Assembly (NCBI GenBank): GCA_012840135.1 | Contig: DUMA01000005.1 | Location: 62,001-126,000 of the forward strand | DNA: 64,000 nucleotides | DNA from: Thermoanaerobacterales bacterium | GTDB lineage: Bacteria > Bacillota > Thermosediminibacteria > Thermosediminibacterales > Tepidanaerobacteraceae | Direction: 5' to 3' | Shown: piece after piece, positions 1 through 64,000 of the stretch | Numbering within the stretch: the stretch's first letter is position 1 | Layout: every line of letters starts with the position of its first letter | Notes under the pieces: generated by a model | The model's database searches: none | What the model was told of the DNA's origin: nothing | The model's input: only the letters and a program-made list of their open reading frames with translations | Position numbers and translations under genes: made by a program

Positions 1-2
1 GA

Positions 3-506
3 GTAACTCCCGCCCAGGTGCGAAAGGACCTGGCTTACTTTGGAGAATTCGGAACGAGAGGAGTTGGTTATAATTCCAGGGAACTGTACAATTATATAAT
101 GAAAATTCTCGGTCTCGGCAGAAGATGGCCGGTAGCCATTGTGGGTGCCGGTAATCTGGGGAAAGCCTTATCACAATACAAGGGCTTTTTCGAGAGAGGA
201 TTCGATATAACATGCATTTTTGATACAGATCCGAATAAGGTGGGCAAAAAGCTGGCAGGTATAGAGATAAGTCCGATGCATTCTTTAAAGGAAAAAGTAA
301 AGGCTTTCAACATCGAACTGGGTATCATTGCCGTACCGGCGACAGACGCCCAGGAGGTGGCAGAAAAGCTTATTGAAGCTGGAATTAAAGGCATCATCAA
401 CTTTGCCCCTGTAAATATAAACACCAGAGAAAATGTAATGCTTCGAAGGGTGGATTTGGCCGCACAGCTCGAATACCTGACATACTACCTGGAGGATACC
501 AGATGA
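3..506 (+). CDS. rex: Redox-sensing transcriptional repressor Rex (5' end outside window)
   Basis: Rex represses fermentation and hydrogen genes when the NADH/NAD+ ratio is low, by binding DNA as a dimer that senses both nucleotides. The visible part starts inside the N-terminal winged helix (TPAQVRKDLAYFGEFGTRG) and runs through the Rossmann fold, with the nucleotide motif VGAGNLGKAL and the acidic strand end IFDTDPNKVG. Family members are about 210 residues, so roughly 40 residues lie outside the window. The GTG at position 18 is internal, not a start. Its stop overlaps the next gene's start (ATGA), so it heads a long co-transcribed hydrogenase string. Any Rex operator would be upstream of the window. 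Confidence 0.95.
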   Translation, partial: VTPAQVRKDLAYFGEFGTRGVGYNSRELYNYIMKILGLGRRWPVAIVGAGNLGKALSQYKGFFERGFDITCIFDTDPNKVGKKLAGIEISPMHSLKEKVKAFNIELGIIAVPATDAQEVAEKLIEAGIKGIINFAPVNINTRENVMLRRVDLAAQLEYLTYYLEDTR

Positions 507-1312
507 AACTTTCAAGGATTAAAGAAATATTAAAGGCAGATGTCCTGTGGGGAGAAGAGCTCCTGGATATAGAAGTGTCCAATGCCTGCGGTGCGGACCT
601 TATAAGCGATATTCTGGCTGACACAAAGACAAATGCTGTACTTCTCACGGGACTTACTCACCGCCAGATAATTCAAACTGCCAGCATGTCGGATTTTGCG
701 GCTATAGTTTTTGTCAGAGGCAAGGTTCCGGCAAGCGATGTCATAGAACTGGCCAAACAGCAGAAATTGCCGCTTTTTTCGACCAAATATCCTCTATACG
801 AGACCTGCGGGATACTATACCGGGAAGGATTAAGAGGAGAGCTGGAGAAACTTGCATGCAGTCCCGAGACCTTACCGAAAGAGCAGGAAACCCTGCAGGT
901 CATGAAGTTAAACTATGAAATTTACGGCAATGATTTTAACAACGCCGGTAAGGCTACTGAACAGGCTAAAAAAATATTAAAACAAATTGGTGTAGATTCG
1001 GCAGCTGTAAGAAAGGTTTCTATAGCTGCATATGAAGCTGAAATGAATATAGTAATCCATGCAGAAAAGGGGAATCTGATATTTAATATAACTCCCAAAT
1101 ATATTGAAGTTATCGCCGACGACACCGGCCCAGGTATAGCCGATATCGAAAAGGCCATGCAGGAGGGTTATTCCACAGCTCCGGCCCGGATCAGGGAACT
1201 GGGTTTCGGGGCAGGCATGGGTCTTCCAAATATGAAGAAGTTTTCTGACATTTTTGAAATAAGTTCTGTTATCGGAAAAGGAACAAAAGTAAGAATGATT
1301 ATCAACCTATAG
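503..1312 (+). CDS. DRTGG-domain / GHKL ATPase (RsbW-like) regulatory protein
   Basis: 269 residues in two parts. Residues 1 to about 115 look like a DRTGG-type ligand domain (compare TNAVLLTGLTHRQIIQTA and the ending YETCGILYREGL, closely echoed by the small DRTGG protein encoded at 2670). Residues about 130-269 are a histidine-kinase-like ATPase fold of the anti-sigma/serine kinase class: the N box around YEAEMNIVIHA, then DDTGPGI, and the G2 loop GFGAGMGLPNMKK. No phospho-acceptor His domain is present. The start overlaps the rex stop by 4 bp. I infer a switch protein in a redox-signalling module with the neighbouring Fe-S and PHP proteins; its target is unknown. Confidence 0.8.
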   Translation: MKLSRIKEILKADVLWGEELLDIEVSNACGADLISDILADTKTNAVLLTGLTHRQIIQTASMSDFAAIVFVRGKVPASDVIELAKQQKLPLFSTKYPLYETCGILYREGLRGELEKLACSPETLPKEQETLQVMKLNYEIYGNDFNNAGKATEQAKKILKQIGVDSAAVRKVSIAAYEAEMNIVIHAEKGNLIFNITPKYIEVIADDTGPGIADIEKAMQEGYSTAPARIRELGFGAGMGLPNMKKFSDIFEISSVIGKGTKVRMIINL

Positions 1313-1323
1313 CCAAATGAAAG

Positions 1324-2673
1324 ATGGTGAAATCCTTGTGGCAATATTATCATTCGGTGACTTTAGATTTAGAAAAGTGTAAAGGCTGCACAAATTGTAT
1401 AAAGGGCTGCCCAACCGAAGCCATAAGGGTAAGAAACGGAAAGGCGCATATACTGGAAAACAAGTGCATAGACTGCGGTGAGTGCATAAGGGTGTGTCCG
1501 AACCATGCAAAATATGCATCGGCTGATAGTCTTGAACGGCTGAAGGAATTCAAATTCAACGTGGCGCTGCCGGCACCCGGCTTTTTCGGTCAATTTAAAG
1601 AAGGCACTTCCTTAAATAGTGTACTGAGTGCTCTCAAAAAAATAGGCTTTGACGAAGTGTATGAAGTGCCGCTTGCGGCTGAAGAGGTATCTGTTGCCAT
1701 AAAGGAATATATAAAGCGGCATAAAGAAGTGCGACCCCTTATTTCATCGTCGTGCCCGGCGGTGCTGAGGCTCATACAGGTCAGGTTCCCCGAGCTTATA
1801 AAAAATATTATACCTATAAAAGCACCTATGGAAATAGCCGCCAGGAGGGCAAAAGAAATACTGGTTCAAGCCTACGGACTGAAAAAAGAAGACATCGGTG
1901 CATTCTTTATAAGTCCATGTCCTGCCAAAGTTACTTCTGTAAAACAGCCCATAGGCACAAAAGAGTCTTATGTGGACGGCGTGGTATCGATAGCTAACGT
2001 ATATGGTGAAGTGATTAAGAATCTAAGCAGCAATGATGATTATAATTCCTTTTTCGGTAGAGCTTCCGGCCTTGGTATGGGCTGGGGGAGAGCGGGCGGC
2101 GAGAACATGGCCATAGGCGGGGAAAACCACCTGGCGGTGGATGGAATAAATAACTGTATTGGAGTCCTGGAGGAGATAGAACTGAACAGGCTTTCGGATA
2201 TCGATTATATCGAATGTCAGGCTTGTATAGGCGGTTGCATCGGTGGAGCCCTGACGGTAGAAAACCAGTTCGTTGCAAGGGTAAGATTGCGAAGATTGTC
2301 TGAAAGGCTGGGTTGTGAAAGTACTATCAATCCTTTGGAAGTAATTGAGAGATATGAAAGGGGATATTACTATTTCCCCGAAAAGATTCTTCCAAAGCCA
2401 TCATTAAAGCTGGATGACGATTTAGTGAGAGCTATTCAAAAGATGGAGCAGCTTGAAAAGACGTTAAAGGAACTGCCGGGCCTGGATTGCGGCAGCTGCG
2501 GCTCGCCCAATTGCAGGGCTCTTGCCGAAGATATAGTCCAGGGCGAAGCAAACGAAACAGACTGTATATTTAAGTTGAGGGACAAGGTCAAACAGCTGGC
2601 ATCAGAGATGCTGGACCTTTCTCAGAAATTGCCTCCTACCATGGAGAAAAGCGAGGGGGGTGACAACAGATGA
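1324..2673 (+). CDS. Hydrogenase-like Fe-S sensor protein (degenerate H-cluster domain)
   Basis: 449 residues. An N-terminal 2x[4Fe-4S] ferredoxin (CKGCTNCIKGCP, CIDCGECIRVCP) is followed by an [FeFe]-hydrogenase large-subunit-like domain and a C-terminal four-Cys Fe-S domain near residues 388-420 (CGSCGSPNC plus a later Cys). The H-cluster loops are altered: L1 reads SSSCPAVL near residue 140, L2 SPCPAKV near 196, L3 CQACIGGCIGG near 297. Cluster-ligand cysteines are partly kept, but consensus loops (TSCCPxW, MPCxxKxxE) are not, so a sensory role is more likely than fast catalysis. It has no 2Fe-2S N-terminus and no NAD site. The start has no good ribosome binding site and a TTG at 1336 is an alternative. 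It overlaps the next gene by 4 bp. Confidence 0.8.
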   Translation: MVKSLWQYYHSVTLDLEKCKGCTNCIKGCPTEAIRVRNGKAHILENKCIDCGECIRVCPNHAKYASADSLERLKEFKFNVALPAPGFFGQFKEGTSLNSVLSALKKIGFDEVYEVPLAAEEVSVAIKEYIKRHKEVRPLISSSCPAVLRLIQVRFPELIKNIIPIKAPMEIAARRAKEILVQAYGLKKEDIGAFFISPCPAKVTSVKQPIGTKESYVDGVVSIANVYGEVIKNLSSNDDYNSFFGRASGLGMGWGRAGGENMAIGGENHLAVDGINNCIGVLEEIELNRLSDIDYIECQACIGGCIGGALTVENQFVARVRLRRLSERLGCESTINPLEVIERYERGYYYFPEKILPKPSLKLDDDLVRAIQKMEQLEKTLKELPGLDCGSCGSPNCRALAEDIVQGEANETDCIFKLRDKVKQLASEMLDLSQKLPPTMEKSEGGDNR

Positions 2674-3020
2674 CCTTACTTGAATTGCGGGAAAAGCTGG
2701 GGCTAAGATTGCTTACTGAAAAGATGGATGAAAACAGGCAGGTGGAAGGCGGCTATGCTTCCGATCTCCTGAGCTGGGTGATGGCCCATGCAAAGGAAAA
2801 TCAGGTATGGGTGACAATTCAGAGCCATCAGAATATAGTTGCTGTGGCTTCGCTGCTGGGCCTTTCCGGAATTATAGTGGCCGAGGGAGTAGAAGTTGAA
2901 GAAAACACCATAAAAAAAGCTGAGGAAGAAAATATACCTATTTTTGCCACCCAAAAGTCAATTTATGAAATATGCGGTATACTGTATAACGCACTTGCGG
3001 GGAGCCGGGAAAAATGTTGA
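2670..3020 (+). CDS. Small DRTGG-domain protein
   Basis: 116 residues, a stand-alone DRTGG-like domain resembling the first half of the protein at 503: WVTIQSHQNIVAVASLLGLSGIIVAEG matches its core strand-helix pattern, and both end in a YEICGILY motif. DRTGG domains occur in HPr kinase and phosphotransacetylase N-termini and are thought to bind a small ligand. Start overlaps the preceding stop (ATGA), so translation is coupled to the hydrogenase-like sensor gene. The function is unassigned; a ligand-sensing partner for the GHKL ATPase and the PHP protein is an inference from gene order. Confidence 0.75.
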   Translation: MTLLELREKLGLRLLTEKMDENRQVEGGYASDLLSWVMAHAKENQVWVTIQSHQNIVAVASLLGLSGIIVAEGVEVEENTIKKAEEENIPIFATQKSIYEICGILYNALAGSREKC

Positions 3021-3760
3021 AGCAGTATCCGGCGGATTTACACATTCATACATGCCTTTCACCGTGTGCAGATGATGATATGAACCCTGCAAATATTTTA
3101 AACATGGCAAGATTGATGGGGACAAAGATAATAGGCATTTGCGACCATAACAGTGCGAAAAATGTAAAACCGTTTCAGGAGGCCGCAAAAAGCCATGATA
3201 TCCTTGTAATTCCAGGGATGGAAGTGGAAAGCGCCGAGGAAGTCCATCTGCTCGTGTTCTTCGAGGATATGTCCACCATGTTGGAGTGGCAGGAATTCGT
3301 TTATAGACATCTGCCTCCGAGGAAGAACAATCCTGATTTTTTCGGCAGACAGCAAATTGTGGATGAAGATTCAAATGTCATAGATGAAGAAGAGCAGATG
3401 CTGCTGGTGGCAGCATCCCTTACAGTCGATGAGATTTCTCAAAAGGTTTTTGATATGGGGGGCATGCTTGTTCCAGCCCATATAGATAGAAGAACTTTCA
3501 GCCTGTGGGGACAACTCGGATTTATTCCGGAAAACCTTAGGCTGAGTGCTATAGAAATATCTAGAAACATTTGCGAAACAGAAGCAAGAAGGAAATTTTC
3601 AATTTCAGAAGGCATCACTGTTATTACATCGTCCGATGCCCATAGATTAGAAGAAATGGTTTTTCAAAAAACCTTTTTATACCTGGAATCACCAAGTTTT
3701 TTAGAAGTTAAGAAAGCTTTTGAAGCGAAGGAAGGGAGGCGCGTAATAATAAGAGAGTAA
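3014..3760 (+). CDS. PHP-domain metal-dependent phosphoesterase
   Basis: 248 residues with the PHP signature: DLHIHTCLSPCADDDM at residues 8-23, ICDHNSAKN near 42, the metal-binding Glu/Asp region GMEVESAEEVHLLVFF, PAHIDR near 156, and the final SSDAHRLEEM near 205. These His/Asp positions form the multi-metal phosphohydrolase site. It overlaps the previous gene by 7 bp and lies 55 bp before hydC. In this position it may hydrolyse a phosphorylated intermediate or nucleotide in the signalling module, but the substrate cannot be read from sequence. Confidence 0.85.
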   Translation: MLKQYPADLHIHTCLSPCADDDMNPANILNMARLMGTKIIGICDHNSAKNVKPFQEAAKSHDILVIPGMEVESAEEVHLLVFFEDMSTMLEWQEFVYRHLPPRKNNPDFFGRQQIVDEDSNVIDEEEQMLLVAASLTVDEISQKVFDMGGMLVPAHIDRRTFSLWGQLGFIPENLRLSAIEISRNICETEARRKFSISEGITVITSSDAHRLEEMVFQKTFLYLESPSFLEVKKAFEAKEGRRVIIRE

Positions 3761-3815
3761 GTATTGAAGGCAATAATGTGAAAAAGAACACTATTACGTA
3801 AGGAGAGGATGGAAA

Positions 3816-4304
3816 ATGGAAGCTGCTGTTAAAAAAGACTTTGAGTTTGAACAAAAGCTGAAAATGGTTGATGAAATGCTGGAAAAATATAGAGGTCAAA
3901 GAGGGGCTTTGCTGCAGGCGTTGCAGGAAGCCCAGGGAATAGTGGGATATCTGCCCCTTGAGGTGCAAAAAAAAGTGGCAGAAGCCTTGAATATAACCTT
4001 GAGTGAAGTCTATAGCACCATTACATTTTATTCCTTCTTTAATCTGAAGCCCAGGGGTAAATATCAGATAAGGGTTTGTTTAGGTACGGCCTGTTATGTA
4101 AAAGGTGCCAACAAGGTCCTGGATAGGCTTGAAAAAGAACTTGGCATAAAAGTTGGAGATACCACCGATGATGCAAAATTTTCCCTGGATGCCTGCCGCT
4201 GTGTGGGAGCATGTGGCTTGGCGCCAACCATAATAATAAATGACGAGGTATACGGAAGGCTCACTCCCGACAAAGTTCCGGAAATCCTGCAGAAATATGA
4301 ATGA
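3816..4304 (+). CDS. hydC: Bifurcating hydrogenase subunit C (NuoE-like 2Fe-2S, operon 1)
   Basis: 162 residues of the NuoE / 24-kDa family. A helical N-terminus (LLQALQEAQGIVGYLP) leads to a thioredoxin-fold [2Fe-2S] domain with ligands in CLGTACYVKG and CRCVGACGLAP (C-x4-C ... C-x3-C spacing). It serves as the small subunit that connects electron flow in the HydABC complex. A clear ribosome binding site (GGAGAGG) precedes the ATG. The 55-bp gap upstream contains no obvious promoter, so read-through from the rex end is likely. It overlaps the next gene by 4 bp. Confidence 0.93.
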   Translation: MEAAVKKDFEFEQKLKMVDEMLEKYRGQRGALLQALQEAQGIVGYLPLEVQKKVAEALNITLSEVYSTITFYSFFNLKPRGKYQIRVCLGTACYVKGANKVLDRLEKELGIKVGDTTDDAKFSLDACRCVGACGLAPTIIINDEVYGRLTPDKVPEILQKYE

Positions 4305-4855
4305 CCATGAAAGAACTTTCTTTACATGTTCTGGATATTGTACAAAACTCCATCAGCGCAGGAGCGTCACTTATAGAGATAAAAATATGCGAAGATATTA
4401 AGAATGACCTCATGATCATAGAAATAAAAGACAACGGCAGGGGAATGGATGAACACACCTTAGAAAAAGTGAAGGACCCATTTTTTACGACCAGGACCAC
4501 CAGAAAAGTTGGTCTTGGGATACCCCTGTTTGAACAGGCCGCAAAATGCTGTGGGGGACAGCTTGATATCTATTCCAGGATTGGAGTGGGGACAAGTATC
4601 CGGGCAAGTTTTATCAGGAGTCATATAGATAGACCACCGCTGGGCAGCATGGCGGATACTATGGTCCTGCTGGTGGCGGCAAATCCGGAACTTGATTTTA
4701 TATACCGCCACCGCGTTGATGATAGAGAATTTGTGCTGGATACCCGGGAAATTAAAAGGACCCTTCAGGATGTGCCTGTATCCAATCCTATGGTGCTTGA
4801 CTGGATAAAGACTTTTGTGGAGGATAATTTAGAGCAAATCAATGGAGGTGCATAA
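4301..4855 (+). CDS. GHKL-family ATP-binding protein in hydrogenase operon
   Basis: 184 residues. The first 110 form a histidine-kinase-like ATPase domain with the N box (LDIVQNSISAGAS), G1 box (IKDNGRGMDE) and F/G2 region (PFFTTRTTRKVGLGIPLFEQAA). No dimerisation/His domain or sensor region is present. The C-terminal 70 residues are unassigned. The gene sits between hydC and the ferredoxin gene in operon 1 and is absent from operon 2, so it is not needed for the core complex. A role in regulation or in assembly is possible; nothing in the sequence decides between them. Confidence 0.8.
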   Translation: MTMKELSLHVLDIVQNSISAGASLIEIKICEDIKNDLMIIEIKDNGRGMDEHTLEKVKDPFFTTRTTRKVGLGIPLFEQAAKCCGGQLDIYSRIGVGTSIRASFIRSHIDRPPLGSMADTMVLLVAANPELDFIYRHRVDDREFVLDTREIKRTLQDVPVSNPMVLDWIKTFVEDNLEQINGGA

Positions 4856-4857
4856 AA

Positions 4858-5232
4858 ATGGCCGTTATAAAATCAATAGAGGAACTGGAGAAAATAAGGG
4901 ACCAGGCGAAGGATCTGATCAATTTAAGAAAGGACAATGAAACAAAAACCCGCGTGGTAGTAGGAATGGGAACTTGCGGAATTGCTGCCGGAGCCAGGCA
5001 GGCCATGCTGGCCATCCTGGATGAAATCAAAAAGAGAAATCTCGATAACGTCATTGTTACCGAGACGGGATGCATTGGCCTTTGCAAATATGAGCCGTTG
5101 GTAGATGTAATTAAACCGAACCAGCCAAAAGTAACTTATGTGAATGTAAATGATGAAAAGGCTCGTCAGATTGTAGTAAAGCACATTATCAACAACCAGG
5201 TCATCGATGATTGGGTAATACCTAATATTTAA
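4858..5232 (+). CDS. Thioredoxin-like [2Fe-2S] ferredoxin of hydrogenase operon 1
   Basis: 124 residues. The C-terminal 90 form a thioredoxin-like ferredoxin: [15 protein letters not shown] carries one Cys region and [13 protein letters not shown] two more. Only three cysteines line up with the usual four ligands, as the first pair has a single Cys. The same domain occurs at the N-terminus of HydB. The family is common next to clostridial hydABC and NADP-linked hydrogenases, where it is thought to be an extra electron-transfer or structural subunit. The gene lies 2 bp after the GHKL gene and 32 bp before hydB. Confidence 0.85.
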
Positions 5233-5264
5233 TAAAAATAGGGAAGAGCTTAGGAGGGATTAAT

Positions 5265-7058
5265 ATGGAAATTTATAGAGCCCATGTGCTCGTATGCAAA
5301 GGGACCGGTTGTACAGCTTCCGGCAGCGAAAATGTTATGGAGGCTTTCCAAAAAGAAATAGAAAAGCGTGGCCTTTCCAAAGAAGTCAGGGTCGTTCAGA
5401 CGGGCTGTCTTGGTCTTTGCGAGCTGGGCCCCAATGTTTTGATATATCCGGAAGGCAGCTACTACTGCAGGGTTAAAGCCGAAGATATACCCGAAATAGT
5501 TGAAGAACACCTGGTAAAGGGGCGTATAGTTGAACGGCTTCTGTACAAAGAGCATCTTACCGAAGAACGGTTGAGATCGCTGACTGATATTGATTTTTAT
5601 AAGAAACAAAAACGTATTGCTCTGAGAAACTGCGGCCTTATAAATCCCGAAGTCATTGAGGAATATATTGCCAACGATGGATATAAGGCTCTGGCCAAAG
5701 TTTTGACCCAGATGAAACCTCAGGAAGTCATAGATGAGGTTAAAAAATCGGGCCTCAGGGGTCGCGGGGGCGGAGGATTCCCCACAGGCAACAAGTGGCA
5801 GTTTGCAGCCAATGCCAAGGGCGATATTAAATATGTGGTATGCAACGCTGATGAAGGTGACCCCGGCGCGTTCATGGATAGGAGCGTTCTAGAAGGCGAC
5901 CCCCATTCGGTGCTGGAAGCCATGGAAATAGCCGGTTACGCTATAGGAGCCCAGGAAGGATATATCTATGTAAGGGCTGAATATCCCATCGCTGTAAAGA
6001 GGCTGGAAATAGCTATCAACCAGGCCAGAGAACGCGGACTCCTCGGGAAAAACATTCTGGGCACAGGCTTTAATTTTGATATATTCTTGAGGTTGGGTTC
6101 CGGCGCCTTTGTGTGCGGAGAAGAAACTGCTCTGCTGGCTTCGGTAGAGGGACGCCGCGGTGAGCCCAGGCCAAGGCCGCCATTTCCAGCCAATGAAGGA
6201 TTGTGGGGAAAACCGACCATAATAAACAATGTGGAGACTTATGCCAACATTCCACCGATAATTTTGAATGGCTCTGACTGGTTTGCCAGCATCGGAACCG
6301 AAAGGAGCAAGGGAACTAAAGTATTTGCCGTAGGCGGCAAGATAAACAATACCGGCCTTGTTGAAATACCCATGGGCACAACCCTGAGAGAAGTGATATA
6401 TGAAATCGGCGGTGGCATTCCCAACGGGAAGAAATTCAAAGCCGTCCAGACCGGTGGCCCTTCGGGCGGATGCATCCCGGCATCGCTCCTTGATATGCCT
6501 ATTGAATATGATACGCTGGTGCAGGCTGGTTCCATGATGGGATCCGGCGGCATGATAGTAATGGATGAAGACAACTGCATGGTGGATATAGCAAAGTTTT
6601 TCCTGACATTTACCCAGGACGAATCCTGCGGCAAGTGCCCGCCATGCCGCATAGGTACCAAGAGAATGCTGGAAATCCTCGAACGCATTACAAACGGTGA
6701 AGGCAAGGAAGGCGACATAGAGCTGCTGGAAAATCTGGCAAAAAGCATAAAGGCTTCAGCTTTGTGCGGATTGGGGCAGACCGCTCCGAATCCCGTGCTG
6801 TCCACCATCCGCTATTTCAGGGATGAATATGAGGCTCATATAAAAGAAAAGAGATGTCCGGCCGGTGCCTGCAAAGCTTTGATTCATTACGAGGTCATGG
6901 CTGACAAGTGCCGGGGCTGCGGCCTTTGCGTAAAAGTATGTCCTACAGGAGCAATAAGCGGTGAAAGAAAACAACCCCATGTCATAGATCAGGAAAAATG
7001 TATTAAATGCAACAGCTGCTTTGATAGATGTCCGTTTGGCGCTATAAAAAAGGCTTAA
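5265..7058 (+). CDS. hydB: Bifurcating [FeFe]-hydrogenase subunit B, NADH/FMN module (operon 1)
   Basis: 597 residues with the full HydB layout: thioredoxin-like [2Fe-2S] domain ([24 protein letters not shown]), NuoF-type FMN/NADH domain ([16 protein letters not shown] near residue 161, [14 protein letters not shown]), SLBB region, the [4Fe-4S] helical domain ([16 protein letters not shown] near 452) and a C-terminal 2x[4Fe-4S] ferredoxin ([24 protein letters not shown]). HydB holds the FMN where electrons are split between NAD(H) and ferredoxin, and it partners with HydA and HydC in the cytoplasm. The ATG follows a GGAGG ribosome binding site. Confidence 0.95.
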
Positions 7059-7083
7059 TTTGATGGAAGGGAGAGGTGAAACC

Positions 7084-8832
7084 ATGGATATGGTCACATT
7101 AACCATAGATGGTCAAAAAGTGGAAGTCCCAAAAGGGTCTACAGTATTGGAAGCAGCTCACAAAGCCAATATTAAAATACCGACCCTGTGCTTTTTAAAA
7201 GGAATAAATGAAATCGGAGCCTGCCGCATGTGCGTTGTGGAAGTAAAAGGAGCCAGAGCCCTTCAGGCTTCCTGCGTCCTGCCGGTCTCCGAGGGTATGG
7301 AAGTAATAACAAATTCACCGGCGGTAAGGGAATCCAGAAAGGTCACCCTTGAACTGTTGCTCTCGGATCATAATCTGGAATGCCCCACATGCGTCAGGAA
7401 CCTGAACTGTGAGCTCCAGAAGCTTTCCGAAGAACTGGGAATAAAATCTATCAGGTACCCGGGTGAAAAACACGCACCCCGCTATGATGACTTCTCTCCA
7501 TCGATTGTGAGGGATGCATCCAAATGTATCCTTTGCCGCAGGTGCGTGAGTGTGTGCCACAAAGTGCAGGGCGTTGGAGTCATTTCACCGAACCACCGTG
7601 GCTTTAATACCGTAATTGCACCGGTGTTTGACTTGAGCCTTGCGGAAGTGGCCTGCGTCAATTGCGGCCAGTGTATAATGGCATGCCCTGTGGGCGCACT
7701 GAAGGAAAAAGACGATACCGACAAAGTATGGCAGGCTCTGGCCGATCCCGAAAAACACGTAATCGTCCAAACAGCTCCCGCCATAAGAGTTTCACTGGGG
7801 GAGGAATTCGGCGAAGGCAGAGGCGCCATTGTCACCAAGAAACTTCCTGCCGCACTGAGAAGGCTGGGATTTGACAAGGTATTCGATACGGACTTTTCCG
7901 CGGACCTCACCATAATGGAAGAAGGAACGGAATTTCTCGAGAGGCTGCAGAATGGAGGCAAACTGCCGCTCATCACATCATGCAGCCCCGGATGGATAAA
8001 ATTCTGCGAACATTACTATCCGGAATTACTTGAAAATCTTTCGACATGCAAGTCGCCACAGCAGATGTTCGGTGCGATAGCCAAGACCTATTATGCCCAG
8101 AAGATGGGTATAGATCCATCAAAGATATTTGTGGTTTCCATAATGCCCTGCACTGCAAAGAAGTTTGAAGCCCAGAGGCCGGAAATGAACTCCAGCGGCT
8201 ATCAAGATGTGGATGTGGCATTGACTACCAGAGAGCTTTCCAGGATGCTGAAAGAGGCCGGGATAGATGTCAGCAAGCTGCCCGACGAGGAGTTCGACGA
8301 TCCGCTGGGTATATCCACCGGCGCCGGCGCCATATTCGGAGCTACCGGCGGCGTGATGGAAGCCGCTTTAAGGACGGTATATGAAGTGGTGACAGGCAAA
8401 GAACTGACAAATATAGAATTTACTCAAGTCCGCGGCGTGGAAGGGATAAAGGAAGCTACCATAGATGTAGGCGGCACCAAAGTAAATGTGGCGGTGGCCC
8501 ACGGCCTTTCCAATGCCCGAAAGGTGCTGGACCGCGTCAAGAGTGGTGAAGCCAACTACCACTTCATAGAAATCATGTGCTGCCCCGGCGGATGCGTCGG
8601 TGGCGGCGGCCAGCCAATCCTGAGCTCCGAAGAGCGTTGGGATACAGATTACCGTGAGGTAAGAGGAAATGCCATATATGAAGTGGACCGCAGCATGAAG
8701 CTCAGAAAATCCCATGAAAACCCGGCTGTACAGACCCTTTACAAGGAATTTCTAGGTAAACCCCTGAGCGAAAAATCCCACCACCTGCTTCATACCCATT
8801 ATACAAAACGGCCGCTGTATCCTGAGGTTTAA
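7084..8832 (+). CDS. hydA: [FeFe]-hydrogenase catalytic subunit A (operon 1)
   Basis: 582 residues from the ATG at 7084, chosen because GGGAGAGGTG lies just upstream; an ATG at 7060 has no such site. Domains in order: N-terminal [2Fe-2S] (CFLKGINEIGACRMC), His-ligated [4Fe-4S] (HNLECPTCVRNLNC), two [4Fe-4S] clusters (CILCRRCVSVC, CVNCGQCIMACP) and the H-cluster domain. H-cluster loops are TSCSPGW (L1), MPCTAKKFEAQ (L2) and CCPGGCVGGGGQP (L3). The Ser in L1, where many hydrogenases have a second Cys, is shared with HydA of operon 2. It makes or oxidises H2 while coupled to NADH and ferredoxin through HydB. A terminator follows. Confidence 0.95.
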   Translation: MDMVTLTIDGQKVEVPKGSTVLEAAHKANIKIPTLCFLKGINEIGACRMCVVEVKGARALQASCVLPVSEGMEVITNSPAVRESRKVTLELLLSDHNLECPTCVRNLNCELQKLSEELGIKSIRYPGEKHAPRYDDFSPSIVRDASKCILCRRCVSVCHKVQGVGVISPNHRGFNTVIAPVFDLSLAEVACVNCGQCIMACPVGALKEKDDTDKVWQALADPEKHVIVQTAPAIRVSLGEEFGEGRGAIVTKKLPAALRRLGFDKVFDTDFSADLTIMEEGTEFLERLQNGGKLPLITSCSPGWIKFCEHYYPELLENLSTCKSPQQMFGAIAKTYYAQKMGIDPSKIFVVSIMPCTAKKFEAQRPEMNSSGYQDVDVALTTRELSRMLKEAGIDVSKLPDEEFDDPLGISTGAGAIFGATGGVMEAALRTVYEVVTGKELTNIEFTQVRGVEGIKEATIDVGGTKVNVAVAHGLSNARKVLDRVKSGEANYHFIEIMCCPGGCVGGGGQPILSSEERWDTDYREVRGNAIYEVDRSMKLRKSHENPAVQTLYKEFLGKPLSEKSHHLLHTHYTKRPLYPEV

Positions 8833-8891
8833 GGAACACGGGAATAAAGGAAAGATTATTCAGACTGAATAAAATAATGAACTTTTGGTAC

Positions 8892-8929
8892 AAATGTATA
8901 AGGGCTCCGCAAGGAGCCCTTATACATTT
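8892..8929. terminator. Bidirectional intrinsic terminator
   Basis: Perfect 17-bp arms (8892-8908 and 8913-8929) around a GCAA loop. The arms end in AAA/TTT, so each strand gets a T-rich tail. The hairpin lies between the convergent hydA and the coiled-coil gene and suits termination from both sides. Confidence 0.85.
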
Positions 8930-8941
8930 AAATTTATAAGT

Positions 8942-9577
8942 TTAGACCGGTTTAATGTTTTTCTTTATAACATATATGTCCCGTTCATTTTCAAACATCT
9001 TATATCTCAAAAAATCCACATCTACCGAAATTTTGTTCAGTTTTTTGGAGTTGTTTTTAACTGCCATTTCGATGATTTCAGCCCTCCTGTTTACGGCTGA
9101 GAGAATATCCTGGTGCTGACGTTCATTGGTTTCCTGATAAGTCTGCTGGACCTCCACAAGAGTTTCTATTTTCTTTGTGATTTGCTCCTGATATACCTCC
9201 AGTCTGGTCAGTCGACTATCTATTTTATCCTGGGTCTCTTTCAAATTTCTGATATCTGTTTGAATGTTATGTATATCGTCCTGCATAGAAGACTGAGTTT
9301 CTTTGAGGTTCCGGATATCGTCCTGCATAGAAGACTGAGTTTCCTTGAGGTTCCGGATATCGTCCTGCATGGAAGACTGAGTTTCTTTGAGGTTCCGGAT
9401 ATCGTCCTGCATAGAAGACTGAGTTTCTTTGAGGTTCCGGATATCGTCCTGCATGGAAGACTGAGTTTCTCTAAGGCTCTGGATATCTGCCTGCATGGAA
9501 GATTGGGTTTCTTTCAGATCTTTCATGTCTTCTTGGATGCGTTCGAGAACCGTTAAAATCTTATCTTCGTAAGTCAT
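8942..9577 (-). CDS. Coiled-coil protein with 14-residue repeats
   Basis: 212 residues from the ATG at 9577, which follows a GGGAGGT site; a start at 9610 lacks one. Almost the whole protein is predicted coiled coil: residues about 18-100 consist of tandem 14-residue (double heptad) units of the type IRNLKETQSSMQDD, followed by a less regular heptad region (IDSRLTRLEVYQEQITKK). No signal peptide, membrane segment or catalytic motif is visible. It lies alone on the minus strand between the two hydrogenase loci. Function unknown; a structural or scaffolding role is all that can be suggested. Confidence 0.8.
   Translation of the reverse strand: MTYEDKILTVLERIQEDMKDLKETQSSMQADIQSLRETQSSMQDDIRNLKETQSSMQDDIRNLKETQSSMQDDIRNLKETQSSMQDDIRNLKETQSSMQDDIHNIQTDIRNLKETQDKIDSRLTRLEVYQEQITKKIETLVEVQQTYQETNERQHQDILSAVNRRAEIIEMAVKNNSKKLNKISVDVDFLRYKMFENERDIYVIKKNIKPV
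9273..9524. repeat. Tandem 42-bp coding repeat, about six units
   Basis: Six consecutive 42-bp units starting at 9273, 9315, 9357, 9399, 9441 and 9483. The first four differ at only a few third-codon positions; the last two (nearest the gene start) are diverged. Each encodes one 14-residue coiled-coil unit. The near-identity suggests recent copy-number change by slippage or unequal crossover. Confidence 0.9.
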
Positions 9578-9732
9578 AATAGACCTCCCTTTACCGTGCT
9601 TTACCATCAAAAATAATTATATCTCAACATCCCTATATCGGCAATGATTATTTTCTTATTGATTTATTTGGTCATTAAATCTATATAGTAGCTGTAATTT
9701 TTTATTAATAGCTGTTATAATAATAAATATAA

Positions 9733-9744
9733 AATTGTCAACAA
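9733..9744. promoter_or_regulatory. Possible operator palindrome upstream of sensor gene
   Basis: ATTGTCAACAAT is a short palindrome (ATTGT/ACAAT) in an AT-rich 219-bp gap before the sigma-54 activator gene. It weakly resembles Rex sites (TTGTTAA...TTAACAA). No convincing -35/-10 pair was found beside it. Confidence 0.25.
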
Positions 9745-9829
9745 TTAATACTACCCTGAAAATAACTTTAATTACTCATTAGCTCTCGTGTCAGTTGGAT
9801 AAAAGTTCATTTATTAATTTTTTACGAGA

Positions 9830-12487
9830 ATGACCCTGAATATAAAGGGGGCAAAGGCCTTGCCGGGTATCGTATGGACGGAAAAAAATAAATGCAAGCA
9901 ATGTTATTCCTGTGTTCGACATTGTCCGGTCAAAGCGGTAAGAGTGAAAAACGGCCAGGCCGAGGTTTTAAGCGAAAGATGCATAGCCTGCGGCAATTGT
10001 GTAAAAGTCTGCTCCCAAAACGCAAAAACTATAGAAAGCGGCATAGAAAAAACACTGGATATTTTACATCAAAAAGAATATAAAATAGCGATTCTTGCTC
10101 CCAGCTTTCCTGCGGCTTTCACAGAAGGCATGGCAGGCAAAATCATTGCCGCTTTAAAAACCTTGGGATTTGATGAAGTATGGGAAGTGGCGGTAGGGGC
10201 CGAATTAATCGGAAAAAAATATGAGGAACTATTGAACGGCAGCTTCAAGCCTCCGCTAATTTCCAGCGCCTGTCCCGCGGTAGTCAATATCGTTGAAAAA
10301 CATTTTCCCGGCCTTATCCCCCACCTTTCACCCGTAGTCTCTCCCATGATAGCCACGGGCCGTTTGATAAAGCTGGTATATCCAAAAGCATTGGTAGTGT
10401 TCATTGGTCCATGTGTTGCAAAAAAAGATGAGATGAAACAGGTGAAAGGAGTGGATGCGGTACTCACTTTTAAAGAACTGGAAGAAATGATTTTAACAAA
10501 GAATATAGATATAACCCGTTTGGAGCCTTCATACTTTGACGGTCCATTGCCACAGAAAGCCTTCCGTGGTTTTCCGGTAAGCGGCGGGTTATTTCTTTCT
10601 TTAAAAGACCCCTTCAATTTTTCCCGCAAGACCGTGATTGTGGACAAGAAAGAAGATGTACTGCCGTGTCTTGAAAGTATAGATAGCGGAGAATATAACC
10701 CATATTTTGTGGATATTCTCATGTGCGGTGGATGTGTGGAAGGGCCGTACTTCAAGGATACAAACTATTTTGCCAGCAGGGAGAAGGTTGAGGGGTTTTT
10801 ACTGCAAGGGGATAAAAATGACAAAGACAGGGATACGGTTTCTGAATATCTGAAGCATATAAAAAATGCGCAGGAATTGGACCTCACCCGGCGTTATTCA
10901 AATAAGGCTGTTTTTTTGAAATCTCCATCGGAAGAAGATATCAGAAAAATCTTGAATTATACAAACAAGTATTCCCTACAGGATGAATTAAATTGCGGGG
11001 CATGTGGTTACAGTTCCTGTCGGGAAAAGGCTGTGGCGGTATATAACGGTATTGCCGAAATTGACATGTGCCTTCCATTTTTGCTGACAAAGGAGATAAA
11101 AGAAAAAAAACGCACTGAAGAATTTAACCGTGAAATGAATGCCATTATAGATTCGTCTTATGACGGCATATTTGTAGCCGACGGTGATGGAAAAACATTG
11201 CGCCTAAACAGGGCCTTTGCCAGATTTTTGGGAAAATCTCCCGAGAGTATCATAGGATTAAAAGCCGATGACCTTGAAAAAAGCCGCATTATATATCCAT
11301 CTTTGACAAAATTGGTGCTAAAGGAAAAACGCAGACTGACACTTATACAGGAAACCGGAACCGGAAAAAAGGTGCTGGCTACAGGCAATCCCATTTTTGA
11401 TGAGGAAGGCAGGGTAGTCCGGGTGGTCATAAACGCCCGGGATATGGCGGAACTGAACCATTTAAGCAGAGAGGCGCTGGATTTTGAGAAATTAAAAACA
11501 TATATGGAACAAAGTTCTTTAGAACGAAATCAAGGACCACTACCAAGAATAGTATCTATCAGCCCCGTGATAGAGGAACTGCTGCGAATTGCTTTGCGGG
11601 TTGCCGCGGTTAACTCTACGGTTTTAATATTGGGCGAATCCGGTGTAGGTAAAGGTCTTATTGCACGGTTTATCCATGAAAACAGTCCCAGGAAAAAAGG
11701 TCCCTTCATAAAAGTCAACTGCGGCTCCATACCCGAAAGCTTGCTGGAGTCAGAACTCTTCGGTTATGAGACCGGTGCTTTCACCGGAGCCCGACGGGAA
11801 GGTAAACCCGGCTTGATAGAACTAGCCCACAAAGGGACCCTTCTTCTGGATGAAATAGGCGATCTTCCCCTTAACCTGCAGGTTAAACTCCTGCAGGTGC
11901 TGCAGGAAAGGGAACTTACCCGCATCGGCGGCACAAAACCCATTGAAGTGGATATAAGGGTCATTGCAGTCACCAATAAAGACCTGAGAAAAATGGTGGA
12001 AGAGGGCGCTTTCAGAGAAGATTTATATTACCGCTTAAATGTGGTACCTCTGGTGGTGCCGCCATTGAGGGACAGGAAAGAAGATATAGAACCATTGATA
12101 GATTATTTTATGGCCTATTTTAATAAAAATTACGGAATGACAAAATCTATAACTGATGATGCCATGAAAGCCCTCGTTGACTATTCCTGGCCGGGCAATG
12201 TCAGGGAACTGGAAAACCTTATAGAAAGGCTTGTGGTAACCTCTGAAAGAAATTGTATAACCATTCAGGAACTTCCTGAATTTATCAGGGGTAAAAAGCC
12301 ACCATTACAAAAAATAATGGTGGAGGGAATTATGCCTCTAAAGAAAGCTCAGGAACTGGTGGAACAGCAATTGCTGGAACTGGCGGTAAAACAGTGCAAA
12401 ACCACCTATGAAATGGCGGAACTTCTAGGGGTAAACCAGTCCACCATTGTGAGAAAGCTCCAGCGATTCAAAGATAAGCAAATTTAA
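9830..12487 (+). CDS. Hydrogenase-like sensor fused to sigma-54-dependent activator
   Basis: 885 residues. Residues 15-75 are a 2x[4Fe-4S] ferredoxin (CKQCYSCVRHCP, CIACGNCVKVCS). Residues about 80-350 are a hydrogenase-like domain with altered loops: SSACPAVV near 145, GPCVAKKDE near 200, LMCGGCVEGP near 300. Then comes a four-Cys Fe-S domain (CGACGYSSC near 385), a PAS domain (about 430-540), and an AAA+ sigma-54 activator domain (Walker A GESGVGKG near 601, GAFTGA loop, arginine-finger region). The end is a Fis-type HTH (TYEMAELLGVNQSTIVRK). Such proteins use ATP to open sigma-54 promoters. The inverted repeats and -24/-12 promoter just downstream indicate that it controls hydrogenase operon 2 in response to redox state or H2 (inference). 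The ribosome binding site is weak. Confidence 0.93.
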   Translation: MTLNIKGAKALPGIVWTEKNKCKQCYSCVRHCPVKAVRVKNGQAEVLSERCIACGNCVKVCSQNAKTIESGIEKTLDILHQKEYKIAILAPSFPAAFTEGMAGKIIAALKTLGFDEVWEVAVGAELIGKKYEELLNGSFKPPLISSACPAVVNIVEKHFPGLIPHLSPVVSPMIATGRLIKLVYPKALVVFIGPCVAKKDEMKQVKGVDAVLTFKELEEMILTKNIDITRLEPSYFDGPLPQKAFRGFPVSGGLFLSLKDPFNFSRKTVIVDKKEDVLPCLESIDSGEYNPYFVDILMCGGCVEGPYFKDTNYFASREKVEGFLLQGDKNDKDRDTVSEYLKHIKNAQELDLTRRYSNKAVFLKSPSEEDIRKILNYTNKYSLQDELNCGACGYSSCREKAVAVYNGIAEIDMCLPFLLTKEIKEKKRTEEFNREMNAIIDSSYDGIFVADGDGKTLRLNRAFARFLGKSPESIIGLKADDLEKSRIIYPSLTKLVLKEKRRLTLIQETGTGKKVLATGNPIFDEEGRVVRVVINARDMAELNHLSREALDFEKLKTYMEQSSLERNQGPLPRIVSISPVIEELLRIALRVAAVNSTVLILGESGVGKGLIARFIHENSPRKKGPFIKVNCGSIPESLLESELFGYETGAFTGARREGKPGLIELAHKGTLLLDEIGDLPLNLQVKLLQVLQERELTRIGGTKPIEVDIRVIAVTNKDLRKMVEEGAFREDLYYRLNVVPLVVPPLRDRKEDIEPLIDYFMAYFNKNYGMTKSITDDAMKALVDYSWPGNVRELENLIERLVVTSERNCITIQELPEFIRGKKPPLQKIMVEGIMPLKKAQELVEQQLLELAVKQCKTTYEMAELLGVNQSTIVRKLQRFKDKQI

Positions 12488-12501
12488 TGTTTTTCCGCAT
12501 T

Positions 12502-12521
12502 TTAATGCAGGAGAGCATTAA
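12502..12521. promoter_or_regulatory. Candidate enhancer site 1 for the sigma-54 activator
   Basis: Perfect inverted repeat TTAATGC-N6-GCATTAA, centred about 158 bp upstream of the -12 element of operon 2. A second copy with the same 7-6-7 geometry lies 91 bp further on, suggesting two dimer binding sites for the Fis-type HTH of the protein encoded just before. Confidence 0.6.
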
Positions 12522-12592
12522 GGAAAGGTTTAAGACTTCTAGCTGCTGATTAAAGGTCTGAGAAAATGAGTTAATAGTGAAAGTAAATTTGC

Positions 12593-12612
12593 TTAATGCA
12601 AAGGAGCATTGA
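12593..12612. promoter_or_regulatory. Candidate enhancer site 2 for the sigma-54 activator
   Basis: TTAATGC-N6-GCATTGA: one mismatch in the arms compared with site 1. Its right half lies inside the left arm of the terminator hairpin at 12604, so binding and hairpin formation share DNA. Confidence 0.55.
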
Positions 12613-12647
12613 GAAATTTTGATGATTTCTCAATGCTCTTTATTTTT
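12604..12647 (+). terminator. Intrinsic terminator of the sensor-activator gene
   Basis: Perfect 14-bp stem (12604-12617 with 12625-12638), 7-nt loop, then TTTATTTTT. It separates the activator transcript from operon 2. Confidence 0.85.
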
Positions 12648-12661
12648 GCCGGATTGTCTTG

Positions 12662-12678
12662 TGGCATGAGGTTTGCAA
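12662..12678 (+). promoter_or_regulatory. Sigma-54 (-24/-12) promoter of hydrogenase operon 2
   Basis: TGGCAT-N5-TTGCAA matches the sigma-54 consensus TGGCAC-N5-TTGCW at all but one position, with the required 12-bp GG-to-GC step. It lies about 100 bp before the hydC2 start and directly downstream of a sigma-54 activator gene and two matching inverted repeats. Confidence 0.85.
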
Positions 12679-12779
12679 TAACTTAAGGATGATGAACCGC
12701 CATGATTGAACAAAGAAAACGCTATACTCAGTAAGTTTGATGGGTGTGTTCATCGAAACCTATAACAGGAGGGAGTAAA

Positions 12780-13367
12780 ATGCCGGATAAAAATATCTTT
12801 GATGTCAGTGACGAAGACCTCATTTGGGTGGAACAACAGGTGGATAAACACGGTAAAAAGAAGGGTGAGCTTATTCAGATTCTGAGGGATGTACAGGAAC
12901 ATTTTGGATTCATACCAAGAAAGGTCCAGGTCCGGTTGTCAGAACTTCTGGACGTGACCCTGAGCGAGATTTACAGTATCGTTACCTTTTATGCCTTTTT
13001 CTCTTTAAAACCCAAGGGGAAGTACCAGATAAGCTGCTGCAAGGGTACCGCCTGCTATGTCAGAGGAGCGGAAAAAATCATCGAAAAAATTTCCCAGTAT
13101 CTCAAAATACAACCTGGCGATACCACCGATGACGGCCTGTTTTCCCTGGATGTGATTAGATGCCTGGGAGCCTGCGGTTTGGGTCCTGTCATGATGATAA
13201 ATGATGACGTTTACGCCAGGCTCAAACCCGAAGATATAACAGGAATAATTTCCCGCTATGAACCGCCGTTCAGGGATTACAGCGAGGTGATGAGGCAGCA
13301 GCGGGAAGAGGCCAAAACAAAAGAAAAATTTGCAGTCGAACCCAGCAGGAGACTTGCACCGATTTAG
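12780..13367 (+). CDS. hydC: Bifurcating hydrogenase subunit C (NuoE-like 2Fe-2S, operon 2)
   Basis: 195 residues from the ATG at 12780, preceded by GGAGGGAG; an upstream in-frame start at 12744 would precede that ribosome binding site. NuoE family: [2Fe-2S] ligands in CKGTACYVRG and IRCLGACGLGP. Compared with the operon 1 copy it carries an additional charged C-terminal tail of about 30 residues (RQQREEAKTKEKF). It is the first gene after the sigma-54 promoter and opens operon 2. Confidence 0.92.
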   Translation: MPDKNIFDVSDEDLIWVEQQVDKHGKKKGELIQILRDVQEHFGFIPRKVQVRLSELLDVTLSEIYSIVTFYAFFSLKPKGKYQISCCKGTACYVRGAEKIIEKISQYLKIQPGDTTDDGLFSLDVIRCLGACGLGPVMMINDDVYARLKPEDITGIISRYEPPFRDYSEVMRQQREEAKTKEKFAVEPSRRLAPI

Positions 13368-13452
13368 AAAAATAGGGACAGCTCTCAAATTGAATTTTAT
13401 CATGGGTTTGATAGAAAGAACGCTTTAATTAATACGTGAAGGGAGGATCATT

Positions 13453-13764
13453 ATGGAAGGTCCAAGAGAATCTCAAAAGGCACAGGTAGTGCTTCGATAC
13501 GGCATATGCAGCATTGCGGTGGGAGCGAAAGATGTACTTACGGCCTTTCAAAAGGAGATAGAGGATAAAAATTTGAACAATGTCAGGATAAAAACCACCG
13601 GTTGTATAGGCCTCTGTTCTATGGAACCTCTGGTGGATGTTCACGTGGAAGGACTTCCGAATGTAACTTATCACCATGTAACACCGGAAATGGCAAGGGG
13701 CATCGTTTTTCACCACATTCAAAACCGCACCATAATCAATGAATGGGTAATTCCAAACGTATAG
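13453..13764 (+). CDS. Thioredoxin-like [2Fe-2S] ferredoxin of hydrogenase operon 2
   Basis: 103 residues, the counterpart of the operon 1 ferredoxin and ending in the same WVIPN motif. Visible cysteines are in YGICSIAVGAKD and TTGCIGLCSMEP, three in all. It lacks the 20-residue N-terminal helix of the operon 1 copy. A GGGAGG site precedes the ATG. It lies 11 bp before the hydB2 start. Confidence 0.85.
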   Translation: MEGPRESQKAQVVLRYGICSIAVGAKDVLTAFQKEIEDKNLNNVRIKTTGCIGLCSMEPLVDVHVEGLPNVTYHHVTPEMARGIVFHHIQNRTIINEWVIPNV

Positions 13765-13775
13765 GGGGGAGAGAA

Positions 13776-16700
13776 ATGCAATTTTACAGAAGCCATGTGC
13801 TGGTATGCGGCGGCGGGGGATGTATGTCATCTGGATGCCTCAAAGTAAAGGAAGCAATGCTTTCAGGTATTGAGCGGATGGGCCTTTCGCAGGAAATCAA
13901 AGTAGTAGTAACGGGGTGCATGGGCCCCTGTCATCTGGGCCCCATGGTGCTAGTGTATCCGGAGGGCGTGCTCTATACCAAAGTTACGCCGGAAGGCGCC
14001 GCAAAGATAGTCGAAAAACATCTCTATATGGGGGAGGTAGTGGAGGAACTGGTGGCCCGGGAACACGACGGTCGGCTTGCCCCCACGTTAAGAGAAAACC
14101 CTTTTTTCGCAAAACAGGTAAAAATTGCCCTGAGAAACACAGGCCTTATAGACCCCATGAGTACAGAGGAATATATAGCTGTTGACGGGTATAAGGCATT
14201 GACCAAAGTACTGAGTGAAATGAAACCCGAAGAAGTGATAGATGTCATTAAAAAGTCAGGCCTTCGGGGTCGCGGCGGCGCAGGGTTTTCCACGGGATTG
14301 AAGTGGAGCTTTACCGCCAGGGCTAAAGGCTATCCCAAATATGTACTGTGCAATGCCGATGAAGGAGATCCCGGCGCATTCATGGACAGAAGTGTCCTGG
14401 AAGGAGATCCCCATTCCGTGATAGAAGCCATGGCCATAGCAGGTTTCGCTGTAGGTGCAAATCAGGGGTATGTTTATGTCCGGGCAGAATACCCCCTGGC
14501 GGTGGAACGTTTGGGTCATGCCATTTCCCAGGCCAGAGAGTGGGGCCTACTGGGCAAGAATATCCTGGGGACCGGTTTTGACTTCGATCTTGATATAAAG
14601 GTGGGGGCGGGAGCCTTCGTATGCGGTGAAGAGACGGCCCTTATAGCATCGGTGGAGGGGAAGCGTGGGGAGCCCAGGCCAAAACCACCATTTCCGGCCA
14701 ACGAAGGGTATCTCGGGAAACCCACTCTTATAAACAATGTGGAGACCTATGCAAATATCTGCCCGATTATCTTGAATGGAGCCGAATGGTTTGCTTCATA
14801 CGGTACTTCCAACAATACCGGGACCAAGGTGTTCGCCCTGGCAGGAAAAATCAACAACACAGGCCTGGTGGAGGTGCCCATGGGCACGAGTCTGGGGGAT
14901 ATAATATACGATATCGGAGGAGGAATACCCGGCGGGAAAAAGTTCAAGGCTGCCCAGACCGGCGGGCCTTCCGGGGGATGCATACCCAGGGAATATTTGA
15001 ATACTCCTGTGGATTACGAGACATTGAAGGAACTGGGTACCATCATGGGTTCCGGCGGCCTTATCGTGGTGGATGAAGATACATGTATGGTGGACTTTGC
15101 AAAATTCTTCCTTCAGTTTGTGCAGGACGAATCCTGCGGCAAGTGCGCTCCATGCCGCCTGGGTACCAAGAGGATGCTGGAGATTCTGGAACGCATCACT
15201 AGAGGTGAAGGCCGCGAAGGGGATATTGAGAGGCTCATAGATACCGGCAATATCATAAAGGAAACTGCCCTGTGCGGCCTGGGGCAAACGGCTCCTAACC
15301 CGGTGCTCTCTACCATCAGATATTTTAGAGACGAGTATGAAGCCCATATAAAATACAAGAAATGCCCGGCATCGGTCTGCGCCAGCCTGTTTGATTCTCC
15401 ATGCCAGAACGCCTGTCCCGCCGGAGTGGAGGTGCCGCTTTATATAAGCGCCATAAGGCAAAAGGATTATTCCAGAGCGGTGGACATAATAAGGGAAAAC
15501 AATCCCTTCCCGGCCATTTGCGGCAGGGTGTGCAACCATCCCTGCGAGTCTAAATGTCGCAGATCCCAGATAGATGATCCTGTGGCCATAAGGGCATTGA
15601 AAAGATTTGCCGCCGACTATGATATGAAAAATCCACAAAAGCCCGTCTTGAGAGCGCTCAAAAGTAAAAAAGTGGCCATCATCGGTGCAGGTCCTTCGGG
15701 GCTTACCGCGGCCTATTACCTGGCGAGGGAAGGGTACAGTGTTACGGTATTTGAAGCTCTGCCGGTGGCCGGAGGCATGATGGCGGTAGGGATTCCCGAA
15801 TACCGGCTTCCCAGGGAGGTCCTGGCGGCGGAAATCGAGCATATAAAATCCGTCGGGGTCGAGATAAAATTGAATCAGGCCCTCGGAAGAGATTTTAGCC
15901 TGGAAGATTTAAAGAAACAGAACTTTGAAGCCATATTTATAGCTATAGGAGCCCACAGGGACATGAAGCTGGGAATCCCCGGCGAGGAACTGACTGGAGT
16001 ATTTTCAGGCGTGGAATTTTTGAGGAAAGTAAATCTAGGTTTGGAAGTACCTCTCGGGGAACGGGTAGCAGTCATAGGCGGCGGCAATGCGTCGATAGAT
16101 GCAGCGAGGACTGCTCTGAGAAAAGGAGCCGGCGAGGTTCACCTCTTTTACCGCAGGAGCAGGGAAGAGATGCCGGCTCAAAAAGAGGAAATTGAAGACG
16201 CTCTGGCCGAAGGCATAAGGTTCCACCACTACACCGCTCCGGTGGAAATCCTGGGCGACAATGGAAAGGTGGATAAAATCAGGATACAGAGGATGAGACC
16301 CGGGGAATTCGACAGAAGCGGCCGGAGAAAACCGGTCCCCATCGAGGGTTCGGAATTTACGGTGAAGGTCGACAGTGTCATCGCAGCCATAGGACAACAG
16401 CCTGATTTAAATAATATTGGGATTGAGGTAAATAAGAATATGACCCTTCAGGTAAATAAAGATACCCTGGAAACATCCCTGACCGGCGTCTTTGCCGGAG
16501 GTGACTGCGTAACTGGCCCTGCCACAGTTATAGAGGCCATAGATTTTGGGCGGAGAGCGGCACTGTCCATAGATAAATTCCTGGGAGGAGATATGTACAG
16601 GAGAAAGAGGACATATGTTAGGAAAACCGAATACGAAATTTATGAACAGCCGATGGAAAGGTACGCAGTACAAAAACTTTCTCCGGATGAGAGAACAAAG

Positions 16701-16820
16701 AGCTTTACCGAAGTGGAATGGGGTATGTCGGAAGAAATGGCATATAAGGAAGCTTGCCGCTGCTTGAGATGCGATGTTAAAGAATCCCAGGAAGGAGGGA
16801 TAAAAAATGCTGAATCTTAA
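13776..16820 (+). CDS. hydB: HydB fused to NfnB/GltD-like NADPH oxidoreductase
   Basis: 1014 residues from the ATG at 13776, which follows GGGGGGAGAG. Residues 1-540 are HydB: thioredoxin-like 2Fe-2S (VCGGGGCMSSGC, VTGCMGPCHLGP), FMN/NADH domain (GLRGRGGAGFSTGLKW near 161) and the [4Fe-4S] domain (ESCGKCAPCRLGTKRM near 451). The C-terminal ferredoxin of ordinary HydB is replaced by a glutamate-synthase-small-subunit/NfnB module: Fe-S domain (CQNACPAGVEV, ICGRVCNHPCESKC), FAD site IIGAGPSGLTAAYYLA near 635 and NADPH site VIGGGNASIDAARTA near 766, ending with CRCLRCD. The fusion could link NAD(H), NADP(H) and ferredoxin. I recall similar fusions in Stn/Nfn-type acetogen transhydrogenases. Confidence 0.93.
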   Translation: MQFYRSHVLVCGGGGCMSSGCLKVKEAMLSGIERMGLSQEIKVVVTGCMGPCHLGPMVLVYPEGVLYTKVTPEGAAKIVEKHLYMGEVVEELVAREHDGRLAPTLRENPFFAKQVKIALRNTGLIDPMSTEEYIAVDGYKALTKVLSEMKPEEVIDVIKKSGLRGRGGAGFSTGLKWSFTARAKGYPKYVLCNADEGDPGAFMDRSVLEGDPHSVIEAMAIAGFAVGANQGYVYVRAEYPLAVERLGHAISQAREWGLLGKNILGTGFDFDLDIKVGAGAFVCGEETALIASVEGKRGEPRPKPPFPANEGYLGKPTLINNVETYANICPIILNGAEWFASYGTSNNTGTKVFALAGKINNTGLVEVPMGTSLGDIIYDIGGGIPGGKKFKAAQTGGPSGGCIPREYLNTPVDYETLKELGTIMGSGGLIVVDEDTCMVDFAKFFLQFVQDESCGKCAPCRLGTKRMLEILERITRGEGREGDIERLIDTGNIIKETALCGLGQTAPNPVLSTIRYFRDEYEAHIKYKKCPASVCASLFDSPCQNACPAGVEVPLYISAIRQKDYSRAVDIIRENNPFPAICGRVCNHPCESKCRRSQIDDPVAIRALKRFAADYDMKNPQKPVLRALKSKKVAIIGAGPSGLTAAYYLAREGYSVTVFEALPVAGGMMAVGIPEYRLPREVLAAEIEHIKSVGVEIKLNQALGRDFSLEDLKKQNFEAIFIAIGAHRDMKLGIPGEELTGVFSGVEFLRKVNLGLEVPLGERVAVIGGGNASIDAARTALRKGAGEVHLFYRRSREEMPAQKEEIEDALAEGIRFHHYTAPVEILGDNGKVDKIRIQRMRPGEFDRSGRRKPVPIEGSEFTVKVDSVIAAIGQQPDLNNIGIEVNKNMTLQVNKDTLETSLTGVFAGGDCVTGPATVIEAIDFGRRAALSIDKFLGGDMYRRKRTYVRKTEYEIYEQPMERYAVQKLSPDERTKSFTEVEWGMSEEMAYKEACRCLRCDVKESQEGGIKNAES

Positions 16821-18537
16821 AATAAACGGTGTAGATGTCCAGGTGGAAGAAGGCTCCACCATCCTGGATGCAGCTAAAAAGGCCGGGGTATACATTCCAA
16901 CCCTCTGTCACCGGGAGGATTTGAAGGCCATGGGAGTATGCCGGCTCTGCGTGGTGGAAGTCAAGGGGGCCAAAACCCTGCAGGCGTCCTGCGTCACACC
17001 GGCGGCGGAAGGCATGGAAGTAAGAACCAATACTCCCTTTATAAGAAAAGCACGGAAGACCATCCTGGAACTCATTCTGTCGAACCATCCAATGGAATGT
17101 CCTACATGCCTCAGAAACGGAAATTGTGAACTACAGAAGCTCTCAAGCCAGCTCAATATTACCGAAATGCCCTTTGAGGGAGAAAGATCCCGTTACGAAA
17201 AGGATGAAACCACCCCCGCCATTGTTCGGGACCCAAATAAGTGCATTCTTTGCCGGCGCTGTGTCAATGTGTGCAATGACATCCAGGGTATTGGTGTACT
17301 GGAACCCCATCACCGGGGCTTCAGGACCTCCATTGACCCGTCCTTCTGCGAGGGGTTGTACCGTATGCCATGCAGCCAGTGCGGCCAGTGTGTAATGGCA
17401 TGTCCTACCGGCGCTTTGACCGAAAGGGACGATACGGAAAAAGTTTTTGAAGCCCTGGCAGATCCAAATAAATTTGTAGTGGTGCAGACGGCTCCGGCGG
17501 TAAGAGTGGCTCTGGGAGAAGCTTTTGGCATGGAACCCGGCAGTATTGTCACCGGGCAGATGGTGGCAGCCCTTCGTAAACTGGGATTTGACAGGGTGTT
17601 CGATACGGACTTTACCGCAGACCTCACCATCATGGAAGAGGGCAGCGAGTTCATAGAGCGCCTTGAAGCCGGAGGGAAATTGCCCCTCATCACTTCCTGC
17701 AGCCCGGGATGGATAAAATTCTGCGAGCATTTTTATCCGGAATTCCTCGACAATCTTTCCACCTGCAAATCTCCCCAGCAGATGATGGGCGCTCTGATAA
17801 AGACCTACTATGCCGCAAAAGCAGGGCTTAATCCTGAAAATATAGTTGTGGTGTCGGTGATGCCGTGCACAGCCAAAAAATTCGAGGCTCAGAGAGGGGA
17901 AATGGTATCCAGCGGATACATCGATGTGGATATAGCTATAACTACCAGGGAACTTTCCAGAATGATAAAGGAAATGGGAATAGATATTTCCAAACTGGAG
18001 CCCGAGGAATACGATCTGCCGCTGGGCATATCCACCGGTGCCGGCGTCATATTCGGAGCCACCGGCGGGGTTATGGAAGCGGCCATCAGAACAGCATATG
18101 AACTGGTGAGCGGTAAGGAGTTGGAAGACATTAATTTTACTCCGGTAAGAGGCCTTAACGGGATAAAAGAAGCGGAGCTAGCCATCAACGGCACCATTTT
18201 AAAAGCCGCCGTAGCACATGGCCTGGCCAATGCGCGAAAGCTTCTCGAAGCCGTGAAAGCCGGACAAAAAACATACCATTTTATAGAAGTTATGGCATGT
18301 CCGGGCGGCTGTTTGGGAGGAGGAGGCCAGATTATTCCCACGGATAATGACGTAAGACAAAAGCGCATGCAGGCCATATATGAGGCCGATAAATCCATGA
18401 GGCTAAGGAAATCCCATGAAAATCCGGCAGTACAGCAGCTTTACAGGGATTTTCTGATAAAGCCCTTGAGCCACAGGGCTCATGAACTTCTCCATACCGA
18501 TTACACCCCAAGACCCAGGGTTTTGGCCCGGGAATAA
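16807..18537 (+). CDS. hydA: [FeFe]-hydrogenase catalytic subunit A (operon 2)
   Basis: 576 residues, same architecture as HydA of operon 1: [2Fe-2S] (C-x10-C-x2-C near residue 35), His-ligated [4Fe-4S] (HPMECPTCLRNGNC), two further [4Fe-4S] clusters, and the H-cluster domain with TSCSPGW, MPCTAKKFEAQ and ACPGGCLGGGGQI. All H-cluster loops are kept, so unlike an H-cluster-free transhydrogenase subunit it should still handle H2. The start overlaps the fused hydB by 14 bp and has GGAGGG upstream. The stop codon lies in the loop of a terminator. Confidence 0.94.
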   Translation: MLNLKINGVDVQVEEGSTILDAAKKAGVYIPTLCHREDLKAMGVCRLCVVEVKGAKTLQASCVTPAAEGMEVRTNTPFIRKARKTILELILSNHPMECPTCLRNGNCELQKLSSQLNITEMPFEGERSRYEKDETTPAIVRDPNKCILCRRCVNVCNDIQGIGVLEPHHRGFRTSIDPSFCEGLYRMPCSQCGQCVMACPTGALTERDDTEKVFEALADPNKFVVVQTAPAVRVALGEAFGMEPGSIVTGQMVAALRKLGFDRVFDTDFTADLTIMEEGSEFIERLEAGGKLPLITSCSPGWIKFCEHFYPEFLDNLSTCKSPQQMMGALIKTYYAAKAGLNPENIVVVSVMPCTAKKFEAQRGEMVSSGYIDVDIAITTRELSRMIKEMGIDISKLEPEEYDLPLGISTGAGVIFGATGGVMEAAIRTAYELVSGKELEDINFTPVRGLNGIKEAELAINGTILKAAVAHGLANARKLLEAVKAGQKTYHFIEVMACPGGCLGGGGQIIPTDNDVRQKRMQAIYEADKSMRLRKSHENPAVQQLYRDFLIKPLSHRAHELLHTDYTPRPRVLARE

Positions 18538-18552
18538 TCCCCGGGCTTTTTT
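18526..18552 (+). terminator. Intrinsic terminator of hydrogenase operon 2
   Basis: GCCCGGG (18526-18532) pairs with CCCGGGC (18540-18546), followed by TTTTTTG. The hydA2 stop codon is in the loop. Confidence 0.85.
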
Positions 18553-18850
18553 GTATTAATTTGAAAAATATTACAATCAAATTCTAACATATAATTATAG
18601 AACACGGGCTTTTTTTATTGTATAATGAATATGTGAAATTAGCTTTATAATCATCCTGCTATATTTATTGACAACTTTAAAAATTTTTTTGGTATCTGAA
18701 TTAAATAAATTGTATGCAATAACCGTTGTAATAATGTATACTATATACTTGTGAAAAGAAATATTAGCTTAAAAAGGATTATTTTAAAAGGTTTTTAAAA
18801 AAAAATGTCGAACTATTATTAGGTTTTACTTTAAAAGGAGAGGTGAAACG
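18553..18850. other. AT-rich intergenic region before rnf operon
   Basis: A 298-bp AT-rich gap that should hold the rnf promoter. Visible candidates are TTGACA at 18668 (only a poor -10 at the right distance) and TATACT at 18737 (no good -35). No Rex-like operator, riboswitch fold or open reading frame was convincing. A GGAGAGG ribosome binding site closes the region. Confidence 0.4.
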
Positions 18851-20167
18851 ATGCTCAAAACCTTCAGAGGAGGTATACATCCTCCTTACAATAAAGACCT
18901 TACAAAGCATAAACCTGTCGAGACGGCAAAATTGCCCGACAGGGTAATAATCCCCATGAGTCAGCATGTAGGGGCTCCATGCGAACCCATAGTAAAAGTT
19001 GGGGACCTGGTAAAAAAAGGCCAGAAGATTGGTGAAGCCAGGGCATTTGTATCAGCACCAATTCATGCCAGCATATCAGGCAAGGTGACGGCTGTGGAGC
19101 CAAGGCCTCATCCCGGTGGAGGCATGGTAATGTCGGTGGTGATAGAGTCCGATGGCAAGGACGAGCTGTTTGAAGGTATAAATGCTCCGAAACCCCTGGC
19201 AGAGCTCTCGCCTGACGAGATTAAAAACCTTATTCGGGAATCAGGCATAGTAGGTATGGGAGGTGCAGGTTTTCCCACTCAGGTAAAGTTGTCACCACCG
19301 CCCGGGAAGACCATTGATACCATCATAGTAAACGGTGCCGAGTGCGAACCGTATCTCACGGCGGACCACAGGTTGATGGTTGAAAGACCCGATGATGTAG
19401 TATTAGGTCTTGAGGCAATAATGAAGGCCACAGGAGTGAAAAATGGATATATTGCCATCGAAGAGAACAAGCCCGATGCCATTGAGGCCATCAGAAAGGC
19501 CATACAAGCAAAAGATGGCATCGAACTGGTAGAACTGGCTACCAAGTACCCTCAGGGCGGAGAAAAACAGCTCATAAATGCTGTCACCGGTCGGGAAGTG
19601 CCTTCGGGTGGTCTTCCTATGGATGTGCATGTTATAGTTGACAATGCCGGCACATGTGCTGCCATTGCAAATGCCATCAAAACCGGCATGCCTCTGGTGG
19701 AAAGGATAGCTACCGTAACAGGCACAGCAGTAAATGAACCCAAGAACCTTTTAATAAGAATAGGAACACCCTTTTCCGAAATTATTGAACAGTGTGGAGG
19801 ATTTAAGGGAGAAGCGGGCAAGGTTATTATGGGGGGCCCCATGATGGGTCTTGCCCAGTCGGTGCTGGATGTACCTGCCATAAAAGGGACTTCAGGTATA
19901 CTTGTACTGGCTAAAAATGATGTTGTTTTATCAGAGCAATCGCCTTGCATACGTTGCGCCCGCTGCGTGGATGCGTGCCCCATACATCTGTTGCCAACCA
20001 CACTGGGTAAATTTGCTGAAAGAGGTATGTGGACCGAAGCCGAAGAGTATCACGCCCTCGATTGTATAGAGTGCGGATGCTGCGCTTACGTATGTCCTGC
20101 CCATATACCTTTGACTCAGCTCATAAGACTTGCCAAAAATCATATTATGGCTGCGAAAAAGAAATAG
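18851..20167 (+). CDS. rnfC: Rnf complex subunit RnfC
   Basis: 438 residues. RnfC is the peripheral NADH/Fe-S subunit of the membrane Rnf complex, which couples ferredoxin oxidation by NAD+ to ion export. N-terminal domain (FRGGIHPPYNKDLT), a NuoF-like nucleotide region (GMGGAGFPTQVKL, NGAECEPYLTADHRLM), and two [4Fe-4S] motifs at the C-terminus (CIRCARCVDACP near 365, CIECGCCAYVCP near 404). First gene of the C-D-G-E-A-B order usual in Clostridia. Confidence 0.96.
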   Translation: MLKTFRGGIHPPYNKDLTKHKPVETAKLPDRVIIPMSQHVGAPCEPIVKVGDLVKKGQKIGEARAFVSAPIHASISGKVTAVEPRPHPGGGMVMSVVIESDGKDELFEGINAPKPLAELSPDEIKNLIRESGIVGMGGAGFPTQVKLSPPPGKTIDTIIVNGAECEPYLTADHRLMVERPDDVVLGLEAIMKATGVKNGYIAIEENKPDAIEAIRKAIQAKDGIELVELATKYPQGGEKQLINAVTGREVPSGGLPMDVHVIVDNAGTCAAIANAIKTGMPLVERIATVTGTAVNEPKNLLIRIGTPFSEIIEQCGGFKGEAGKVIMGGPMMGLAQSVLDVPAIKGTSGILVLAKNDVVLSEQSPCIRCARCVDACPIHLLPTTLGKFAERGMWTEAEEYHALDCIECGCCAYVCPAHIPLTQLIRLAKNHIMAAKKK

Positions 20168-20246
20168 AAATAGATTTAAACGGAATATATATGACATAAG
20201 ATTTAAATAAAATATTTATTTATGAAGAGGCAGGAGGGATAATTGG

Positions 20247-21170
20247 ATGGGAGAATATAAGTTTATTACCACTTCATCTCCCCATATTCATTCGGGAGAA
20301 AGTGTTCAGAGAATTATGTTCAACGTGGCAGGTGCTTTAATGTTGCCAGCAGCTGCCGGGATATATTTTTTCGGGTTGAGAGCTTTGGTTCTCATTATTA
20401 TTACTACTCTCGCAGCCGTTCTGACCGAGGCGATTTTTCAAAAACTCAGGGGCAAGCCCATCACCGTTTGGGATGGCAGTGCCGTGGTAACTGGGATTCT
20501 TCTGGCATTGAACCTGCCGCCGGGACTTCCACTCTGGATGGCGGTGGTGGGCGCTGCAATAGCTATATCCCTGGGAAAACAAGTATACGGCGGTATTGGA
20601 ATGAACCCCTTCAATCCGGCTCTCATTGGCAGGGTGTTTTTGATGATTACCTTCCCGGTACAGATGACTACATGGATAAATCCGGTGGATGGCACCACTG
20701 GCGCCACGCCTTTGCAAATCATGAAAATGCAGGGGGTTTCTACTGATTATATAAAACTTTTCCTGGGAAATATAGGCGGTTCTTTAGGGGAAACTTCTGC
20801 TTTCATGATTATATTAGGAGGATTATACCTTTTGTATAAAGGCTATATTGAATGGAGAATTCCCGGATTTTATCTGGGGACAGTGGCAATCTTATCGGTA
20901 GTATTAGGTCGGGATCCGATCTTTGAACTTCTTTCAGGTGGCCTGATGCTGGGAGCCTTTTTCATGGCCACTGATATGGTAACCTCGCCTATAAGCAGGC
21001 TTGGCAAGATTATTTTTGGTATCGGAGCCGGAATCTTTACTGTAATTATAAGGTTTTACGGAGGGTACCCCGAAGGCGTGTCTTTTTCTATCCTTTTAAT
21101 GAATGCCTTTACTCCGGTAATTAATAGATACACCGTGCCAAGGATTTACGGGGAGGTGAAGGTCAGATGA
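20247..21170 (+). CDS. rnfD: Rnf complex membrane subunit RnfD
   Basis: 307 residues, about nine membrane segments. The covalent-flavin motif TGATPL (in VDGTTGATPLQIMK near residue 153) marks the threonine that carries FMN in this family. GMNPFNPALIGRVF is a conserved RnfD/NqrB stretch. An 80-bp gap separates it from rnfC; it overlaps rnfG by 4 bp. Confidence 0.95.
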   Translation: MGEYKFITTSSPHIHSGESVQRIMFNVAGALMLPAAAGIYFFGLRALVLIIITTLAAVLTEAIFQKLRGKPITVWDGSAVVTGILLALNLPPGLPLWMAVVGAAIAISLGKQVYGGIGMNPFNPALIGRVFLMITFPVQMTTWINPVDGTTGATPLQIMKMQGVSTDYIKLFLGNIGGSLGETSAFMIILGGLYLLYKGYIEWRIPGFYLGTVAILSVVLGRDPIFELLSGGLMLGAFFMATDMVTSPISRLGKIIFGIGAGIFTVIIRFYGGYPEGVSFSILLMNAFTPVINRYTVPRIYGEVKVR

Positions 21171-21709
21171 ACCAGTATACGAGGATGATAGTGGTCCTTG
21201 TGGCAATTTCCCTTGCAGCCGGGGCATTACTGGCATTTTCTTATGAAGTGACAAACCCAAAGATTCAGGAGCAAGCCCAACAGGCCCTCGAGCAGGCGGT
21301 TATGAAAGTTATTCCTGGGGCGGAAAAAATGACAACGGTTGAAAAGGAAGGGATGACGCTCTATATAGGAACGGACAACCAGGGAAATAAAAAAGGCATC
21401 GCTTTTAAAACTACCGGCTCAGGTTTTAGTGGTCCTATAGAGATAATGGTTGGATATAATCCGAAAGAAGGCAAACTTACGGGTATTGAAATACTTTCAA
21501 TGTCTGAAACTCCGGGCCTTGGTGCCAGGATAAAAGAACCGGCATTTACGGATCAGTTCAAGGGCAAATCCGTAAAGGATGATTTTATTCCTAAAAAGGA
21601 TGTTAAGGTTATTACGGGTGCCACCATTTCTCCTGCGGCTGTTTCAAAAGCCATAAAAAGTTCCCTGGCTACAGTCACAAAAATTTATCCCGTGGGAGGC
21701 GATTTTTAA
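21167..21709 (+). CDS. rnfG: Rnf complex flavoprotein RnfG
   Basis: 180 residues with one N-terminal membrane anchor (MIVVLVAISLAAGALLAFSY) and an outward-facing FMN-binding domain. TGATIS in VITGATISPAAV near residue 147 is the flavinylation motif. MSETPGLGARIKEP is the conserved loop of the family. It overlaps rnfD by 4 bp and rnfE by 1 bp (TAATG). Confidence 0.94.
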   Translation: MNQYTRMIVVLVAISLAAGALLAFSYEVTNPKIQEQAQQALEQAVMKVIPGAEKMTTVEKEGMTLYIGTDNQGNKKGIAFKTTGSGFSGPIEIMVGYNPKEGKLTGIEILSMSETPGLGARIKEPAFTDQFKGKSVKDDFIPKKDVKVITGATISPAAVSKAIKSSLATVTKIYPVGGDF

Positions 21710-22314
21710 TGGTTAAAGATTTTGTCAACGGTCTTTGGGGAGAGAATCCAATATTTAGAGCGGTTATAGGCATATGCTCGGCCCTTGCGGTAACGACGGC
21801 CGGCCAGAATGGTATCGCCATGGGTCTGGCGTTGACATTTGTGCTTACATGTTCAAGTATACTGGTTTCGATTTTGAAAAATATCATTCCATCAAAAGTT
21901 AGAATACCGTGTTATATTATCGTTATTGCTACCTTTACTACTATAGTTGACCTCTTTATGAAAGCTTATTTCCCGGCCTTATACCAGGTGATGGGGATCT
22001 TTATTCCCCTGATCGTGGTAAATTGCATAGTTTTGTGGAGAGCTGAGGGCTTTGCATCGAAAATGAGTTTAATCAGGTCTATCGCCGATGCTCTGGGGAT
22101 GGGTCTTGGATATGCGTGGGCCATTACGCTCATTAGTATAGTGAGGGAAATTCTTGGTTCCGGAACCCTGTTTGGAATACACATAATGGGAGCGAATTTC
22201 ACTCACTGGGTGATTATGCTGCTTCCTCCGGGGGCATTTTTGGTGATGGGCATACTGGTAGGAATAATGAATATGATCACAAGAAAGCCCGTAAAAAATA
22301 CTCACTGCCACTAA
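21709..22314 (+). CDS. rnfE: Rnf complex membrane subunit RnfE
   Basis: 201 residues, six predicted membrane helices, paralogous to RnfA. The motif ENPIFRAVIGICSALAVT near the N-terminus and CIVLWRAEGFASK are typical of RnfE/NqrD; a paired Cys in RnfA/RnfE holds an intramembrane iron site. Its start overlaps the rnfG stop by one base. Confidence 0.94.
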   Translation: MVKDFVNGLWGENPIFRAVIGICSALAVTTAGQNGIAMGLALTFVLTCSSILVSILKNIIPSKVRIPCYIIVIATFTTIVDLFMKAYFPALYQVMGIFIPLIVVNCIVLWRAEGFASKMSLIRSIADALGMGLGYAWAITLISIVREILGSGTLFGIHIMGANFTHWVIMLLPPGAFLVMGILVGIMNMITRKPVKNTHCH

Positions 22315-22329
22315 AGGAGGTGGTACATT

Positions 22330-22917
22330 ATGCTGAAGGAATTGTTTTTCATAATTGTAAGCTCGGTTTTGGTTAACAACTTTGTTTTTTCTAGATTTTT
22401 GGGCAATTGCCCCTTTCTAGGGGTCTCCAGTAAAACGGAAACTGCTGTAGGCATGGGCATGGCTACTACTTTCGTTTTGACTATGACGGCAGTTGCCGCT
22501 TACTTTATCCAGCATTATATTCTGATGCCCTTTGGCCTGGCTCCCTTTTTACAGATAGTTTCTTTTATCCTCGTAATTGCTTCACTGGTGCAGCTGGTGG
22601 AGATGGTGGTATTAAAGATAAGTCCTGCGCTATACAATGCTTTTGGTATATATCTGCCTTTAATTACTACTAACTGTATAGTGCTGGCGGTGGCGCTTTT
22701 AATTCCATTAAAAAATTACAATCTTATTGAAAGTACTATATTCGGTTTAGGTGCAGGCTTAGGCTTTACTCTGGCTTTAATATTAATGTCCGGGATCCGG
22801 GAAGACATGGAATTTGGTGACGTGCCCGATGCTTTAAAAGGACCGGCTATAGTGTTTATTACCGCTGGCTTGCTTGCCATGATATTTTTGGGTTTTGCAG
22901 GCCTCGTGCCGCTATGA
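22330..22917 (+). CDS. rnfA: Rnf complex membrane subunit RnfA
   Basis: 195 residues, six predicted membrane helices, with the family motifs VLVNNFVFSRFLGNCPFLGVS and TTNCIVLAVALL. It pairs with RnfE in the membrane. A GGAGG site 9 bp before the ATG. It is followed by a 91-bp gap without a terminator, so rnfB is in the same transcript. Confidence 0.95.
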   Translation: MLKELFFIIVSSVLVNNFVFSRFLGNCPFLGVSSKTETAVGMGMATTFVLTMTAVAAYFIQHYILMPFGLAPFLQIVSFILVIASLVQLVEMVVLKISPALYNAFGIYLPLITTNCIVLAVALLIPLKNYNLIESTIFGLGAGLGFTLALILMSGIREDMEFGDVPDALKGPAIVFITAGLLAMIFLGFAGLVPL

Positions 22918-23008
22918 TATAATACCAGAGGAATATAGAGTTAATTGAAGAGTTAAATATAACCTGAATTTAAGAAGGTACTGTGGTGAAATATCGGAGG
23001 TGAAAGTA

Positions 23009-24043
23009 ATGCCAAATTTGATATTAATTTCAACATTGAGCATGGCGGGTTTAGGCTTTATATTAGGGGGAGGCCTTGTAATTGCATCTAAAAAATTTGC
23101 TGTAGAAAATGACCCCAGAATTGATGAAGTTCTCGGAGCGTTGCCCGGTGCTAACTGTGGCGCCTGCGGTTTTCCCGGTTGTTCAGGCCTTGCAAAAGCC
23201 ATTGTGGAGGGCAAAGCCCCTGCCAATGGATGTGTAGTGGGTGGACAAAATGTGGCAAAGAAGGTTGCCAGTATCATGGGCATGTCGGATGCGGGAGCTT
23301 CTGCTGATAGAAAAATAGCCCGGGTGTTGTGCCAGGGAGGAAAGGCCGAGGCCAGGCTCAAGGCTGATTACCATGGGGTAAAATCCTGCAGGGCAGCATC
23401 GATGGTGAACGGGGGGCCCAAAGGATGTCCTTATGCATGTATCGGCTTTGGAGATTGCGCCGGGGTTTGTCCCTTTGATGCCATCACCATGAGCGAGAAT
23501 GGACTTCCGGTCATCGATGAGGAAAAATGCACCGGTTGCGGTTTATGTGTGAAAGAATGTCCCAAGTCTGTAATAGCCTTAACACCTGAAAAAAATGAAG
23601 TTCACGTGCGCTGCAGAGCAACATTGAAGGGCAAGGATACCAGGGCGGTGTGCGATGTTGGCTGTATTGCCTGCAAAAAGTGCGAGAAAGAGTGCCCCTT
23701 TGACGCCATCCATGTCGTCAACAATGTAGCTGTTATAGATTATGAAAAGTGCCGCAACTGCATGAAGTGTGTTGAGGCATGCCCCACAAAGACCATAACG
23801 GCAGCTTTTACCGAACGTAAAAAAGCTGTCATAGATGATAAATGCATAGGCTGCACTATTTGTGCAAAAAATTGTCCGGCAAATGCCATAACAGGTGAAG
23901 TCAAGAAAAAACATGCAGTAAATCAGGAACTCTGCATCGGCTGTAGCATTTGTGAGGAGAAATGCCCCAAGGGTGCAATAACTATGGTCAGGAACGGACA
24001 GAAAGCGAATAATCACTGTGCATCCTGTAATGCAGCCAAATGA
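23009..24043 (+). CDS. rnfB: Rnf complex ferredoxin-interacting subunit RnfB
   Basis: 344 residues from the ATG at 23009; a GTG at 23000 lies inside the GGAGGTG ribosome binding site and is rejected. One N-terminal membrane anchor, a four-Cys Fe-S domain (NCGACGFPGCSG plus a later Cys), then a long array of [4Fe-4S] ferredoxin motifs, including CTGCGLCVKECP, CIACKKCEKECP, CRNCMKCVEACP, CIGCTICAKNCP and CIGCSICEEKCP. This extended ferredoxin-like tail is typical of acetogen and clostridial RnfB and makes it the entry point for ferredoxin electrons. Last rnf gene. Confidence 0.95.
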   Translation: MPNLILISTLSMAGLGFILGGGLVIASKKFAVENDPRIDEVLGALPGANCGACGFPGCSGLAKAIVEGKAPANGCVVGGQNVAKKVASIMGMSDAGASADRKIARVLCQGGKAEARLKADYHGVKSCRAASMVNGGPKGCPYACIGFGDCAGVCPFDAITMSENGLPVIDEEKCTGCGLCVKECPKSVIALTPEKNEVHVRCRATLKGKDTRAVCDVGCIACKKCEKECPFDAIHVVNNVAVIDYEKCRNCMKCVEACPTKTITAAFTERKKAVIDDKCIGCTICAKNCPANAITGEVKKKHAVNQELCIGCSICEEKCPKGAITMVRNGQKANNHCASCNAAK

Positions 24044-24134
24044 GAGGCAGGAAGTACAAGGTTATAGGTGGCAAATAGAGGAAATTGGCAAAGCCAGTTT
24101 CAATATTGAAAAATTTAGTTTATCCTGACGTAAG

Positions 24135-24169
24135 AGGAGAATACTTGATAAAAAGTATCTCCTTTTTTT
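24135..24169 (+). terminator. Intrinsic terminator of rnf operon
   Basis: AGGAGA(A)TACTT pairs with AAGTATCTCCT with one bulged A, followed by seven T. Located 92 bp after rnfB. Confidence 0.8.
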
Positions 24170-24278
24170 ATGCCCAAAAAGTGAGTCAGGTGACGGTTCT
24201 GTGACTCATCACTCCCAAAAACAAAATTTAAAGGCCGGTAAAACCGGCCAAAATATTGTTTAATGAGAAATTTTTATC

Positions 24279-24307
24279 TTGACAAATAATAGAATGAAGG
24301 ATAATAT
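24279..24307 (+). promoter_or_regulatory. Sigma-A promoter of the corrinoid methyltransferase cluster
   Basis: TTGACA, 17-bp spacer, TAATAT: a perfect -35 and near-perfect -10, ending 61 bp before the first gene. The GGCCGGT hairpin just upstream could be a regulator site. Confidence 0.8.
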
Positions 24308-24368
24308 AAATATTAATATAAGTAATCCAATCAATTAACTCGGAAATAAAATATAAGGGGGAATCATT

Positions 24369-25031
24369 TTGAAAGACATCGATATATTGAAGACCATTGC
24401 CGATAATGTAGTGGAGATGGAAGAAGAACTTACGGCAAAAAATTCAAAAAAAGCATTGGAGATGAATATCAGTCCGCTCACCATCATCAATCAAGGGCTG
24501 GTAATCGGCATGAATGAGGCGGGCAGGCTCTTTGAGGAAAATGAATATTTTGTGCCGGAGCTGCTGCTATGCTCCGATGCCATGTACGCAGGACTTAAAG
24601 TGGTGACTCCCCATATTAAAAAAGAGGAAACTCATGTTTTGGGAAAGGTTGTCATAGGAGTTGTAGAAGGAGATACCCATGATATAGGGAAAAATCTGGT
24701 AAAAGTGCTTCTTCAGGCTTCAGGTTTTGAAATTATTGACCTGGGGAGGAATGTGCCTGCTCGAGACTTTGTAGATAAAGCAAAACAAGTCGATGCGGAT
24801 CTCATCTGCCTTTCCACACTGATGACTACAACTATGGGAGAAATGAAAAAAGTAATTGAGCTGTTGAAAGAAGAAAGATTGCGGGATAGGGTCAGAGTGC
24901 TGGTAGGCGGGGGCCCCATATCCGAAAGCTTTGCCCGGAACATAGGAGCGGACGGCTATGGTGAAAATGCGGCAGGAGCGGTCAGGGTTGCAAAGAGGGT
25001 TTTGAATATACCCGATGCACTGGCATCATGA
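24369..25031 (+). CDS. Corrinoid (B12-binding) methyl-carrier protein
   Basis: 220 residues of the MtaC/MtbC type: an N-terminal helical cap (LTIINQGLVIGMNEAGRLFEE) followed by a B12-binding Rossmann domain with the cobalt-ligating motif GDTHDIGKNLVK (His near residue 104) and VGGGPISE. It accepts a methyl group on Co(I) from one methyltransferase and passes it to another. The start is TTG after AAGGGGG. It heads the cluster after the promoter at 24279. Confidence 0.92.
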   Translation: MKDIDILKTIADNVVEMEEELTAKNSKKALEMNISPLTIINQGLVIGMNEAGRLFEENEYFVPELLLCSDAMYAGLKVVTPHIKKEETHVLGKVVIGVVEGDTHDIGKNLVKVLLQASGFEIIDLGRNVPARDFVDKAKQVDADLICLSTLMTTTMGEMKKVIELLKEERLRDRVRVLVGGGPISESFARNIGADGYGENAAGAVRVAKRVLNIPDALAS

Positions 25032-25122
25032 AGCGAAATTTTGCTTCCGAAGGAGTTTTACTCTAGTCAAAGCATAGCCGGAGTACATCCGAAAACTTGT
25101 AGTGAAAAAAGGAGAAAGGGTC

Positions 25123-26151
25123 ATGCGTGAAATAAATTTTAAGACACGATTACTTAATGCTATAAATAAAAAACCTGTAGACCGGGTCCCTGTCTTATGT
25201 CCCGGAGGCATGATGAATATGGCGGTGGTGGATGTGATGAAAGCCACTTCCTGCTTCTGGCCTGAGGCTCATATCGACCCGGAACAAATGGCAAGATTAT
25301 CCGTTGGGGTCCATTTGCTGGGAGGCATTGAAAACGCGGGGGTCCCATTTTGCATGACTGTGGAAGCGGAAGCCATGGGTGCAAAAGTCTATATGGGCAC
25401 CCGGGAGACCGAACCCCGGGTTGTGGAATATCCTTTAAATGCTATCGATGAATGGAGAAAACTTCCTGAACTTAACGAAACCCATTATCGGGTGGAGGTG
25501 GTGCTTGAAGCTATAAAAATACTTAAAAAAACCTATCCGGAAATACCTGTCATAGGCAACCTTACCGGGCCCATCAGTCTTGCCACATCTTTGATGGAAC
25601 CCATGGATTTTTATAAAGCCCTCCGGAAAAACCCCGGTGAGGCCATGGAATTTCTGGACTTTGTAGCCGAAAATATAGTAAAATTTGGAGTTGCTATGAC
25701 AAAAGCCGGAGCAGATGTCATAAACCTCGCAGATCCCAGCGGCACCGGAGAGATACTGGGGCCAAAGGTCTTTGGTGAAGCTGCTGTTCCGGTGATAAAT
25801 AAAATATCGGAATCCATAGAAGATGCTACCGGTGTACCTGTTATGGTCCATATTTGCGGGAGACTGCTTCCGGTACTTGACCAGTTGAAAAATATCAAAA
25901 GCAGGGTGTTGAGCATCGATGCCATAACAAATCTCCGAAAGGTGAAGCAAGCCCTACCTGAGAAGGTGGTCATGGGTAATGTCAGCACCTTTCTGCTGGA
26001 AAAAGGGACCCCGGAAAGGGTCAGGAAAGCCGCAAAGGTGTCGATAAACCAGGGGGCAGGTATATTATCCCCCGCCTGCGGCATAGGGGCCAACACTCCA
26101 ATTGAAAACATAAGAGCTATGGCCGATGCCGCAAAAATCGGAAGTGTGTAA
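25123..26151 (+). CDS. UroD-fold corrinoid methyltransferase (MtaA/MtbA-like)
   Basis: 342 residues from the ATG at 25123 (AGGAGAAAGG upstream; the GTG at 25102 is too early). Uroporphyrinogen-decarboxylase fold without decarboxylase function. The zinc motif HICG near residue 243 and a later Cys (SPACGIGANTP near 320) are the His-x-Cys...Cys ligands of thiol-activating methyltransferases. It may be the enzyme that passes the methyl group from the corrinoid protein to a thiol, or the substrate methyltransferase; sequence alone does not decide. Confidence 0.85.
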   Translation: MREINFKTRLLNAINKKPVDRVPVLCPGGMMNMAVVDVMKATSCFWPEAHIDPEQMARLSVGVHLLGGIENAGVPFCMTVEAEAMGAKVYMGTRETEPRVVEYPLNAIDEWRKLPELNETHYRVEVVLEAIKILKKTYPEIPVIGNLTGPISLATSLMEPMDFYKALRKNPGEAMEFLDFVAENIVKFGVAMTKAGADVINLADPSGTGEILGPKVFGEAAVPVINKISESIEDATGVPVMVHICGRLLPVLDQLKNIKSRVLSIDAITNLRKVKQALPEKVVMGNVSTFLLEKGTPERVRKAAKVSINQGAGILSPACGIGANTPIENIRAMADAAKIGSV

Positions 26152-26200
26152 AAGTAGATGGTTCGAATAATGCATGGCATGGAAGAGGGTACTTGTGAAA

Positions 26201-27085
26201 ATGTTTAAAATCGGCAGACCGGCAGTTTCTAAAAAGGATAGAGTGTTTGCAGCCCTGGAGGGCAAGGTCCTGGACAGACCCCCCTGCGGAGAGATTGCTT
26301 TTCCCGGTAAATCAAACGACAGTGCATTATTGGAACATTTTATTTATAGGCTGAACGCCGACCTTATTACATTTACCGTAGACCCTTACAACTCAGGCTT
26401 TTCTATAAGTTTTGAAAACCCATCGGATATAAAAAACCTTGCTAAAAATACAGATTGCTTTTTACTGGGAGGCATTCCCGGAGTTTTCTGGCAGGCTATC
26501 TCGGAAATGGGTCTTGAGACGGCGGCTAGAATGTCTAAAAAAAGTCCGCTGGAGTTTAGAAACTATATGAGAAGTTTAGGTAAAAGGCATCTTGAAATTG
26601 TTCTGGAACTTCTGGAAAAAGGTGCCGACGGCATTATGATATTTGATGACCTTGCAGGTTCAAAAGGACCTTTTTTTTCACCGGTATCTTATAGAGAATT
26701 GGTTTTTCCGGAGCTTTCGAAACTGGTATTTGAAATAAAATCCAGGGGGAAACCCGTATTTTTTCATTCTGACGGTCACATTACCGGATTTCTCCAGGAT
26801 TTGATAAGCATGGGGATTGATGCCATACATGGTTTTGAAGGGAAAACCCCGGATGAGATAAAAGACATAAAAGAGATAATGGCAGATAGAGCGGCATTCA
26901 TGGGCAATATAACACTTTCATATAACCAGGGGGAAGAAGAAGCGGTCTTTGACGCCATAAAAAAAATACAGCATATCTTCACGGGCGGTCGTTATATTTT
27001 TTCTTCCGATGGGAGCTGTTTTCCCGATACCATAAATAATTTGATCCAAATCTACTCTTATTTTCACTCATTTTGGGAGGAATAA
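26201..27085 (+). CDS. UroD-family methyltransferase lacking the zinc His-x-Cys motif
   Basis: 294 residues from the ATG at 26201, 10 bp after AGAGGGT; ATG 26174 and GTG 26195 are alternatives. UroD fold with FDDLAGSKGPFFSP and the strand FFHSDGHITGFLQDL. Where the two neighbouring paralogues have HICG this one has HSDG, so the usual zinc thiolate site is missing. HSDG-type members are frequent among substrate-side demethylases of such clusters, so this may be the substrate-specific methyltransferase (inference). It ends directly before the RACo gene. Confidence 0.8.
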   Translation: MFKIGRPAVSKKDRVFAALEGKVLDRPPCGEIAFPGKSNDSALLEHFIYRLNADLITFTVDPYNSGFSISFENPSDIKNLAKNTDCFLLGGIPGVFWQAISEMGLETAARMSKKSPLEFRNYMRSLGKRHLEIVLELLEKGADGIMIFDDLAGSKGPFFSPVSYRELVFPELSKLVFEIKSRGKPVFFHSDGHITGFLQDLISMGIDAIHGFEGKTPDEIKDIKEIMADRAAFMGNITLSYNQGEEEAVFDAIKKIQHIFTGGRYIFSSDGSCFPDTINNLIQIYSYFHSFWEE

Positions 27086-28963
27086 ATGAATAACAAAATA
27101 GAGATAACTCTGATTCCTGAAAACAGAAAAATTAATGCAAAAGCCGGAGAGAGTTTGATGAATGCCCTGAGAAAAGCGGGGATTCCGATGGAATTTCCAT
27201 GCGGTGGTTGTGGCACCTGCGGCAGGTGCAGGGTCAGGGTAAAAAAAGCCGGTCCTCCTAAACCTGAAGAACTGAAACTTCTTTCAAAAGGGGAACTGGA
27301 AAAAGGCATTCGTCTTGCCTGCCTGTATTTACTGGAAAACGATGTGGAAATAGAACCACTCTTTGAAAACAAAAAGAGTGTTGTGCTGGAAAAAAGTAAC
27401 ATCGGAGAGTTTACTATTGACCCATATATCATAAAAGTGCCTTTCGATCTACCGAGGAAATTAGAAGCCGGCATTTCTTTAGAAGAGCATGTCACGGAGA
27501 TCGTCGGGTATCCAATAGACCAGGAATATAGGCTAAAGATACTGAAGTTCCTGTCAAACCGTGGTTACATGGGTGAGTCATCTGAAAACAAAATTAAGAT
27601 ATCGAATTACACAGCCATTATAAGGGATGGAAAGATTGTCGGGATTGAAGAGGGAAATACCTCAGAACTTTTATATGGTATTGCAGTTGATATAGGAACC
27701 ACTACAGTAGTAGTTTCTCTTGTGAACCTGAAAAGCGGCCGGGAGGAGGCGGTAAAGTCCGAGCTGAATCCGCAAAAAAGCTACGGCCTGGATGTCCTGT
27801 CACGCATAAGCTTCGCCAGAGAAACCAAAGAACAACTGGATTTACTCCAGAAAAGCATTATCGGATGTATAAATAATCTCATACAAGAAGCTGCTGAATC
27901 AAGCGGTATTAATAAGGAATACATCTATGAGATATCCGTAGCTGCCAATACCACCATGATGCACCTTTTTCTGGGACTTAATCCCGAGTCGATAGGCTAT
28001 GCTCCATATAGCCCGGTTTTAAAAGGCGACATTGAAATAAACGCAGAGGACCTGGGACTTATGATCTCCCCTTTTGGGAAAGTATATTGTCTCCCATCCA
28101 TATCAGGATATGTAGGTGCCGACATCACCGCGGGTGTTCTTGCCACCGGCATGCATAAAAACAGTGAGAAGTCACTTCTGATGGATATAGGGACCAATGG
28201 GGAGCTGGTATTGTTTGATGGTAAAGAGCTTACTGCGTGTTCATCACCAGCCGGCCCGGCCCTGGAAGGTGTGAATATCGGCTGCGGCATGCGGGCGGCG
28301 GAAGGAGCCATAGAGCAAGTCCGGATAACCGATGAAGTAAAAATAAAGACCATTGGTAACATTGAACCTTTCGGCCTCTGCGGGAGTGGAATCATTGATT
28401 TGGTATCCGAACTTATAAAAGCAGGTATCGTAGATGTTTCAGGCAAAATAAATCCTGCCGCTGCGAAACTGCTGCCTGAAAGCGTGGCTGTCCGTATCGT
28501 TGAATATGATGGAAAGCCGGCCTTTATGGTAACACAACCCAGGGAAGATATACCGGCCATTTATTTAACTTCCCGGGATATACGCCAGGTCCAGCTGGCC
28601 AAAGGCGCTCTGTGGGCAGGAATAACCGCACTTTTAGAACAAAAGGGGTTAAAACCCGGGGATTTGGGAAAGGTGTATGTGGCAGGAGCCTTCGGTGCCC
28701 ATCTTCGACCGGAAAGCCTGATAGGTATCGGAATGGCGGCCATGGAGTGGAAAGATAAGATAATTTTTGTTGGCAACACCTCAAAGGCCGGTGCAGCGAT
28801 GTGCTTGCTTTCTAAAAAGATAAGGGAAGAAATGAAGGAGCTTACCGATAAAGTAAAATATGTAGAACTTTCCATGCTGCCTGATTTTGACAGGGTGTTT
28901 ACCCGAAGCTTGAAATTTCCGAAGGGGGATATGTGTCATGGTCGGCAGACAGAGGATAATTGA
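27086..28963 (+). CDS. RACo-type reductive activator of corrinoid proteins
   Basis: 625 residues. An N-terminal plant-type [2Fe-2S] ferredoxin (CGGCGTCGRCRV near residue 38, fourth Cys near 80), a linker, and a large ASKHA-type ATPase domain (VDIGTTTVVVSLV near 210, MDIGTNGELVLF near 365, CSSPAGPALEG, GSGIIDLVSEL, VAGAFGAHL). These proteins use ATP to drive electrons into inactive Co(II) and restore Co(I). Its position amid three methyltransferases and a corrinoid protein supports this. It overlaps the next gene by 26 bp. Confidence 0.93.
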   Translation: MNNKIEITLIPENRKINAKAGESLMNALRKAGIPMEFPCGGCGTCGRCRVRVKKAGPPKPEELKLLSKGELEKGIRLACLYLLENDVEIEPLFENKKSVVLEKSNIGEFTIDPYIIKVPFDLPRKLEAGISLEEHVTEIVGYPIDQEYRLKILKFLSNRGYMGESSENKIKISNYTAIIRDGKIVGIEEGNTSELLYGIAVDIGTTTVVVSLVNLKSGREEAVKSELNPQKSYGLDVLSRISFARETKEQLDLLQKSIIGCINNLIQEAAESSGINKEYIYEISVAANTTMMHLFLGLNPESIGYAPYSPVLKGDIEINAEDLGLMISPFGKVYCLPSISGYVGADITAGVLATGMHKNSEKSLLMDIGTNGELVLFDGKELTACSSPAGPALEGVNIGCGMRAAEGAIEQVRITDEVKIKTIGNIEPFGLCGSGIIDLVSELIKAGIVDVSGKINPAAAKLLPESVAVRIVEYDGKPAFMVTQPREDIPAIYLTSRDIRQVQLAKGALWAGITALLEQKGLKPGDLGKVYVAGAFGAHLRPESLIGIGMAAMEWKDKIIFVGNTSKAGAAMCLLSKKIREEMKELTDKVKYVELSMLPDFDRVFTRSLKFPKGDMCHGRQTEDN

Positions 28964-29963
28964 CATGTTCCTTGGTAAAAATACAGCCGCCGCTTCGGCT
29001 TTTGCTACCGAGTTCTGGGCTTTAAACCGGAGGGGGTATACCATAAAGGAATTTCTGGATAATCCTTTTAAACTTGCTCCTGTGGTTATAGAAGAGGCTC
29101 TGAATATTGACTCGGATATATTTTTCCTGCTGGCGGGCCTTACATCGGTACCTGTCATGGCTTTGGGAGGCGAACTGAAATTTCCCGAAAAGGGTGCGCC
29201 TTTTATGGAAAATCCGCTCATTAGGGATAAATCGGATTTATTTAAACTTGATATAAATAAGATAAAATCCGATAGGAATGTAAATTCTCTACGGCAGATA
29301 GCAGATTTCATAAATGAAAAGGTAAAAGAAAAAATGATCCTTGCGGTCAACTGCCGTGCACCTTTCACCCAGGCTGCACAAATGGTGGGCCCGGATACAT
29401 TTATGAGAATGCTGAGGAAAGATGAGAATTTTGCAGATGAAGTTTTAAGATTTTCCACCGAGATTTTCCTGGAATATGTTACTCTCTTTATAGAAAGCGG
29501 GATAGAAATGATATATATATCCGACCCTTCGGCGTCGGGGGATTTGATATCAAAGAGGCATTTTGAAAAGTTTGCCTTTCCTTATCTTGATAAGATAAAC
29601 CGATATATAAAAAGCAAAGGGGCTAAAACCTTTTTTCATATCTGTGGTGATACAGGAGACCGCCTGGATTTGATAAGGGAAATCGGACCGGATATTATGT
29701 CTGTAGACCACAAAGTAGATATTGGCGAAGCGAAAAGACTATTGGAAGATAAAGTGATCCTGGCGGGAAACATAGACCCTTCATCGGTGATGGAATACGG
29801 GAGCGTTGCCGATGTAGCCAGGGCAGCCAAGGAGTGCATTAAAAAAGCAGGGCATGGAAGGTTCATACTGATGCCGGGATGCGAAATTTCTGGAGAAACG
29901 CCGCTAGAAAATATAAAGGAGATGCTTAAAATTGGACATTCATCAAAGTTAAATAAAGATTGA
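28938..29963 (+). CDS. UroD-fold corrinoid methyltransferase (third copy)
   Basis: 341 residues with the UroD fold. It keeps the zinc motif HICGDTGDRLDL near residue 235 and a later Cys in MPGCEISGETP near 315, as in the first copy. The region SDPSASGDLISKRHF resembles MtaA-type active sites. Last gene of the cluster. The upstream overlap suggests coupled translation with the activator. Confidence 0.83.
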   Translation: MVGRQRIIDMFLGKNTAAASAFATEFWALNRRGYTIKEFLDNPFKLAPVVIEEALNIDSDIFFLLAGLTSVPVMALGGELKFPEKGAPFMENPLIRDKSDLFKLDINKIKSDRNVNSLRQIADFINEKVKEKMILAVNCRAPFTQAAQMVGPDTFMRMLRKDENFADEVLRFSTEIFLEYVTLFIESGIEMIYISDPSASGDLISKRHFEKFAFPYLDKINRYIKSKGAKTFFHICGDTGDRLDLIREIGPDIMSVDHKVDIGEAKRLLEDKVILAGNIDPSSVMEYGSVADVARAAKECIKKAGHGRFILMPGCEISGETPLENIKEMLKIGHSSKLNKD

Positions 29964-30031
29964 TCGGGATGAAACTTTTCCATCGGGAAATTTTATTTCT
30001 GCTTGTGACGATTTGAGGTATGAATATTCCG

Positions 30032-30071
30032 GTGTAAAAAGTCGATTTTGAGTGCCTTAGAGTTTTTACAC
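30032..30071. promoter_or_regulatory. Inverted repeat upstream of cysK
   Basis: GTGTAAAAA (30032-30040) and TTTTTACAC (30063-30071) form a perfect 9-bp inverted repeat with a 22-bp spacer, 27 bp before the cysK start. It could be an operator for a cysteine-responsive repressor or an mRNA hairpin. No promoter hexamers stand out. Confidence 0.4.
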
Positions 30072-30097
30072 TAATCAATTATTGGAGGGAAATTGAA

Positions 30098-31024
30098 ATG
30101 AGTAAAGTTGTGAACGACATAAGAGAACTTATAGGTCAAACACCAATACTGAAAATCAATAATTTTTCACTGCCTAAAGGAGTAAATATCTATGCAAAGC
30201 TGGAATATTTCAACCCCGGTGGCAGTGTAAAAGATAGGATTGGAAACTTCATGCTGGAAGCAGCCGAAAAGCAAGGATTAATCAAAAAAGGGGGAACAGT
30301 TATAGAGCCCACGGCAGGCAACACGGGTATCGGCATTGCTCTGGCCGCATTAAACAGGGGATACAGGGTCATTTTCGTAATACCGGAGAAGTTTTCCGTA
30401 GAAAAGCAGGAACTCATGAAAGCTTTGGGGGCTGAAATCATTCATACTCCCACCGATAAGGGCATGGAAGGAGCCATTGAGAAAGCGAAGGACCTGGCTG
30501 AAAACATCGAGGGCTCTTTTATACCAAATCAATTCGAAAACATGGCAAACCCTATGGCCCATTATAAAACTACCGGCCCGGAAATATATAAGCAGCTCGA
30601 CGGTAAGATAGATTATTTTGTAGCAGGAGTGGGGAGCGGCGGTACCTTTACAGGAACTGCAAGGTTTTTAAAAGAAAAAGACCCCAGGATAAAGGCGGTG
30701 GCTGTGGAACCGGTGGGTTCCATTCTTGGAGGAGGGCCCAAAGGGCCCCATAAAACCGAAGGCATCGGCGTGGATTTTATTCCCAAAACTCTGGATGTTA
30801 AACTCATTGATAAGGTAGTAACTGTTTCTGATGAGGATGCTTTTAATATGGTAAAAGAGCTGGCAAAAAAAGAAGGGGTGCTGGTAGGTAGTTCTTCAGG
30901 TGCCGCTTTTTATGCGACCTTACAGATTGCCGGGGAGCTTACCTCACCGGCAAACATAGTAACCATCTTTCCTGATGGTAGTGAGCGGTATTTGAGCAAA
31001 AAGATTTACCAGGGAGGAATATAA
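30098..31024 (+). CDS. cysK: PLP-dependent cysteine synthase family protein
   Basis: 308 residues. O-acetylserine sulfhydrylase / cystathionine beta-synthase fold. PLP lysine in NPGGSVKDRIGNFM near residue 45, substrate loop PTAGNTGIGIAL near 69, phosphate-binding GVGSGGTFTG near 178, and GSSSGAAF near 267. With the cystathionine lyase immediately downstream (1-bp gap) this looks like an mccA/mccB-type pair that can convert homocysteine to cysteine; a plain cysteine synthase role is equally allowed by sequence. Confidence 0.9.
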   Translation: MSKVVNDIRELIGQTPILKINNFSLPKGVNIYAKLEYFNPGGSVKDRIGNFMLEAAEKQGLIKKGGTVIEPTAGNTGIGIALAALNRGYRVIFVIPEKFSVEKQELMKALGAEIIHTPTDKGMEGAIEKAKDLAENIEGSFIPNQFENMANPMAHYKTTGPEIYKQLDGKIDYFVAGVGSGGTFTGTARFLKEKDPRIKAVAVEPVGSILGGGPKGPHKTEGIGVDFIPKTLDVKLIDKVVTVSDEDAFNMVKELAKKEGVLVGSSSGAAFYATLQIAGELTSPANIVTIFPDGSERYLSKKIYQGGI

Positions 31025-31025
31025 A

Positions 31026-32162
31026 TTGAGAGAAGATACCAAAGTTCTTCATACGGGCTTTGAAATAGATGACAGGACGGGAGCGGTAAGTTATCCTATA
31101 TATCAGGTTTCCACTTACAGACAAAAAGGGCCGGGAGAGCACTTGGGTTATGAGTATTCCCGTACTGGAAATCCTACAAGGGAAACCTTGGAAAATGTAA
31201 TCGCAAGCCTGGAGGAAGGCAGAAATGGTTTTGCCTTTGCTTCCGGGATGGCAGCTATCACGGCGGTTTTCATGCTTTTTGCAAAAGGGGATAACATCAT
31301 AGTTTCCGATGATGTCTATGGCGGGACTTATAGAGTTTTAAGCAAAATCTTCGATAATCTAGGGATAGAAGCAACTTATGTAAACACTAGCGAATTACAT
31401 CAGGTGGAAAGGGCTATCAAAAAAAACACTCGGGCGATATATATAGAAACCCCCACAAACCCATTGTTAAAAATAACCGACATTAATGAAGTTTCAAGGC
31501 TTGCAAAAAAGTTTAATCTTAAAGTTATCGTAGACAACACCTTTATGACCCCTTACTGGCAAAAGCCTTTAGCCCTTGGGGCGGATATTGTCATTCACAG
31601 CGCCACCAAGTATCTTGGCGGACACAGTGACGTAGTAGCAGGACTGGTGGTAGTAAAGGAAAAAGAACTGGCAGAAAAGCTTCATTTTATACAAAACTCT
31701 ACCGGGGGGATCCTTGGCCCCTTTGACTCATGGCTTTTGATGAGGGGTATAAAGACTCTGGGAGTGCGCATGGAGCGCCATGAACAAAATGCCAGGGAAC
31801 TTTCGTCATGGCTTGTTACATTACCGGATGTAAAAAAGGTATACTACCCTGGACTTTCGGGTCACCAGGGCCATGAAATCCAGAAAAAGCAAGCCGGAGG
31901 ATTTGGGGGCATGATATCCTTCGAGCTTCAAACTCCAGAACTGGCGGATAAACTTCTAAGGAATGTAAAAGTCATTACTCTTGCCGAAAGTTTAGGAGCG
32001 GTTGAAAGCCTCATAGGCCTTCCGGCTAAAATGACCCATGCCTCTATTCCCGAAGGAGAACGAAAGGCCAGAGGTATCAGCGACAGCCTGGTGCGCCTTT
32101 CGGTAGGTATAGAAAATGTAGAAGACCTGAAGGAAGATATCCTTTCCGCTTTGGGTTTATAA
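31026..32162 (+). CDS. mccB: Cystathionine gamma-lyase / gamma-synthase family PLP enzyme
   Basis: 378 residues. Trans-sulfuration enzyme family: YEYSRTGNPTRETLE near residue 39, YGGTYR, the PLP lysine motif HSATKYLGGHSDVVAG near 195, and the C-terminal RLSVGIENVEDLKED. The start is TTG, 7 bp after GGGAGG. It probably acts with the gene before it in reverse trans-sulfuration (cysteine from cystathionine). A terminator lies 147 bp after the stop. Confidence 0.9.
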   Translation: MREDTKVLHTGFEIDDRTGAVSYPIYQVSTYRQKGPGEHLGYEYSRTGNPTRETLENVIASLEEGRNGFAFASGMAAITAVFMLFAKGDNIIVSDDVYGGTYRVLSKIFDNLGIEATYVNTSELHQVERAIKKNTRAIYIETPTNPLLKITDINEVSRLAKKFNLKVIVDNTFMTPYWQKPLALGADIVIHSATKYLGGHSDVVAGLVVVKEKELAEKLHFIQNSTGGILGPFDSWLLMRGIKTLGVRMERHEQNARELSSWLVTLPDVKKVYYPGLSGHQGHEIQKKQAGGFGGMISFELQTPELADKLLRNVKVITLAESLGAVESLIGLPAKMTHASIPEGERKARGISDSLVRLSVGIENVEDLKEDILSALGL

Positions 32163-32308
32163 TGCCATTCGATTTCACAAGGACAATGGGAAGCCGGTCA
32201 GGCTCTAGGCATGTCACGTTTTAATTCGCAGATTTATCTAATACTATGGTACTGCCTTAATTGTAATATATTAAAAAAGTCAAGCATATTTAACATTATA
32301 TTTATAAT

Positions 32309-32333
32309 GGTGCTTGAATATAGCACCTTTTTT
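32309..32333 (+). terminator. Intrinsic terminator of the cysK-mccB operon
   Basis: GGTGCT/AGCACC stem with a 7-nt loop, followed by six T. A 6-bp stem is modest. Confidence 0.6.
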
Positions 32334-32343
32334 ATAGTATAAT
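32314..32343 (+). promoter_or_regulatory. Promoter of vapBC
   Basis: TTGAAT, 18-bp spacer, TATAAT, 22 bp before vapB. It overlaps the preceding terminator hairpin. Confidence 0.55.
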
Positions 32344-32365
32344 ATATGTCAAGAGGTGATGTCAT

Positions 32366-32572
32366 ATGAAGACGACATTATATGTCAACAGGAAGCTGTT
32401 AGAGGAAGCCATGCGGTTGCTGGGCACCAGCAAGATGACTGAGGCAGTAAATAAAGCTCTGGAAGATTTTATTCGTCGGAGCAAACTTGAGAGGCTGGCC
32501 AACCGTATAGGCAATACCGACCTAGCTTTAAACCAGTCTGAACTGGAGGAAATGCGGAAAGATGAGTTTTAA
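32366..32572 (+). CDS. vapB: VapB-type antitoxin
   Basis: 68 residues, start after AGAGGTGATG. Short DNA-binding antitoxin: an N-terminal beta strand (MKTTLYVNRKLLEEAMRLL) typical of ribbon-helix-helix antitoxins, a helix with KMTEAVNKALEDFIRR, and a charged C-terminus that would wrap the toxin. It overlaps vapC by 11 bp, the usual arrangement. Confidence 0.8.
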   Translation: MKTTLYVNRKLLEEAMRLLGTSKMTEAVNKALEDFIRRSKLERLANRIGNTDLALNQSELEEMRKDEF

Positions 32573-32990
32573 GTATCTGGTTGACACTTCCATATGGATC
32601 GAAGTTTTAAAAAAAGATGGTGATTCAAAAGTACAGGAATGGATGAAAATGGCATTGTTAGAGGAAAAAGTTGTAATTACTCCTGTTATAAAAGCCGAGA
32701 TATTATCCGGTGCAATAAATGAAAAACAATTTACTCAGCTTAAAGAAGAACTTGACTCATTGATTGTTCTAGATAAGGAATCCGCTGTATGGGATAAAAC
32801 CGCATTTCTAAATTTTACTCTACACCGGAAGGGGATAAATATACCACTGACCGATGTCCTGATTGCAACATGGGCTTTAATATACGATTGCATTTTAGTC
32901 CATCAGGATAAGCATTATGAAATGATAAAAGATGTTGAAAAGAGTTTAAAAACACTTTGCTTTGGTTATAATGCATCGCCGGTTATTTAA
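32562..32990 (+). CDS. vapC: VapC-type PIN-domain ribonuclease toxin
   Basis: 142 residues of the PIN fold. Acidic residues expected for the metal site are visible: Asp in LVDTSIWIEVL (residue 8), Glu in KAEILSG, Asp in LTDVLIATWA and Asp in HQDKHYEMI. VapC toxins cleave specific RNAs, often tRNA or rRNA, when the antitoxin is degraded. The gene ends a few bases before a truncated Fe-S gene, so the toxin pair may have been inserted there. Confidence 0.88.
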   Translation: MSFKYLVDTSIWIEVLKKDGDSKVQEWMKMALLEEKVVITPVIKAEILSGAINEKQFTQLKEELDSLIVLDKESAVWDKTAFLNFTLHRKGINIPLTDVLIATWALIYDCILVHQDKHYEMIKDVEKSLKTLCFGYNASPVI

Positions 32991-32995
32991 ATAAA

Positions 32996-33370
32996 TTGGG
33001 GCATAAGGCCTTTTTCTTTCCAAGGGATGGATATGGTGATATTGCGGTGCTTGTTGACAAACCTATAGCTGCTTTTTCACACGTTCTGGCAGGCAAATAT
33101 GCCGGACTTGGCACCATAGGATATAACCATACTTTGCTGACAAAAGAATTTGGCCCAAGAGTTAGACTGGTTTCTGTATTGACAGATGCTATCATACCTC
33201 CGGATGAAGTGCTCAAAAACGAACTTTGCATAAAATGCGAAATGTGTAAAAAATGTTGCCCTACTCAGGCTTTTACTACAACCGAAAATATAATCGCAGA
33301 AATGGATAAGAAAAAATGCGCCGAATATCATTATCGATTAAAAAAAGCTTTTTGCTATCCCTGCGGGTAG
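32996..33370 (+). pseudogene. Fragment of a 4Fe-4S protein (epoxyqueuosine-reductase-like)
   Basis: 125 residues without a proper start or end. LVDKPIAAFSHVLAGKYAGLGTIG and the cluster motif CIKCEMCKKCCP resemble the middle of QueG-like or related corrinoid/Fe-S proteins of about 300 residues. It stops right after FCYPCG, where family members go on with a second cluster. No ribosome binding site is present. Both ends are missing, so I read it as a remnant next to the vapBC insertion. Confidence 0.7.
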
Positions 33371-33437
33371 GCAGGTAGCATTGATTTCCCTCTCCCCTGC
33401 AAAATAACTCCGGTAATATGAAATAAATTTCCCAAAA

Positions 33438-34055
33438 TCATGGAGTTCCCACAATCAGCTTCACTATTTTTCCCCGCAGGTCTTCGACTTTCTGAAGCTG
33501 TATTCCTGCGGATATTACATTCTGGACGGTGCGCCGGTTGATGTTTGAACCTATTAGATGTAGTGATATAGGGTTTAAAACATCCATGAGCCAACCAATG
33601 ACGGGAGATTCACTGCGGACGTGTTCCAGAAGTATGATTTTTCCGTCCGGCTTGCAGACCCGTTTAACTTCCGCCAGACCCTTGACCGGGTCGGGGACTG
33701 AACAGAACACACATGTTGCCACGACAGTATCAAAAGTATTGTCGGGAAAATCCATAGCCTGGGCATCCATTTCAAGTAGTTTTATAGGTGCCCTGGCTAG
33801 ATGGAGTTTTTTCCTGGCCCTGGCGAGCATACCGGGGCTGAAGTCAATGGCAGTCACTTCACATCCCGGAGGATAATAAGGAAAGTTATTTCCAGTCCCC
33901 ACTCCCACTTCGAGTACTTTTCCCGAAGCCCGGGAAAGAGCTTTTTTGCGCAATTCGGGAGATATCATGCGGTCCATCCAGTCATAAAATATCGAGGTGC
34001 GGTCGTACCTGCGACGGATAACTTCGGTCATATCTGATTTTGCTCTATTTTCCAT
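33438..34055 (-). CDS. Class I SAM-dependent methyltransferase
   Basis: 205 residues. Motif I EVGVGTGNNFPYYP near residue 49, the acidic strand AIDFSPGML, motif II-like DAQAMDFPDNTFDTVVATCVFCSV and motif post-III PDGKIILLEHV. The fold resembles the UbiE/phospholipid N-methyltransferase group; the substrate cannot be told. It is a single minus-strand gene with AAGAGGTAAG-like sequence before the start. It lies between the fragment at 33 kb and the copper-regulated operon on the other strand. Confidence 0.88.
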   Translation of the reverse strand: MENRAKSDMTEVIRRRYDRTSIFYDWMDRMISPELRKKALSRASGKVLEVGVGTGNNFPYYPPGCEVTAIDFSPGMLARARKKLHLARAPIKLLEMDAQAMDFPDNTFDTVVATCVFCSVPDPVKGLAEVKRVCKPDGKIILLEHVRSESPVIGWLMDVLNPISLHLIGSNINRRTVQNVISAGIQLQKVEDLRGKIVKLIVGTP

Positions 34056-34212
34056 CTTGCCTCTTACCTTTCTCTCAGGTCTTTTTTTAGAACAGTGTAT
34101 CTGACATTAAGAATAGCTATAGATTTCACTTCTATTATAGTATTTCTTATAAAAGATTAAATATCCTGCTCGTGATGTCTGTGATATTTTTGTGAAATAT
34201 ATTCGAGATTAG

Positions 34213-34265
34213 TTGACTAAAAACATAGGAATAGTATAAAATAAAAATATACCCCATTAGGGTAT
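34213..34265 (+). promoter_or_regulatory. Promoter with CsoR-type operator 1
   Basis: TTGACT (34213), 16-bp spacer, TATAAA (34235), then the palindrome ATACCCCATTAGGGTAT at 34249-34265. This matches the TACCC-N4-GGGTA pattern bound by copper-sensing CsoR repressors. It sits between the -10 and the gene at 34288. Confidence 0.75.
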
Positions 34266-34287
34266 AAAAATCTAAAGGAGGGTAAAA

Positions 34288-34563
34288 ATGGATAAGAAAC
34301 ACGGTGGTTTATTTCATGGGTTATTGATGATGCTGTGTTGTTTGCTTCCTCTGGTTTTGATTTACGCTTTTTCCAGGTTCGGCGCCAGGAGTGTCTTATC
34401 ATACGGTTTTCTATTGCTCTGTCCGCTGATGCACATCTTTATGATGAAGGGTATGTTTGGTGGGCACGATAAGGAAAGCTGTCATGGAGATAAAAATTTC
34501 GAAAGTGAAAAGAAGTTAAGCGATGAACCGCAAAAAATAGAAAGGTTGAAGGGAAATGCGTAA
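34288..34563 (+). CDS. DUF2933-like small membrane protein, copper-regulated
   Basis: 91 residues. Two membrane segments (residues about 9-27 and 36-52), with Cys and Met residues around them: MMLCCLLPLV, CPLMHIFMMKGMFGG, and a His/Cys pair HDKESCHGDK before an acidic-basic tail. It resembles the DUF2933 family often found beside copper genes. GGAGGG precedes the ATG. First gene after CsoR operator 1; it overlaps the next gene by 8 bp. Confidence 0.65.
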   Translation: MDKKHGGLFHGLLMMLCCLLPLVLIYAFSRFGARSVLSYGFLLLCPLMHIFMMKGMFGGHDKESCHGDKNFESEKKLSDEPQKIERLKGNA

Positions 34564-35095
34564 GATCATAACATGGGTTGTGGCAATTGCATTTGCAGCA
34601 ACAGCTTTGATTTTCTTTTATTTTCAGCAGAGCAACTCTAAAAGCAAAGCGAACACAGGAGAAGGAAACCGTATAGAACAATCCACTGTAGTAGATCCTG
34701 AAAAGCTTTTAGACGGAATAGATGAAAGCAAATTATTTGCCGTCACCAGACGCACCGAAGGCGGAGCCGTAACTGTGGATGCAGCCTTTTTGAATATATT
34801 GAAACCCGAGGAAAAAGATTTGATTTTTTATGTAACCTTAAACACCCATACTGTTGATCTTTCTTCGTATGATATAGCTAAAATTGCGGTTTTATCCAAT
34901 GAGTCGAAAACCGTAAACGAGGGATTTACATGGCAGGCCATCAGTGATGACGGACACCATCGCAGTGGAATATTAACGATAAAAAATGACGGTCTCTTTA
35001 ACAACAATACAGGGTTTTTAGAGCTAAATCTCCGGACCATAGGTGCGGTTCCGGACAGGAAATTCAAATGGGATAAGAGCGATTGGAAAAAATAG
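34556..35095 (+). CDS. Membrane-anchored exported protein of unknown function
   Basis: 179 residues. An N-terminal membrane anchor or signal (ITWVVAIAFAATALIFFYF, no lipobox) is followed by a soluble outer domain of about 150 residues with alternating beta-strand patterns (DLIFYVTLNTHTVDL, GFTWQAISDDGHHRSG). I do not recognise the family. It is translationally coupled to the DUF2933-like gene and lies 9 bp before ccdA, so a role with copper or thiol-redox handling outside the membrane is plausible. Confidence 0.6.
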   Translation: MRKIITWVVAIAFAATALIFFYFQQSNSKSKANTGEGNRIEQSTVVDPEKLLDGIDESKLFAVTRRTEGGAVTVDAAFLNILKPEEKDLIFYVTLNTHTVDLSSYDIAKIAVLSNESKTVNEGFTWQAISDDGHHRSGILTIKNDGLFNNNTGFLELNLRTIGAVPDRKFKWDKSDWKK

Positions 35096-35104
35096 AGGTG
35101 CATT

Positions 35105-35845
35105 ATGGTTTCAACATTGACTCTCTATGGAATTTCATTTATAGGAGGGCTTCTGTCTTTTTTCTCTCCATGCATCATTCCCATGGTGACGGTGTATTTC
35201 TCACTGATAACCGGAATGAGCATAAAAGAGCTAAAATCGGCTCTTCCGGCAGAATTAAAAAGGAGAGCTTTTATCAATACCCTCTTTTTTGTGCTGGCTT
35301 TTACCATAGTATTTACACTGGCAGGCGGTATGTCAGGCAAAATAGCGGGCTTTTTTAAAGGAAATATAGGTATACTCAATATCATCGGCGGTATTTTTAT
35401 ATCTCTGGTTGGCCTGAATATGTTGGGAATACTCAAATTGCCATCACTTCATATGAACATGGACATTCCCGACGGCAAATTGCCGCCAATGGGTTATGCC
35501 CGGTCCTTCTTTTTGGGACTGTTTTTCGCCATTGCATGTTCCCATTGCATAGGTCCAACACTTTATTCATTCCTGCTCATTGCGGGGACCCTTTCGGCGG
35601 CAAAACAGGGAATGATGCTGATGTTCATATTTTCACTGGGCCTTGCGATACCGTATTTGATCCTTTCGGTGGCCTTCGGCAAATATTATGATAGGTTAAA
35701 GTCATTGATGAGTCGGGGAACTCCTCAAAAGGTGCTGGGTGCAATCATGATTATTTTCGGGATAATGATTCTGACCGGAAATTTCACAAAAATAACCGGG
35801 TTGTTGTCCAGAATTTTACCATATAAATTACCCTTTGGGATGTAA
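35105..35845 (+). CDS. ccdA: CcdA-family transmembrane thiol-disulfide carrier
   Basis: 246 residues with six membrane helices. The two redox cysteines lie in FFSPCIIPMVTVY near residue 23 and ACSHCIGPTLYSF near 148. CcdA takes reducing power from cytoplasmic thioredoxin to extracytoplasmic thiol proteins. Here it follows copper-regulated genes, which suggests that it keeps a metal-binding Cys protein reduced; no thioredoxin-like partner is adjacent. Confidence 0.88.
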   Translation: MVSTLTLYGISFIGGLLSFFSPCIIPMVTVYFSLITGMSIKELKSALPAELKRRAFINTLFFVLAFTIVFTLAGGMSGKIAGFFKGNIGILNIIGGIFISLVGLNMLGILKLPSLHMNMDIPDGKLPPMGYARSFFLGLFFAIACSHCIGPTLYSFLLIAGTLSAAKQGMMLMFIFSLGLAIPYLILSVAFGKYYDRLKSLMSRGTPQKVLGAIMIIFGIMILTGNFTKITGLLSRILPYKLPFGM

Positions 35846-35882
35846 GAAATAATGCTCCAGATTTACAGGAAAGGAGATATGA

Positions 35883-38159
35883 ATTATTTTAACTGATATA
35901 AAAGACAAAAACCTGAAAAATACAGAAACCAAAATCCTCTTATTTATTGTTTTCACACTGTCAGGATTTTTATTTTCCCTGGAATTTATAATGACACGAA
36001 TTTTCTCATATCTTGCGTGGTACCATTATGCTTTTATCATAATATCCACTGCCATCCTGGGCCTAGGTCTGGGCGGTATATGGGTCCAAAGACAAATAGC
36101 TGAAAACAAAAATGATATAGATGCCATTTCTGTTACCGATTTATTGTGGGTTTTATTGCTATCTTATATTGCGATATCTCTGACACTCTACATTAATCTG
36201 TTTAACTTTTTCCCCATACTATATATGTTTATAGGTATAATTCCATTTACCATCGGCGGTGCAATAATATCCATAATCTTTACAAAAATGGTGCGTTACG
36301 TGAATGTACTATATTTTGCAGACTTATTGGGCACAGGCATCTTTGCGCTGGCATCATTCTATATTTTGAATAACTATGGAATGATGGTCTCTTTATTATT
36401 TCTCTTTGCTGTTTTATTAATAATCCTCGGTCTTGATTCATTTATTTCTAAAAATGTGTCGGTATCTTTGATAGTCATTGTATTATTGCTAATATCCATT
36501 GTGGTATCTACCCGGGATTTATCCGGCATGGAAAAGAATTTTGGCTATCCATTAACCAGCCAAAAACTCAAGGTTTATGATATATCTGATGATGGCAAAA
36601 CAAAAATAGAATATACCAAATGGGATGCTTTTTCCAGGACGGATGTCATTGATTATGGTAACGAAAAGGAAAAAACGATTTTTATAGATAGCAGTTCTGC
36701 AGCCTTTATGTACCGGTTTAACGGAGATCTAAAATTAGTTTCCGGTTTAAAAAACTCTGTTGGTTTTTTACCTTATATATTGCAAAAAAATCCTAAAACT
36801 TTAGTAATAGGACCGGGTGGAGGTAGAGATATACTGCTGGCACTTCTTGCCGGCAGCAAAGATATTACTGCGGTGGAGATAAATAAAAGCAGTGTAGATG
36901 CGGTAGAAAAAAATTCCTCCTTCACGGGTGACCTGTATAATCTCCCCCAGGTAAAAACACACATTCAGGATGGAAGAAACTTTATTGAAAGGACAAAAGA
37001 AAAATATGACACCGTTTTTTTGTCTCTAGTCATGACACAGACCGCAAGTTCCGGCAGTTTAGCTTTGAACGAAAACTACATTTATACCCAAGAGGCGATT
37101 TCAAAATATCTTGAACACTTGACAGATAACGGACAACTGGTATTTGCAGCCCATGATGAAGAAGATACGAGAAGAATAATCACGACCGTATTGAGCGTTC
37201 TTAAAAAGAAGGGGATTCCTTACCGGGATGCTTTACATCAGATAGCTATAGTAGCCGATAAAATTGAACAGACCCATAATCATGACCCAAAGCATTTACA
37301 TTTTCCCGTTATAATCATACGCAATCAACCTTTTATTCAAACTCAGAGTATCCAGTTGATCAAAACTGTTCTACAAAACAACATGGAGCCTGTTTTTATT
37401 CCGCATATATTTGAAAATAAAAAATTGCCGCTATCAAAATATAAAGATGTCGATGATATCATAAAAAGTAGTGCTAGCAATGCTATCCCAACGACCGACG
37501 ACCGGCCTTTCTTTTACGATTTTTCTTTTGGCTTGCCGAAAGCCGTTTATCTTGTTTTGTTAGTTGTATTTTTTGCAATATATAAATGGATCGTGCCGAA
37601 CTATAAAAAAATGGATAATCGAGACAAAAGCTTGGTAAATTACTTTTTTGCGATAGGTATCGGCTTTATGGCTCTGGAGATTGCTCTAATACAAAAAAAC
37701 ATCCTTTTCCTGGGCCACCCGTCATTATCTTTTCTTGCCACGGTTATCCTATTGCTGGTGGGTTGCAGTATCGGAAGTTTGACCGGCAAAATACTTGAAA
37801 AAGAGATAAAAATATTGCCTTTGGTTCTATCTGGCATTATAGTCCTGGTGACCATCTTATATAAATATGCGTTATTGACATATATTGCTCAAGCTATATA
37901 TGTAAAGATAGTTATCCTAGCCTTGATATTGCTTCCTTTGGGTACTATAATGGGAGTTTTCTTCCCAACAGGTATAAGACAATTAGCAAACACGGATCTG
38001 GTCCCTTTTATGTGGGGAGTAAATGGTGTCGCTTCATTGCTCGGGTCCACTTTGGCTACGGTCATTGCTATGTTTTTCGGTTTTTCATATTCGATGATTT
38101 TTAGTGCTGCCGCGTACTTCTCTTTAACCTTTTTTGTTAAGAAATTTCAAGCAGGATAA
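35883..38159 (+). CDS. Membrane-embedded spermidine-synthase-like protein
   Basis: Seven or more N-terminal membrane helices, a cytoplasmic spermidine-synthase fold (GPGGGRDILLALLAGSKDITAVEIN near residue 300, DGRNFIERTKEKYDTVFLSL), then further helices. The ATG at 35991 cuts the first helix (LFIVFTLSGFLFSLEFIMTR), which is conserved in this family. The frame is open to an ATT at 35883 placed 6 bp after AAGGAG, so I use that as start (758 residues). An ATG at 35878 in another frame stops at once; a one-base indel is the alternative explanation. Substrate unknown. Confidence 0.7.
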   Translation: MILTDIKDKNLKNTETKILLFIVFTLSGFLFSLEFIMTRIFSYLAWYHYAFIIISTAILGLGLGGIWVQRQIAENKNDIDAISVTDLLWVLLLSYIAISLTLYINLFNFFPILYMFIGIIPFTIGGAIISIIFTKMVRYVNVLYFADLLGTGIFALASFYILNNYGMMVSLLFLFAVLLIILGLDSFISKNVSVSLIVIVLLLISIVVSTRDLSGMEKNFGYPLTSQKLKVYDISDDGKTKIEYTKWDAFSRTDVIDYGNEKEKTIFIDSSSAAFMYRFNGDLKLVSGLKNSVGFLPYILQKNPKTLVIGPGGGRDILLALLAGSKDITAVEINKSSVDAVEKNSSFTGDLYNLPQVKTHIQDGRNFIERTKEKYDTVFLSLVMTQTASSGSLALNENYIYTQEAISKYLEHLTDNGQLVFAAHDEEDTRRIITTVLSVLKKKGIPYRDALHQIAIVADKIEQTHNHDPKHLHFPVIIIRNQPFIQTQSIQLIKTVLQNNMEPVFIPHIFENKKLPLSKYKDVDDIIKSSASNAIPTTDDRPFFYDFSFGLPKAVYLVLLVVFFAIYKWIVPNYKKMDNRDKSLVNYFFAIGIGFMALEIALIQKNILFLGHPSLSFLATVILLLVGCSIGSLTGKILEKEIKILPLVLSGIIVLVTILYKYALLTYIAQAIYVKIVILALILLPLGTIMGVFFPTGIRQLANTDLVPFMWGVNGVASLLGSTLATVIAMFFGFSYSMIFSAAAYFSLTFFVKKFQAG

Positions 38160-38244
38160 ACTTATTCCATTGACTTAAACGTATACAGCAATAAAATGAT
38201 TAACTAAAAAATGCTAAGAAGGGGTTTAACCCGGGAGGTGTCCA

Positions 38245-38982
38245 ATGAACATTTTATTCAAACTGGGACCGTTTACGATTTACAAACTGGGATTTTTTGT
38301 GGCACTTGGAATCCTGGCAGGTATGTACCTGGTGTTGAAGGAAGCAAAAAGGAAGAATTTAAATGAGGACGACGTGTTGAACTTTACCACATTCATTATT
38401 ATATCGGGATTTATAGGAGCACGGCTGCTATTTGTCCTCCTCGATTTACCTTTTTATCTTAAAAATCCTGCTATGATACTACATGTAAATGAAGGGGGCC
38501 TATCCTTTCACGGCGCCATACTGGGTGGGTTGATAGCGGCGGTCATTTATACCCGGATGAAGAAAATCAACTTTTTTAAACTGGCGGATATAGTTGCGCC
38601 TTCCATTGCTCTGGCTTACGGCATAGGCCGCATCGGATGCGATATATACGGAAAAGTGACGAATGTTCCGTGGGCTGTAATGGTGGAAGGTGTTCCCAGG
38701 CATCCTGCCCAGCTTTATTCCGCCCTGGCGGGTTATACAATATTCATAATATTATGGAACCGCCGGAAAAAAATCCGCTATGACGGAGAGCTTTTTGTGA
38801 ACTTTGTGGTGCTATATTCTATCTATCGATTTATCATCGAATTTTTCAGAGACAGCGTAATGGCGGGGCCTCTCTCCGTAGCCCAGTGGGCGAGCTTGGG
38901 GCTTGTATTGCTGGGGGTTATATATAATCAGGTGAGGATAAGCAAAGTTCTATATAAGAGCTTACCCCCTAACCATTTATAA
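38245..38982 (+). CDS. lgt: Prolipoprotein diacylglyceryl transferase
   Basis: 245 residues, about seven membrane helices. Lgt motifs: GGLSFHGAILGG near residue 89, the signature around YGIGRIGCDIYG near 128, HPAQLYSALAGY near 153 and YRFIIEFFRD. Lgt attaches diacylglycerol to the lipobox Cys of prolipoproteins. GGGAGGTG precedes the ATG. It is probably an additional copy devoted to this locus, although no lipoprotein is encoded next to it. Confidence 0.85.
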   Translation: MNILFKLGPFTIYKLGFFVALGILAGMYLVLKEAKRKNLNEDDVLNFTTFIIISGFIGARLLFVLLDLPFYLKNPAMILHVNEGGLSFHGAILGGLIAAVIYTRMKKINFFKLADIVAPSIALAYGIGRIGCDIYGKVTNVPWAVMVEGVPRHPAQLYSALAGYTIFIILWNRRKKIRYDGELFVNFVVLYSIYRFIIEFFRDSVMAGPLSVAQWASLGLVLLGVIYNQVRISKVLYKSLPPNHL

Positions 38983-39000
38983 TATATTGAAATAAAAACC

Positions 39001-39179
39001 AGTTCAAGAATCGCAAAAGCTGAAAATAGCAGGAACTACATTATTCTTGTCACCCATAACCACAAATTGGAAAAATAGTGGATAGGCTGATAAGATTAAT
39101 AGCTGGGAAAATGGTTTCACCCGAACCAAATGCATTTAGACTTCAGGATAGTAAGGGTAAAGTAATAAGAATAAAATAG
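39001..39179 (+). pseudogene. Remnant of an ABC transporter ATPase (C-terminal end)
   Basis: Reads SSRIAKAENSRNYIILVTHN up to HKLEK, then a stop; shifting one base gives IVDRLIRLIAGKMVSPEP and a further 17 residues to the stop. IILVTHN is the H-loop region of MacB-type ATPases, and DRLIRLIAGK matches their C-terminus. A single base lost in an A-run explains the break. The stop abuts the -35 of the promoter at 39180. Confidence 0.55.
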
Positions 39180-39230
39180 TTGACAAGATATATAGGAATA
39201 GTATAAAATAAATATACCCATTAGGGGTAT
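39180..39230 (+). promoter_or_regulatory. Promoter with CsoR-type operator 2
   Basis: TTGACA (39180), 16-bp spacer, TATAAA (39202), operator ATACCCATTAGGGGTAT at 39214-39230. The stretch from the spacer to the operator (AGGAATAGTATAAAATA) is identical to promoter 1 at 34 kb. Confidence 0.78.
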
Positions 39231-39256
39231 AAAATCCATGAGGGGGGGTATTTACT

Positions 39257-39559
39257 ATGGATTTAAATATAATATGGATACTTTTAGCTGCAGGCTTTAT
39301 GTTTCTTATGATGAGAGGAGGCGGTTGCTGCGGAGGTCATGGCGGCCATGGAGGACATGGAGGGTATAGCGGAAATGGAGGTCATTCCCATGGAGGATAT
39401 TCTCATGGAAGCTCTCAAAATGACATGGAAACTATAGATTTTGTGACAGACCCTGTATGCGGTATGAAGGTTTCAAAAAAAGATGCGGTTATCAGAACTA
39501 TAGATGGAAAAACCTATTATTTCTGTAGTAAAGACTGCGCTGATTCTTTTAAGGGTTAA
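39257..39559 (+). CDS. Membrane-anchored His/Gly-rich YHS-domain protein
   Basis: 100 residues. One N-terminal membrane helix (IIWILLAAGFMFLMM), a CC pair, a linker with repeated GGHGGH/SHGGYSHG that could bind metal ions, and a C-terminal YHS domain (VTDPVCGMKVSKKDA, TYYFCSKDCADSF). YHS domains are small Cys-rich metal-binding units common in copper and heavy-metal loci. It sits under CsoR operator 2, so a copper-binding or copper-delivery role is likely. Confidence 0.8.
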   Translation: MDLNIIWILLAAGFMFLMMRGGGCCGGHGGHGGHGGYSGNGGHSHGGYSHGSSQNDMETIDFVTDPVCGMKVSKKDAVIRTIDGKTYYFCSKDCADSFKG

Positions 39560-39585
39560 AACCAAAAATTGCAGGAGGCGATATC

Positions 39586-39723
39586 ATGGCTAACTGGTTC
39601 AGTAAATTCCTGGAAAAACTTGCTAAAGCCAATGAGAAAGAGTTTGCCGGCAAAAAGATGGATTGCTGTGAGTTGCACAGGAACCAGGATAAAGACTATA
39701 AACCCAAAGTTGAAAAGCACTAA
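39586..39723 (+). CDS. Small LDCC-type putative metal-binding protein
   Basis: 45 residues (MANWFSKFLEKLAKANEKEF, then GGAG-preceded start confirmed by GCAGGAGGCG). The core KKMDCCELHRNQD contains the CC-x2-H pattern of the small LDCC-motif proteins found beside YHS and copper genes. It lies 26 bp after the YHS gene and is followed by a terminator, so the two form a copper-regulated pair. Confidence 0.7.
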   Translation: MANWFSKFLEKLAKANEKEFAGKKMDCCELHRNQDKDYKPKVEKH

Positions 39724-39739
39724 TGTTTTTAAAAATTTG

Positions 39740-39768
39740 AGTCAGAGAACAAACCTCTGACTTTTTTT
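39740..39768 (+). terminator. Intrinsic terminator after the LDCC gene
   Basis: AGTCAGAG / CTCTGACT 8-bp stem, 7-nt loop, then seven T. Confidence 0.8.
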
Positions 39769-39952
39769 ATGAAACTTAGTTTTATTAACCTCAAATATAA
39801 TCATTTGTCTTTGAGAAAAAAGTTAAGAACTTTATAAACTAATGGTAGGTACATTTATAATTAAAGTTGTCAAAATTAAAAAAGGAAACAGCGATCCTTT
39901 GTGGAATATAATAATATACTAATTATTATATCTTGGAATAGGGAGAGGTAAT

Positions 39953-40834
39953 ATGAAACTAAACAAGGATAATGCGGTTTTAGGATTTATCGGCACAGGA
40001 GTTATGGGCAAGAGCATGGCTTTAAATCTAATGAAGGCAGGTTACAGGGTTCTGGTTTATAACAGAACCAGGTCCAAGGCGGAAGATTTGATAAAACAAG
40101 GCGCCCTATGGAAAGATACGGTAGCTGACGTGGCAAAAGAGGCAAATGTCATTATAACAATGGTAGGGTACCCAAGGGATGTGGAAGAAGTCTACCTGGG
40201 CGAAAAGGGAATTATAAATAATGCAAAACCCGGGTCATATCTGATAGACATGACCACGTCAAGTCCCATGCTTGCAAAAAGGATTTATAATGCGGCCAAA
40301 GATAAAGGCCTATACGCCCTGGATGCACCGGTGTCCGGCGGTGATATCGGCGCCCGGGAAGCCAGGCTTTCCATCATGGTAGGAGGAGATCCGGAGACTT
40401 TTGAAGCGGTAAAACCTGTATTTGATGCCATGGGCAAAAATATAGTGTTACAGGGGGGGCCAGGTGCGGGGCAATATACCAAGATGTGCAACCAAATAGC
40501 CATCGCATCGGGAATGATAGGAGTTTGCGAAGCCATGGCCTATGCCAAAAAGGCAGGCCTTGATCCGACGACGGTATTAAAGAGCATAGAGTCGGGAGCG
40601 GCGGGCAGTTGGTCTTTGAGCAATCTTGCCCCCAGGATGATAAAGGGTGATTTTACTCCGGGATTTTATATAAAACACTTTATAAAGGACATGAAGATTG
40701 CCCTGGAGTCGGCAAAAGAGATGGGGCTTAAGACGCCAGGTCTTGAACTTGCACTTTCTTTATATGAAAAGCTTGCCGCCGAAGGAGAAGAAAATAGCGG
40801 TACCCAGGCACTTTTCAAATTATATGATAGATAA
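39953..40834 (+). CDS. 3-hydroxyisobutyrate dehydrogenase family NAD(P)-dependent reductase
   Basis: 293 residues. Rossmann nucleotide site FIGTGVMGKSMALNLM at residues 12-27, substrate-binding DAPVSGGDIGAREA near 124, and the catalytic lysine in GAGQYTKMCNQIA near 173. The family covers 3-hydroxyisobutyrate dehydrogenase, tartronate semialdehyde reductase and related beta-hydroxyacid enzymes; the substrate is not evident. GGGAGAGG precedes the ATG. Single gene, unrelated to its copper-type neighbours. Confidence 0.88.
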   Translation: MKLNKDNAVLGFIGTGVMGKSMALNLMKAGYRVLVYNRTRSKAEDLIKQGALWKDTVADVAKEANVIITMVGYPRDVEEVYLGEKGIINNAKPGSYLIDMTTSSPMLAKRIYNAAKDKGLYALDAPVSGGDIGAREARLSIMVGGDPETFEAVKPVFDAMGKNIVLQGGPGAGQYTKMCNQIAIASGMIGVCEAMAYAKKAGLDPTTVLKSIESGAAGSWSLSNLAPRMIKGDFTPGFYIKHFIKDMKIALESAKEMGLKTPGLELALSLYEKLAAEGEENSGTQALFKLYDR

Positions 40835-40899
40835 ATTAAAGAGTCAGGTTATTCTTTCACCCCTTTCGCTTATAATTTCACGATCATGTTATAAAAAAA

Positions 40900-40968
40900 C
40901 TTATGAAGAACTTATGAAGAAAAAAATAAAAACTACTTCATAATTTCTTCAAAATCCTCCTGTATAAT
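40900..40968 (+). promoter_or_regulatory. Duplicated stress promoter, copy A (CTTATGAAG repeats)
   Basis: Two direct CTTATGAAG repeats 11 bp apart (40900-40908, 40911-40919), an inverted half CTTCATAAT at 40936, and TATAAT at 40963. An OmpR-type regulator would bind such repeats. Copy B at 43622 has the same spacing within 2 bp. Confidence 0.65.
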
Positions 40969-41004
40969 GCAGGTAGAAATAAAAATCAGGAAGGAGGAGT
41001 CGAA

Positions 41005-41232
41005 ATGATGGGGTTTGGGTTAGGTCATATGTTCGGCGGAGGTCTTCTAGGCATAATATTTTTCGGGCTGATCATATATGCAATTTTTACTCTAATAAAC
41101 GGCACCCGGTTCAATGAAGATCAGTATAACAGGCGAAATGACGCCCTGGAGATTCTTAACGAAAAATATGCCCGGGGAGAAATTTCAGATGAAGAATATG
41201 TGAGAAAGAAAGCAATGCTTTTAAATGCATAG
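41005..41232 (+). CDS. SHOCT-domain small membrane protein 1
   Basis: 75 residues. An N-terminal membrane helix (LLGIIFFGLIIYAIFTLI) and a C-terminal SHOCT motif (ALEILNEKYARGEISDEEYV). SHOCT is a short C-terminal oligomerisation helix pair found in many small membrane proteins. GGAAGGAGGAG precedes the ATG. With the next gene it forms an operon under promoter copy A. Confidence 0.8.
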   Translation: MMGFGLGHMFGGGLLGIIFFGLIIYAIFTLINGTRFNEDQYNRRNDALEILNEKYARGEISDEEYVRKKAMLLNA

Positions 41233-41270
41233 AAAAGCAAAGATATTCCTTACCGAAAAGGAGGTATTTT

Positions 41271-41528
41271 ATGATGTGGGGTTATGGATGCGGTTTTGGC
41301 TTGGGAACCTTTGCGTCAAATGCCTGGCCGTGGGTACTGGGTTCAAACATTTTGGGCTTATTGATTTTTGCAGGCGTGATTTATTTCATTGTAAAACTCA
41401 TCGCCAGAGAAAAGTCCGGCAGCCGGATAAGCTCAAGCAAAGCTCTGGAAATATTAAGGCAAAGGTTTGCTCTTGGCGAGATTTCTGAAGATGAATACAA
41501 CCATAAAAAGAAAATATTAAGTTCTTAA
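41271..41528 (+). CDS. SHOCT-domain small membrane protein 2
   Basis: 85 residues: a Gly/Trp-rich start (MMWGYGCGFGLG), one membrane helix (ILGLLIFAGVIYFIVKLI), and a SHOCT motif (ALEILRQRFALGEISEDEYN). It is paralogous to the preceding protein and to the broken copy at 45.1 kb. A GGAGG site overlaps the start region. A terminator follows. Confidence 0.8.
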   Translation: MMWGYGCGFGLGTFASNAWPWVLGSNILGLLIFAGVIYFIVKLIAREKSGSRISSSKALEILRQRFALGEISEDEYNHKKKILSS

Positions 41529-41547
41529 AAACCTTTAAGCAATGAAT
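41526..41547. repeat. 22-bp repeat, copy 1
   Basis: TAAAAACCTTTAAGCAATGA plus AT is identical to 50140-50161. In both places it leads into the same kind of terminator hairpin, which points to a duplicated gene 3' end. Confidence 0.85.
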
Positions 41548-41553
41548 GTAAAA

Positions 41554-41582
41554 GAAGCGCCACTATTATGGCGCCTCTTTTT
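41554..41582 (+). terminator. Terminator after SHOCT genes
   Basis: GAAGCGCC...GGCGCCTC imperfect stem followed by TTTTT. It belongs to a family of similar hairpins at 43213, 50165 and 50318. Confidence 0.65.
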
Positions 41583-41697
41583 ATAATGCAAGGAAAGCCA
41601 AAATACCCCCTCTGTACAATCATGCAATAATAATTGTTGCCTTATCCGTTATCAAACATTTCAAGCACATGCGTTACCACTTATATCATAGGTAAAA

Positions 41698-42762
41698 TTA
41701 TAAAGCTATGGCATTATCCATTTTTTTCTTTAAAGAATGTCCATACCCTTTACTTATGCTCCGACCTATGGAGAAAATCCTTCTTTTTATGCAGCTGTTG
41801 CACTGTTTTGCATTTTCCCGGATGCATATTTTGTTGGGATATAGTTCATAAAACTCGCGATATCTCACCGGAGACACATTCGGCATTATTACATTGGCTC
41901 CGGCTTGAAGGGCTTTTTCCCTGCCGTCGGCAGGCCTTAAGGTGGCAAGGGCCGTAGTCGCAGGTATGTGAGTATTTTTAGTAACTATCCTTGTCAATGC
42001 GATGACCTTGAGGGTCATCTCCACGGTTCCATTGGGATTTCCTGCCAGAGGGGTGTCCTGATGGCAAATATATGGCCCCACCCCTATCATATCAAGGTCC
42101 AGTTCCTTAAACTTAAGGATATCCTGTGCTAAATCTTCGATGCTTTGGCCGGGGAGTCCTATCATTATACCAGAACCGGTCTGATAACCTATTTGTTTCA
42201 GCCATTTCAGTATGTTCATGCGATTTTCAAAACTGGAATCAGGGTGGAGTTTGGCATAAAGTTCAGGGTTTGAAGTTTCAAATCTCATGAGGTACCTATC
42301 TGCTCCGGCTTCAAAGAATCTTACATAGTCATCATAGGAGCGCTCGCCGATGCTCAATGTAATGGCTAAATCAGCATTGCTCTTTATAAGCTTAATTAGC
42401 TCCACCAGCTTATCCGTGGTGTAATACATATCTTCGCCCGATTGCAGCACCACGGTCTTATAGCCAATATGTGATGCTAGAATTGCAGTATTAAGAATTT
42501 CGTCGATTTCCATGCGATAGCGTTTTATTTTTTTATTGTCTCGACGAATCCCACAATAGTGGCAATTATTCCTGCAGTAATTGGAAAACTCTATCAAGCC
42601 CCTAAGGTGAACTTCGTCTCCTACATATTTTTTTCTTATCTTATCGGCTTTTTTATAGAGAAGTTCCAGCTGTTCGGGATCTTCCAGTGACAGCAAACAG
42701 CAAAGTTCTTCTTTTGCAAGATCCTCTTCGGAGTCTATTTTTTCCCATATGTTGTTTAACAA
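41698..42762 (-). CDS. hydE: [FeFe]-hydrogenase maturase HydE (radical SAM)
   Basis: About 354 residues from the TTG at 42762, which follows CAGGGGG at a proper distance; an ATG at 42795 lacks a ribosome binding site. The radical SAM [4Fe-4S] motif is CRNNCHYCGIRR, and the SAM-binding region includes VLQSGEDMYYT and GIMIGLPGQS. The C-terminal BATS-like region contains NVSPVRYREFYELYP. HydE works with HydF and HydG to build the H-cluster 2Fe unit that HydA needs. HydF and HydG are not in the window. It is a stand-alone minus-strand gene. Confidence 0.88.
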   Translation of the reverse strand: MLNNIWEKIDSEEDLAKEELCCLLSLEDPEQLELLYKKADKIRKKYVGDEVHLRGLIEFSNYCRNNCHYCGIRRDNKKIKRYRMEIDEILNTAILASHIGYKTVVLQSGEDMYYTTDKLVELIKLIKSNADLAITLSIGERSYDDYVRFFEAGADRYLMRFETSNPELYAKLHPDSSFENRMNILKWLKQIGYQTGSGIMIGLPGQSIEDLAQDILKFKELDLDMIGVGPYICHQDTPLAGNPNGTVEMTLKVIALTRIVTKNTHIPATTALATLRPADGREKALQAGANVIMPNVSPVRYREFYELYPNKICIRENAKQCNSCIKRRIFSIGRSISKGYGHSLKKKMDNAIAL

Positions 42763-42893
42763 GTAAATTCCCCCTGATGAAAACCAGTTTTCCATGTAGT
42801 TTTGCTAATATAACTTTAACACAGTTTGGAAAGACGTTCAATATAGATTTTTCCTCAATCTTCAATCCATTTGTCTTTATATTTTTCATGGAC

Positions 42894-42952
42894 TTGACAA
42901 AAAATTAGATTAGTGGTAAATTTAATAACATAAAAATACCCCATAGGGGTAT
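42894..42952 (+). promoter_or_regulatory. Promoter with CsoR-type operator 3
   Basis: TTGACA at 42894, a weak -10 near 42916, and the perfect palindrome ATACCCC-ATA-GGGGTAT at 42936-42952, 25 bp before the YHS gene. Confidence 0.72.
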
Positions 42953-42977
42953 AATAAATATTGAGGGAGGTTTTATC

Positions 42978-43157
42978 ATGGCTAAAGATCCTGTATGTGG
43001 TATGACGGTGGATGAAAAAGATGCATTTGCGACATCTACTTATCACGGCAAGACCTACTATTTCTGCTCAAAAGCATGTCAGATAAGTTTTGACAGGAAC
43101 CCCGAGAAATATTTATACACCGACATGGATATGGACCACAATCATCACAAATGCTAA
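42978..43157 (+). CDS. Small YHS-domain protein, copper-regulated
   Basis: 59 residues, start after GGGAGG. It consists of a YHS domain alone (DPVCGMTVDEKDA, TYYFCSKACQISF) with a C-terminal tail rich in Met, Asp and His (DMDMDHNHHKC), suited to metal binding. It lies between CsoR operator 3 and a terminator, so it is a single-gene copper-responsive unit. No membrane segment, so it should be cytoplasmic. Confidence 0.82.
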   Translation: MAKDPVCGMTVDEKDAFATSTYHGKTYYFCSKACQISFDRNPEKYLYTDMDMDHNHHKC

Positions 43158-43212
43158 GATAAATATCAGCCTTTATATTGATGGAAAGGTAGTAAAACTT
43201 ATAGTAAACCAA

Positions 43213-43242
43213 AGAAGCACCTTATTAGGGTGCTTCTCTTTT
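43213..43242 (+). terminator. Terminator after the YHS gene
   Basis: AGAAGCACC / GGTGCTTCT 9-bp stem followed by CTTTTT. Same family as the hairpins at 41554 and 50165. Confidence 0.75.
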
Positions 43243-43258
43243 TAGTATTAATCTTTTC

Positions 43259-43573
43259 TTAATGGCATGAGGTATTTCCAGATAAAGAATCATTCAAGGA
43301 ATCGGCGCCATTCAAATTCTGGTGCATTTTCCACATTCCTTCACGCCCGATGGATTGCATGTAATCAGCCATGTCTCCATAACCTTTTGCCCTCATGTAG
43401 TCAATCATCTGCTGGAAGTTTTCTTTAGATAAAAAGTTTGGGGGAATCTGTGTACTTTCTCTTTCCGGTATATACTTGTTGTCAATTGGCTGAATACTTT
43501 TGGCATAAGTTAAGCCGGAAAGCACAAGGATGAAAAGAGCTATTAATCCAACAATCAATAATTTTTTATTCAT
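43259..43573 (-). CDS. Small exported Met-rich protein
   Basis: 104 residues. A signal peptide (LLIVGLIALFILVLSGLTYA) is followed by a mature part with FQQMIDYMRAKGYGDMADYM and a C-terminal SGNTSCH. Met and His are frequent. I do not recognise the family. AAAGGGG precedes the start. It is divergent from the PspA operon and its upstream region overlaps promoter copy B, so the two may be co-regulated. Confidence 0.6.
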   Translation of the reverse strand: MNKKLLIVGLIALFILVLSGLTYAKSIQPIDNKYIPERESTQIPPNFLSKENFQQMIDYMRAKGYGDMADYMQSIGREGMWKMHQNLNGADSLNDSLSGNTSCH

Positions 43574-43621
43574 TTTTTAACCCCTTTCGCTTTTAATTTT
43601 ACAATTATATCATATAAAAAA

Positions 43622-43692
43622 CTTATGAAGAGCTTATGAAGAAAAAAAATAAAACACGGCTTCATATTTTCTTCAAAATTTGACTTTATAAT
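43622..43692 (+). promoter_or_regulatory. Duplicated stress promoter, copy B (CTTATGAAG repeats)
   Basis: CTTATGAAG at 43622 and 43633, inverted half CTTCATATT at 43660, TATAAT at 43687. The inverted half lies 27 bp before the -10, exactly as in copy A. It drives the PspA-like operon. Confidence 0.65.
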
Positions 43693-43724
43693 TTTAATTA
43701 GAAAATACAAAGGAGGGATATGCT

Positions 43725-44429
43725 ATGGGCATTTTTAGCAGAGTGGCCAATATATTTAAAGCTAAAGCCAATACAGTTTTGAACGAATTGGAAAATCCGG
43801 AAGAAACTCTGAATTATTCCATCGTTGAAATGAAGGAGCAGCTAAATAAAATAAAAAAGTCGCTTGTTGACATTACCACGGTCAAAAAAGGTCTGGAGGA
43901 CGAGCTTGAAGACATTCAGGGCAAGATTCAGATCGCGGAAAACCAGGCAGAGCTGGCAGTCGCTTCAAATCGTGAGGACCTGGCCAGAGCCGCTCTGGAA
44001 AAGAAACAAAATCTTGTCGAAGAAAAGGAAAGACTCTCACGGCAGATAGAGGAGTTAAGTGGGAAACAGAGTATTATTCAAAAAAACAAGGAACACCTTG
44101 AATCGGAATTATCCGAGCTGGAAACGAAAAAACAGGAATTAATTGCTATGAACAGGGCTGCTGAAGCCCAGATGGCGGTAAAAGAAGCCCTGACCGGTAT
44201 ATCCAGTGAAATGAATGACATAAGAGGCAGGATAGAAAGGGCTGAAAAAAGGATAAAAGAAAAAAAGGCTAAGGTATCGGCCATGGATGAACTAATTGAA
44301 ATGGGTGCCCTGGAAGAATTAGAGGAAAGGGATAATGTAGAAGCGGAATTGAACAAGATTCATCGGGAAGAGCTGATTAAGCAGGAGTTGGATAGACTAA
44401 AGAAGAAACACCAAGGGGGGAATGAATAA
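43725..44429 (+). CDS. pspA: PspA/IM30-family envelope-stress protein
   Basis: 234 residues, almost entirely helical coiled coil, with the family N-terminus (MGIFSRVANIFKAKANTVL, ENPEETLNYSIVEMKEQL). PspA proteins coat damaged membrane from the cytoplasmic side. GGAGGG precedes the ATG. The stop overlaps the next start by one base. The promoter copy B upstream suggests control by an envelope-responsive regulator. Confidence 0.87.
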   Translation: MGIFSRVANIFKAKANTVLNELENPEETLNYSIVEMKEQLNKIKKSLVDITTVKKGLEDELEDIQGKIQIAENQAELAVASNREDLARAALEKKQNLVEEKERLSRQIEELSGKQSIIQKNKEHLESELSELETKKQELIAMNRAAEAQMAVKEALTGISSEMNDIRGRIERAEKRIKEKKAKVSAMDELIEMGALEELEERDNVEAELNKIHREELIKQELDRLKKKHQGGNE

Positions 44430-45085
44430 TGGGATGCGGTGGCTTTGGAGGTTTTTTCAGCCCCTATTATTATTATCCGAGAAGGGGATGTTCCCATGGT
44501 GAAAATGAACCATACTACCGTGAACAGAATGATACCGAAGAAAAATTGCTGGTATTAAAAAGGATGTATGCTGAAGGAATTATTGACGAGGAAGGTTACA
44601 GAGCATATAAGCAAAGGATACTTGAAGGCTCGGTGGATTTTGAGGATTTAATGGAAATACGAAAAAATCACCATCGTGCCCATGAACACCATATGGATGA
44701 AAATCATCAAGTTAAACCCGAAAGTAAAAGCAAATATCAGATTAAGCTGGATACTTTGAAACAATCCAGGGGAAAAATCCTGGAAATAAAACAAAAGCTG
44801 TCCGAAAAAATAAAAGAATTGACCCGGGAAAAAGAAGCTATGGAAAAGATGGCCGAGACCGTATTAAAAGCCGGTGATCAAAAAGCAGAAGAGTTTATAA
44901 GTAAAAAGCTAGAATTAGAAGAAACACTCCAGAATTTAATCAAGAGAGACCGCGATTTACAGAAGGAAGTCGATAAAATTGACACTATGGTAAATATGCT
45001 CAATATAAAACAACTGGAACTGGAAGCAATGCAAATGCAGGAAGAAATATCTAATGTAAAAATGGTACTGGACGAAAACTCATAG
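44429..45085 (+). CDS. SHOCT-like and coiled-coil protein, PspA partner
   Basis: 218 residues. A Gly/Tyr-rich start (GCGGFGGFFSPYYYYPRRG), a SHOCT-like helix pair (KLLVLKRMYAEGIIDEEGY), a His-rich linker (HHRAHEHHMDENH), then about 120 residues of coiled coil that resembles PspA. No membrane helix. Coupled to pspA (TAATG), so the two proteins probably interact. Function not known. Confidence 0.65.
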   Translation: MGCGGFGGFFSPYYYYPRRGCSHGENEPYYREQNDTEEKLLVLKRMYAEGIIDEEGYRAYKQRILEGSVDFEDLMEIRKNHHRAHEHHMDENHQVKPESKSKYQIKLDTLKQSRGKILEIKQKLSEKIKELTREKEAMEKMAETVLKAGDQKAEEFISKKLELEETLQNLIKRDRDLQKEVDKIDTMVNMLNIKQLELEAMQMQEEISNVKMVLDENS

Positions 45086-45100
45086 AAAAGACGCGGGATA

Positions 45101-45223
45101 AATAAAAATGGCGTTGAGAGGGTTTCAGAAAGCAAGGCTGTAGAAATATTAAAATAAAGATATGCCAGAGGAGAAATAAATGAAGAAGAGTATAAACGCA
45201 GAAAGAAAATGTTGTTGACTTAA
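45101..45223 (+). pseudogene. Broken SHOCT-domain gene with in-frame stop
   Basis: Translates as ESKAVEILK, stop, then RYARGEINEEEYKRRKKMLLT and a final stop. The intact paralogues have Gln or Glu-Lys at the place of the stop (EILRQRF), so a CAA to TAA change fits. The membrane part is missing. Confidence 0.65.
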
Positions 45224-45254
45224 ATATTTATACGCGTTTAATGTATAACATTTG

Positions 45255-45279
45255 GCCGGTGGTGTTTCCACCGGCTTTT
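45255..45279 (+). terminator. Intrinsic terminator of the pspA operon
   Basis: GCCGGTGG-TGTTT-CCACCGGC perfect 8-bp stem followed by TTTTA. Confidence 0.8.
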
Positions 45280-45339
45280 AAGTGTAAAATATAATGAGAA
45301 TTAAAATTAAAAAAATGATATTATAAATTCAGGGGTGTT

Positions 45340-46029
45340 ATGATGCTTAATATTCTTGTGGTGGATGATGAAGAAAACATAGTCAACGTGTTAAAGGCTT
45401 ATCTGGAAAAGGAAGGATACAGGGTTTTTACAGCATATGGAGGAAAAGAAGCTCTTGATATTTTTAGTAAGGAACGCATCGATTTTGTAGTGCTTGACCT
45501 AATGCTTCCCGATATTTCCGGAGAGCAGGTATGCAAGAAAATCCGGGTGAGGTCCCAGGTCCCCATCCTCATGCTTACTGCAAAGGCAGAGGAATCTAAT
45601 AAAATAAACGGATTGGGGCTTGGAGCGGATGATTACATGGTGAAACCTTTTAGTCCCAGGGAACTGGTGGCCAGGGTCAAGGCCATATTGCGCAGGCTTG
45701 ATAGGGAACAGACCATAAAAGCCGATATTATCGAATTTAATGATGGGAAATTGTTGATCGATAAAGAAAAAATGCAGGTAAAAAATAATAATATCCTGGT
45801 GGACCTGACGCCTACAGAATATAAACTCTTGCTGGTGTTAGTCCAGAATCCTGGGAAGGTCTTTACCCGAGACGAGCTGATAGAAAAAGTTCTGGGATAT
45901 GATTATGAAGGATTTGACAGGACTATAGACGCCCATATTAAGAACATAAGGCATAAGCTGCAGGATTATGAAAATGAACTTATAACCACGGTTTACGGTG
46001 TGGGTTATAAATTTATGGAAAACCAATGA
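45340..46029 (+). CDS. OmpR-family response regulator
   Basis: 229 residues. Receiver domain with acidic pocket VVDDEEN, phospho-acceptor Asp in VVLDLMLPD near residue 53, LTAKAEE and the Lys in MVKPFSPREL; C-terminal winged helix with TPTEYKLLLVLVQNPGKVFT and GVGYKF. Such regulators bind tandem direct repeats, so CTTATGAAG-type promoters in the window are candidate targets. Its own start has AGGGGTG upstream. The histidine kinase follows 66 bp later. Confidence 0.92.
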   Translation: MMLNILVVDDEENIVNVLKAYLEKEGYRVFTAYGGKEALDIFSKERIDFVVLDLMLPDISGEQVCKKIRVRSQVPILMLTAKAEESNKINGLGLGADDYMVKPFSPRELVARVKAILRRLDREQTIKADIIEFNDGKLLIDKEKMQVKNNNILVDLTPTEYKLLLVLVQNPGKVFTRDELIEKVLGYDYEGFDRTIDAHIKNIRHKLQDYENELITTVYGVGYKFMENQ

Positions 46030-46095
46030 CAACTTTGGCACTTGTTATATGATCAAATTACGTCGAATTGGTTATTAATATATGGGGGATAATTT

Positions 46096-47493
46096 ATGAT
46101 AAAAAATTTAAAGACAAGGATTACGCTGTTAATTTTGGGCGGCACTCTTTTTGCTATAATACTGGTCAGCGTAATCACCAATATAAATCTATTCGGTAGC
46201 TTTAATGCCTATATGAAAAATGAACAAAAAAACAGGATCAATCAGATCTTGGAGTTGATAAAAAATACCTATAGTCTGGAAAATGCGTGGACAGAATCTA
46301 ACCTTAAAAATATACAGTTTTCACCCCTTATAAAGGAGTTTGACGTGGTTATAAGGACACTTGATGGAAAGATAGTTTTTGCCCATCCAATGGAGTATAA
46401 CATGATGGAAATACACAAGCAAATGATGGGATGGATGAAAAATCACATGATGGGGGGAGCCGTTGAACCAGGTAATTATGTTTCAGAGAAATATGATTTA
46501 ATAGTAAAGGGTAAAAATATAGGCAGTGTTGAAATCGGTTATGTAGGACCTTTTACCATTTCTGAAAGGGAAATACAATTTTCCAGGCAGATAAATACTT
46601 CGATTATTTACGCCGCAGTAATTGCGGTAATGGCATCGGTGGCCCTTGGTATTTATTCCTCAAAAATAATGTCAAGCCCCATTTTAATAATCACCGATGC
46701 AGCCAACCAAATAAGGAAAGGAAATTTAGACATACAAGTGAAAGTGCCTACAGGTGTTACGGAACTTAAGCAGCTTTCCGAGTCCATAAATCACCTGGCC
46801 AGGTCCCTAAGTGAACAGGAAAAGTTAAGAAAAAGATTGACTCAGGATATTTCTCATGAGCTCCGGACTCCCCTGACCATTTTACAAAGCCATATAGAAG
46901 CCATCAGTGACGGAATATGGGAACCCACCATGGATAAACTTGCCATTTGCAAAAATGAAGTCGAAAGACTCATAAAACTTGTGGAACAGCTCAAGGACCT
47001 TGCCGATATAGAAAATCATACAATTGCGCGGGAAATAGAAAAATACAATTTATCAGAGTCAATAATGCAAATTTTAGAAGCTTTTACACTCGAGTTTAAA
47101 GAAAAGGACATAAAGCTTGCCACAAATATAACACAAAATGTATATATCTATGGAGATAAAGACAAGATAGGCCGAGCTATAATCAATATCATTTCAAATG
47201 CCTTAAAATATACTAATCCAGGGGGCTCTGTGTATGTCTCATTAAATGATGCGAAAAATGATATTAAAATTATAATAGAGGATACCGGTATAGGAATAGA
47301 CCAAAAAGATCTTCCATACATCTTTGAAAGGTTTTATAGAAGCGATGAATCAAGAAGCAGAAAGACGGGAGGAACAGGCATCGGTTTGACCATAGCAAAA
47401 ACCCTCATAGAGACTCATGGAGGCAAGATAATGGTAGAAAGCCAGAAAGGCAAAGGCACCAGGTTTACTGTTGTTTTACCAAAAAAAGCATAA
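46096..47493 (+). CDS. Sensor histidine kinase with Met-rich extracellular domain
   Basis: 465 residues. First membrane helix at residues 7-30, an outer sensor domain to about 165, second helix about 172-190, HAMP, phospho-acceptor ISHELRTPL (His near 254) and a GHKL ATPase domain (NIISNALKYT, DTGIGIDQ, GGTGIGLTIAK). The outer domain has eight Met within 23 residues beginning at residue 99 (for example MMGWMKNHMM), a composition typical of Cu(I)/Ag(I) binding. I infer a copper or envelope-stress sensor paired with the regulator before it. Confidence 0.9.
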   Translation: MIKNLKTRITLLILGGTLFAIILVSVITNINLFGSFNAYMKNEQKNRINQILELIKNTYSLENAWTESNLKNIQFSPLIKEFDVVIRTLDGKIVFAHPMEYNMMEIHKQMMGWMKNHMMGGAVEPGNYVSEKYDLIVKGKNIGSVEIGYVGPFTISEREIQFSRQINTSIIYAAVIAVMASVALGIYSSKIMSSPILIITDAANQIRKGNLDIQVKVPTGVTELKQLSESINHLARSLSEQEKLRKRLTQDISHELRTPLTILQSHIEAISDGIWEPTMDKLAICKNEVERLIKLVEQLKDLADIENHTIAREIEKYNLSESIMQILEAFTLEFKEKDIKLATNITQNVYIYGDKDKIGRAIINIISNALKYTNPGGSVYVSLNDAKNDIKIIIEDTGIGIDQKDLPYIFERFYRSDESRSRKTGGTGIGLTIAKTLIETHGGKIMVESQKGKGTRFTVVLPKKA

Positions 47494-47510
47494 AATAAAT
47501 TTACCTCCTA

Positions 47511-47563
47511 TTGACAAAAAATAAAACAAAGATATAATAAAAGACAGATACCCATAGGGGGTA
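47511..47563 (+). promoter_or_regulatory. copA promoter with CsoR-type operator 4
   Basis: TTGACA (47511), 16-bp spacer, TATAAT (47533), operator TACCCATAGGGGGTA at 47549-47563. A 100-bp leader follows before copA. Confidence 0.78.
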
Positions 47564-47666
47564 TAAAATATGAAGATGTCGGAAGCCGGAATTTAGAGTT
47601 TAAGATAGAGAGTTCCGACTTAGCCGGCACATTAAGCTAAACTTATCTAAAAGGAGGAATTTATAT

Positions 47667-50078
47667 ATGTCGGGCAGTGTCAGCAAGGCAGGAATTAAGA
47701 TAAAAGGTATGACCTGTGCCTCCTGTGCCGCCAGGATAGAAAAGGCCATTTCCAAAATGCCTGGGGTTCAGCAGGTCAATGTGAATTTTGCTGCCGAAAA
47801 GGCCAATATAACATATGATTCAGGCAAGCTTACAGTGGGTGACTTTATCCAGAAGATAAAAGATGTAGGATATGATGTAATCCTGGATAAAGTGGAACTG
47901 GGACTAAAGAACATGAATTGTGCCTCATGCGCGGCAAAAATAGAAAAAGCCCTCGCCAAAGCACCGGGAGTTTATAAGGCCTCGGTAAATTTTGCCACGG
48001 AGACAGCTACGGTGGAGTACAACAGCAGTGAGATAGATATTAAGAATCTAATAAATATTGTCAGGAAAACAGGCTATGATGCTTTTGAAAAAACCGAGAT
48101 GAATGTAGATCGGGAAAAACAAGAGAGAGAGCGGGAAATAAGGTCTTTAGGAAGACTTGTGGTAATATCAACAATACTTACAATCCCGCTGGTTATATCT
48201 ATGGTGCTGAGGATTTTAGATAAACCGGGCGGCATTCTTGACAATCCATGGTTTCAGATAGCTCTTTCAGCACCTGTCCAGTTCATCATCGGTTACAGGT
48301 ATTACAGGGGCGCCTACCATGCTTTAAGAGGCGGTGGTGCCAATATGGACGTTTTGATTGCCATGGGCACCACAGCGGCCTTCTTCTACAGCCTGTATAA
48401 TGTATTTACGTTACCTATGGAAGTAATACACAATTATTTGTACTTTGAAGCTTCTGCGGTGATCATTACCCTCATCACCCTTGGCAAATATCTGGAGGCG
48501 GTGGCCAAGGGCAGGACTTCCGAGGCCATCAAAAAGCTCATGGGCCTACAAGCCAAGACCGCCCGGGTAATAAGGAACAACCAGGAAATGGATATTCCGG
48601 TGGAAGAAGTGGAAGTGGGAGACATAGTGGTGGTAAGGCCCGGGGAGAAAATACCGGTTGACGGCAAAATAATAGAAGGTTATTCATCGGTGGATGAGTC
48701 CATGCTAACCGGCGAGAGCATACCGGTGGAGAAAAAGGTGGGAGACGAAGTGGTGGGTGCCACGTTGAACAAGACCGGCACCTTCAAGTTCGAGGCCACC
48801 AAAGTCGGAAAGGATACGGCACTAGCCCAGATAATAAAGATGGTGGAAGATGCCCAGGGTTCCAAGGCTCCCATACAGAAGCTGGCAGATCAGATTTCAG
48901 GAATATTCGTTCCGATAGTAATAGTTATCGCTGCCATTTCTTTCGGGGTATGGTATTTTATCTTTGGCAACTTCACTGCAGGCCTTATCAATGCAGTTTC
49001 GGTTCTTGTCATAGCTTGCCCCTGCGCCCTGGGCCTTGCTACCCCTACTTCAGTCATGGTAGGTACCGGCAAGGGTGCTGAAAATGGTGTCCTGATAAAA
49101 GGCGGTGAGCACCTGGAGCGTGCTCATAAAATAAAGGCCATCGTCCTGGATAAAACGGGAACCATTACCAAAGGAAAGCCCGAAGTTACCGACATTGTAT
49201 CCCTGGGAGATATGAAACCCGAAGAGATATTGATATTTGCGGCATCATCCGAGAAAGGTTCCGAACACCCCCTGGGGGAGGCTATTGTCAATAAAGCCAA
49301 AGATGCAAATATGAAACTTTTCGATCCGGAAAATTTCGAAGCCATTCCGGGGCACGGCATATACTCAAAAATCCAGGGCAGAGAAATACATTTTGGCAAC
49401 CGGCGGCTTATGGCAAAACAAAATCTTCCAACAGAGGGCATTGAAAACCTGCTTACAAAATTAGAAGACGAAGGAAAGACCGCCATGATCATGGCCATCG
49501 ACGGCAAAATAGAAGGCGTGGTGGCGGTGGCGGATACCGTGAAGGACCATTCTAAAGAGGCCATAGATGAACTTAAGAAACTGGGTATTGAAGTGTGGAT
49601 GATCACCGGCGACAATAAGCGCACGGCCAATGCCATTGCAAGGCAGGTAGGAATTGATCACGTGCTGGCAGAAGTGCTGCCGGAAAATAAGGCCCAGGAA
49701 GTGGAAAAACTCAAGAAGCAGGGCAAGCTTACCGCCATGGTGGGAGACGGCATCAACGACGCTCCGGCTCTTGCTGCCGCCGATGTAGGCATAGCCATAG
49801 GCACAGGCACTGATGTGGCCATGGAGGCCGCCGATATTACCCTTATGAGTGGGGACCTTAGAGGAATAGTCACTGCCATCAAGCTAAGCCGTGCCACCAT
49901 GAGAAACATCAAGCAGAACCTCTTCTGGGCATTTATATACAATACTGTGGGGATACCCTTTGCGGCCCTGGGATTTTTAAGCCCCGCCATCGCAGGAGGA
50001 GCCATGGCCTTCAGCTCGGTATCGGTGGTAACCAATGCTTTAAGGCTCAGAAAGTTTAAGCCTGAAACTGCAATGTAG
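47667..50078 (+). CDS. copA: Cu(I)-exporting P1B-type ATPase
   Basis: 803 residues. Two N-terminal heavy-metal-binding domains ([14 protein letters not shown] near 14, [14 protein letters not shown] near 82), eight predicted membrane helices, the ion-path motif CPCALGL near 450, phosphorylation site DKTGTIT near 494, HP in GSEHPLGEA and ATP-binding [10 protein letters not shown]. The late-helix signatures YNTVG and MAFSSVSVV are those of Cu(I)/Ag(I) pumps. CsoR operator 4 and GGAGG precede it. No copZ chaperone is adjacent. Confidence 0.96.
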
Positions 50079-50139
50079 TACATGCCGACCTAATAGAATC
50101 AAAATACTGATATATTGCCTATAGAGGTATACGGAAATC

Positions 50140-50161
50140 TAAAAACCTTTAAGCAATGAAT
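50140..50161. repeat. 22-bp repeat, copy 2
   Basis: Identical to 41526-41547, followed by a hairpin of the same family. There is no SHOCT gene before it here. Confidence 0.85.
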
Positions 50162-50164
50162 TAA

Positions 50165-50194
50165 AGAAGCGCTAATATAATGGCGCTTCTTTTT
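50165..50194 (+). terminator. copA terminator
   Basis: AGAAGCGC / GCGCTTCT 8-bp stem, 10-nt loop, then TTTTTAT. Confidence 0.8.
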
Positions 50195-50387
50195 ATAATA
50201 ACGCTATGCATAGTAAAAGCACGACATCCTCTTGCACAGTTTAAACAAATATAACCGCTTCTCAGGGATGGCTTCGCGTCTAGGTTGAATTTTTTGAGAC
50301 AGCGTTCAGATAAAGAAAGAAGCACCACTATCATAGCGCTTCTGAGAGAGCTTTTTACTTAAGAGGGCTCTCAATACTTGTTGAAAT

Positions 50388-50783
50388 TTAAAAAATGTGC
50401 TTACTTGCCAGATATTCCCTCACGAGCATGAGAGTTTCTCCAAACCTTTGGAAGTGCACCACTTCCCGTTCACGGAGGAAAGATAGCGTAGCTATCACCC
50501 CGGCGTCGTCAGTTAAATTTATCAGGTGTTCGTAGGCGGTGCGAGCCTTCTGTTCTGCGGCCAGATCTTCATGCAGGTCGGCTATAGGGTCACCGGTGGC
50601 CTGGATATATGCGGCGGTCCATGGGACACCGGCAGCATCATGGGGATACAGAGCATGATCGTGCTGGGCATAGTGGTCGCCCATACCGGCCCGGCGGAGC
50701 TGTTCTGGTGTTGCTCCATCGGTAAGTTTATATATCAATGTTCCTATAATTTCCCAGTGGGCCATCTCTTCGGTGCCAATATG
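50388..50783 (-). pseudogene. cotJC: CotJC/manganese-catalase gene, 3' part only (interrupted by element)
   Basis: Encodes the last 130 or so residues of a CotJC-like manganese catalase: IGTEEMAHWEIIGTLIYKL, GVPWTAAYIQATGDPIADLHEDL, AEQKARTAYEHLI, REREVVHFQRFGE. Glu and His ligands of the di-Mn site are present. The frame runs from its stop back to IGTEE and meets a TAA at 50784-50786; the first 60 or so residues of the usual 190 are absent. The recombinase gene ends 20 bp beyond that point. CotJC is a spore-coat protein, so this is probably a functional gene split by the element, to be rejoined on excision, rather than a dead one. Confidence 0.85.
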
Positions 50784-50802
50784 TTATCAATGATAAAATG
50801 GA
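50770..50802. other. Left attachment junction of the element
   Basis: Catalase homology ends at the Ile codon (50778-50780). The recombinase stop is at 50803. The crossover core must lie in or next to this 33-bp stretch, probably overlapping the bases that encode GTEEM. Confidence 0.65.
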
Positions 50803-52356
50803 CTATAAATTTGGCAATTTGGGGTATATTTTTAGTTTGAAATCCTCTACTTTCCCACTCCACCTTCCTCCTTTTTCTTTTATGTAGACTACTTTTTCAA
50901 GGACCTCTTTCAGAAGCTCATTTTTTTCTTTAGGAGTGTTAAGGCTCCAATAAGAATTTATCGTATTTTCCAATTTAGGGATGATATTTTTTTTGCTTTC
51001 CTCTCTGGCAGATATTTTTTCTAATTTATTTTCTAATTCTTTTTTATCTCTTTTTGCAGCAGTTATTTTTTCGTTTAATATTTTTGATCGCTTCAGGAAT
51101 ACTTCGATAGAATAGATTCCTTGTTCCAGCAAGTCATGCAAATTATTTAATTGCTTGTCTAAAGTTTTTAAGTCATTATCAATGTTTTCTATAGACTGTT
51201 TTATTATATCAGCTTCTAAGTTACCTTCCAGCGTTTCCTGCTGCTGTATCTTTACTTTATACTTTTTGAGCCAATCCTCTAAGACGCCCAGTAATTTTTT
51301 TTCTACAAGGTATAGCGGGGAGCTGATATTTTTGCAGGTGGGTCCGGTGCATAAAAGAGTATCCGGATAACCGTTTTTATAGGGTTTTCTATTCATTTTT
51401 CGGCCGCACATACCGCAGACAATCAATCCGGCCAGAGGATTTTCAACTTTATATCTGGTCGGAACGGGTAAGGACGGGTTTTCGGCCAGATATTTTTGCG
51501 CCAGGTTAAATGTTTCCTCATCTATGATCGGATCATGCAATCCGTCAACCACAACCGCATTTTTGGCCCGGGGCCTTTCTTTTATCATTTCGCCATTTTT
51601 TATTTTTTTTATTTGCGGCCGCGCTTTCCACCTGATTTTCCCGATGTAGACAGGATTGGATAAAATTCCTCGAATGGTGGAGGTGGTCCAGTCTCCGCCC
51701 TTGCGGGTTGGTATTTTCATTTCGTTTAATCTATTCATGATTAAAGATACACCGATTCTATTGGTACCCGTATACCACTTATAAATTAATCGAACCACGT
51801 TTGCTTCGTCAGGGTTTACTTCAAGCGTATATCCGGTATCGTTATCAAGTTTTTTTCGTGTATAGCCATAAGGAGGTATATTACCGACATATTTTCCTTC
51901 TTTTGCGGACAGAGTTCTGCCGCGTTGCAGACGTCTGTTTATGGTTTTGTATTCCCTCCTGGACATAAACAGGCCGAATTCAAAGTATTCCTCGTCAAAT
52001 TCGTTTGAAGGGTCATATATTTTCATAGGTGTAATGATTTTTGTGTTTGAGTATTTGAAAGTTTGTGCCACTATTCCCTGATCTATGGTATCTCCACGCG
52101 CCAGACGCTCTACTTCGACAACAAGAACACCTTCCCACATTCCTCGCTCTACTTCGCTTAGAAGTTCCTGCATAACCGGTCTTGCGGCGATAGTTTCTCC
52201 CGATACGATTTCTTTATATATTTTGGTTATATTTATTTTTAACTTTTTTGCCAGCTCAAACAGGATTTTCTCATGCCTGGCCAGGGTTTCACCTTCCCCG
52301 CGTGCTTCGGCTTCAATGTCGGCTCTGGATTTTCGAAGATACATGCAGTATGCCAA
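50803..52356 (-). CDS. Large serine recombinase (SpoIVCA/SprA type)
   Basis: About 517 residues from the TTG at 52356, 7 bp after GGAAAGGATG; an ATG at 52383 is the alternative. N-terminal resolvase domain with catalytic Ser in YLRKSRADIE and the Arg-rich VVEVERLARGD; recombinase domain (PPYGYTRKKL, STIRGILSNPVYIGKIRW); zinc ribbon (CGMCGRKMNR...CTGPTCKN) and a C-terminal coiled coil (NIDNDLKTLDKQLNNLHDLL). Size and layout match the recombinases that excise elements from sporulation genes. It sits at the very end of the element and reads towards the split catalase gene. Confidence 0.93.
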   Translation of the reverse strand: MAYCMYLRKSRADIEAEARGEGETLARHEKILFELAKKLKINITKIYKEIVSGETIAARPVMQELLSEVERGMWEGVLVVEVERLARGDTIDQGIVAQTFKYSNTKIITPMKIYDPSNEFDEEYFEFGLFMSRREYKTINRRLQRGRTLSAKEGKYVGNIPPYGYTRKKLDNDTGYTLEVNPDEANVVRLIYKWYTGTNRIGVSLIMNRLNEMKIPTRKGGDWTTSTIRGILSNPVYIGKIRWKARPQIKKIKNGEMIKERPRAKNAVVVDGLHDPIIDEETFNLAQKYLAENPSLPVPTRYKVENPLAGLIVCGMCGRKMNRKPYKNGYPDTLLCTGPTCKNISSPLYLVEKKLLGVLEDWLKKYKVKIQQQETLEGNLEADIIKQSIENIDNDLKTLDKQLNNLHDLLEQGIYSIEVFLKRSKILNEKITAAKRDKKELENKLEKISAREESKKNIIPKLENTINSYWSLNTPKEKNELLKEVLEKVVYIKEKGGRWSGKVEDFKLKIYPKLPNL

Positions 52357-52441
52357 TGTTAAACATCCTTTCCACGCTGTCATGGAACATCTTCTTAATT
52401 AGAACAGGTCCGCTATTTCATTTAAAGATATTTTTGCTTTT

Positions 52442-52660
52442 TCATAAGGTATAAACCTTGGTGGTTTTCCCGCACTTCCAGCAAATTCTGTCCCACGCAT
52501 ATATGTTAATACCGTATGTTTTTATGTATTCGAGAATCAGTTCATGGAATTTAAGCGTTGATTTACAGCGAGGAAAATTGGAGCACCCTGCGAAATTACC
52601 GTATTTTCCGGAATGAAGAATGTAATGTCCGTCACATAACCTGCACTTTACTTTTTTCAT
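52442..52660 (-). CDS. Small topoisomerase-type zinc-finger protein
   Basis: 72 residues. A four-Cys zinc finger of the type IA topoisomerase kind (CRLCDGHYILHSGKYGNFAG, then CSNFPRCKST) and a second CxxC near the C-terminus (CWKCGKTTKVY). It may bind single-stranded DNA. It lies between the recombinase and the repressor region; a recombination directionality factor is one possibility, but nothing proves it. Confidence 0.7.
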   Translation of the reverse strand: MKKVKCRLCDGHYILHSGKYGNFAGCSNFPRCKSTLKFHELILEYIKTYGINIYAWDRICWKCGKTTKVYTL

Positions 52661-52683
52661 TTATCACACCTTATTTCATTAAT

Positions 52684-52758
52684 CTACGTAATGTCAAAAT
52701 AGTCGGCGATTTTAAGAGTTTCTGAGTCCGGTAAACGATTTTCATAACTTTTAATTAG
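52684..52758 (-). pseudogene. Remnant of an Xre-family repressor
   Basis: Translates as LIKSYENRLPDSETLKIADY followed by FDIT and a stop. This matches the end of the HTH domain in Xre repressors (E-x-G-x-R-x-PD-x-ETL-x-KIADYF). Upstream it is broken by the end of the ImmA-like gene. Confidence 0.45.
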
Positions 52759-52764
52759 GTGCTT

Positions 52765-53112
52765 TCACCCAACTCTAACATTATATCGGCTGCAGCTTTC
52801 AGCCACTTTATCTGCTTCGATTTCGAACGGTTGATGATGCATGTCTAGTCCGACGATATATCCTGCTTTTGGCATATCTTTGATTATGTGCTTTATTTCG
52901 TGTATAAAAACTTTGCATTGGGTTTCGTAGTTTATGTTGCCGTTAAGTGCCAGGTGGTAGTAGCCTTTCCTGCTCACATATGTAAAGCCATACACGGTGG
53001 GCGGGAGGTTTGCAATGGTTACCCGTATGCCGAATGAATTCATAACTTCATAAAATGGCATGGTGCCATCCGTTAATGCCCTGAACAGGGGTTCATCTAA
53101 AAGCTCGAACAT
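52765..53112 (-). CDS. immA: ImmA/IrrE-type metallopeptidase
   Basis: 115 residues. The zinc motif HEIKHIIKD (HExxH) near residue 71 and the downstream acidic region EIEADKVAE give the metallopeptidase site. ImmA-type proteases cut the Xre repressor of mobile elements after DNA damage and so start excision. The Xre repressor gene lies about 360 bp upstream on the same strand, with one small gene between. Confidence 0.8.
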   Translation of the reverse strand: MFELLDEPLFRALTDGTMPFYEVMNSFGIRVTIANLPPTVYGFTYVSRKGYYHLALNGNINYETQCKVFIHEIKHIIKDMPKAGYIVGLDMHHQPFEIEADKVAESCSRYNVRVG

Positions 53113-53137
53113 TCTGCAGCCCCCTTAAGTCGAGAGT

Positions 53138-53446
53138 TTATCTTATGCGGCGCAATATTACTTCTTCGTGTTTTGATACTTCTGCTTCGATTCTGTCCAG
53201 TTTATCGCTGTTCTGTTTATATCCATCGAACAGGGCCGAGAGTTTCTCGCCGTGTTCATGTTCGATTTTAACCACGGTTTTTTCAACCTTGTCAATTCTT
53301 TGTTCTATCTGATTAAATCTTTCATCTACCTGGTTAAATCTTTCCCGCATTTCTGATTTCATTCCATCCATGTCAATAGTCAGTTTGCTTACTTGAGCAA
53401 GAACAAGTTCCAGTAACTCCCTATCTGATGCATTATTATTGCTCAT
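53138..53446 (-). CDS. Small coiled-coil protein
   Basis: 102 residues from the ATG at 53446, 9 bp after AGGAGG; an ATG at 53455 abuts that site. Heptad-rich throughout (ERFNQVDERFNQIEQRIDKV). It resembles the repeat-type coiled-coil protein at 8.9 kb in style but has no tandem repeats. Unknown role, in the same operon as the repressor and ImmA. Confidence 0.65.
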   Translation of the reverse strand: MSNNNASDRELLELVLAQVSKLTIDMDGMKSEMRERFNQVDERFNQIEQRIDKVEKTVVKIEHEHGEKLSALFDGYKQNSDKLDRIEAEVSKHEEVILRRIR

Positions 53447-53467
53447 AGCTCTCATCCTCCTATTTTT

Positions 53468-53878
53468 TTATAAATCATCATTTGCGGCCTCTTCGTCCTC
53501 AATGGCCTTTATTACCCGAATTATTTTTTTAACGTCATTCGGCGTCATTTCTCGAATCTGTTTGAAAAGAAGCTTTAGGTCCTCGCGCTCCTTCAACTCA
53601 TTCCAGAACTGCGCCAGCTCCGGATCATCGGAGACGGAGTCGGTGATTTTATCGGCAGTGGAGGGGGTGTCGAGCTGATCGTCTTTGTCCGACAGAAAAT
53701 AATTAACCGGAACCCCTAGAGCTTTTGCAATAGCTTCGAGGGTTGATAAAGAAGGATTACTTCGTCCTGATTCTATATCAGCAATAAATGAATGCGAAAT
53801 GTGCGCTAATTTCCCTAATTCTCTTAGTGAAAGGTTTTTTTCTGTTCTGATTTTCTTCAACTTTTCGCCTAACAACAT
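53468..53878 (-). CDS. Xre-family repressor with C-terminal regulatory tail
   Basis: 136 residues from the ATG at 53878, 9 bp after GGAGG. HTH at residues 1-60 (KNLSLRELGKLAHISHSFIA, DIESGRSNPS), then a charged tail of about 70 residues (ELKEREDLKLLFKQIREM). It is the probable main repressor of the element and the target of the ImmA-like protease. Its HTH is closely similar to that of the divergent small repressor, so both should read similar operators. Confidence 0.88.
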   Translation of the reverse strand: MLLGEKLKKIRTEKNLSLRELGKLAHISHSFIADIESGRSNPSLSTLEAIAKALGVPVNYFLSDKDDQLDTPSTADKITDSVSDDPELAQFWNELKEREDLKLLFKQIREMTPNDVKKIIRVIKAIEDEEAANDDL

Positions 53879-54103
53879 TATATATCCTCCGTTCGATAAT
53901 ACCATACAAGATTATTATATAATTTGGCATTGCAAATGTATATATAATTAATGTATGTAAATAACGAACAAAATACTGAGATATAATAAGATAATAGCTT
54001 TTAATTTGGTATAAATAGTTTAAAACGGTCGTGAATAACGAACTTGGCATTTTACAAACGGTCGTTATCAACATACAATAAAAATGAAGGGAGGCTAAAA
54101 AAC
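53879..54103. promoter_or_regulatory. Divergent repressor control region with operator repeats
   Basis: 225 bp between the two Xre genes. AAACGGTCGT occurs at 54023 and 54056 (33 bp apart, three helical turns). AATAACGAAC occurs at 53960 and 54034 (74 bp, seven turns), and its inverted relative ATTATCGAAC is at 53891-53900 on the minus strand close to the repressor start. The layout resembles a lysogeny switch. Confidence 0.6.
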
Positions 54104-54367
54104 GTGATAGGAACCACGCTTAGAAGACTAAGAAAACAAAAAGGGTTTACTTTGCGAAAATTTGCAAAGCTTTCGGGACTATCGCATAGTTTTATAAGCG
54201 ATATAGAAAATGGTCGTTGTAATCCATCGATTGAAAGTTTACAAAAGATAGCAAATGCTTTAGATGTAAAGCCTCATATTTTTTTGACTGAATCGGTCGT
54301 TGGAAACGACCTCGATAAAAAACCAACCAGCAAACTGCATGATTTATATATTCGACGGTTGGATTAA
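54104..54367 (+). CDS. Small Xre-family regulator, divergent
   Basis: 87 residues from the GTG at 54104 after GGGAGG; an earlier in-frame start at 54044 has no site and would reach into the operators. A single HTH (KGFTLRKFAKLSGLSHSFIS, DIENGRCNPS) and a short tail. It is the Cro-like partner of the repressor transcribed the other way. Confidence 0.83.
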   Translation: MIGTTLRRLRKQKGFTLRKFAKLSGLSHSFISDIENGRCNPSIESLQKIANALDVKPHIFLTESVVGNDLDKKPTSKLHDLYIRRLD

Positions 54368-54429
54368 TTCTCCTTCGCTTTAACAGGACACAATCGTCTT
54401 TGCATATTATATCCCAGGGGGTGGACGTA

Positions 54430-54600
54430 ATGGCTTTGGTTAAGGAATACAAGCTCGGGAATACAAAAATAGAAATTTATGATGATGCATATAAGGATAA
54501 AACCCAGGAGGATATAGACCGGATACTTAAACGAATAGCAAATATTATTTCAAAATCAGTATATTCCGCCGGATATGAAGAAAAAACAGGAGGCGCATAA
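54430..54600 (+). CDS. Small hypothetical protein of the element
   Basis: 56 residues from the ATG at 54430, after GGGGGTGG. Acidic with a helix (EDIDRILKRIANIISKSV). No recognised family. First of a run of short early genes downstream of the Cro-like regulator. Confidence 0.65.
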   Translation: MALVKEYKLGNTKIEIYDDAYKDKTQEDIDRILKRIANIISKSVYSAGYEEKTGGA

Positions 54601-54601
54601 G

Positions 54602-54766
54602 TTGAAACAGAAACATATCGATTTTGCAAATATTGAAGTTAATATCCTCGTGCGGCCCGAAAATAAAACTGCCGTTAAAAAGGCGATAGAACAGCTTGTT
54701 TTATGGGGAGCGATAGGTAACTATGAGAAGAAGGATATTATAAAAAGAATTAATGAAGTGGGGTGA
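54602..54766 (+). CDS. Small hypothetical protein of the element
   Basis: 54 residues from the TTG at 54602, 9 bp after AGGAGG. It contains VNILVRPENKTAVKKAIEQL and KKDIIKRINEV. Not recognised. It follows the previous stop by one base. Confidence 0.55.
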   Translation: MKQKHIDFANIEVNILVRPENKTAVKKAIEQLVLWGAIGNYEKKDIIKRINEVG

Positions 54767-54801
54767 TGCCCCAAAATTTTTAACAGAAGGAGGGACAAGC
54801 A

Positions 54802-54945
54802 GTGTGGATATCATTCCGGCCGATAAAGGATAAAGAGCTTGTTTTAAGGGTTGTTGACGGTCTGGTAAAGTACAGGCCAGTGAAGGTCCATAAAAGCGAA
54901 GATGGCTGGATCATAAGTATCAAGCTACAATATCGAGCGGCATAA
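54802..54945 (+). CDS. Small hypothetical protein of the element
   Basis: 47 residues from the GTG at 54802, preceded by AGAAGGAGGG. Sequence starts VWISFRPIKDKELVLRVVDG and is basic, rich in beta-type residues. Not recognised. Spacing of 35 and 13 bp to its neighbours and the strong ribosome binding site support it. Confidence 0.55.
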   Translation: MWISFRPIKDKELVLRVVDGLVKYRPVKVHKSEDGWIISIKLQYRAA

Positions 54946-54958
54946 AGGAGGTTGCAAA

Positions 54959-55510
54959 ATGGCATGGTCGAGTTGGTCGGAGCTTGAAGAAAGTTACAAA
55001 GGAACAGTATTAGCTCTGGAAGAAGCCAGGGCGAGGTTGATAAACGAATATAAGGGTGAAAATAATAGCTTTTGGTCTGACAAAGAGAATCTTGGCAGTA
55101 TGGTAGCTGATGTAACAGAAGTGGCCAGGATTCTCAAACAAAAAGTATTGTATGAGTTTAATTCATTATCAGCGGAAGAGCTGGCGTTTTTGACGGACAG
55201 GCAGCGGGAAATAGCTGAGCTTCGGCAGCGGTATAACTACTATGAGATAGCACAAATGACAGGTTTACGGCCCGATGAGGCGTTTCACATATTCCAGCAG
55301 GCCGTGGCAAAAATTAAAAAAATTAAACACTGGCAGGAGAATAACATACCGCTGGGCCTCAGTCCTCAGCAAGAACAGATATACATATTATACCGTCAAG
55401 GGAAGAAAACAAAAGAAATTGCTGAGATGCTTAAAACCTCATGTTCAAATGTCCGTTACCAGCTCACAACAATTAAAAAAAAGTTATTAGTAAAAACATG
55501 CAATAATTGA
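54959..55510 (+). CDS. Regulator with two sigma-70 region 4-like HTH motifs
   Basis: 183 residues. After a helical N-terminus, two helix-turn-helix regions: LTDRQREIAELRQRYNYYEI and LSPQQEQIYILYRQGKKTKE, each followed by a recognition-helix-like stretch (ALRPD type and TSCSNVRYQLTTIKKK). They resemble sigma region 4 or LuxR-type motifs. No region 2 is visible, so it is not a complete sigma factor. It could be a late-gene activator of the element (inference). AAAGGAGG precedes the ATG. Confidence 0.7.
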   Translation: MAWSSWSELEESYKGTVLALEEARARLINEYKGENNSFWSDKENLGSMVADVTEVARILKQKVLYEFNSLSAEELAFLTDRQREIAELRQRYNYYEIAQMTGLRPDEAFHIFQQAVAKIKKIKHWQENNIPLGLSPQQEQIYILYRQGKKTKEIAEMLKTSCSNVRYQLTTIKKKLLVKTCNN

Positions 55511-55588
55511 CCACACTACCAGTGTGTCCAAAAACAGGGAGCCGAAAGGCTTATTTATTTTGCCCATTAAAACCGGGAGGTGATATAA

Positions 55589-55942
55589 ATGGATATGAGG
55601 CTTTTCTCTATATTGGAAAAGCATGACAACTGGTCCAACGACGAAGGAGAAGAAAAAAACTTACAGGCCAAAGAGGCAATATGCGTTTTTTACGAGGAAT
55701 TGCTGAAATACAAGCCAGTAAAAGATGGAAAAGCTATTATTATTCATAAAAGAATGTTTAATGAGGTATGTGTCAAGATACTGGCAAATATAAAACAAGC
55801 CTTTAAGGAGCAGAAGTATATGAGGGCGGCTAATGAAATAATAACGCTAATGCATTATGAGCCAGGGAGAAGAATGGGAAGAACAATACATGAAAGTCTT
55901 AAAAAGCTGCTGAAAGAAGAATTGAGCCTGCAATCCTCATAA
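55589..55942 (+). CDS. Hypothetical protein
   Basis: 117 residues, mostly helical and charged, with YEELLKYKPVKDGKAIIIHK and IKQAFKEQKYMRAANEIITL. Starts after GGGAGGTG. No known family recognised. It lies 73 bp before ssb, in an operon with it. Confidence 0.6.
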   Translation: MDMRLFSILEKHDNWSNDEGEEKNLQAKEAICVFYEELLKYKPVKDGKAIIIHKRMFNEVCVKILANIKQAFKEQKYMRAANEIITLMHYEPGRRMGRTIHESLKKLLKEELSLQSS

Positions 55943-56015
55943 AAGGAAAAGGCTCATTTGTTTTGCATTAAAAAAACAACAACCCGCCGAAAGGCGGAAA
56001 AAGGAGAGGATAAAC

Positions 56016-56342
56016 GTGATTAATAACGTAACGCTTGTTGGCAGGCTTACCAAGGAGCCGGAATTAAAGGAGGCCAACAATGCTTCGGTTTGTTCTTTCA
56101 CTATTGCCGTGGATAGGAACTATAAAAACAGCGCAGGGGAAAGAGAAACTGATTTTATCCCTATCACAGCCTGGAGAAAGCTGGCCGAAATCTGTGCGAA
56201 GAATTTAAGTAAGGGAAGGATGGTGGGAATCACAGGCAGGATTCAAACGCGGTCATGGGATACCGAAGATGGTAAAAGGGCATGGGCAATGGAAGTGGTG
56301 GCGGAGAACGTGGTTTTCCTGGATAAAAAGAAAGATGACTAG
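56016..56342 (+). CDS. ssb: Single-stranded DNA-binding protein
   Basis: 108 residues from a GTG after AAAGGAGAGG. A single OB fold with the SSB motifs NNVTLVGRLTKEPEL, FTIAVDRNYKN and AWRKLAEICAKNLSKG. Shorter than chromosomal SSB (about 150-180) and without the Gly/Pro-rich tail and the acidic DDDIPF-type tip; it ends KKKDD. It points to single-stranded DNA being made by the element. The origin-like structure begins at its last codon. Confidence 0.9.
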   Translation: MINNVTLVGRLTKEPELKEANNASVCSFTIAVDRNYKNSAGERETDFIPITAWRKLAEICAKNLSKGRMVGITGRIQTRSWDTEDGKRAWAMEVVAENVVFLDKKKDD

Positions 56343-56467
56343 CTGTGGATACTGCCGGTCCTGATGGATTTGTGGGCAAGTCGGAAAAGCGTGACTTGCC
56401 CACAAGCTCCACAGGCCCTTGGATAAGTCTCGCAAGATGCTCGACTTATCCACAGTATCGCACAGCT
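56341..56467. other. Multi-armed inverted-repeat structure with DnaA-box-like sequence
   Basis: Outer stem: AGCTGTGGATACTG (56341-56354) pairs with CAGTATCGCACAGCT (56453-56467) with one bulged base. Arm 1: a perfect 13-bp stem (56370-56382 with 56393-56405) that continues with small bulges to 56357/56417. Arm 2: a perfect 10-bp stem (56420-56429 with 56443-56452). The result is a three-way junction. TTATCCACA at 56446-56454 equals the DnaA-box consensus and variants recur in the other arms (TGTGGATAC, TTGCCCACA). Confidence 0.75.
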
Positions 56468-56475
56468 TCTGCTAC

Positions 56476-56510
56476 TGTTTTTTTATATATATTTTTATTT
56501 ATTTTTTCCC
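56476..56510. other. AT-rich tract next to the structured region
   Basis: Almost pure A/T (TTTTTTTATATATATTTTTA and on), 9 bp after the multi-armed structure. It has the position and composition of a DNA unwinding element, if the structure is an origin. Confidence 0.45.
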
Positions 56511-56525
56511 TGGGGGTTGGACTGT

Positions 56526-56975
56526 ATGTTAAAGATTATACCCTGCAGCTTAAAGGAAGCAAATGAGTTCATTGATAATTTTCATAGACACCACGGTCCG
56601 GTGGTTGGACATAAATTTTCGATTGCAGCAGTGGATGAAAAGGGAAAAGTGAGGGGAGTAGCGGTAGCGGGCAGGCCGGTGGCCAGATTGTTGGACGATG
56701 GTTTTACGCTTGAGGTGACCAGGTTGTGCACTGACGGAGTAAGAAACGGTTGCTCATTTTTATATGGGGCTATTCGCCGCATCGCCAAAGATATGGGATA
56801 TAAAAAAGTTGTAACATATACCCTGATCACTGAACCGGGTTCATCTCTAAAAGCAGCAGGATGGAAATGCGTAAGTAAGACAAAAGGAGGTACCTGGAAC
56901 CGGCCAAAAAGTAAAAGAATTAGAATTGATAAACATCCCACCGTGCCGAAACTAAGATGGGAAGTTATCTTATAG
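56526..56975 (+). CDS. XF1762-like / GNAT-fold putative acetyltransferase
   Basis: 149 residues from the ATG at 56526 after GGGGGTT; a TTG at 56517 is the alternative. It contains EANEFIDNFHRHHGPVVGHK, GVAVAGRPVARLLDDG and LTLEVTRLCTDG-type strands, then NGCSFLYGAIRRIAKDMGYK, as in the XF1762 group common on phages and mobile elements. The GNAT-like fold suggests acyl transfer, but substrate and role are unknown. Confidence 0.75.
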   Translation: MLKIIPCSLKEANEFIDNFHRHHGPVVGHKFSIAAVDEKGKVRGVAVAGRPVARLLDDGFTLEVTRLCTDGVRNGCSFLYGAIRRIAKDMGYKKVVTYTLITEPGSSLKAAGWKCVSKTKGGTWNRPKSKRIRIDKHPTVPKLRWEVIL

Positions 56976-56993
56976 TCATTGGGAGGTGATATT

Positions 56994-57800
56994 TTGGGGC
57001 CTGTTTTGCGATATCCCGGGGCTAAATGGTCCATAGCGGATTGGATCATACAGCACTTTACGCCACATCAGGTTTATTTAGAGCCGTTTTTCGGCTCGGG
57101 TGCTGTATTTTTTAATAAGAGGCCTTCCAGAGTTGAGACCATTAATGATATTGACGGAGAGATTGTGAATTTGTTTCGCGTAATCAGGGAACGACCACAA
57201 GAATTGGCATCTCTGATTGAGATGACCCCCTGGGCGAGGGATGAGTATTACATGTCTTTTGAAAGGACCGGTCATCCTCTGGAAGATGCCCGCAGGTTTC
57301 TTGTGAGGTGCTGGCAGGCTCATGGGAGTGATTATGCGACCAAACCGGGATGGAGGCACTGTATTGCCGGGAGAGATGCAAGTTACAGCCCTGTATGGGC
57401 GCAGCTGCCGCAGAGAATTATGGAAGTTACTTACAGACTCAAAGATGCACAAATAGAAAATCAGCCGGCGGTAAAACTTATAGAAAGATACAGAAATCCA
57501 GATGTATTAATATATGCCGACCCGCCTTATATTTTATCCACCAGGGCAAGAAAACGCCGGTATACCTATGAGATGAACGACAGCGAACATATAGAGCTGC
57601 TTGAAGTACTGAATGAGCATCCGGGACCTGTTATTGTTTCAGGTTACTCAAACCAAATTTATGATAAGTATTTAAGACACTGGGTTAAGGAATCTATAAA
57701 AGCATTGGCTGAAAAAGGCCGGGTCAAAGAAGAAATAATCTGGATAAATCCCATTGCTGCCGAATATAACAGGCAATACAGTTTTTTAAGCGGCATATAA
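56994..57800 (+). CDS. D12-class DNA adenine methyltransferase (Dam-like)
   Basis: 268 residues from the TTG at 56994, 6 bp after GGGAGGTGA. SAM motif LRYPGAKWSIADWI at the start and FFGSGAVFFNK, and the catalytic motif DPPY in YADPPYILSTR near residue 175. It methylates adenine N6 in an unknown target. No restriction enzyme is adjacent, so it is probably a protective or regulatory methylase of the element. Confidence 0.9.
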   Translation: MGPVLRYPGAKWSIADWIIQHFTPHQVYLEPFFGSGAVFFNKRPSRVETINDIDGEIVNLFRVIRERPQELASLIEMTPWARDEYYMSFERTGHPLEDARRFLVRCWQAHGSDYATKPGWRHCIAGRDASYSPVWAQLPQRIMEVTYRLKDAQIENQPAVKLIERYRNPDVLIYADPPYILSTRARKRRYTYEMNDSEHIELLEVLNEHPGPVIVSGYSNQIYDKYLRHWVKESIKALAEKGRVKEEIIWINPIAAEYNRQYSFLSGI

Positions 57801-57816
57801 AAGAGGTGATAATAAA

Positions 57817-58521
57817 GTGACCGATACTATAATAACGACCTGGTGGAGTGCCGCCGGCGGTGTAGGCAAAACCACTCTTGCTGTAGCTCATGCCCAGGAA
57901 CTTGCAAAGCAGCATAAGGATGACGTTGCCCTGATGGATTTTAGTGAGGCCAGGCCAGATATATACAAACTTCTAGACCAGGCTTTTTTAGATCCGAATA
58001 AAGTTTTAAATGCTATCGAAAATGGTGCGATAGCAAATATAAAAGATTTTATGTCTAAAAAAGGCAATATGTATGTTTTTACAGGGATCCCTTTAGAACA
58101 ATTTGAGATGTTCCAGGAAAAGCATTTTTCGGCCATTATCCGGTCTGCTAAAGAAAATTTCAAACACATTATCATCGACACAAATGCCGGAATATTTTTC
58201 TCGGCCACAGCGGCAGCCCTTAAAGCCAGCGATAAGATAAACGTTGTTTTAAGACCGGATATCCTCTGTTTGGAAGATACGGCGACGATGATCAATTTTC
58301 TGTCCGAACGGTGGGGTATAGACATAAACAGATTCAGATTTAATCTCAACCGAATCTTGCCTGGGAATCTGGATCTTGAAACTGCCGAAAGAGTCCTTGG
58401 AAGGGAGATTATAGAAATATCCTTAAAACTGGGGAAAATACAAATGCCTTTTAAGAAGCCTAAAAAGGGCTTTTTTAATTTCCTGGAAAGGAGTATACAC
58501 AATGCTTATAAATCCGTTTGA
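57817..58521 (+). CDS. cpaE: CpaE/TadZ-like ParA-family ATPase
   Basis: 234 residues from a GTG after AAGAGGTGA. Walker A AAGGVGKTTLAVAHA near residue 14, without the signature Lys of standard ParA/MinD motifs, as often in CpaE/TadZ; further VALMDFSEARPDIY and HIIIDTNAG (Walker B). TadZ/CpaE positions the Tad pilus machine. It overlaps the ATPase gene by 20 bp. The receiver-like N-domain of many CpaE proteins is missing. Confidence 0.82.
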   Translation: MTDTIITTWWSAAGGVGKTTLAVAHAQELAKQHKDDVALMDFSEARPDIYKLLDQAFLDPNKVLNAIENGAIANIKDFMSKKGNMYVFTGIPLEQFEMFQEKHFSAIIRSAKENFKHIIIDTNAGIFFSATAAALKASDKINVVLRPDILCLEDTATMINFLSERWGIDINRFRFNLNRILPGNLDLETAERVLGREIIEISLKLGKIQMPFKKPKKGFFNFLERSIHNAYKSV

Positions 58522-59623
58522 GGTCCGTCCTGATAACGAAGCAGAACCGGAAAAGCCCCCAAAAGACTTAGCTGGCGAAATTGTAGACGAGCTGGTCATG
58601 AATAAATCCGAACTAATTACCGCCGTCCAGGAAGAAAAGGCATCAAACGACACTCTCATACAAGAGATTAGAAATATCATCCGGGATAAAAAAATATGGG
58701 TTGAGGATTTAACATATTTTGCCAAAAGAGTAGCAGATATCCTTTTCGGTTACGGCATACTTCAGCCGTATATCGATGACCCTGATATATCCGACATACT
58801 GGTGAATTCCAAAAACGTGGTATTCATAAAAAAATTCGGTACAAAGCTTAGGGTGCCGGTGGACTTCGGAAGTGAAGAAAATCTTCTGAAATACTGCTAT
58901 AAAGTTGCGGCCATGTGTGGAGGCAAGCTGGATGAAAACTCTAACGCTGAAGCGGTTTTAACGGATAGAAAACGTAATATGAGGATAGTTATATCTCTGA
59001 AGCCTGTAAATGTTTTGTCGCCGTCCATCTGCATCCGTAAGCCCACTACCGGTTACACCCTGGCCGAGCTGGTGGACAAAGGTATGATTACCCAGAGCGA
59101 AAAAACATTCTTTGAAACTGCTGTAAAGGAACGGAAAACAATAGTCATTGCCGGTAAGGGAGGCAGTGGGAAAACTACGCTGTTGGGTGCTTTGATTGAT
59201 GAAATGCCGGAATATGAAAGGGGGCTTTTAATCCAGGAGACTTTCGAGATTAAACCGAGGCATCCTGATGTGGTCTGTAAACTGGTAAAGCTGTCGGATA
59301 ATCCCGAAGTGAAGGATTATACTCTCTTTGAACTGACAAAGATAGGGCTGCTGATGTCCCTGGACCGTATTTTCATCGGTGAGATTAAGGACAGGGAAGC
59401 CTTTGACTTTTTCAATGCGGTATATACCGGCCATACCGGGTCCATGGCCACGGTTCATGCCAATTCTGCCGGAGAGGTGGTAAACAGACTTGTGCAGCTG
59501 ATGAAAAGGTGCGGGACGGATATTCCTTTTGATGACCTGAGAGAAATGCTTTATTCGTCCCTGGACCTTGTTGTGTTTATGAAGGACTATAAAGTCGTCG
59601 AGATTGAAGAGGTGAGGGAGTGA
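58502..59623 (+). CDS. tadA: TadA/CpaF-family pilus assembly ATPase
   Basis: 373 residues. Secretion ATPase of the CpaF type: N-terminal DPDISDILVNSKNVVFIKK, Walker A GKGGSGKTTLLGAL near residue 218, Walker B SLDRIFIGEIKDREAFDF and the His-rich TGHTGSMATVHANS. It powers assembly of Flp-type pili at the inner face of the membrane. GGAAAGGAG precedes the ATG. Confidence 0.93.
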   Translation: MLINPFEVRPDNEAEPEKPPKDLAGEIVDELVMNKSELITAVQEEKASNDTLIQEIRNIIRDKKIWVEDLTYFAKRVADILFGYGILQPYIDDPDISDILVNSKNVVFIKKFGTKLRVPVDFGSEENLLKYCYKVAAMCGGKLDENSNAEAVLTDRKRNMRIVISLKPVNVLSPSICIRKPTTGYTLAELVDKGMITQSEKTFFETAVKERKTIVIAGKGGSGKTTLLGALIDEMPEYERGLLIQETFEIKPRHPDVVCKLVKLSDNPEVKDYTLFELTKIGLLMSLDRIFIGEIKDREAFDFFNAVYTGHTGSMATVHANSAGEVVNRLVQLMKRCGTDIPFDDLREMLYSSLDLVVFMKDYKVVEIEEVRE

Positions 59624-59629
59624 GTCGTT

Positions 59630-60535
59630 CTGAGATTCATATTTGCGGCAAATGCTGTTTTGCTTTTTACTGCAGGTTATTTACTGCTTGACATAAAGTT
59701 AAACGTTTCCCGGTTTAAGCGCTTTTACTTCAGGGAATACGATAAGATTTTAAAGAAAGTCCTGGGAAACAGCGGCTTTTTAAAGAGAAGATATGACGAC
59801 ATCCGGAATGTCATACTGCGGTCGGGGATAAAGAATTACATACCGCTGGATGCTGGTGTATTTATCGTTTTGTGTATGGGTTTATTCGTAATGGTGTTTT
59901 TCTTTTTTAGAAAATTGGGCATCATGGCGGCTTTGATGTATGCGGGAGCGGCGGTATATGTGCCGTTTGCCGTTCTGTCTTTTATGACCGTGTTGAATCA
60001 GAGAAAGTTAAAAGGTATGTATCTAAACTTCCTGAGCACTTTTTCGGGGTTTTTTAACATCGAAGGAAATATGGTAAATTCCATAAAGTCAACTTCAGAG
60101 TATGTCGGAGAGCCTTTGCGGTCCATACTCAGAAGGCATGTGATGGTGTACGAAAGGTCGATGAAAAGTATGGAGGAATTTTTGGACGGAATTATGGCAG
60201 AAATAAGCGACAGGGAGTTCAGGAAGTTTTTTAAGTTTGCAAAGCTCCACGCAAAATACGGCGAGAATTTCGGTAAGGCTTTATTCAAGCTTCGGGAGCA
60301 GGGGGAAAAGCTTTCAAACGTGGAGAGCATGAAAGGAGCCGGTTCTTCCGTGGGGACCATGGTAATACTGCTGATGGTAGTAATAAATCTTTTGTTGATA
60401 TTAAATCTCTCCAATGACCCGGATGTGGTGTACACCCTTAAAAATACCATGACGGGGCAGGTGATAGCGGTTTCAAATGCGGCGGCGATTATTTTCGGGC
60501 TTTATATGATCAAGAATATCAATTCAGCAGGTTAG
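59630..60535 (+). CDS. tadB: TadB-like pilus assembly membrane protein
   Basis: About 301 residues. Type II secretion F-domain protein: membrane helices near the N-terminus and around 80-125, cytoplasmic region, and two C-terminal helices (VGTMVILLMVVINLLLILNL, VSNAAAIIFGLYMIKNIN). A TTG at 59660 would cut the first helix; the frame is open to a CTG at 59630 right after GGTGAGGGAGTGAG, which gives LRFIFAANAVLLFTAGYLLL, so I use that start. Works as the membrane platform with TadC. Confidence 0.8.
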   Translation: MRFIFAANAVLLFTAGYLLLDIKLNVSRFKRFYFREYDKILKKVLGNSGFLKRRYDDIRNVILRSGIKNYIPLDAGVFIVLCMGLFVMVFFFFRKLGIMAALMYAGAAVYVPFAVLSFMTVLNQRKLKGMYLNFLSTFSGFFNIEGNMVNSIKSTSEYVGEPLRSILRRHVMVYERSMKSMEEFLDGIMAEISDREFRKFFKFAKLHAKYGENFGKALFKLREQGEKLSNVESMKGAGSSVGTMVILLMVVINLLLILNLSNDPDVVYTLKNTMTGQVIAVSNAAAIIFGLYMIKNINSAG

Positions 60536-60547
60536 GAGGTGGACTAA

Positions 60548-61369
60548 ATTCTTTATCCCTTCATCCTTTTGACTGTATTGCTGGCAGCAGTTTTTTATAT
60601 CGTGCTTGACGAATACCGGATATATTCATTCAGAAAAAGGATTTATTCCCTGAGTTTGAAAGATAGCATCACGGAAGCTGTCAATAGAACTGTTAAAAAG
60701 AATACTCTTGAGAAGATAAGAGAAAAACTCCGAAGAGCCGGAAATCCTTTAAGCCTTACACCGGAAACATACATTTTGGCCAGAACGGGGCTTTTTATTT
60801 TTGCCATTTTTTATATCTTTCTCGTCGGCATGAAAGGCGCTCAGGCTGTTCTTTTTGCCATTGTTGCCTTCTTTGCCCTGGATATTTACATTTACTTTGA
60901 GCAGAAAGACAGGGAAGAGACTTTCAGAAACGAGATGCCTGAGATCGTGGATATGTTTGAGCTTGGAGCTGCAGCCGACGTGCCGATGGAGGATGTATTC
61001 CTTATAGCCGCTGAATCTGCGGAGTCTAAGGAGGTGAAAAAGGAGCTGGCGAAACTCTCCGCGGAATACTTCATCACCAGAGACAAGGAGGTGTGTCTTA
61101 AGAGATTCTGCAAAAACATAGGGCTGCCGGAGGTGAACGTGCTTTCCATGGCCCTGCTGCAGGGGGAAAAAACCGGGAGGACCCTGGATATACTTTCTTC
61201 TCTTTCTTCATCCCTGTTTAATACCGCCACGGCAAAGATAGTGCGGCAGGACAAAATGACTGACTATAAAGTCCTGGCGGCAATTTTTGTCCTGATGGCG
61301 TCAGTGGTGATGCTTTATATGTATCCGTATTTTACCAATCTGGAAGGAGGATTGAAAAGCGTATTTTAA
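60548..61369 (+). CDS. tadC: TadC-like pilus assembly membrane protein
   Basis: About 273 residues. Type II secretion F-domain family; helices near 1-20, 75-115 and the C-terminus (VLAAIFVLMASVVMLYMYPYF). Cytoplasmic part with FELGAAADVPMEDVFLIAAE and MALLQGEKTGRTLDILSSL. A TAA lies just upstream at 60545, and the first codon after GGAGGTGG is ATT at 60548; a TTG at 60569 is 26 bp from that site. I favour the ATT, a rare start. Confidence 0.78.
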   Translation: MLYPFILLTVLLAAVFYIVLDEYRIYSFRKRIYSLSLKDSITEAVNRTVKKNTLEKIREKLRRAGNPLSLTPETYILARTGLFIFAIFYIFLVGMKGAQAVLFAIVAFFALDIYIYFEQKDREETFRNEMPEIVDMFELGAAADVPMEDVFLIAAESAESKEVKKELAKLSAEYFITRDKEVCLKRFCKNIGLPEVNVLSMALLQGEKTGRTLDILSSLSSSLFNTATAKIVRQDKMTDYKVLAAIFVLMASVVMLYMYPYFTNLEGGLKSVF

Positions 61370-61400
61370 CCAAATATCAATAGGAGGAGGTGAAAAATAC

Positions 61401-61595
61401 ATGATGAAAAAGCTTAAAGAGTTCTTTAAAAAACATCTCTTTAATAGAAAAGGCAACGATATTGTAGCCGTAGCTTTAATTCTGCTCTTTATAATCCTTG
61501 CGGTGGCTCCATATTTAAGGAATCTGGGCCAAACCACAAGCAACGGGGTAAATAACCTCAATACTCAGATGGAAGATGTGCTAAATGGCAATTAA
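61401..61595 (+). CDS. Flp-type pilin
   Basis: 64 residues: a short basic leader (KKLKEFFKKHLFNRKG), then a hydrophobic stretch (DIVAVALILLFIILAVAPYL) and a small tail (GQTTSNGVNNLN). This is the class III/Flp prepilin plan, with likely processing near KGND. A strong AGGAGGAGGTG precedes the paired ATG. It is probably the main pilin. No prepilin peptidase is seen in the window. Confidence 0.75.
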   Translation: MMKKLKEFFKKHLFNRKGNDIVAVALILLFIILAVAPYLRNLGQTTSNGVNNLNTQMEDVLNGN

Positions 61596-61611
61596 TCCGG
61601 GGAGGTGATGA

Positions 61612-61638
61612 GGAGGGAGGGAAATATCCCCTCCCTCC
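61612..61638 (+). promoter_or_regulatory. G-rich hairpin between pilin and TadE-like genes
   Basis: GGAGGGAGGG pairs with CCCTCCCTCC (10 bp, 7-nt loop). The only ribosome-binding-like G/A-rich sequence close to the TTG of the next gene is inside the stem, so it may hold back translation of the minor pilin or protect the upstream mRNA. No T-run follows on this strand. Confidence 0.5.
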
Positions 61639-61645
61639 AAAAAAA

Positions 61646-62092
61646 TTGTTTGGGAAAATAACCGCTTTGTTGAAAAAGTATGTCGGAAACCAAAAAGGCA
61701 ATGAGATAGTCGCCTTTGTGCTGGTGCTGCCTTTTTTAATACTTCCCATAGCCAACACCGTCAACATGCTGACGGATCTGGTAATATACGACACAATAAG
61801 ACAGGCTGCAAGGGAAGCTCTCTTAAGGATGGAGATTGAAGGCGGGCTTACTTCTGACGGACTGTACACGCTGGAGGGTTATCTGCAATCTAAAGGGCTG
61901 GATATGAATAAAGTTCATTTAGATTACACTCCCTATCCGATTGAATATGGTGACGAAGTGAGAGTTAAGATTTCGTATGAGTATAAGGCCAGGAGATATA
62001 CGATAGGCCTGGGAGGGATAAGAAGGGTTGATGAAAATGCGACAATGGCTTATGGCCCTTTATCGTCTGTTTCAAAGAAATATGAGAGATAA
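61646..62092 (+). CDS. tadE: TadE-like pseudopilin
   Basis: 148 residues from a TTG. N-terminal LFGKITALLKKYVGNQKGNE followed by the membrane helix IVAFVLVLPFLILPIANTVN, then a soluble domain (DTIRQAAREALLRMEIEGGL, YGDEVRVKISYEYKARRYTI). The KGNE pattern matches the pilin before it. TadE-type minor pilins are thought to help initiate pili. It overlaps the next gene by about 60 bp. Confidence 0.75.
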   Translation: MFGKITALLKKYVGNQKGNEIVAFVLVLPFLILPIANTVNMLTDLVIYDTIRQAAREALLRMEIEGGLTSDGLYTLEGYLQSKGLDMNKVHLDYTPYPIEYGDEVRVKISYEYKARRYTIGLGGIRRVDENATMAYGPLSSVSKKYER

Positions 62093-62585
62093 AAAAGGGT
62101 CAGGGGTTCTGATTTTTGGCCTTCTTTTTTTAATCCCTTTTATGACTTTCAGTATGTTTCTGATAGAAAGCAAACTGCTTTACACCGAAAAAAGCATGGC
62201 CGATAATGCGGTGGTGGCTGCCGGTCTTGCAGCTTTGAAAAGCAACAATCCTTATGATGCGGCCTATGGGGAATATTACCTTGACCCGGCGGCGGCCAGA
62301 AACACCTTCAATCAATACTTAAAGGCAAACATGAAACTTGATGACGGCTACAATCCCCTGCCCGGCAGTGTGGCCGCCGGGACGGTAAGAATTGATGAAT
62401 TCCGGGTATACAATCCCGGTGATTATCCTGCTACATGCCCCTGGGGAGTGTCCATAAATCGAACGGCAATCCACGTGGTTGTGAGATTCCAGGTGAAAAG
62501 ACCTGCATTGACGGGGCTTTTCGGGGAAACGGTGAACGTAACAATCCACCGGGATGTGGACAATTTCTATAGGTTGGAGGAATGA
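62031..62585 (+). CDS. TadE/TadG-like pseudopilin
   Basis: 184 residues from the ATG at 62031 (GGAGGGATAAGAAGGG upstream); an ATG at 62082 is an alternative. N-terminal MRDKKGSGVLIFGLLFLIPF gives the same charged-then-hydrophobic plan, followed by an outer domain with a DNAVVAAGLAAL helix and a Cys in PATCPWGVSINR. A second minor pilin. Confidence 0.7.
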   Translation: MKMRQWLMALYRLFQRNMRDKKGSGVLIFGLLFLIPFMTFSMFLIESKLLYTEKSMADNAVVAAGLAALKSNNPYDAAYGEYYLDPAAARNTFNQYLKANMKLDDGYNPLPGSVAAGTVRIDEFRVYNPGDYPATCPWGVSINRTAIHVVVRFQVKRPALTGLFGETVNVTIHRDVDNFYRLEE

Positions 62586-62588
62586 TGA

Positions 62589-63245
62589 ATGCCTATTTAC
62601 AACAGAAGAAGGATCGTATTGTTGATTGTGAGTCTGATTCTGGCAGCCGGTATTACTTTTTTTGAGTATACATATTTCAGCAGTATGGCTAAGAAGGAAC
62701 AGACGGTTCGGGTCATCGTTGCAGGTTCAAATATCTCTGCCGGGTCCAGAATCGACGGTATGGGGAGCGTAAAAGACATACCCGCATCGGCGTATGTTAA
62801 AGACATGTTGAGGGCCGACCGGCCTGTTTCCGGTTTTGCAAAGGTGGATATTTCTAAGGGGTCATATATTCTCCGGAGTATGATTTCAGAATCAAAGGTC
62901 CCGGTAATAAAGGACGGCATGAGACGCGTCACCATCGGTGCAAATCTCGTATCTGCCCTGGCAGGGAGGATTAAAGCCGGGGATTATGTGGATGTGGGTT
63001 ATATCCCCGGGAAGGAGACGAAAGAAGGGAGCGGGCAGCCGGCGGTCATAGCGGAAAACGTCCAGATTTACAACATCGTAAACAATAAAGCTGGTGATAC
63101 TGATAAACCAAAAGATAACAAGGATAACCAATACGATACCGATTCCGTCATCCCGGCGGCGGTGACTCTGATAGTGACGCCGGAGCAGGCGGTGACGATC
63201 AAGGATATGGAAAGCAGGGGAAGTCTGTTTTTGCTGGGGTATTAA
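62589..63245 (+). CDS. cpaB: CpaB/RcpC-like SAF-domain protein
   Basis: 218 residues. One N-terminal membrane helix (IVLLIVSLILAAGITFFEY), then an SAF domain (RVIVAGSNISAGSRIDGMGS, PVSGFAKVDISKGSYILRSM) and an RcpC-like part (GRIKAGDYVDVGYIPG) with a polar insert (NNKAGDTDKPKDNKDN). CpaB/RcpC is an outer component of Tad systems; in Gram-positives it would lie in the wall zone. Confidence 0.8.
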   Translation: MPIYNRRRIVLLIVSLILAAGITFFEYTYFSSMAKKEQTVRVIVAGSNISAGSRIDGMGSVKDIPASAYVKDMLRADRPVSGFAKVDISKGSYILRSMISESKVPVIKDGMRRVTIGANLVSALAGRIKAGDYVDVGYIPGKETKEGSGQPAVIAENVQIYNIVNNKAGDTDKPKDNKDNQYDTDSVIPAAVTLIVTPEQAVTIKDMESRGSLFLLGY

Positions 63246-63267
63246 AATTCAAAGGAGGTCTTTATAT

Positions 63268-63435
63268 ATGCAGGAGCAAAAAGAAAGAGACATACGTTGC
63301 GGGACGTGTGGGAGATTAGGGTTAAGGTATGGCAAATACGCCATGCTTGAAAACTTTTGTACACTCAATGGCAAGAAGCGTTTTCCCAATGACATGAAAG
63401 GATGCCTTGCTTGGGAGGAGCGGAAGGAGGTATGA
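63268..63435 (+). CDS. Small Cys-rich protein
   Basis: 55 residues (MQEQKERDIRCGTCGRLGLR and on). A CxxC plus two further Cys (FCTLNGK, GCLAWEE) suggest a zinc-binding or redox unit. AAAGGAGG precedes the ATG. The stop overlaps the start of the next gene (ATGA). Family not recognised. Confidence 0.6.
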   Translation: MQEQKERDIRCGTCGRLGLRYGKYAMLENFCTLNGKKRFPNDMKGCLAWEERKEV

Positions 63436-63800
63436 AAAAAATAAGCAATTTGTTGAACGGTTTATATGAGGTGTTTTTTGTAAAAGAAGGAGAAACATTT
63501 GAATATTACTTATTCAAACTTGTTCAATCTAAGGTTATGTTGCTGGGAGCCTTAATGATACTTACCGCCATCTTGGTCGAGTATTTGTATGGCTATGTAA
63601 GCAATTCTCCATTTGCTGTAACTGTTTCGGCTGTTCTTATGTCAAACAGTATTTGGATAGCTATTAAAGCTATTCCGATTATAAGATGCAGTCTTTTCGA
63701 CAAACGATACGTCCAAGCGGAAAGGCTTTTTTATTATATTTTTAGCCTTATATATATCATCTTTATGTTATATATGATAGGCAGAACATTGATGGTTTAA
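63432..63800 (+). CDS. Membrane protein of unknown function
   Basis: 122 residues from the ATG at 63432 after GGAAGGAGG. Three hydrophobic segments (MLLGALMILTAILVEYLYGY, AVLMSNSIWIAIKAIPII, YYIFSLIYIIFMLYMIG). No recognised domain. Coupled to the Cys-rich gene. It meets the minus-strand gene end to end at 63797-63800. Confidence 0.6.
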   Translation: MKKISNLLNGLYEVFFVKEGETFEYYLFKLVQSKVMLLGALMILTAILVEYLYGYVSNSPFAVTVSAVLMSNSIWIAIKAIPIIRCSLFDKRYVQAERLFYYIFSLIYIIFMLYMIGRTLMV

Positions 63801-64000
63801 GGAAAATTTATTCCGGATGCCTTATATATCACACTTAAAAATAAATACATCAATCCACTAATAAAAAAGCAACTTACAAAAGACATCCATATATAAGTTA
63901 AAACAAAACGTTTTGTAAGTTTGTCAGTAATTTTACCGTTGAACAGTTTAAAGCAATACAAAGAGCTGATAACTATTAATATTAAAAGGAACACTAATCC
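63797..64000 (-). CDS. Membrane protein, partial (5' end outside window)
   Basis: The frame is open to the window edge. 67 residues are visible, with two hydrophobic stretches (VFLLILIVISSLYCF, FISGLMYLFLSVIY). It converges with the plus-strand gene, and the stop codons overlap. Not recognised; it could also be a chance open frame. Confidence 0.4.
   Translation of the reverse strand, partial: GLVFLLILIVISSLYCFKLFNGKITDKLTKRFVLTYIWMSFVSCFFISGLMYLFLSVIYKASGINFP

Follow-up and report, generated by a model that had tools for sequence, protein, structure and literature searches.

A split cotJC gene beside a serine recombinase

The window (the whole stretch of 64,000 nucleotides analysed here) lies on contig C37 of a 3.18-Mb genome assembled in 56 contigs. 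It contains the 3′ two-thirds of cotJC, whose product we take to be the dimanganese catalase of the spore coat, placed between host DNA and a large serine recombinase gene:

47667 to 50078, forward strand: copper-type P-type ATPase of the host flank, which adjoins the intact cotJC in the sister genome G001
50388 to 50780, reverse strand: 3′ part of cotJC, residues 61–190 (IGTEEMAHWE..KHIF), PF05067; own start codon absent
50760 to 50793, reverse strand: attR, from the alignment of junctions of about 60 loci, compared with attL and the attB of G001
50803 to 52353, reverse strand: large serine recombinase (PF00239, PF07508, PF13408), ending 22 bp short of the cotJC fragment

The cotJC piece matches positions 62–195 of PF05067 (Pfam, E = 1.1e-37), and its frame 5′ of IGTEE reads TAA-CAT-ATT-GGC. 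The original prediction had described a catalase frame homologous from IGTEEMAHWE onwards, closed upstream by a stop and followed at 20 bp by the end of a large serine recombinase gene. This description holds, with the stop placed two codons ahead of IGTEE and a measured gap of 22 bp between the IGTEE codon and the recombinase stop codon (50803–50805). The recombinase open frame covers 50803–52383 on the reverse strand, and its probable start is the TTG at 52353, indicated by a good ribosome-binding site and by the homologs. The protein comprises resolvase, recombinase and zinc-ribbon domains. Its predicted likeness to SprA is borne out, since SprA/YokA of SPbeta is its sole relative in PDB (phmmer, E = 3e-56, full length); the PDB matches include SprA/YokA fused to its partner YotN, also known as SprB, the recombination directionality factor (RDF) of SPbeta.

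The missing part of the gene lies apart from the window, on contig C1 (C1:85912-86130), where a 72-codon open frame encodes residues 1–65 followed by LAPLCYQ and a stop. It directly follows cotJA-like and cotJB-like genes (named from sequence and order), so that both the PF05067 match and the cotJA–cotJB genes upstream mark the split gene as cotJC. An intact second cotJC is absent from this genome, in which the other PF05067 matches are weak ferritin-like stretches with 30% identity. In G001, which is a complete genome from within the genus, cotJC is uninterrupted and both flanks are joined around it at 95–98% DNA identity (97.5% to the C1 flank and 95.6% over 6.4 kb to the window flank).

When the halves are joined in silico at the shared GA of Glu65, they yield a 190-aa CotJC with no stop and 9 residues unlike G001. 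The 3′ half differs from the intact G001 gene by 24 synonymous and 6 non-synonymous codons, a count which includes the time before the insertion. Since the missing residues 1–65 are present in the same genome and the flanks are contiguous in the sister genome, the split is not due to chance: a sporulation gene lies in two halves around an inserted element, and both halves are retained. The original prediction that a recombinase element splits cotJC would have been refuted by the lack of a 5′ fragment or by a whole second copy with decay of this one; the fragment is there, the second copy is not, and alignment of the junctions with those of relatives gives an att core over about 60 loci and an empty site in G001, so that removal of the element restores the frame exactly.

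In the window, attR consists of the element arm TTGATAACAT (50781–50790), then ATTGGCACCGAAGA and GATGGCC, with the proposed crossover dinucleotide GA at 50767–50768 in the codon of Glu65. In the alignment of about 60 loci, each 5′ piece retains ..GAYATWGGNACNGARGA, the 3′ piece starts at GA(A/G) of the same codon, and the element arms TTGATAAC and GTTATCAA make up an inverted repeat centred on this GA. The short core is common to both halves of cotJC, and precise excision restores the reading frame. Glu65 presumably belongs to the ExxH metal-ligand motif of the Mn catalase, and therefore neither half alone should be active.

Conjugation genes of the inserted element

The element lies to the right of both cotJC pieces and extends from the break to the contig end over 30.7 kb on C37 and 14.7 kb on C1, which makes at least 45 kb spread over two contigs with an unassembled middle. 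Its genes within the window include the following:

52765 to 53112, reverse strand: protein with an HEIKH motif, possibly a peptidase of the ImmA/IrrE-like kind (assigned from the motif; Pfam gave no match above cut-off)
53468 to 53905, reverse strand: HTH repressor-like protein (PHROG transcriptional regulators, E = 2.5e-19)
54044 to 54367, forward strand: second HTH repressor-like protein, divergent (PHROG transcriptional regulators, E = 5.5e-16)
56016 to 56342, forward strand: single-strand binding protein (PF00436, E = 3e-32)
57817 to 58521, forward strand: Tad/Flp pilus ParA-like ATPase, TadZ-like (AAA_31)
58502 to 59623, forward strand: Tad pilus ATPase, TadA-like (T2SSE, E = 4e-26)
60569 to 61369, forward strand: Tad pilus membrane protein, T2SSF (PF00482, E = 1.1e-6)
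62589 to 63245, forward strand: RcpC/CpaB pilus protein (PF16976, E = 1.9e-15)

Along with the Tad/Flp pilus genes and the single-strand binding protein, the C37 part encodes a prepilin peptidase, a D12 DNA methyltransferase and a ParM-type actin, while the C1 part encodes a VirD4/TraG coupling protein (PF02534, E = 2e-55), a TraG/VirB4-type ATPase (PF19044), TrbL_4 (E = 5e-30) and an M23 peptidase. The coupling protein, the VirB4-type ATPase and the site-specific integration are features of integrative and conjugative elements (ICEs), and “ICE” is the best name for this element, although no relaxase was found among the scanned proteins of an element with an unassembled middle. Capsid, tail and terminase genes were likewise absent from the scanned proteins (the same unassembled middle applies); a PHROG terminase match of the TraG-type ATPase was rejected as a phage gene because it reflects the shared P-loop. 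The element is conjugative and not recognisably a prophage, with no phage structural gene among the proteins scanned, and in this the comparison with prophage-like elements in the original prediction is corrected.

Some other genes of the element deserve mention. A 1037-aa protein combining a calcineurin-like phosphoesterase with a STAND-type NTPase (L006:6089-9202) is possibly a defence gene, an 1838-aa PKD-repeat surface protein is encoded close to the Tad pilus genes (L008:6523-12039), and an MNT/HEPN-like pair (L008:1162-2080), which resembles the HepT/nucleotidyltransferase pair of the minimal element in L018 described below, apparently belongs to the window’s element, as judged from its sequence.

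Recurrent splitting of cotJC among spore-formers

Among the 80 nearest relatives of the recombinase, obtained in a search of 84,980 species genomes, a cotJC piece is present at 60 loci, always broken at the same codon, and at 57 of the 80 it lies no more than 250 bp from the recombinase end. About half of the pieces beside the recombinase are 3′ and half are 5′, the two kinds being intermixed over a quick tree. Both halves occur in nine loci, e.g. L018; this locus contains a 3.3-kb minimal element in cotJC (L018:5148-8991) with the recombinase, an RDF-like gene and a HepT/nucleotidyltransferase pair. The cotJC target named in the original prediction is therefore retained, while its picture of a lone clostridial example is replaced by that of one member of a widespread element family using this site. 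In the complete, one-contig genome G287 the cotJC halves are 53.5 kb apart. The 3′ halves are in open frame up to the conserved C-terminal region in 30 of 33 cases; of the three others, two are interrupted by an additional insertion and the third (L081) has a frameshift.

Of 398 genomes drawn from across the phylum, 241 have a CotJC or Mn catalase match; in at least 14 of the 241 both pieces are present, broken at residues 62–70, which is a lower bound because only low-scoring genomes were re-examined. Culturable species with a split cotJC include Alkaliphilus transvaalensis ATCC 700919, Sedimentibacter acidaminivorans DSM 24004 and Lachnotalea glycerini DSM 28816. The search for further relatives covered 22 genomes of the order and 17 of the class, the GTDB class being small. 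A second member of the bacterial family (G005) has cotJC split at the same codon beside a related recombinase tail. Its 5′ half is followed within a few kb by an RDF-like gene, tRNA-Gln/Glu and host-like, rnr-like genes (L109, L108), an arrangement suggesting that the element has been reduced or that the DNA between the halves was rearranged. An attP matching the cotJC site, in unjoined form, is located beside related integrases in at least two phage genomes, Paenibacillus phage phiIBB_Pl23 and one faecal phage. The open-access journal literature searched contains no description of cotJC or Mn catalase as the target of a recombinase or an intervening element, and the splitting of cotJC at the same codon in many spore-formers has apparently not been described before.

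Codon 65 is not the only break point. cotJC is also split near residues 24–28, beside a distinct second family of serine recombinases (L042:1740-3301, L048:1663-7818, L089:550-2228, L079:3626-5184, L057:7648-9233), and in combination with the codon-65 element this split leaves cotJC with two or more cuts, its pieces still in order. A third split occurs near residue 136 (DMAAE/QKAR), in several cases with another serine recombinase nearby (L048; L069:7665-9569; L120–L124 in G203, G184 and G150; L117–L119 in G362), and up to three breaks are found in one gene. A different site pair is represented by L116 (G279:C5 897-10215), in which cotJC pieces 1–33, 24–57 and 53–190 have two serine recombinases between them. 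In L110/L111 (G007 C36:72373-91401), a whole cotJC is followed about 18 kb further on by a 3′-end fragment and then by the usual host flank; judging from this order, cotJC seems to have received a new 3′ end from an island.

Members of a sister clade of the recombinase interrupt genes for asparagine synthetase (asnB-like) at conserved ..SGE.ADE/IFGGYPW.. codons, on the 3′ side in L037, L051, L059, L064, L065 and L066 and on the 5′ side in L052 and L084; the recombinase family is thus not bound to coat genes. In some of these loci the small RDF-like genes of the asnB clade have CATANNNTA upstream. Clostridium sp. KNHs205 has the same asnB-type element in two forms, one integrated (L059) and one as an 11.65-kb contig whose attP is rejoined (L058) and which has the appearance of a free circle left by excision.

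A candidate directionality factor and proposed excision in the mother cell

Two further features of the window bear on the control of the element:

54385 to 54411, forward strand: promoter-like motif AGGACA-N12-CATATTATA, preceding the gene of the candidate RDF
54430 to 54600, forward strand: candidate RDF, 56 aa (MALVKEYKLGNTKIEIYDDAYKDKTQEDIDRILKRIANI..), from its linkage to the recombinase

The small protein belongs to a family of about 57 aa whose members accompany the recombinase at 57 of the 80 nearest loci and also occur at the second split cotJC mentioned above (G005) and in phage phiIBB_Pl23. Among 40 genomes, 7 of the 14 whose cotJC is split encode such a protein, against 0 of the 26 whose cotJC is unsplit (Fisher p about 2e-4), and in the split genomes that have it, it lies within or beside the element. 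The family has no Pfam or NCBIfam match, its PHROG matches are marginal and none is convincing, and a PDB search returned matches only to short helices or designed proteins; the AlphaFold model comprises a beta hairpin and a helix (mean pLDDT 73, pTM 0.46). On the strength of this association we propose that the small protein of about 57 aa is the RDF. A Zn-ribbon protein (52442–52660) was also considered for this role and was dropped in favour of the recombinase-linked family.

Strict sigma-E/sigma-K patterns are found in 10 of 60 upstream regions of the RDF genes against a shuffled mean of 2.3, and the GGACA-N12-CATA motif was spotted by eye among these matches. The motif NATAGGACA-N12-CATANNNTA (also GGACA-N12-CATANNNTA) recurs upstream of the small-protein genes: GGACA-N12-[CA]ATA is present in 17 of 58 such regions against 0.3% of 726 control ORFs, and AGGACA-N11..13-CATANNNTA has a single match in the 3.18-Mb genome, at 54385–54411 before the small-protein gene. 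We take CATANNNTA to be a −10 of the mother-cell sigma-E/sigma-K type; TAGGACAAAT may correspond to the SpoIIID box of B. subtilis. For C. difficile the SpoIIID box is reported as KRTAACARK (PMC5025042). The host genome has SpoIIID and an intact sigK. Several facts count against the reading given below: under a third of the small-protein family has the motif, the fuller motif has no match at other genes of its own genome, the sister clade of the recombinase targets asparagine synthetase, and the element lies on two contigs with no relaxase in the parts read.

Our best explanation, to which we assign a probability of about three in four, is that an ICE of at least 45 kb integrated into the Glu65 codon of cotJC by means of an SprA-like recombinase and that its RDF-driven excision in the mother cell rebuilds the gene. 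In vegetative cells and in the germ line (forespore) the element would stay integrated, because the recombinase alone is supposed only to integrate. The promoter of sigma-E/sigma-K type would turn on the small protein in the mother cell, where as an RDF it would switch the recombinase to excision and so rebuild cotJC while the coat is being made. The element would lose nothing, since the mother cell dies and the spore inherits the element intact. Programmed excision of this kind is likely in view of the candidate RDF, the mother-cell-type promoter motif and the precedents of SPbeta and the C. difficile skin element; the RDF function, the mother-cell timing and the function of the rebuilt catalase are inferred.

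A different account, which we regard as unlikely, treats the conserved ExxH codons as an attB in a dispensable gene, a “safe harbour” from which the element is excised for transfer with no link to sporulation. In C. difficile, no single cotJC-type gene is required for the coat to form (PMC11222575). The insertion site comprises the most conserved codons of cotJC, the sister clade uses conserved codons of asnB in the same way, and phages use the same cotJC site. However, a −10 of the mother-cell type in the promoter-like motif of the linked small protein is unexpected under pure transfer control, and the 3′ halves, which have no start of their own, stay open in nearly all loci.

It is far less probable that the insertion inactivated cotJC for good and left its halves as relics, as the absence of an excised form from the assembled sequence and the frameshifted 3′ half among the relatives might suggest: the halves are intact, the change in the 3′ half is of the purifying type (even if partly older than the insertion), the recombinase frame and att arms are intact, and the same pattern is found in many lineages. 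The location of the halves on different contigs (C1 and C37) might also point to an artefact of assembly or binning that fused unrelated sequences, a reading with a negligible chance of being right, since it is refuted by the single contigs carrying both halves (G287, G407, L018, L026, L010); moreover, G001 joins exactly these flanks.

Programmed excision of an ICE can be compared with several known systems. With SPbeta in spsM of B. subtilis (SprA/SprB) it would share a related recombinase, a small RDF gene, a sporulation gene rebuilt by excision and a mother-cell type promoter motif, located here before the candidate RDF gene, while the target gene and the core are different and conjugative genes replace the phage genes. 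The promoter of sprB is of the sigma-E/K type, and spsM is the integration site of a chimeric ICE equipped with the SPbeta unit (PMC6957869); the candidate RDF represents a previously unnamed family. The simplest reading of the window’s element is that of a natural ICE with an SPbeta-type recombinase/RDF unit aimed at cotJC. The skin element in sigK of C. difficile (CD1231/CD1234) is likewise clostridial and under mother-cell sigma control, and its RDF, CD1234, which depends on sigma-E and SpoIIID, alone sets when and where the recombinase excises (PMC5025042), similar to the timing switch proposed here for a small RDF. Its target is a sigma factor, whereas cotJC encodes a structural coat enzyme, and hence development would not stall.

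The gin element in gerE of Bacillus cereus ATCC10987 is also an intervening element without phage genes (PMC5595907), yet it is a 28.6-kb island with three recombinases, in contrast to the conjugation apparatus and the Bacillota-wide recombinase family found here. yin in yabG of Clostridium botulinum is another recent clostridial case in a coat-related gene (PMC10747680), but it is prophage-like, known from a single case and inserted in a different gene. The nearest hint of cotJC as a target comes from prophage phi027 of C. difficile R20291, which adjoins a gene for a putative Mn catalase resembling CotJC (PMC11222575); that gene is described as a neighbour of the prophage and not as one split and rebuilt. 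An explanation of the phi027 type was dropped because no C. difficile phage is among the recombinase relatives listed in the phage collection.

Programmed DNA rearrangement in sporulation is known for a handful of genes, mostly interrupted by prophage-like elements. We lean, with some reserve, towards the broader view that cotJC is a major unnoticed locus of such rearrangement, at which ICEs, phages and islands share the codon-65 recombinase/RDF/attB unit, two further recombinase families act near residues 24–28 and 136, and three to four pieces would be rejoined in the mother cell. If true, the window’s ICE would be the first natural case of a conjugative element whose excision belongs to cell differentiation. 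cotJC is a recurrent target for conjugative elements and phages across many spore-former lineages. The small switch protein is testable, and the new set of recombinase, att sites and candidate RDF is present in many culturable species. If the mother-cell timing holds, several kinds of mobile elements would have settled on the same developmental “safe harbour”, one that may cost host and element nothing because the excised copy is lost only in a dying cell.
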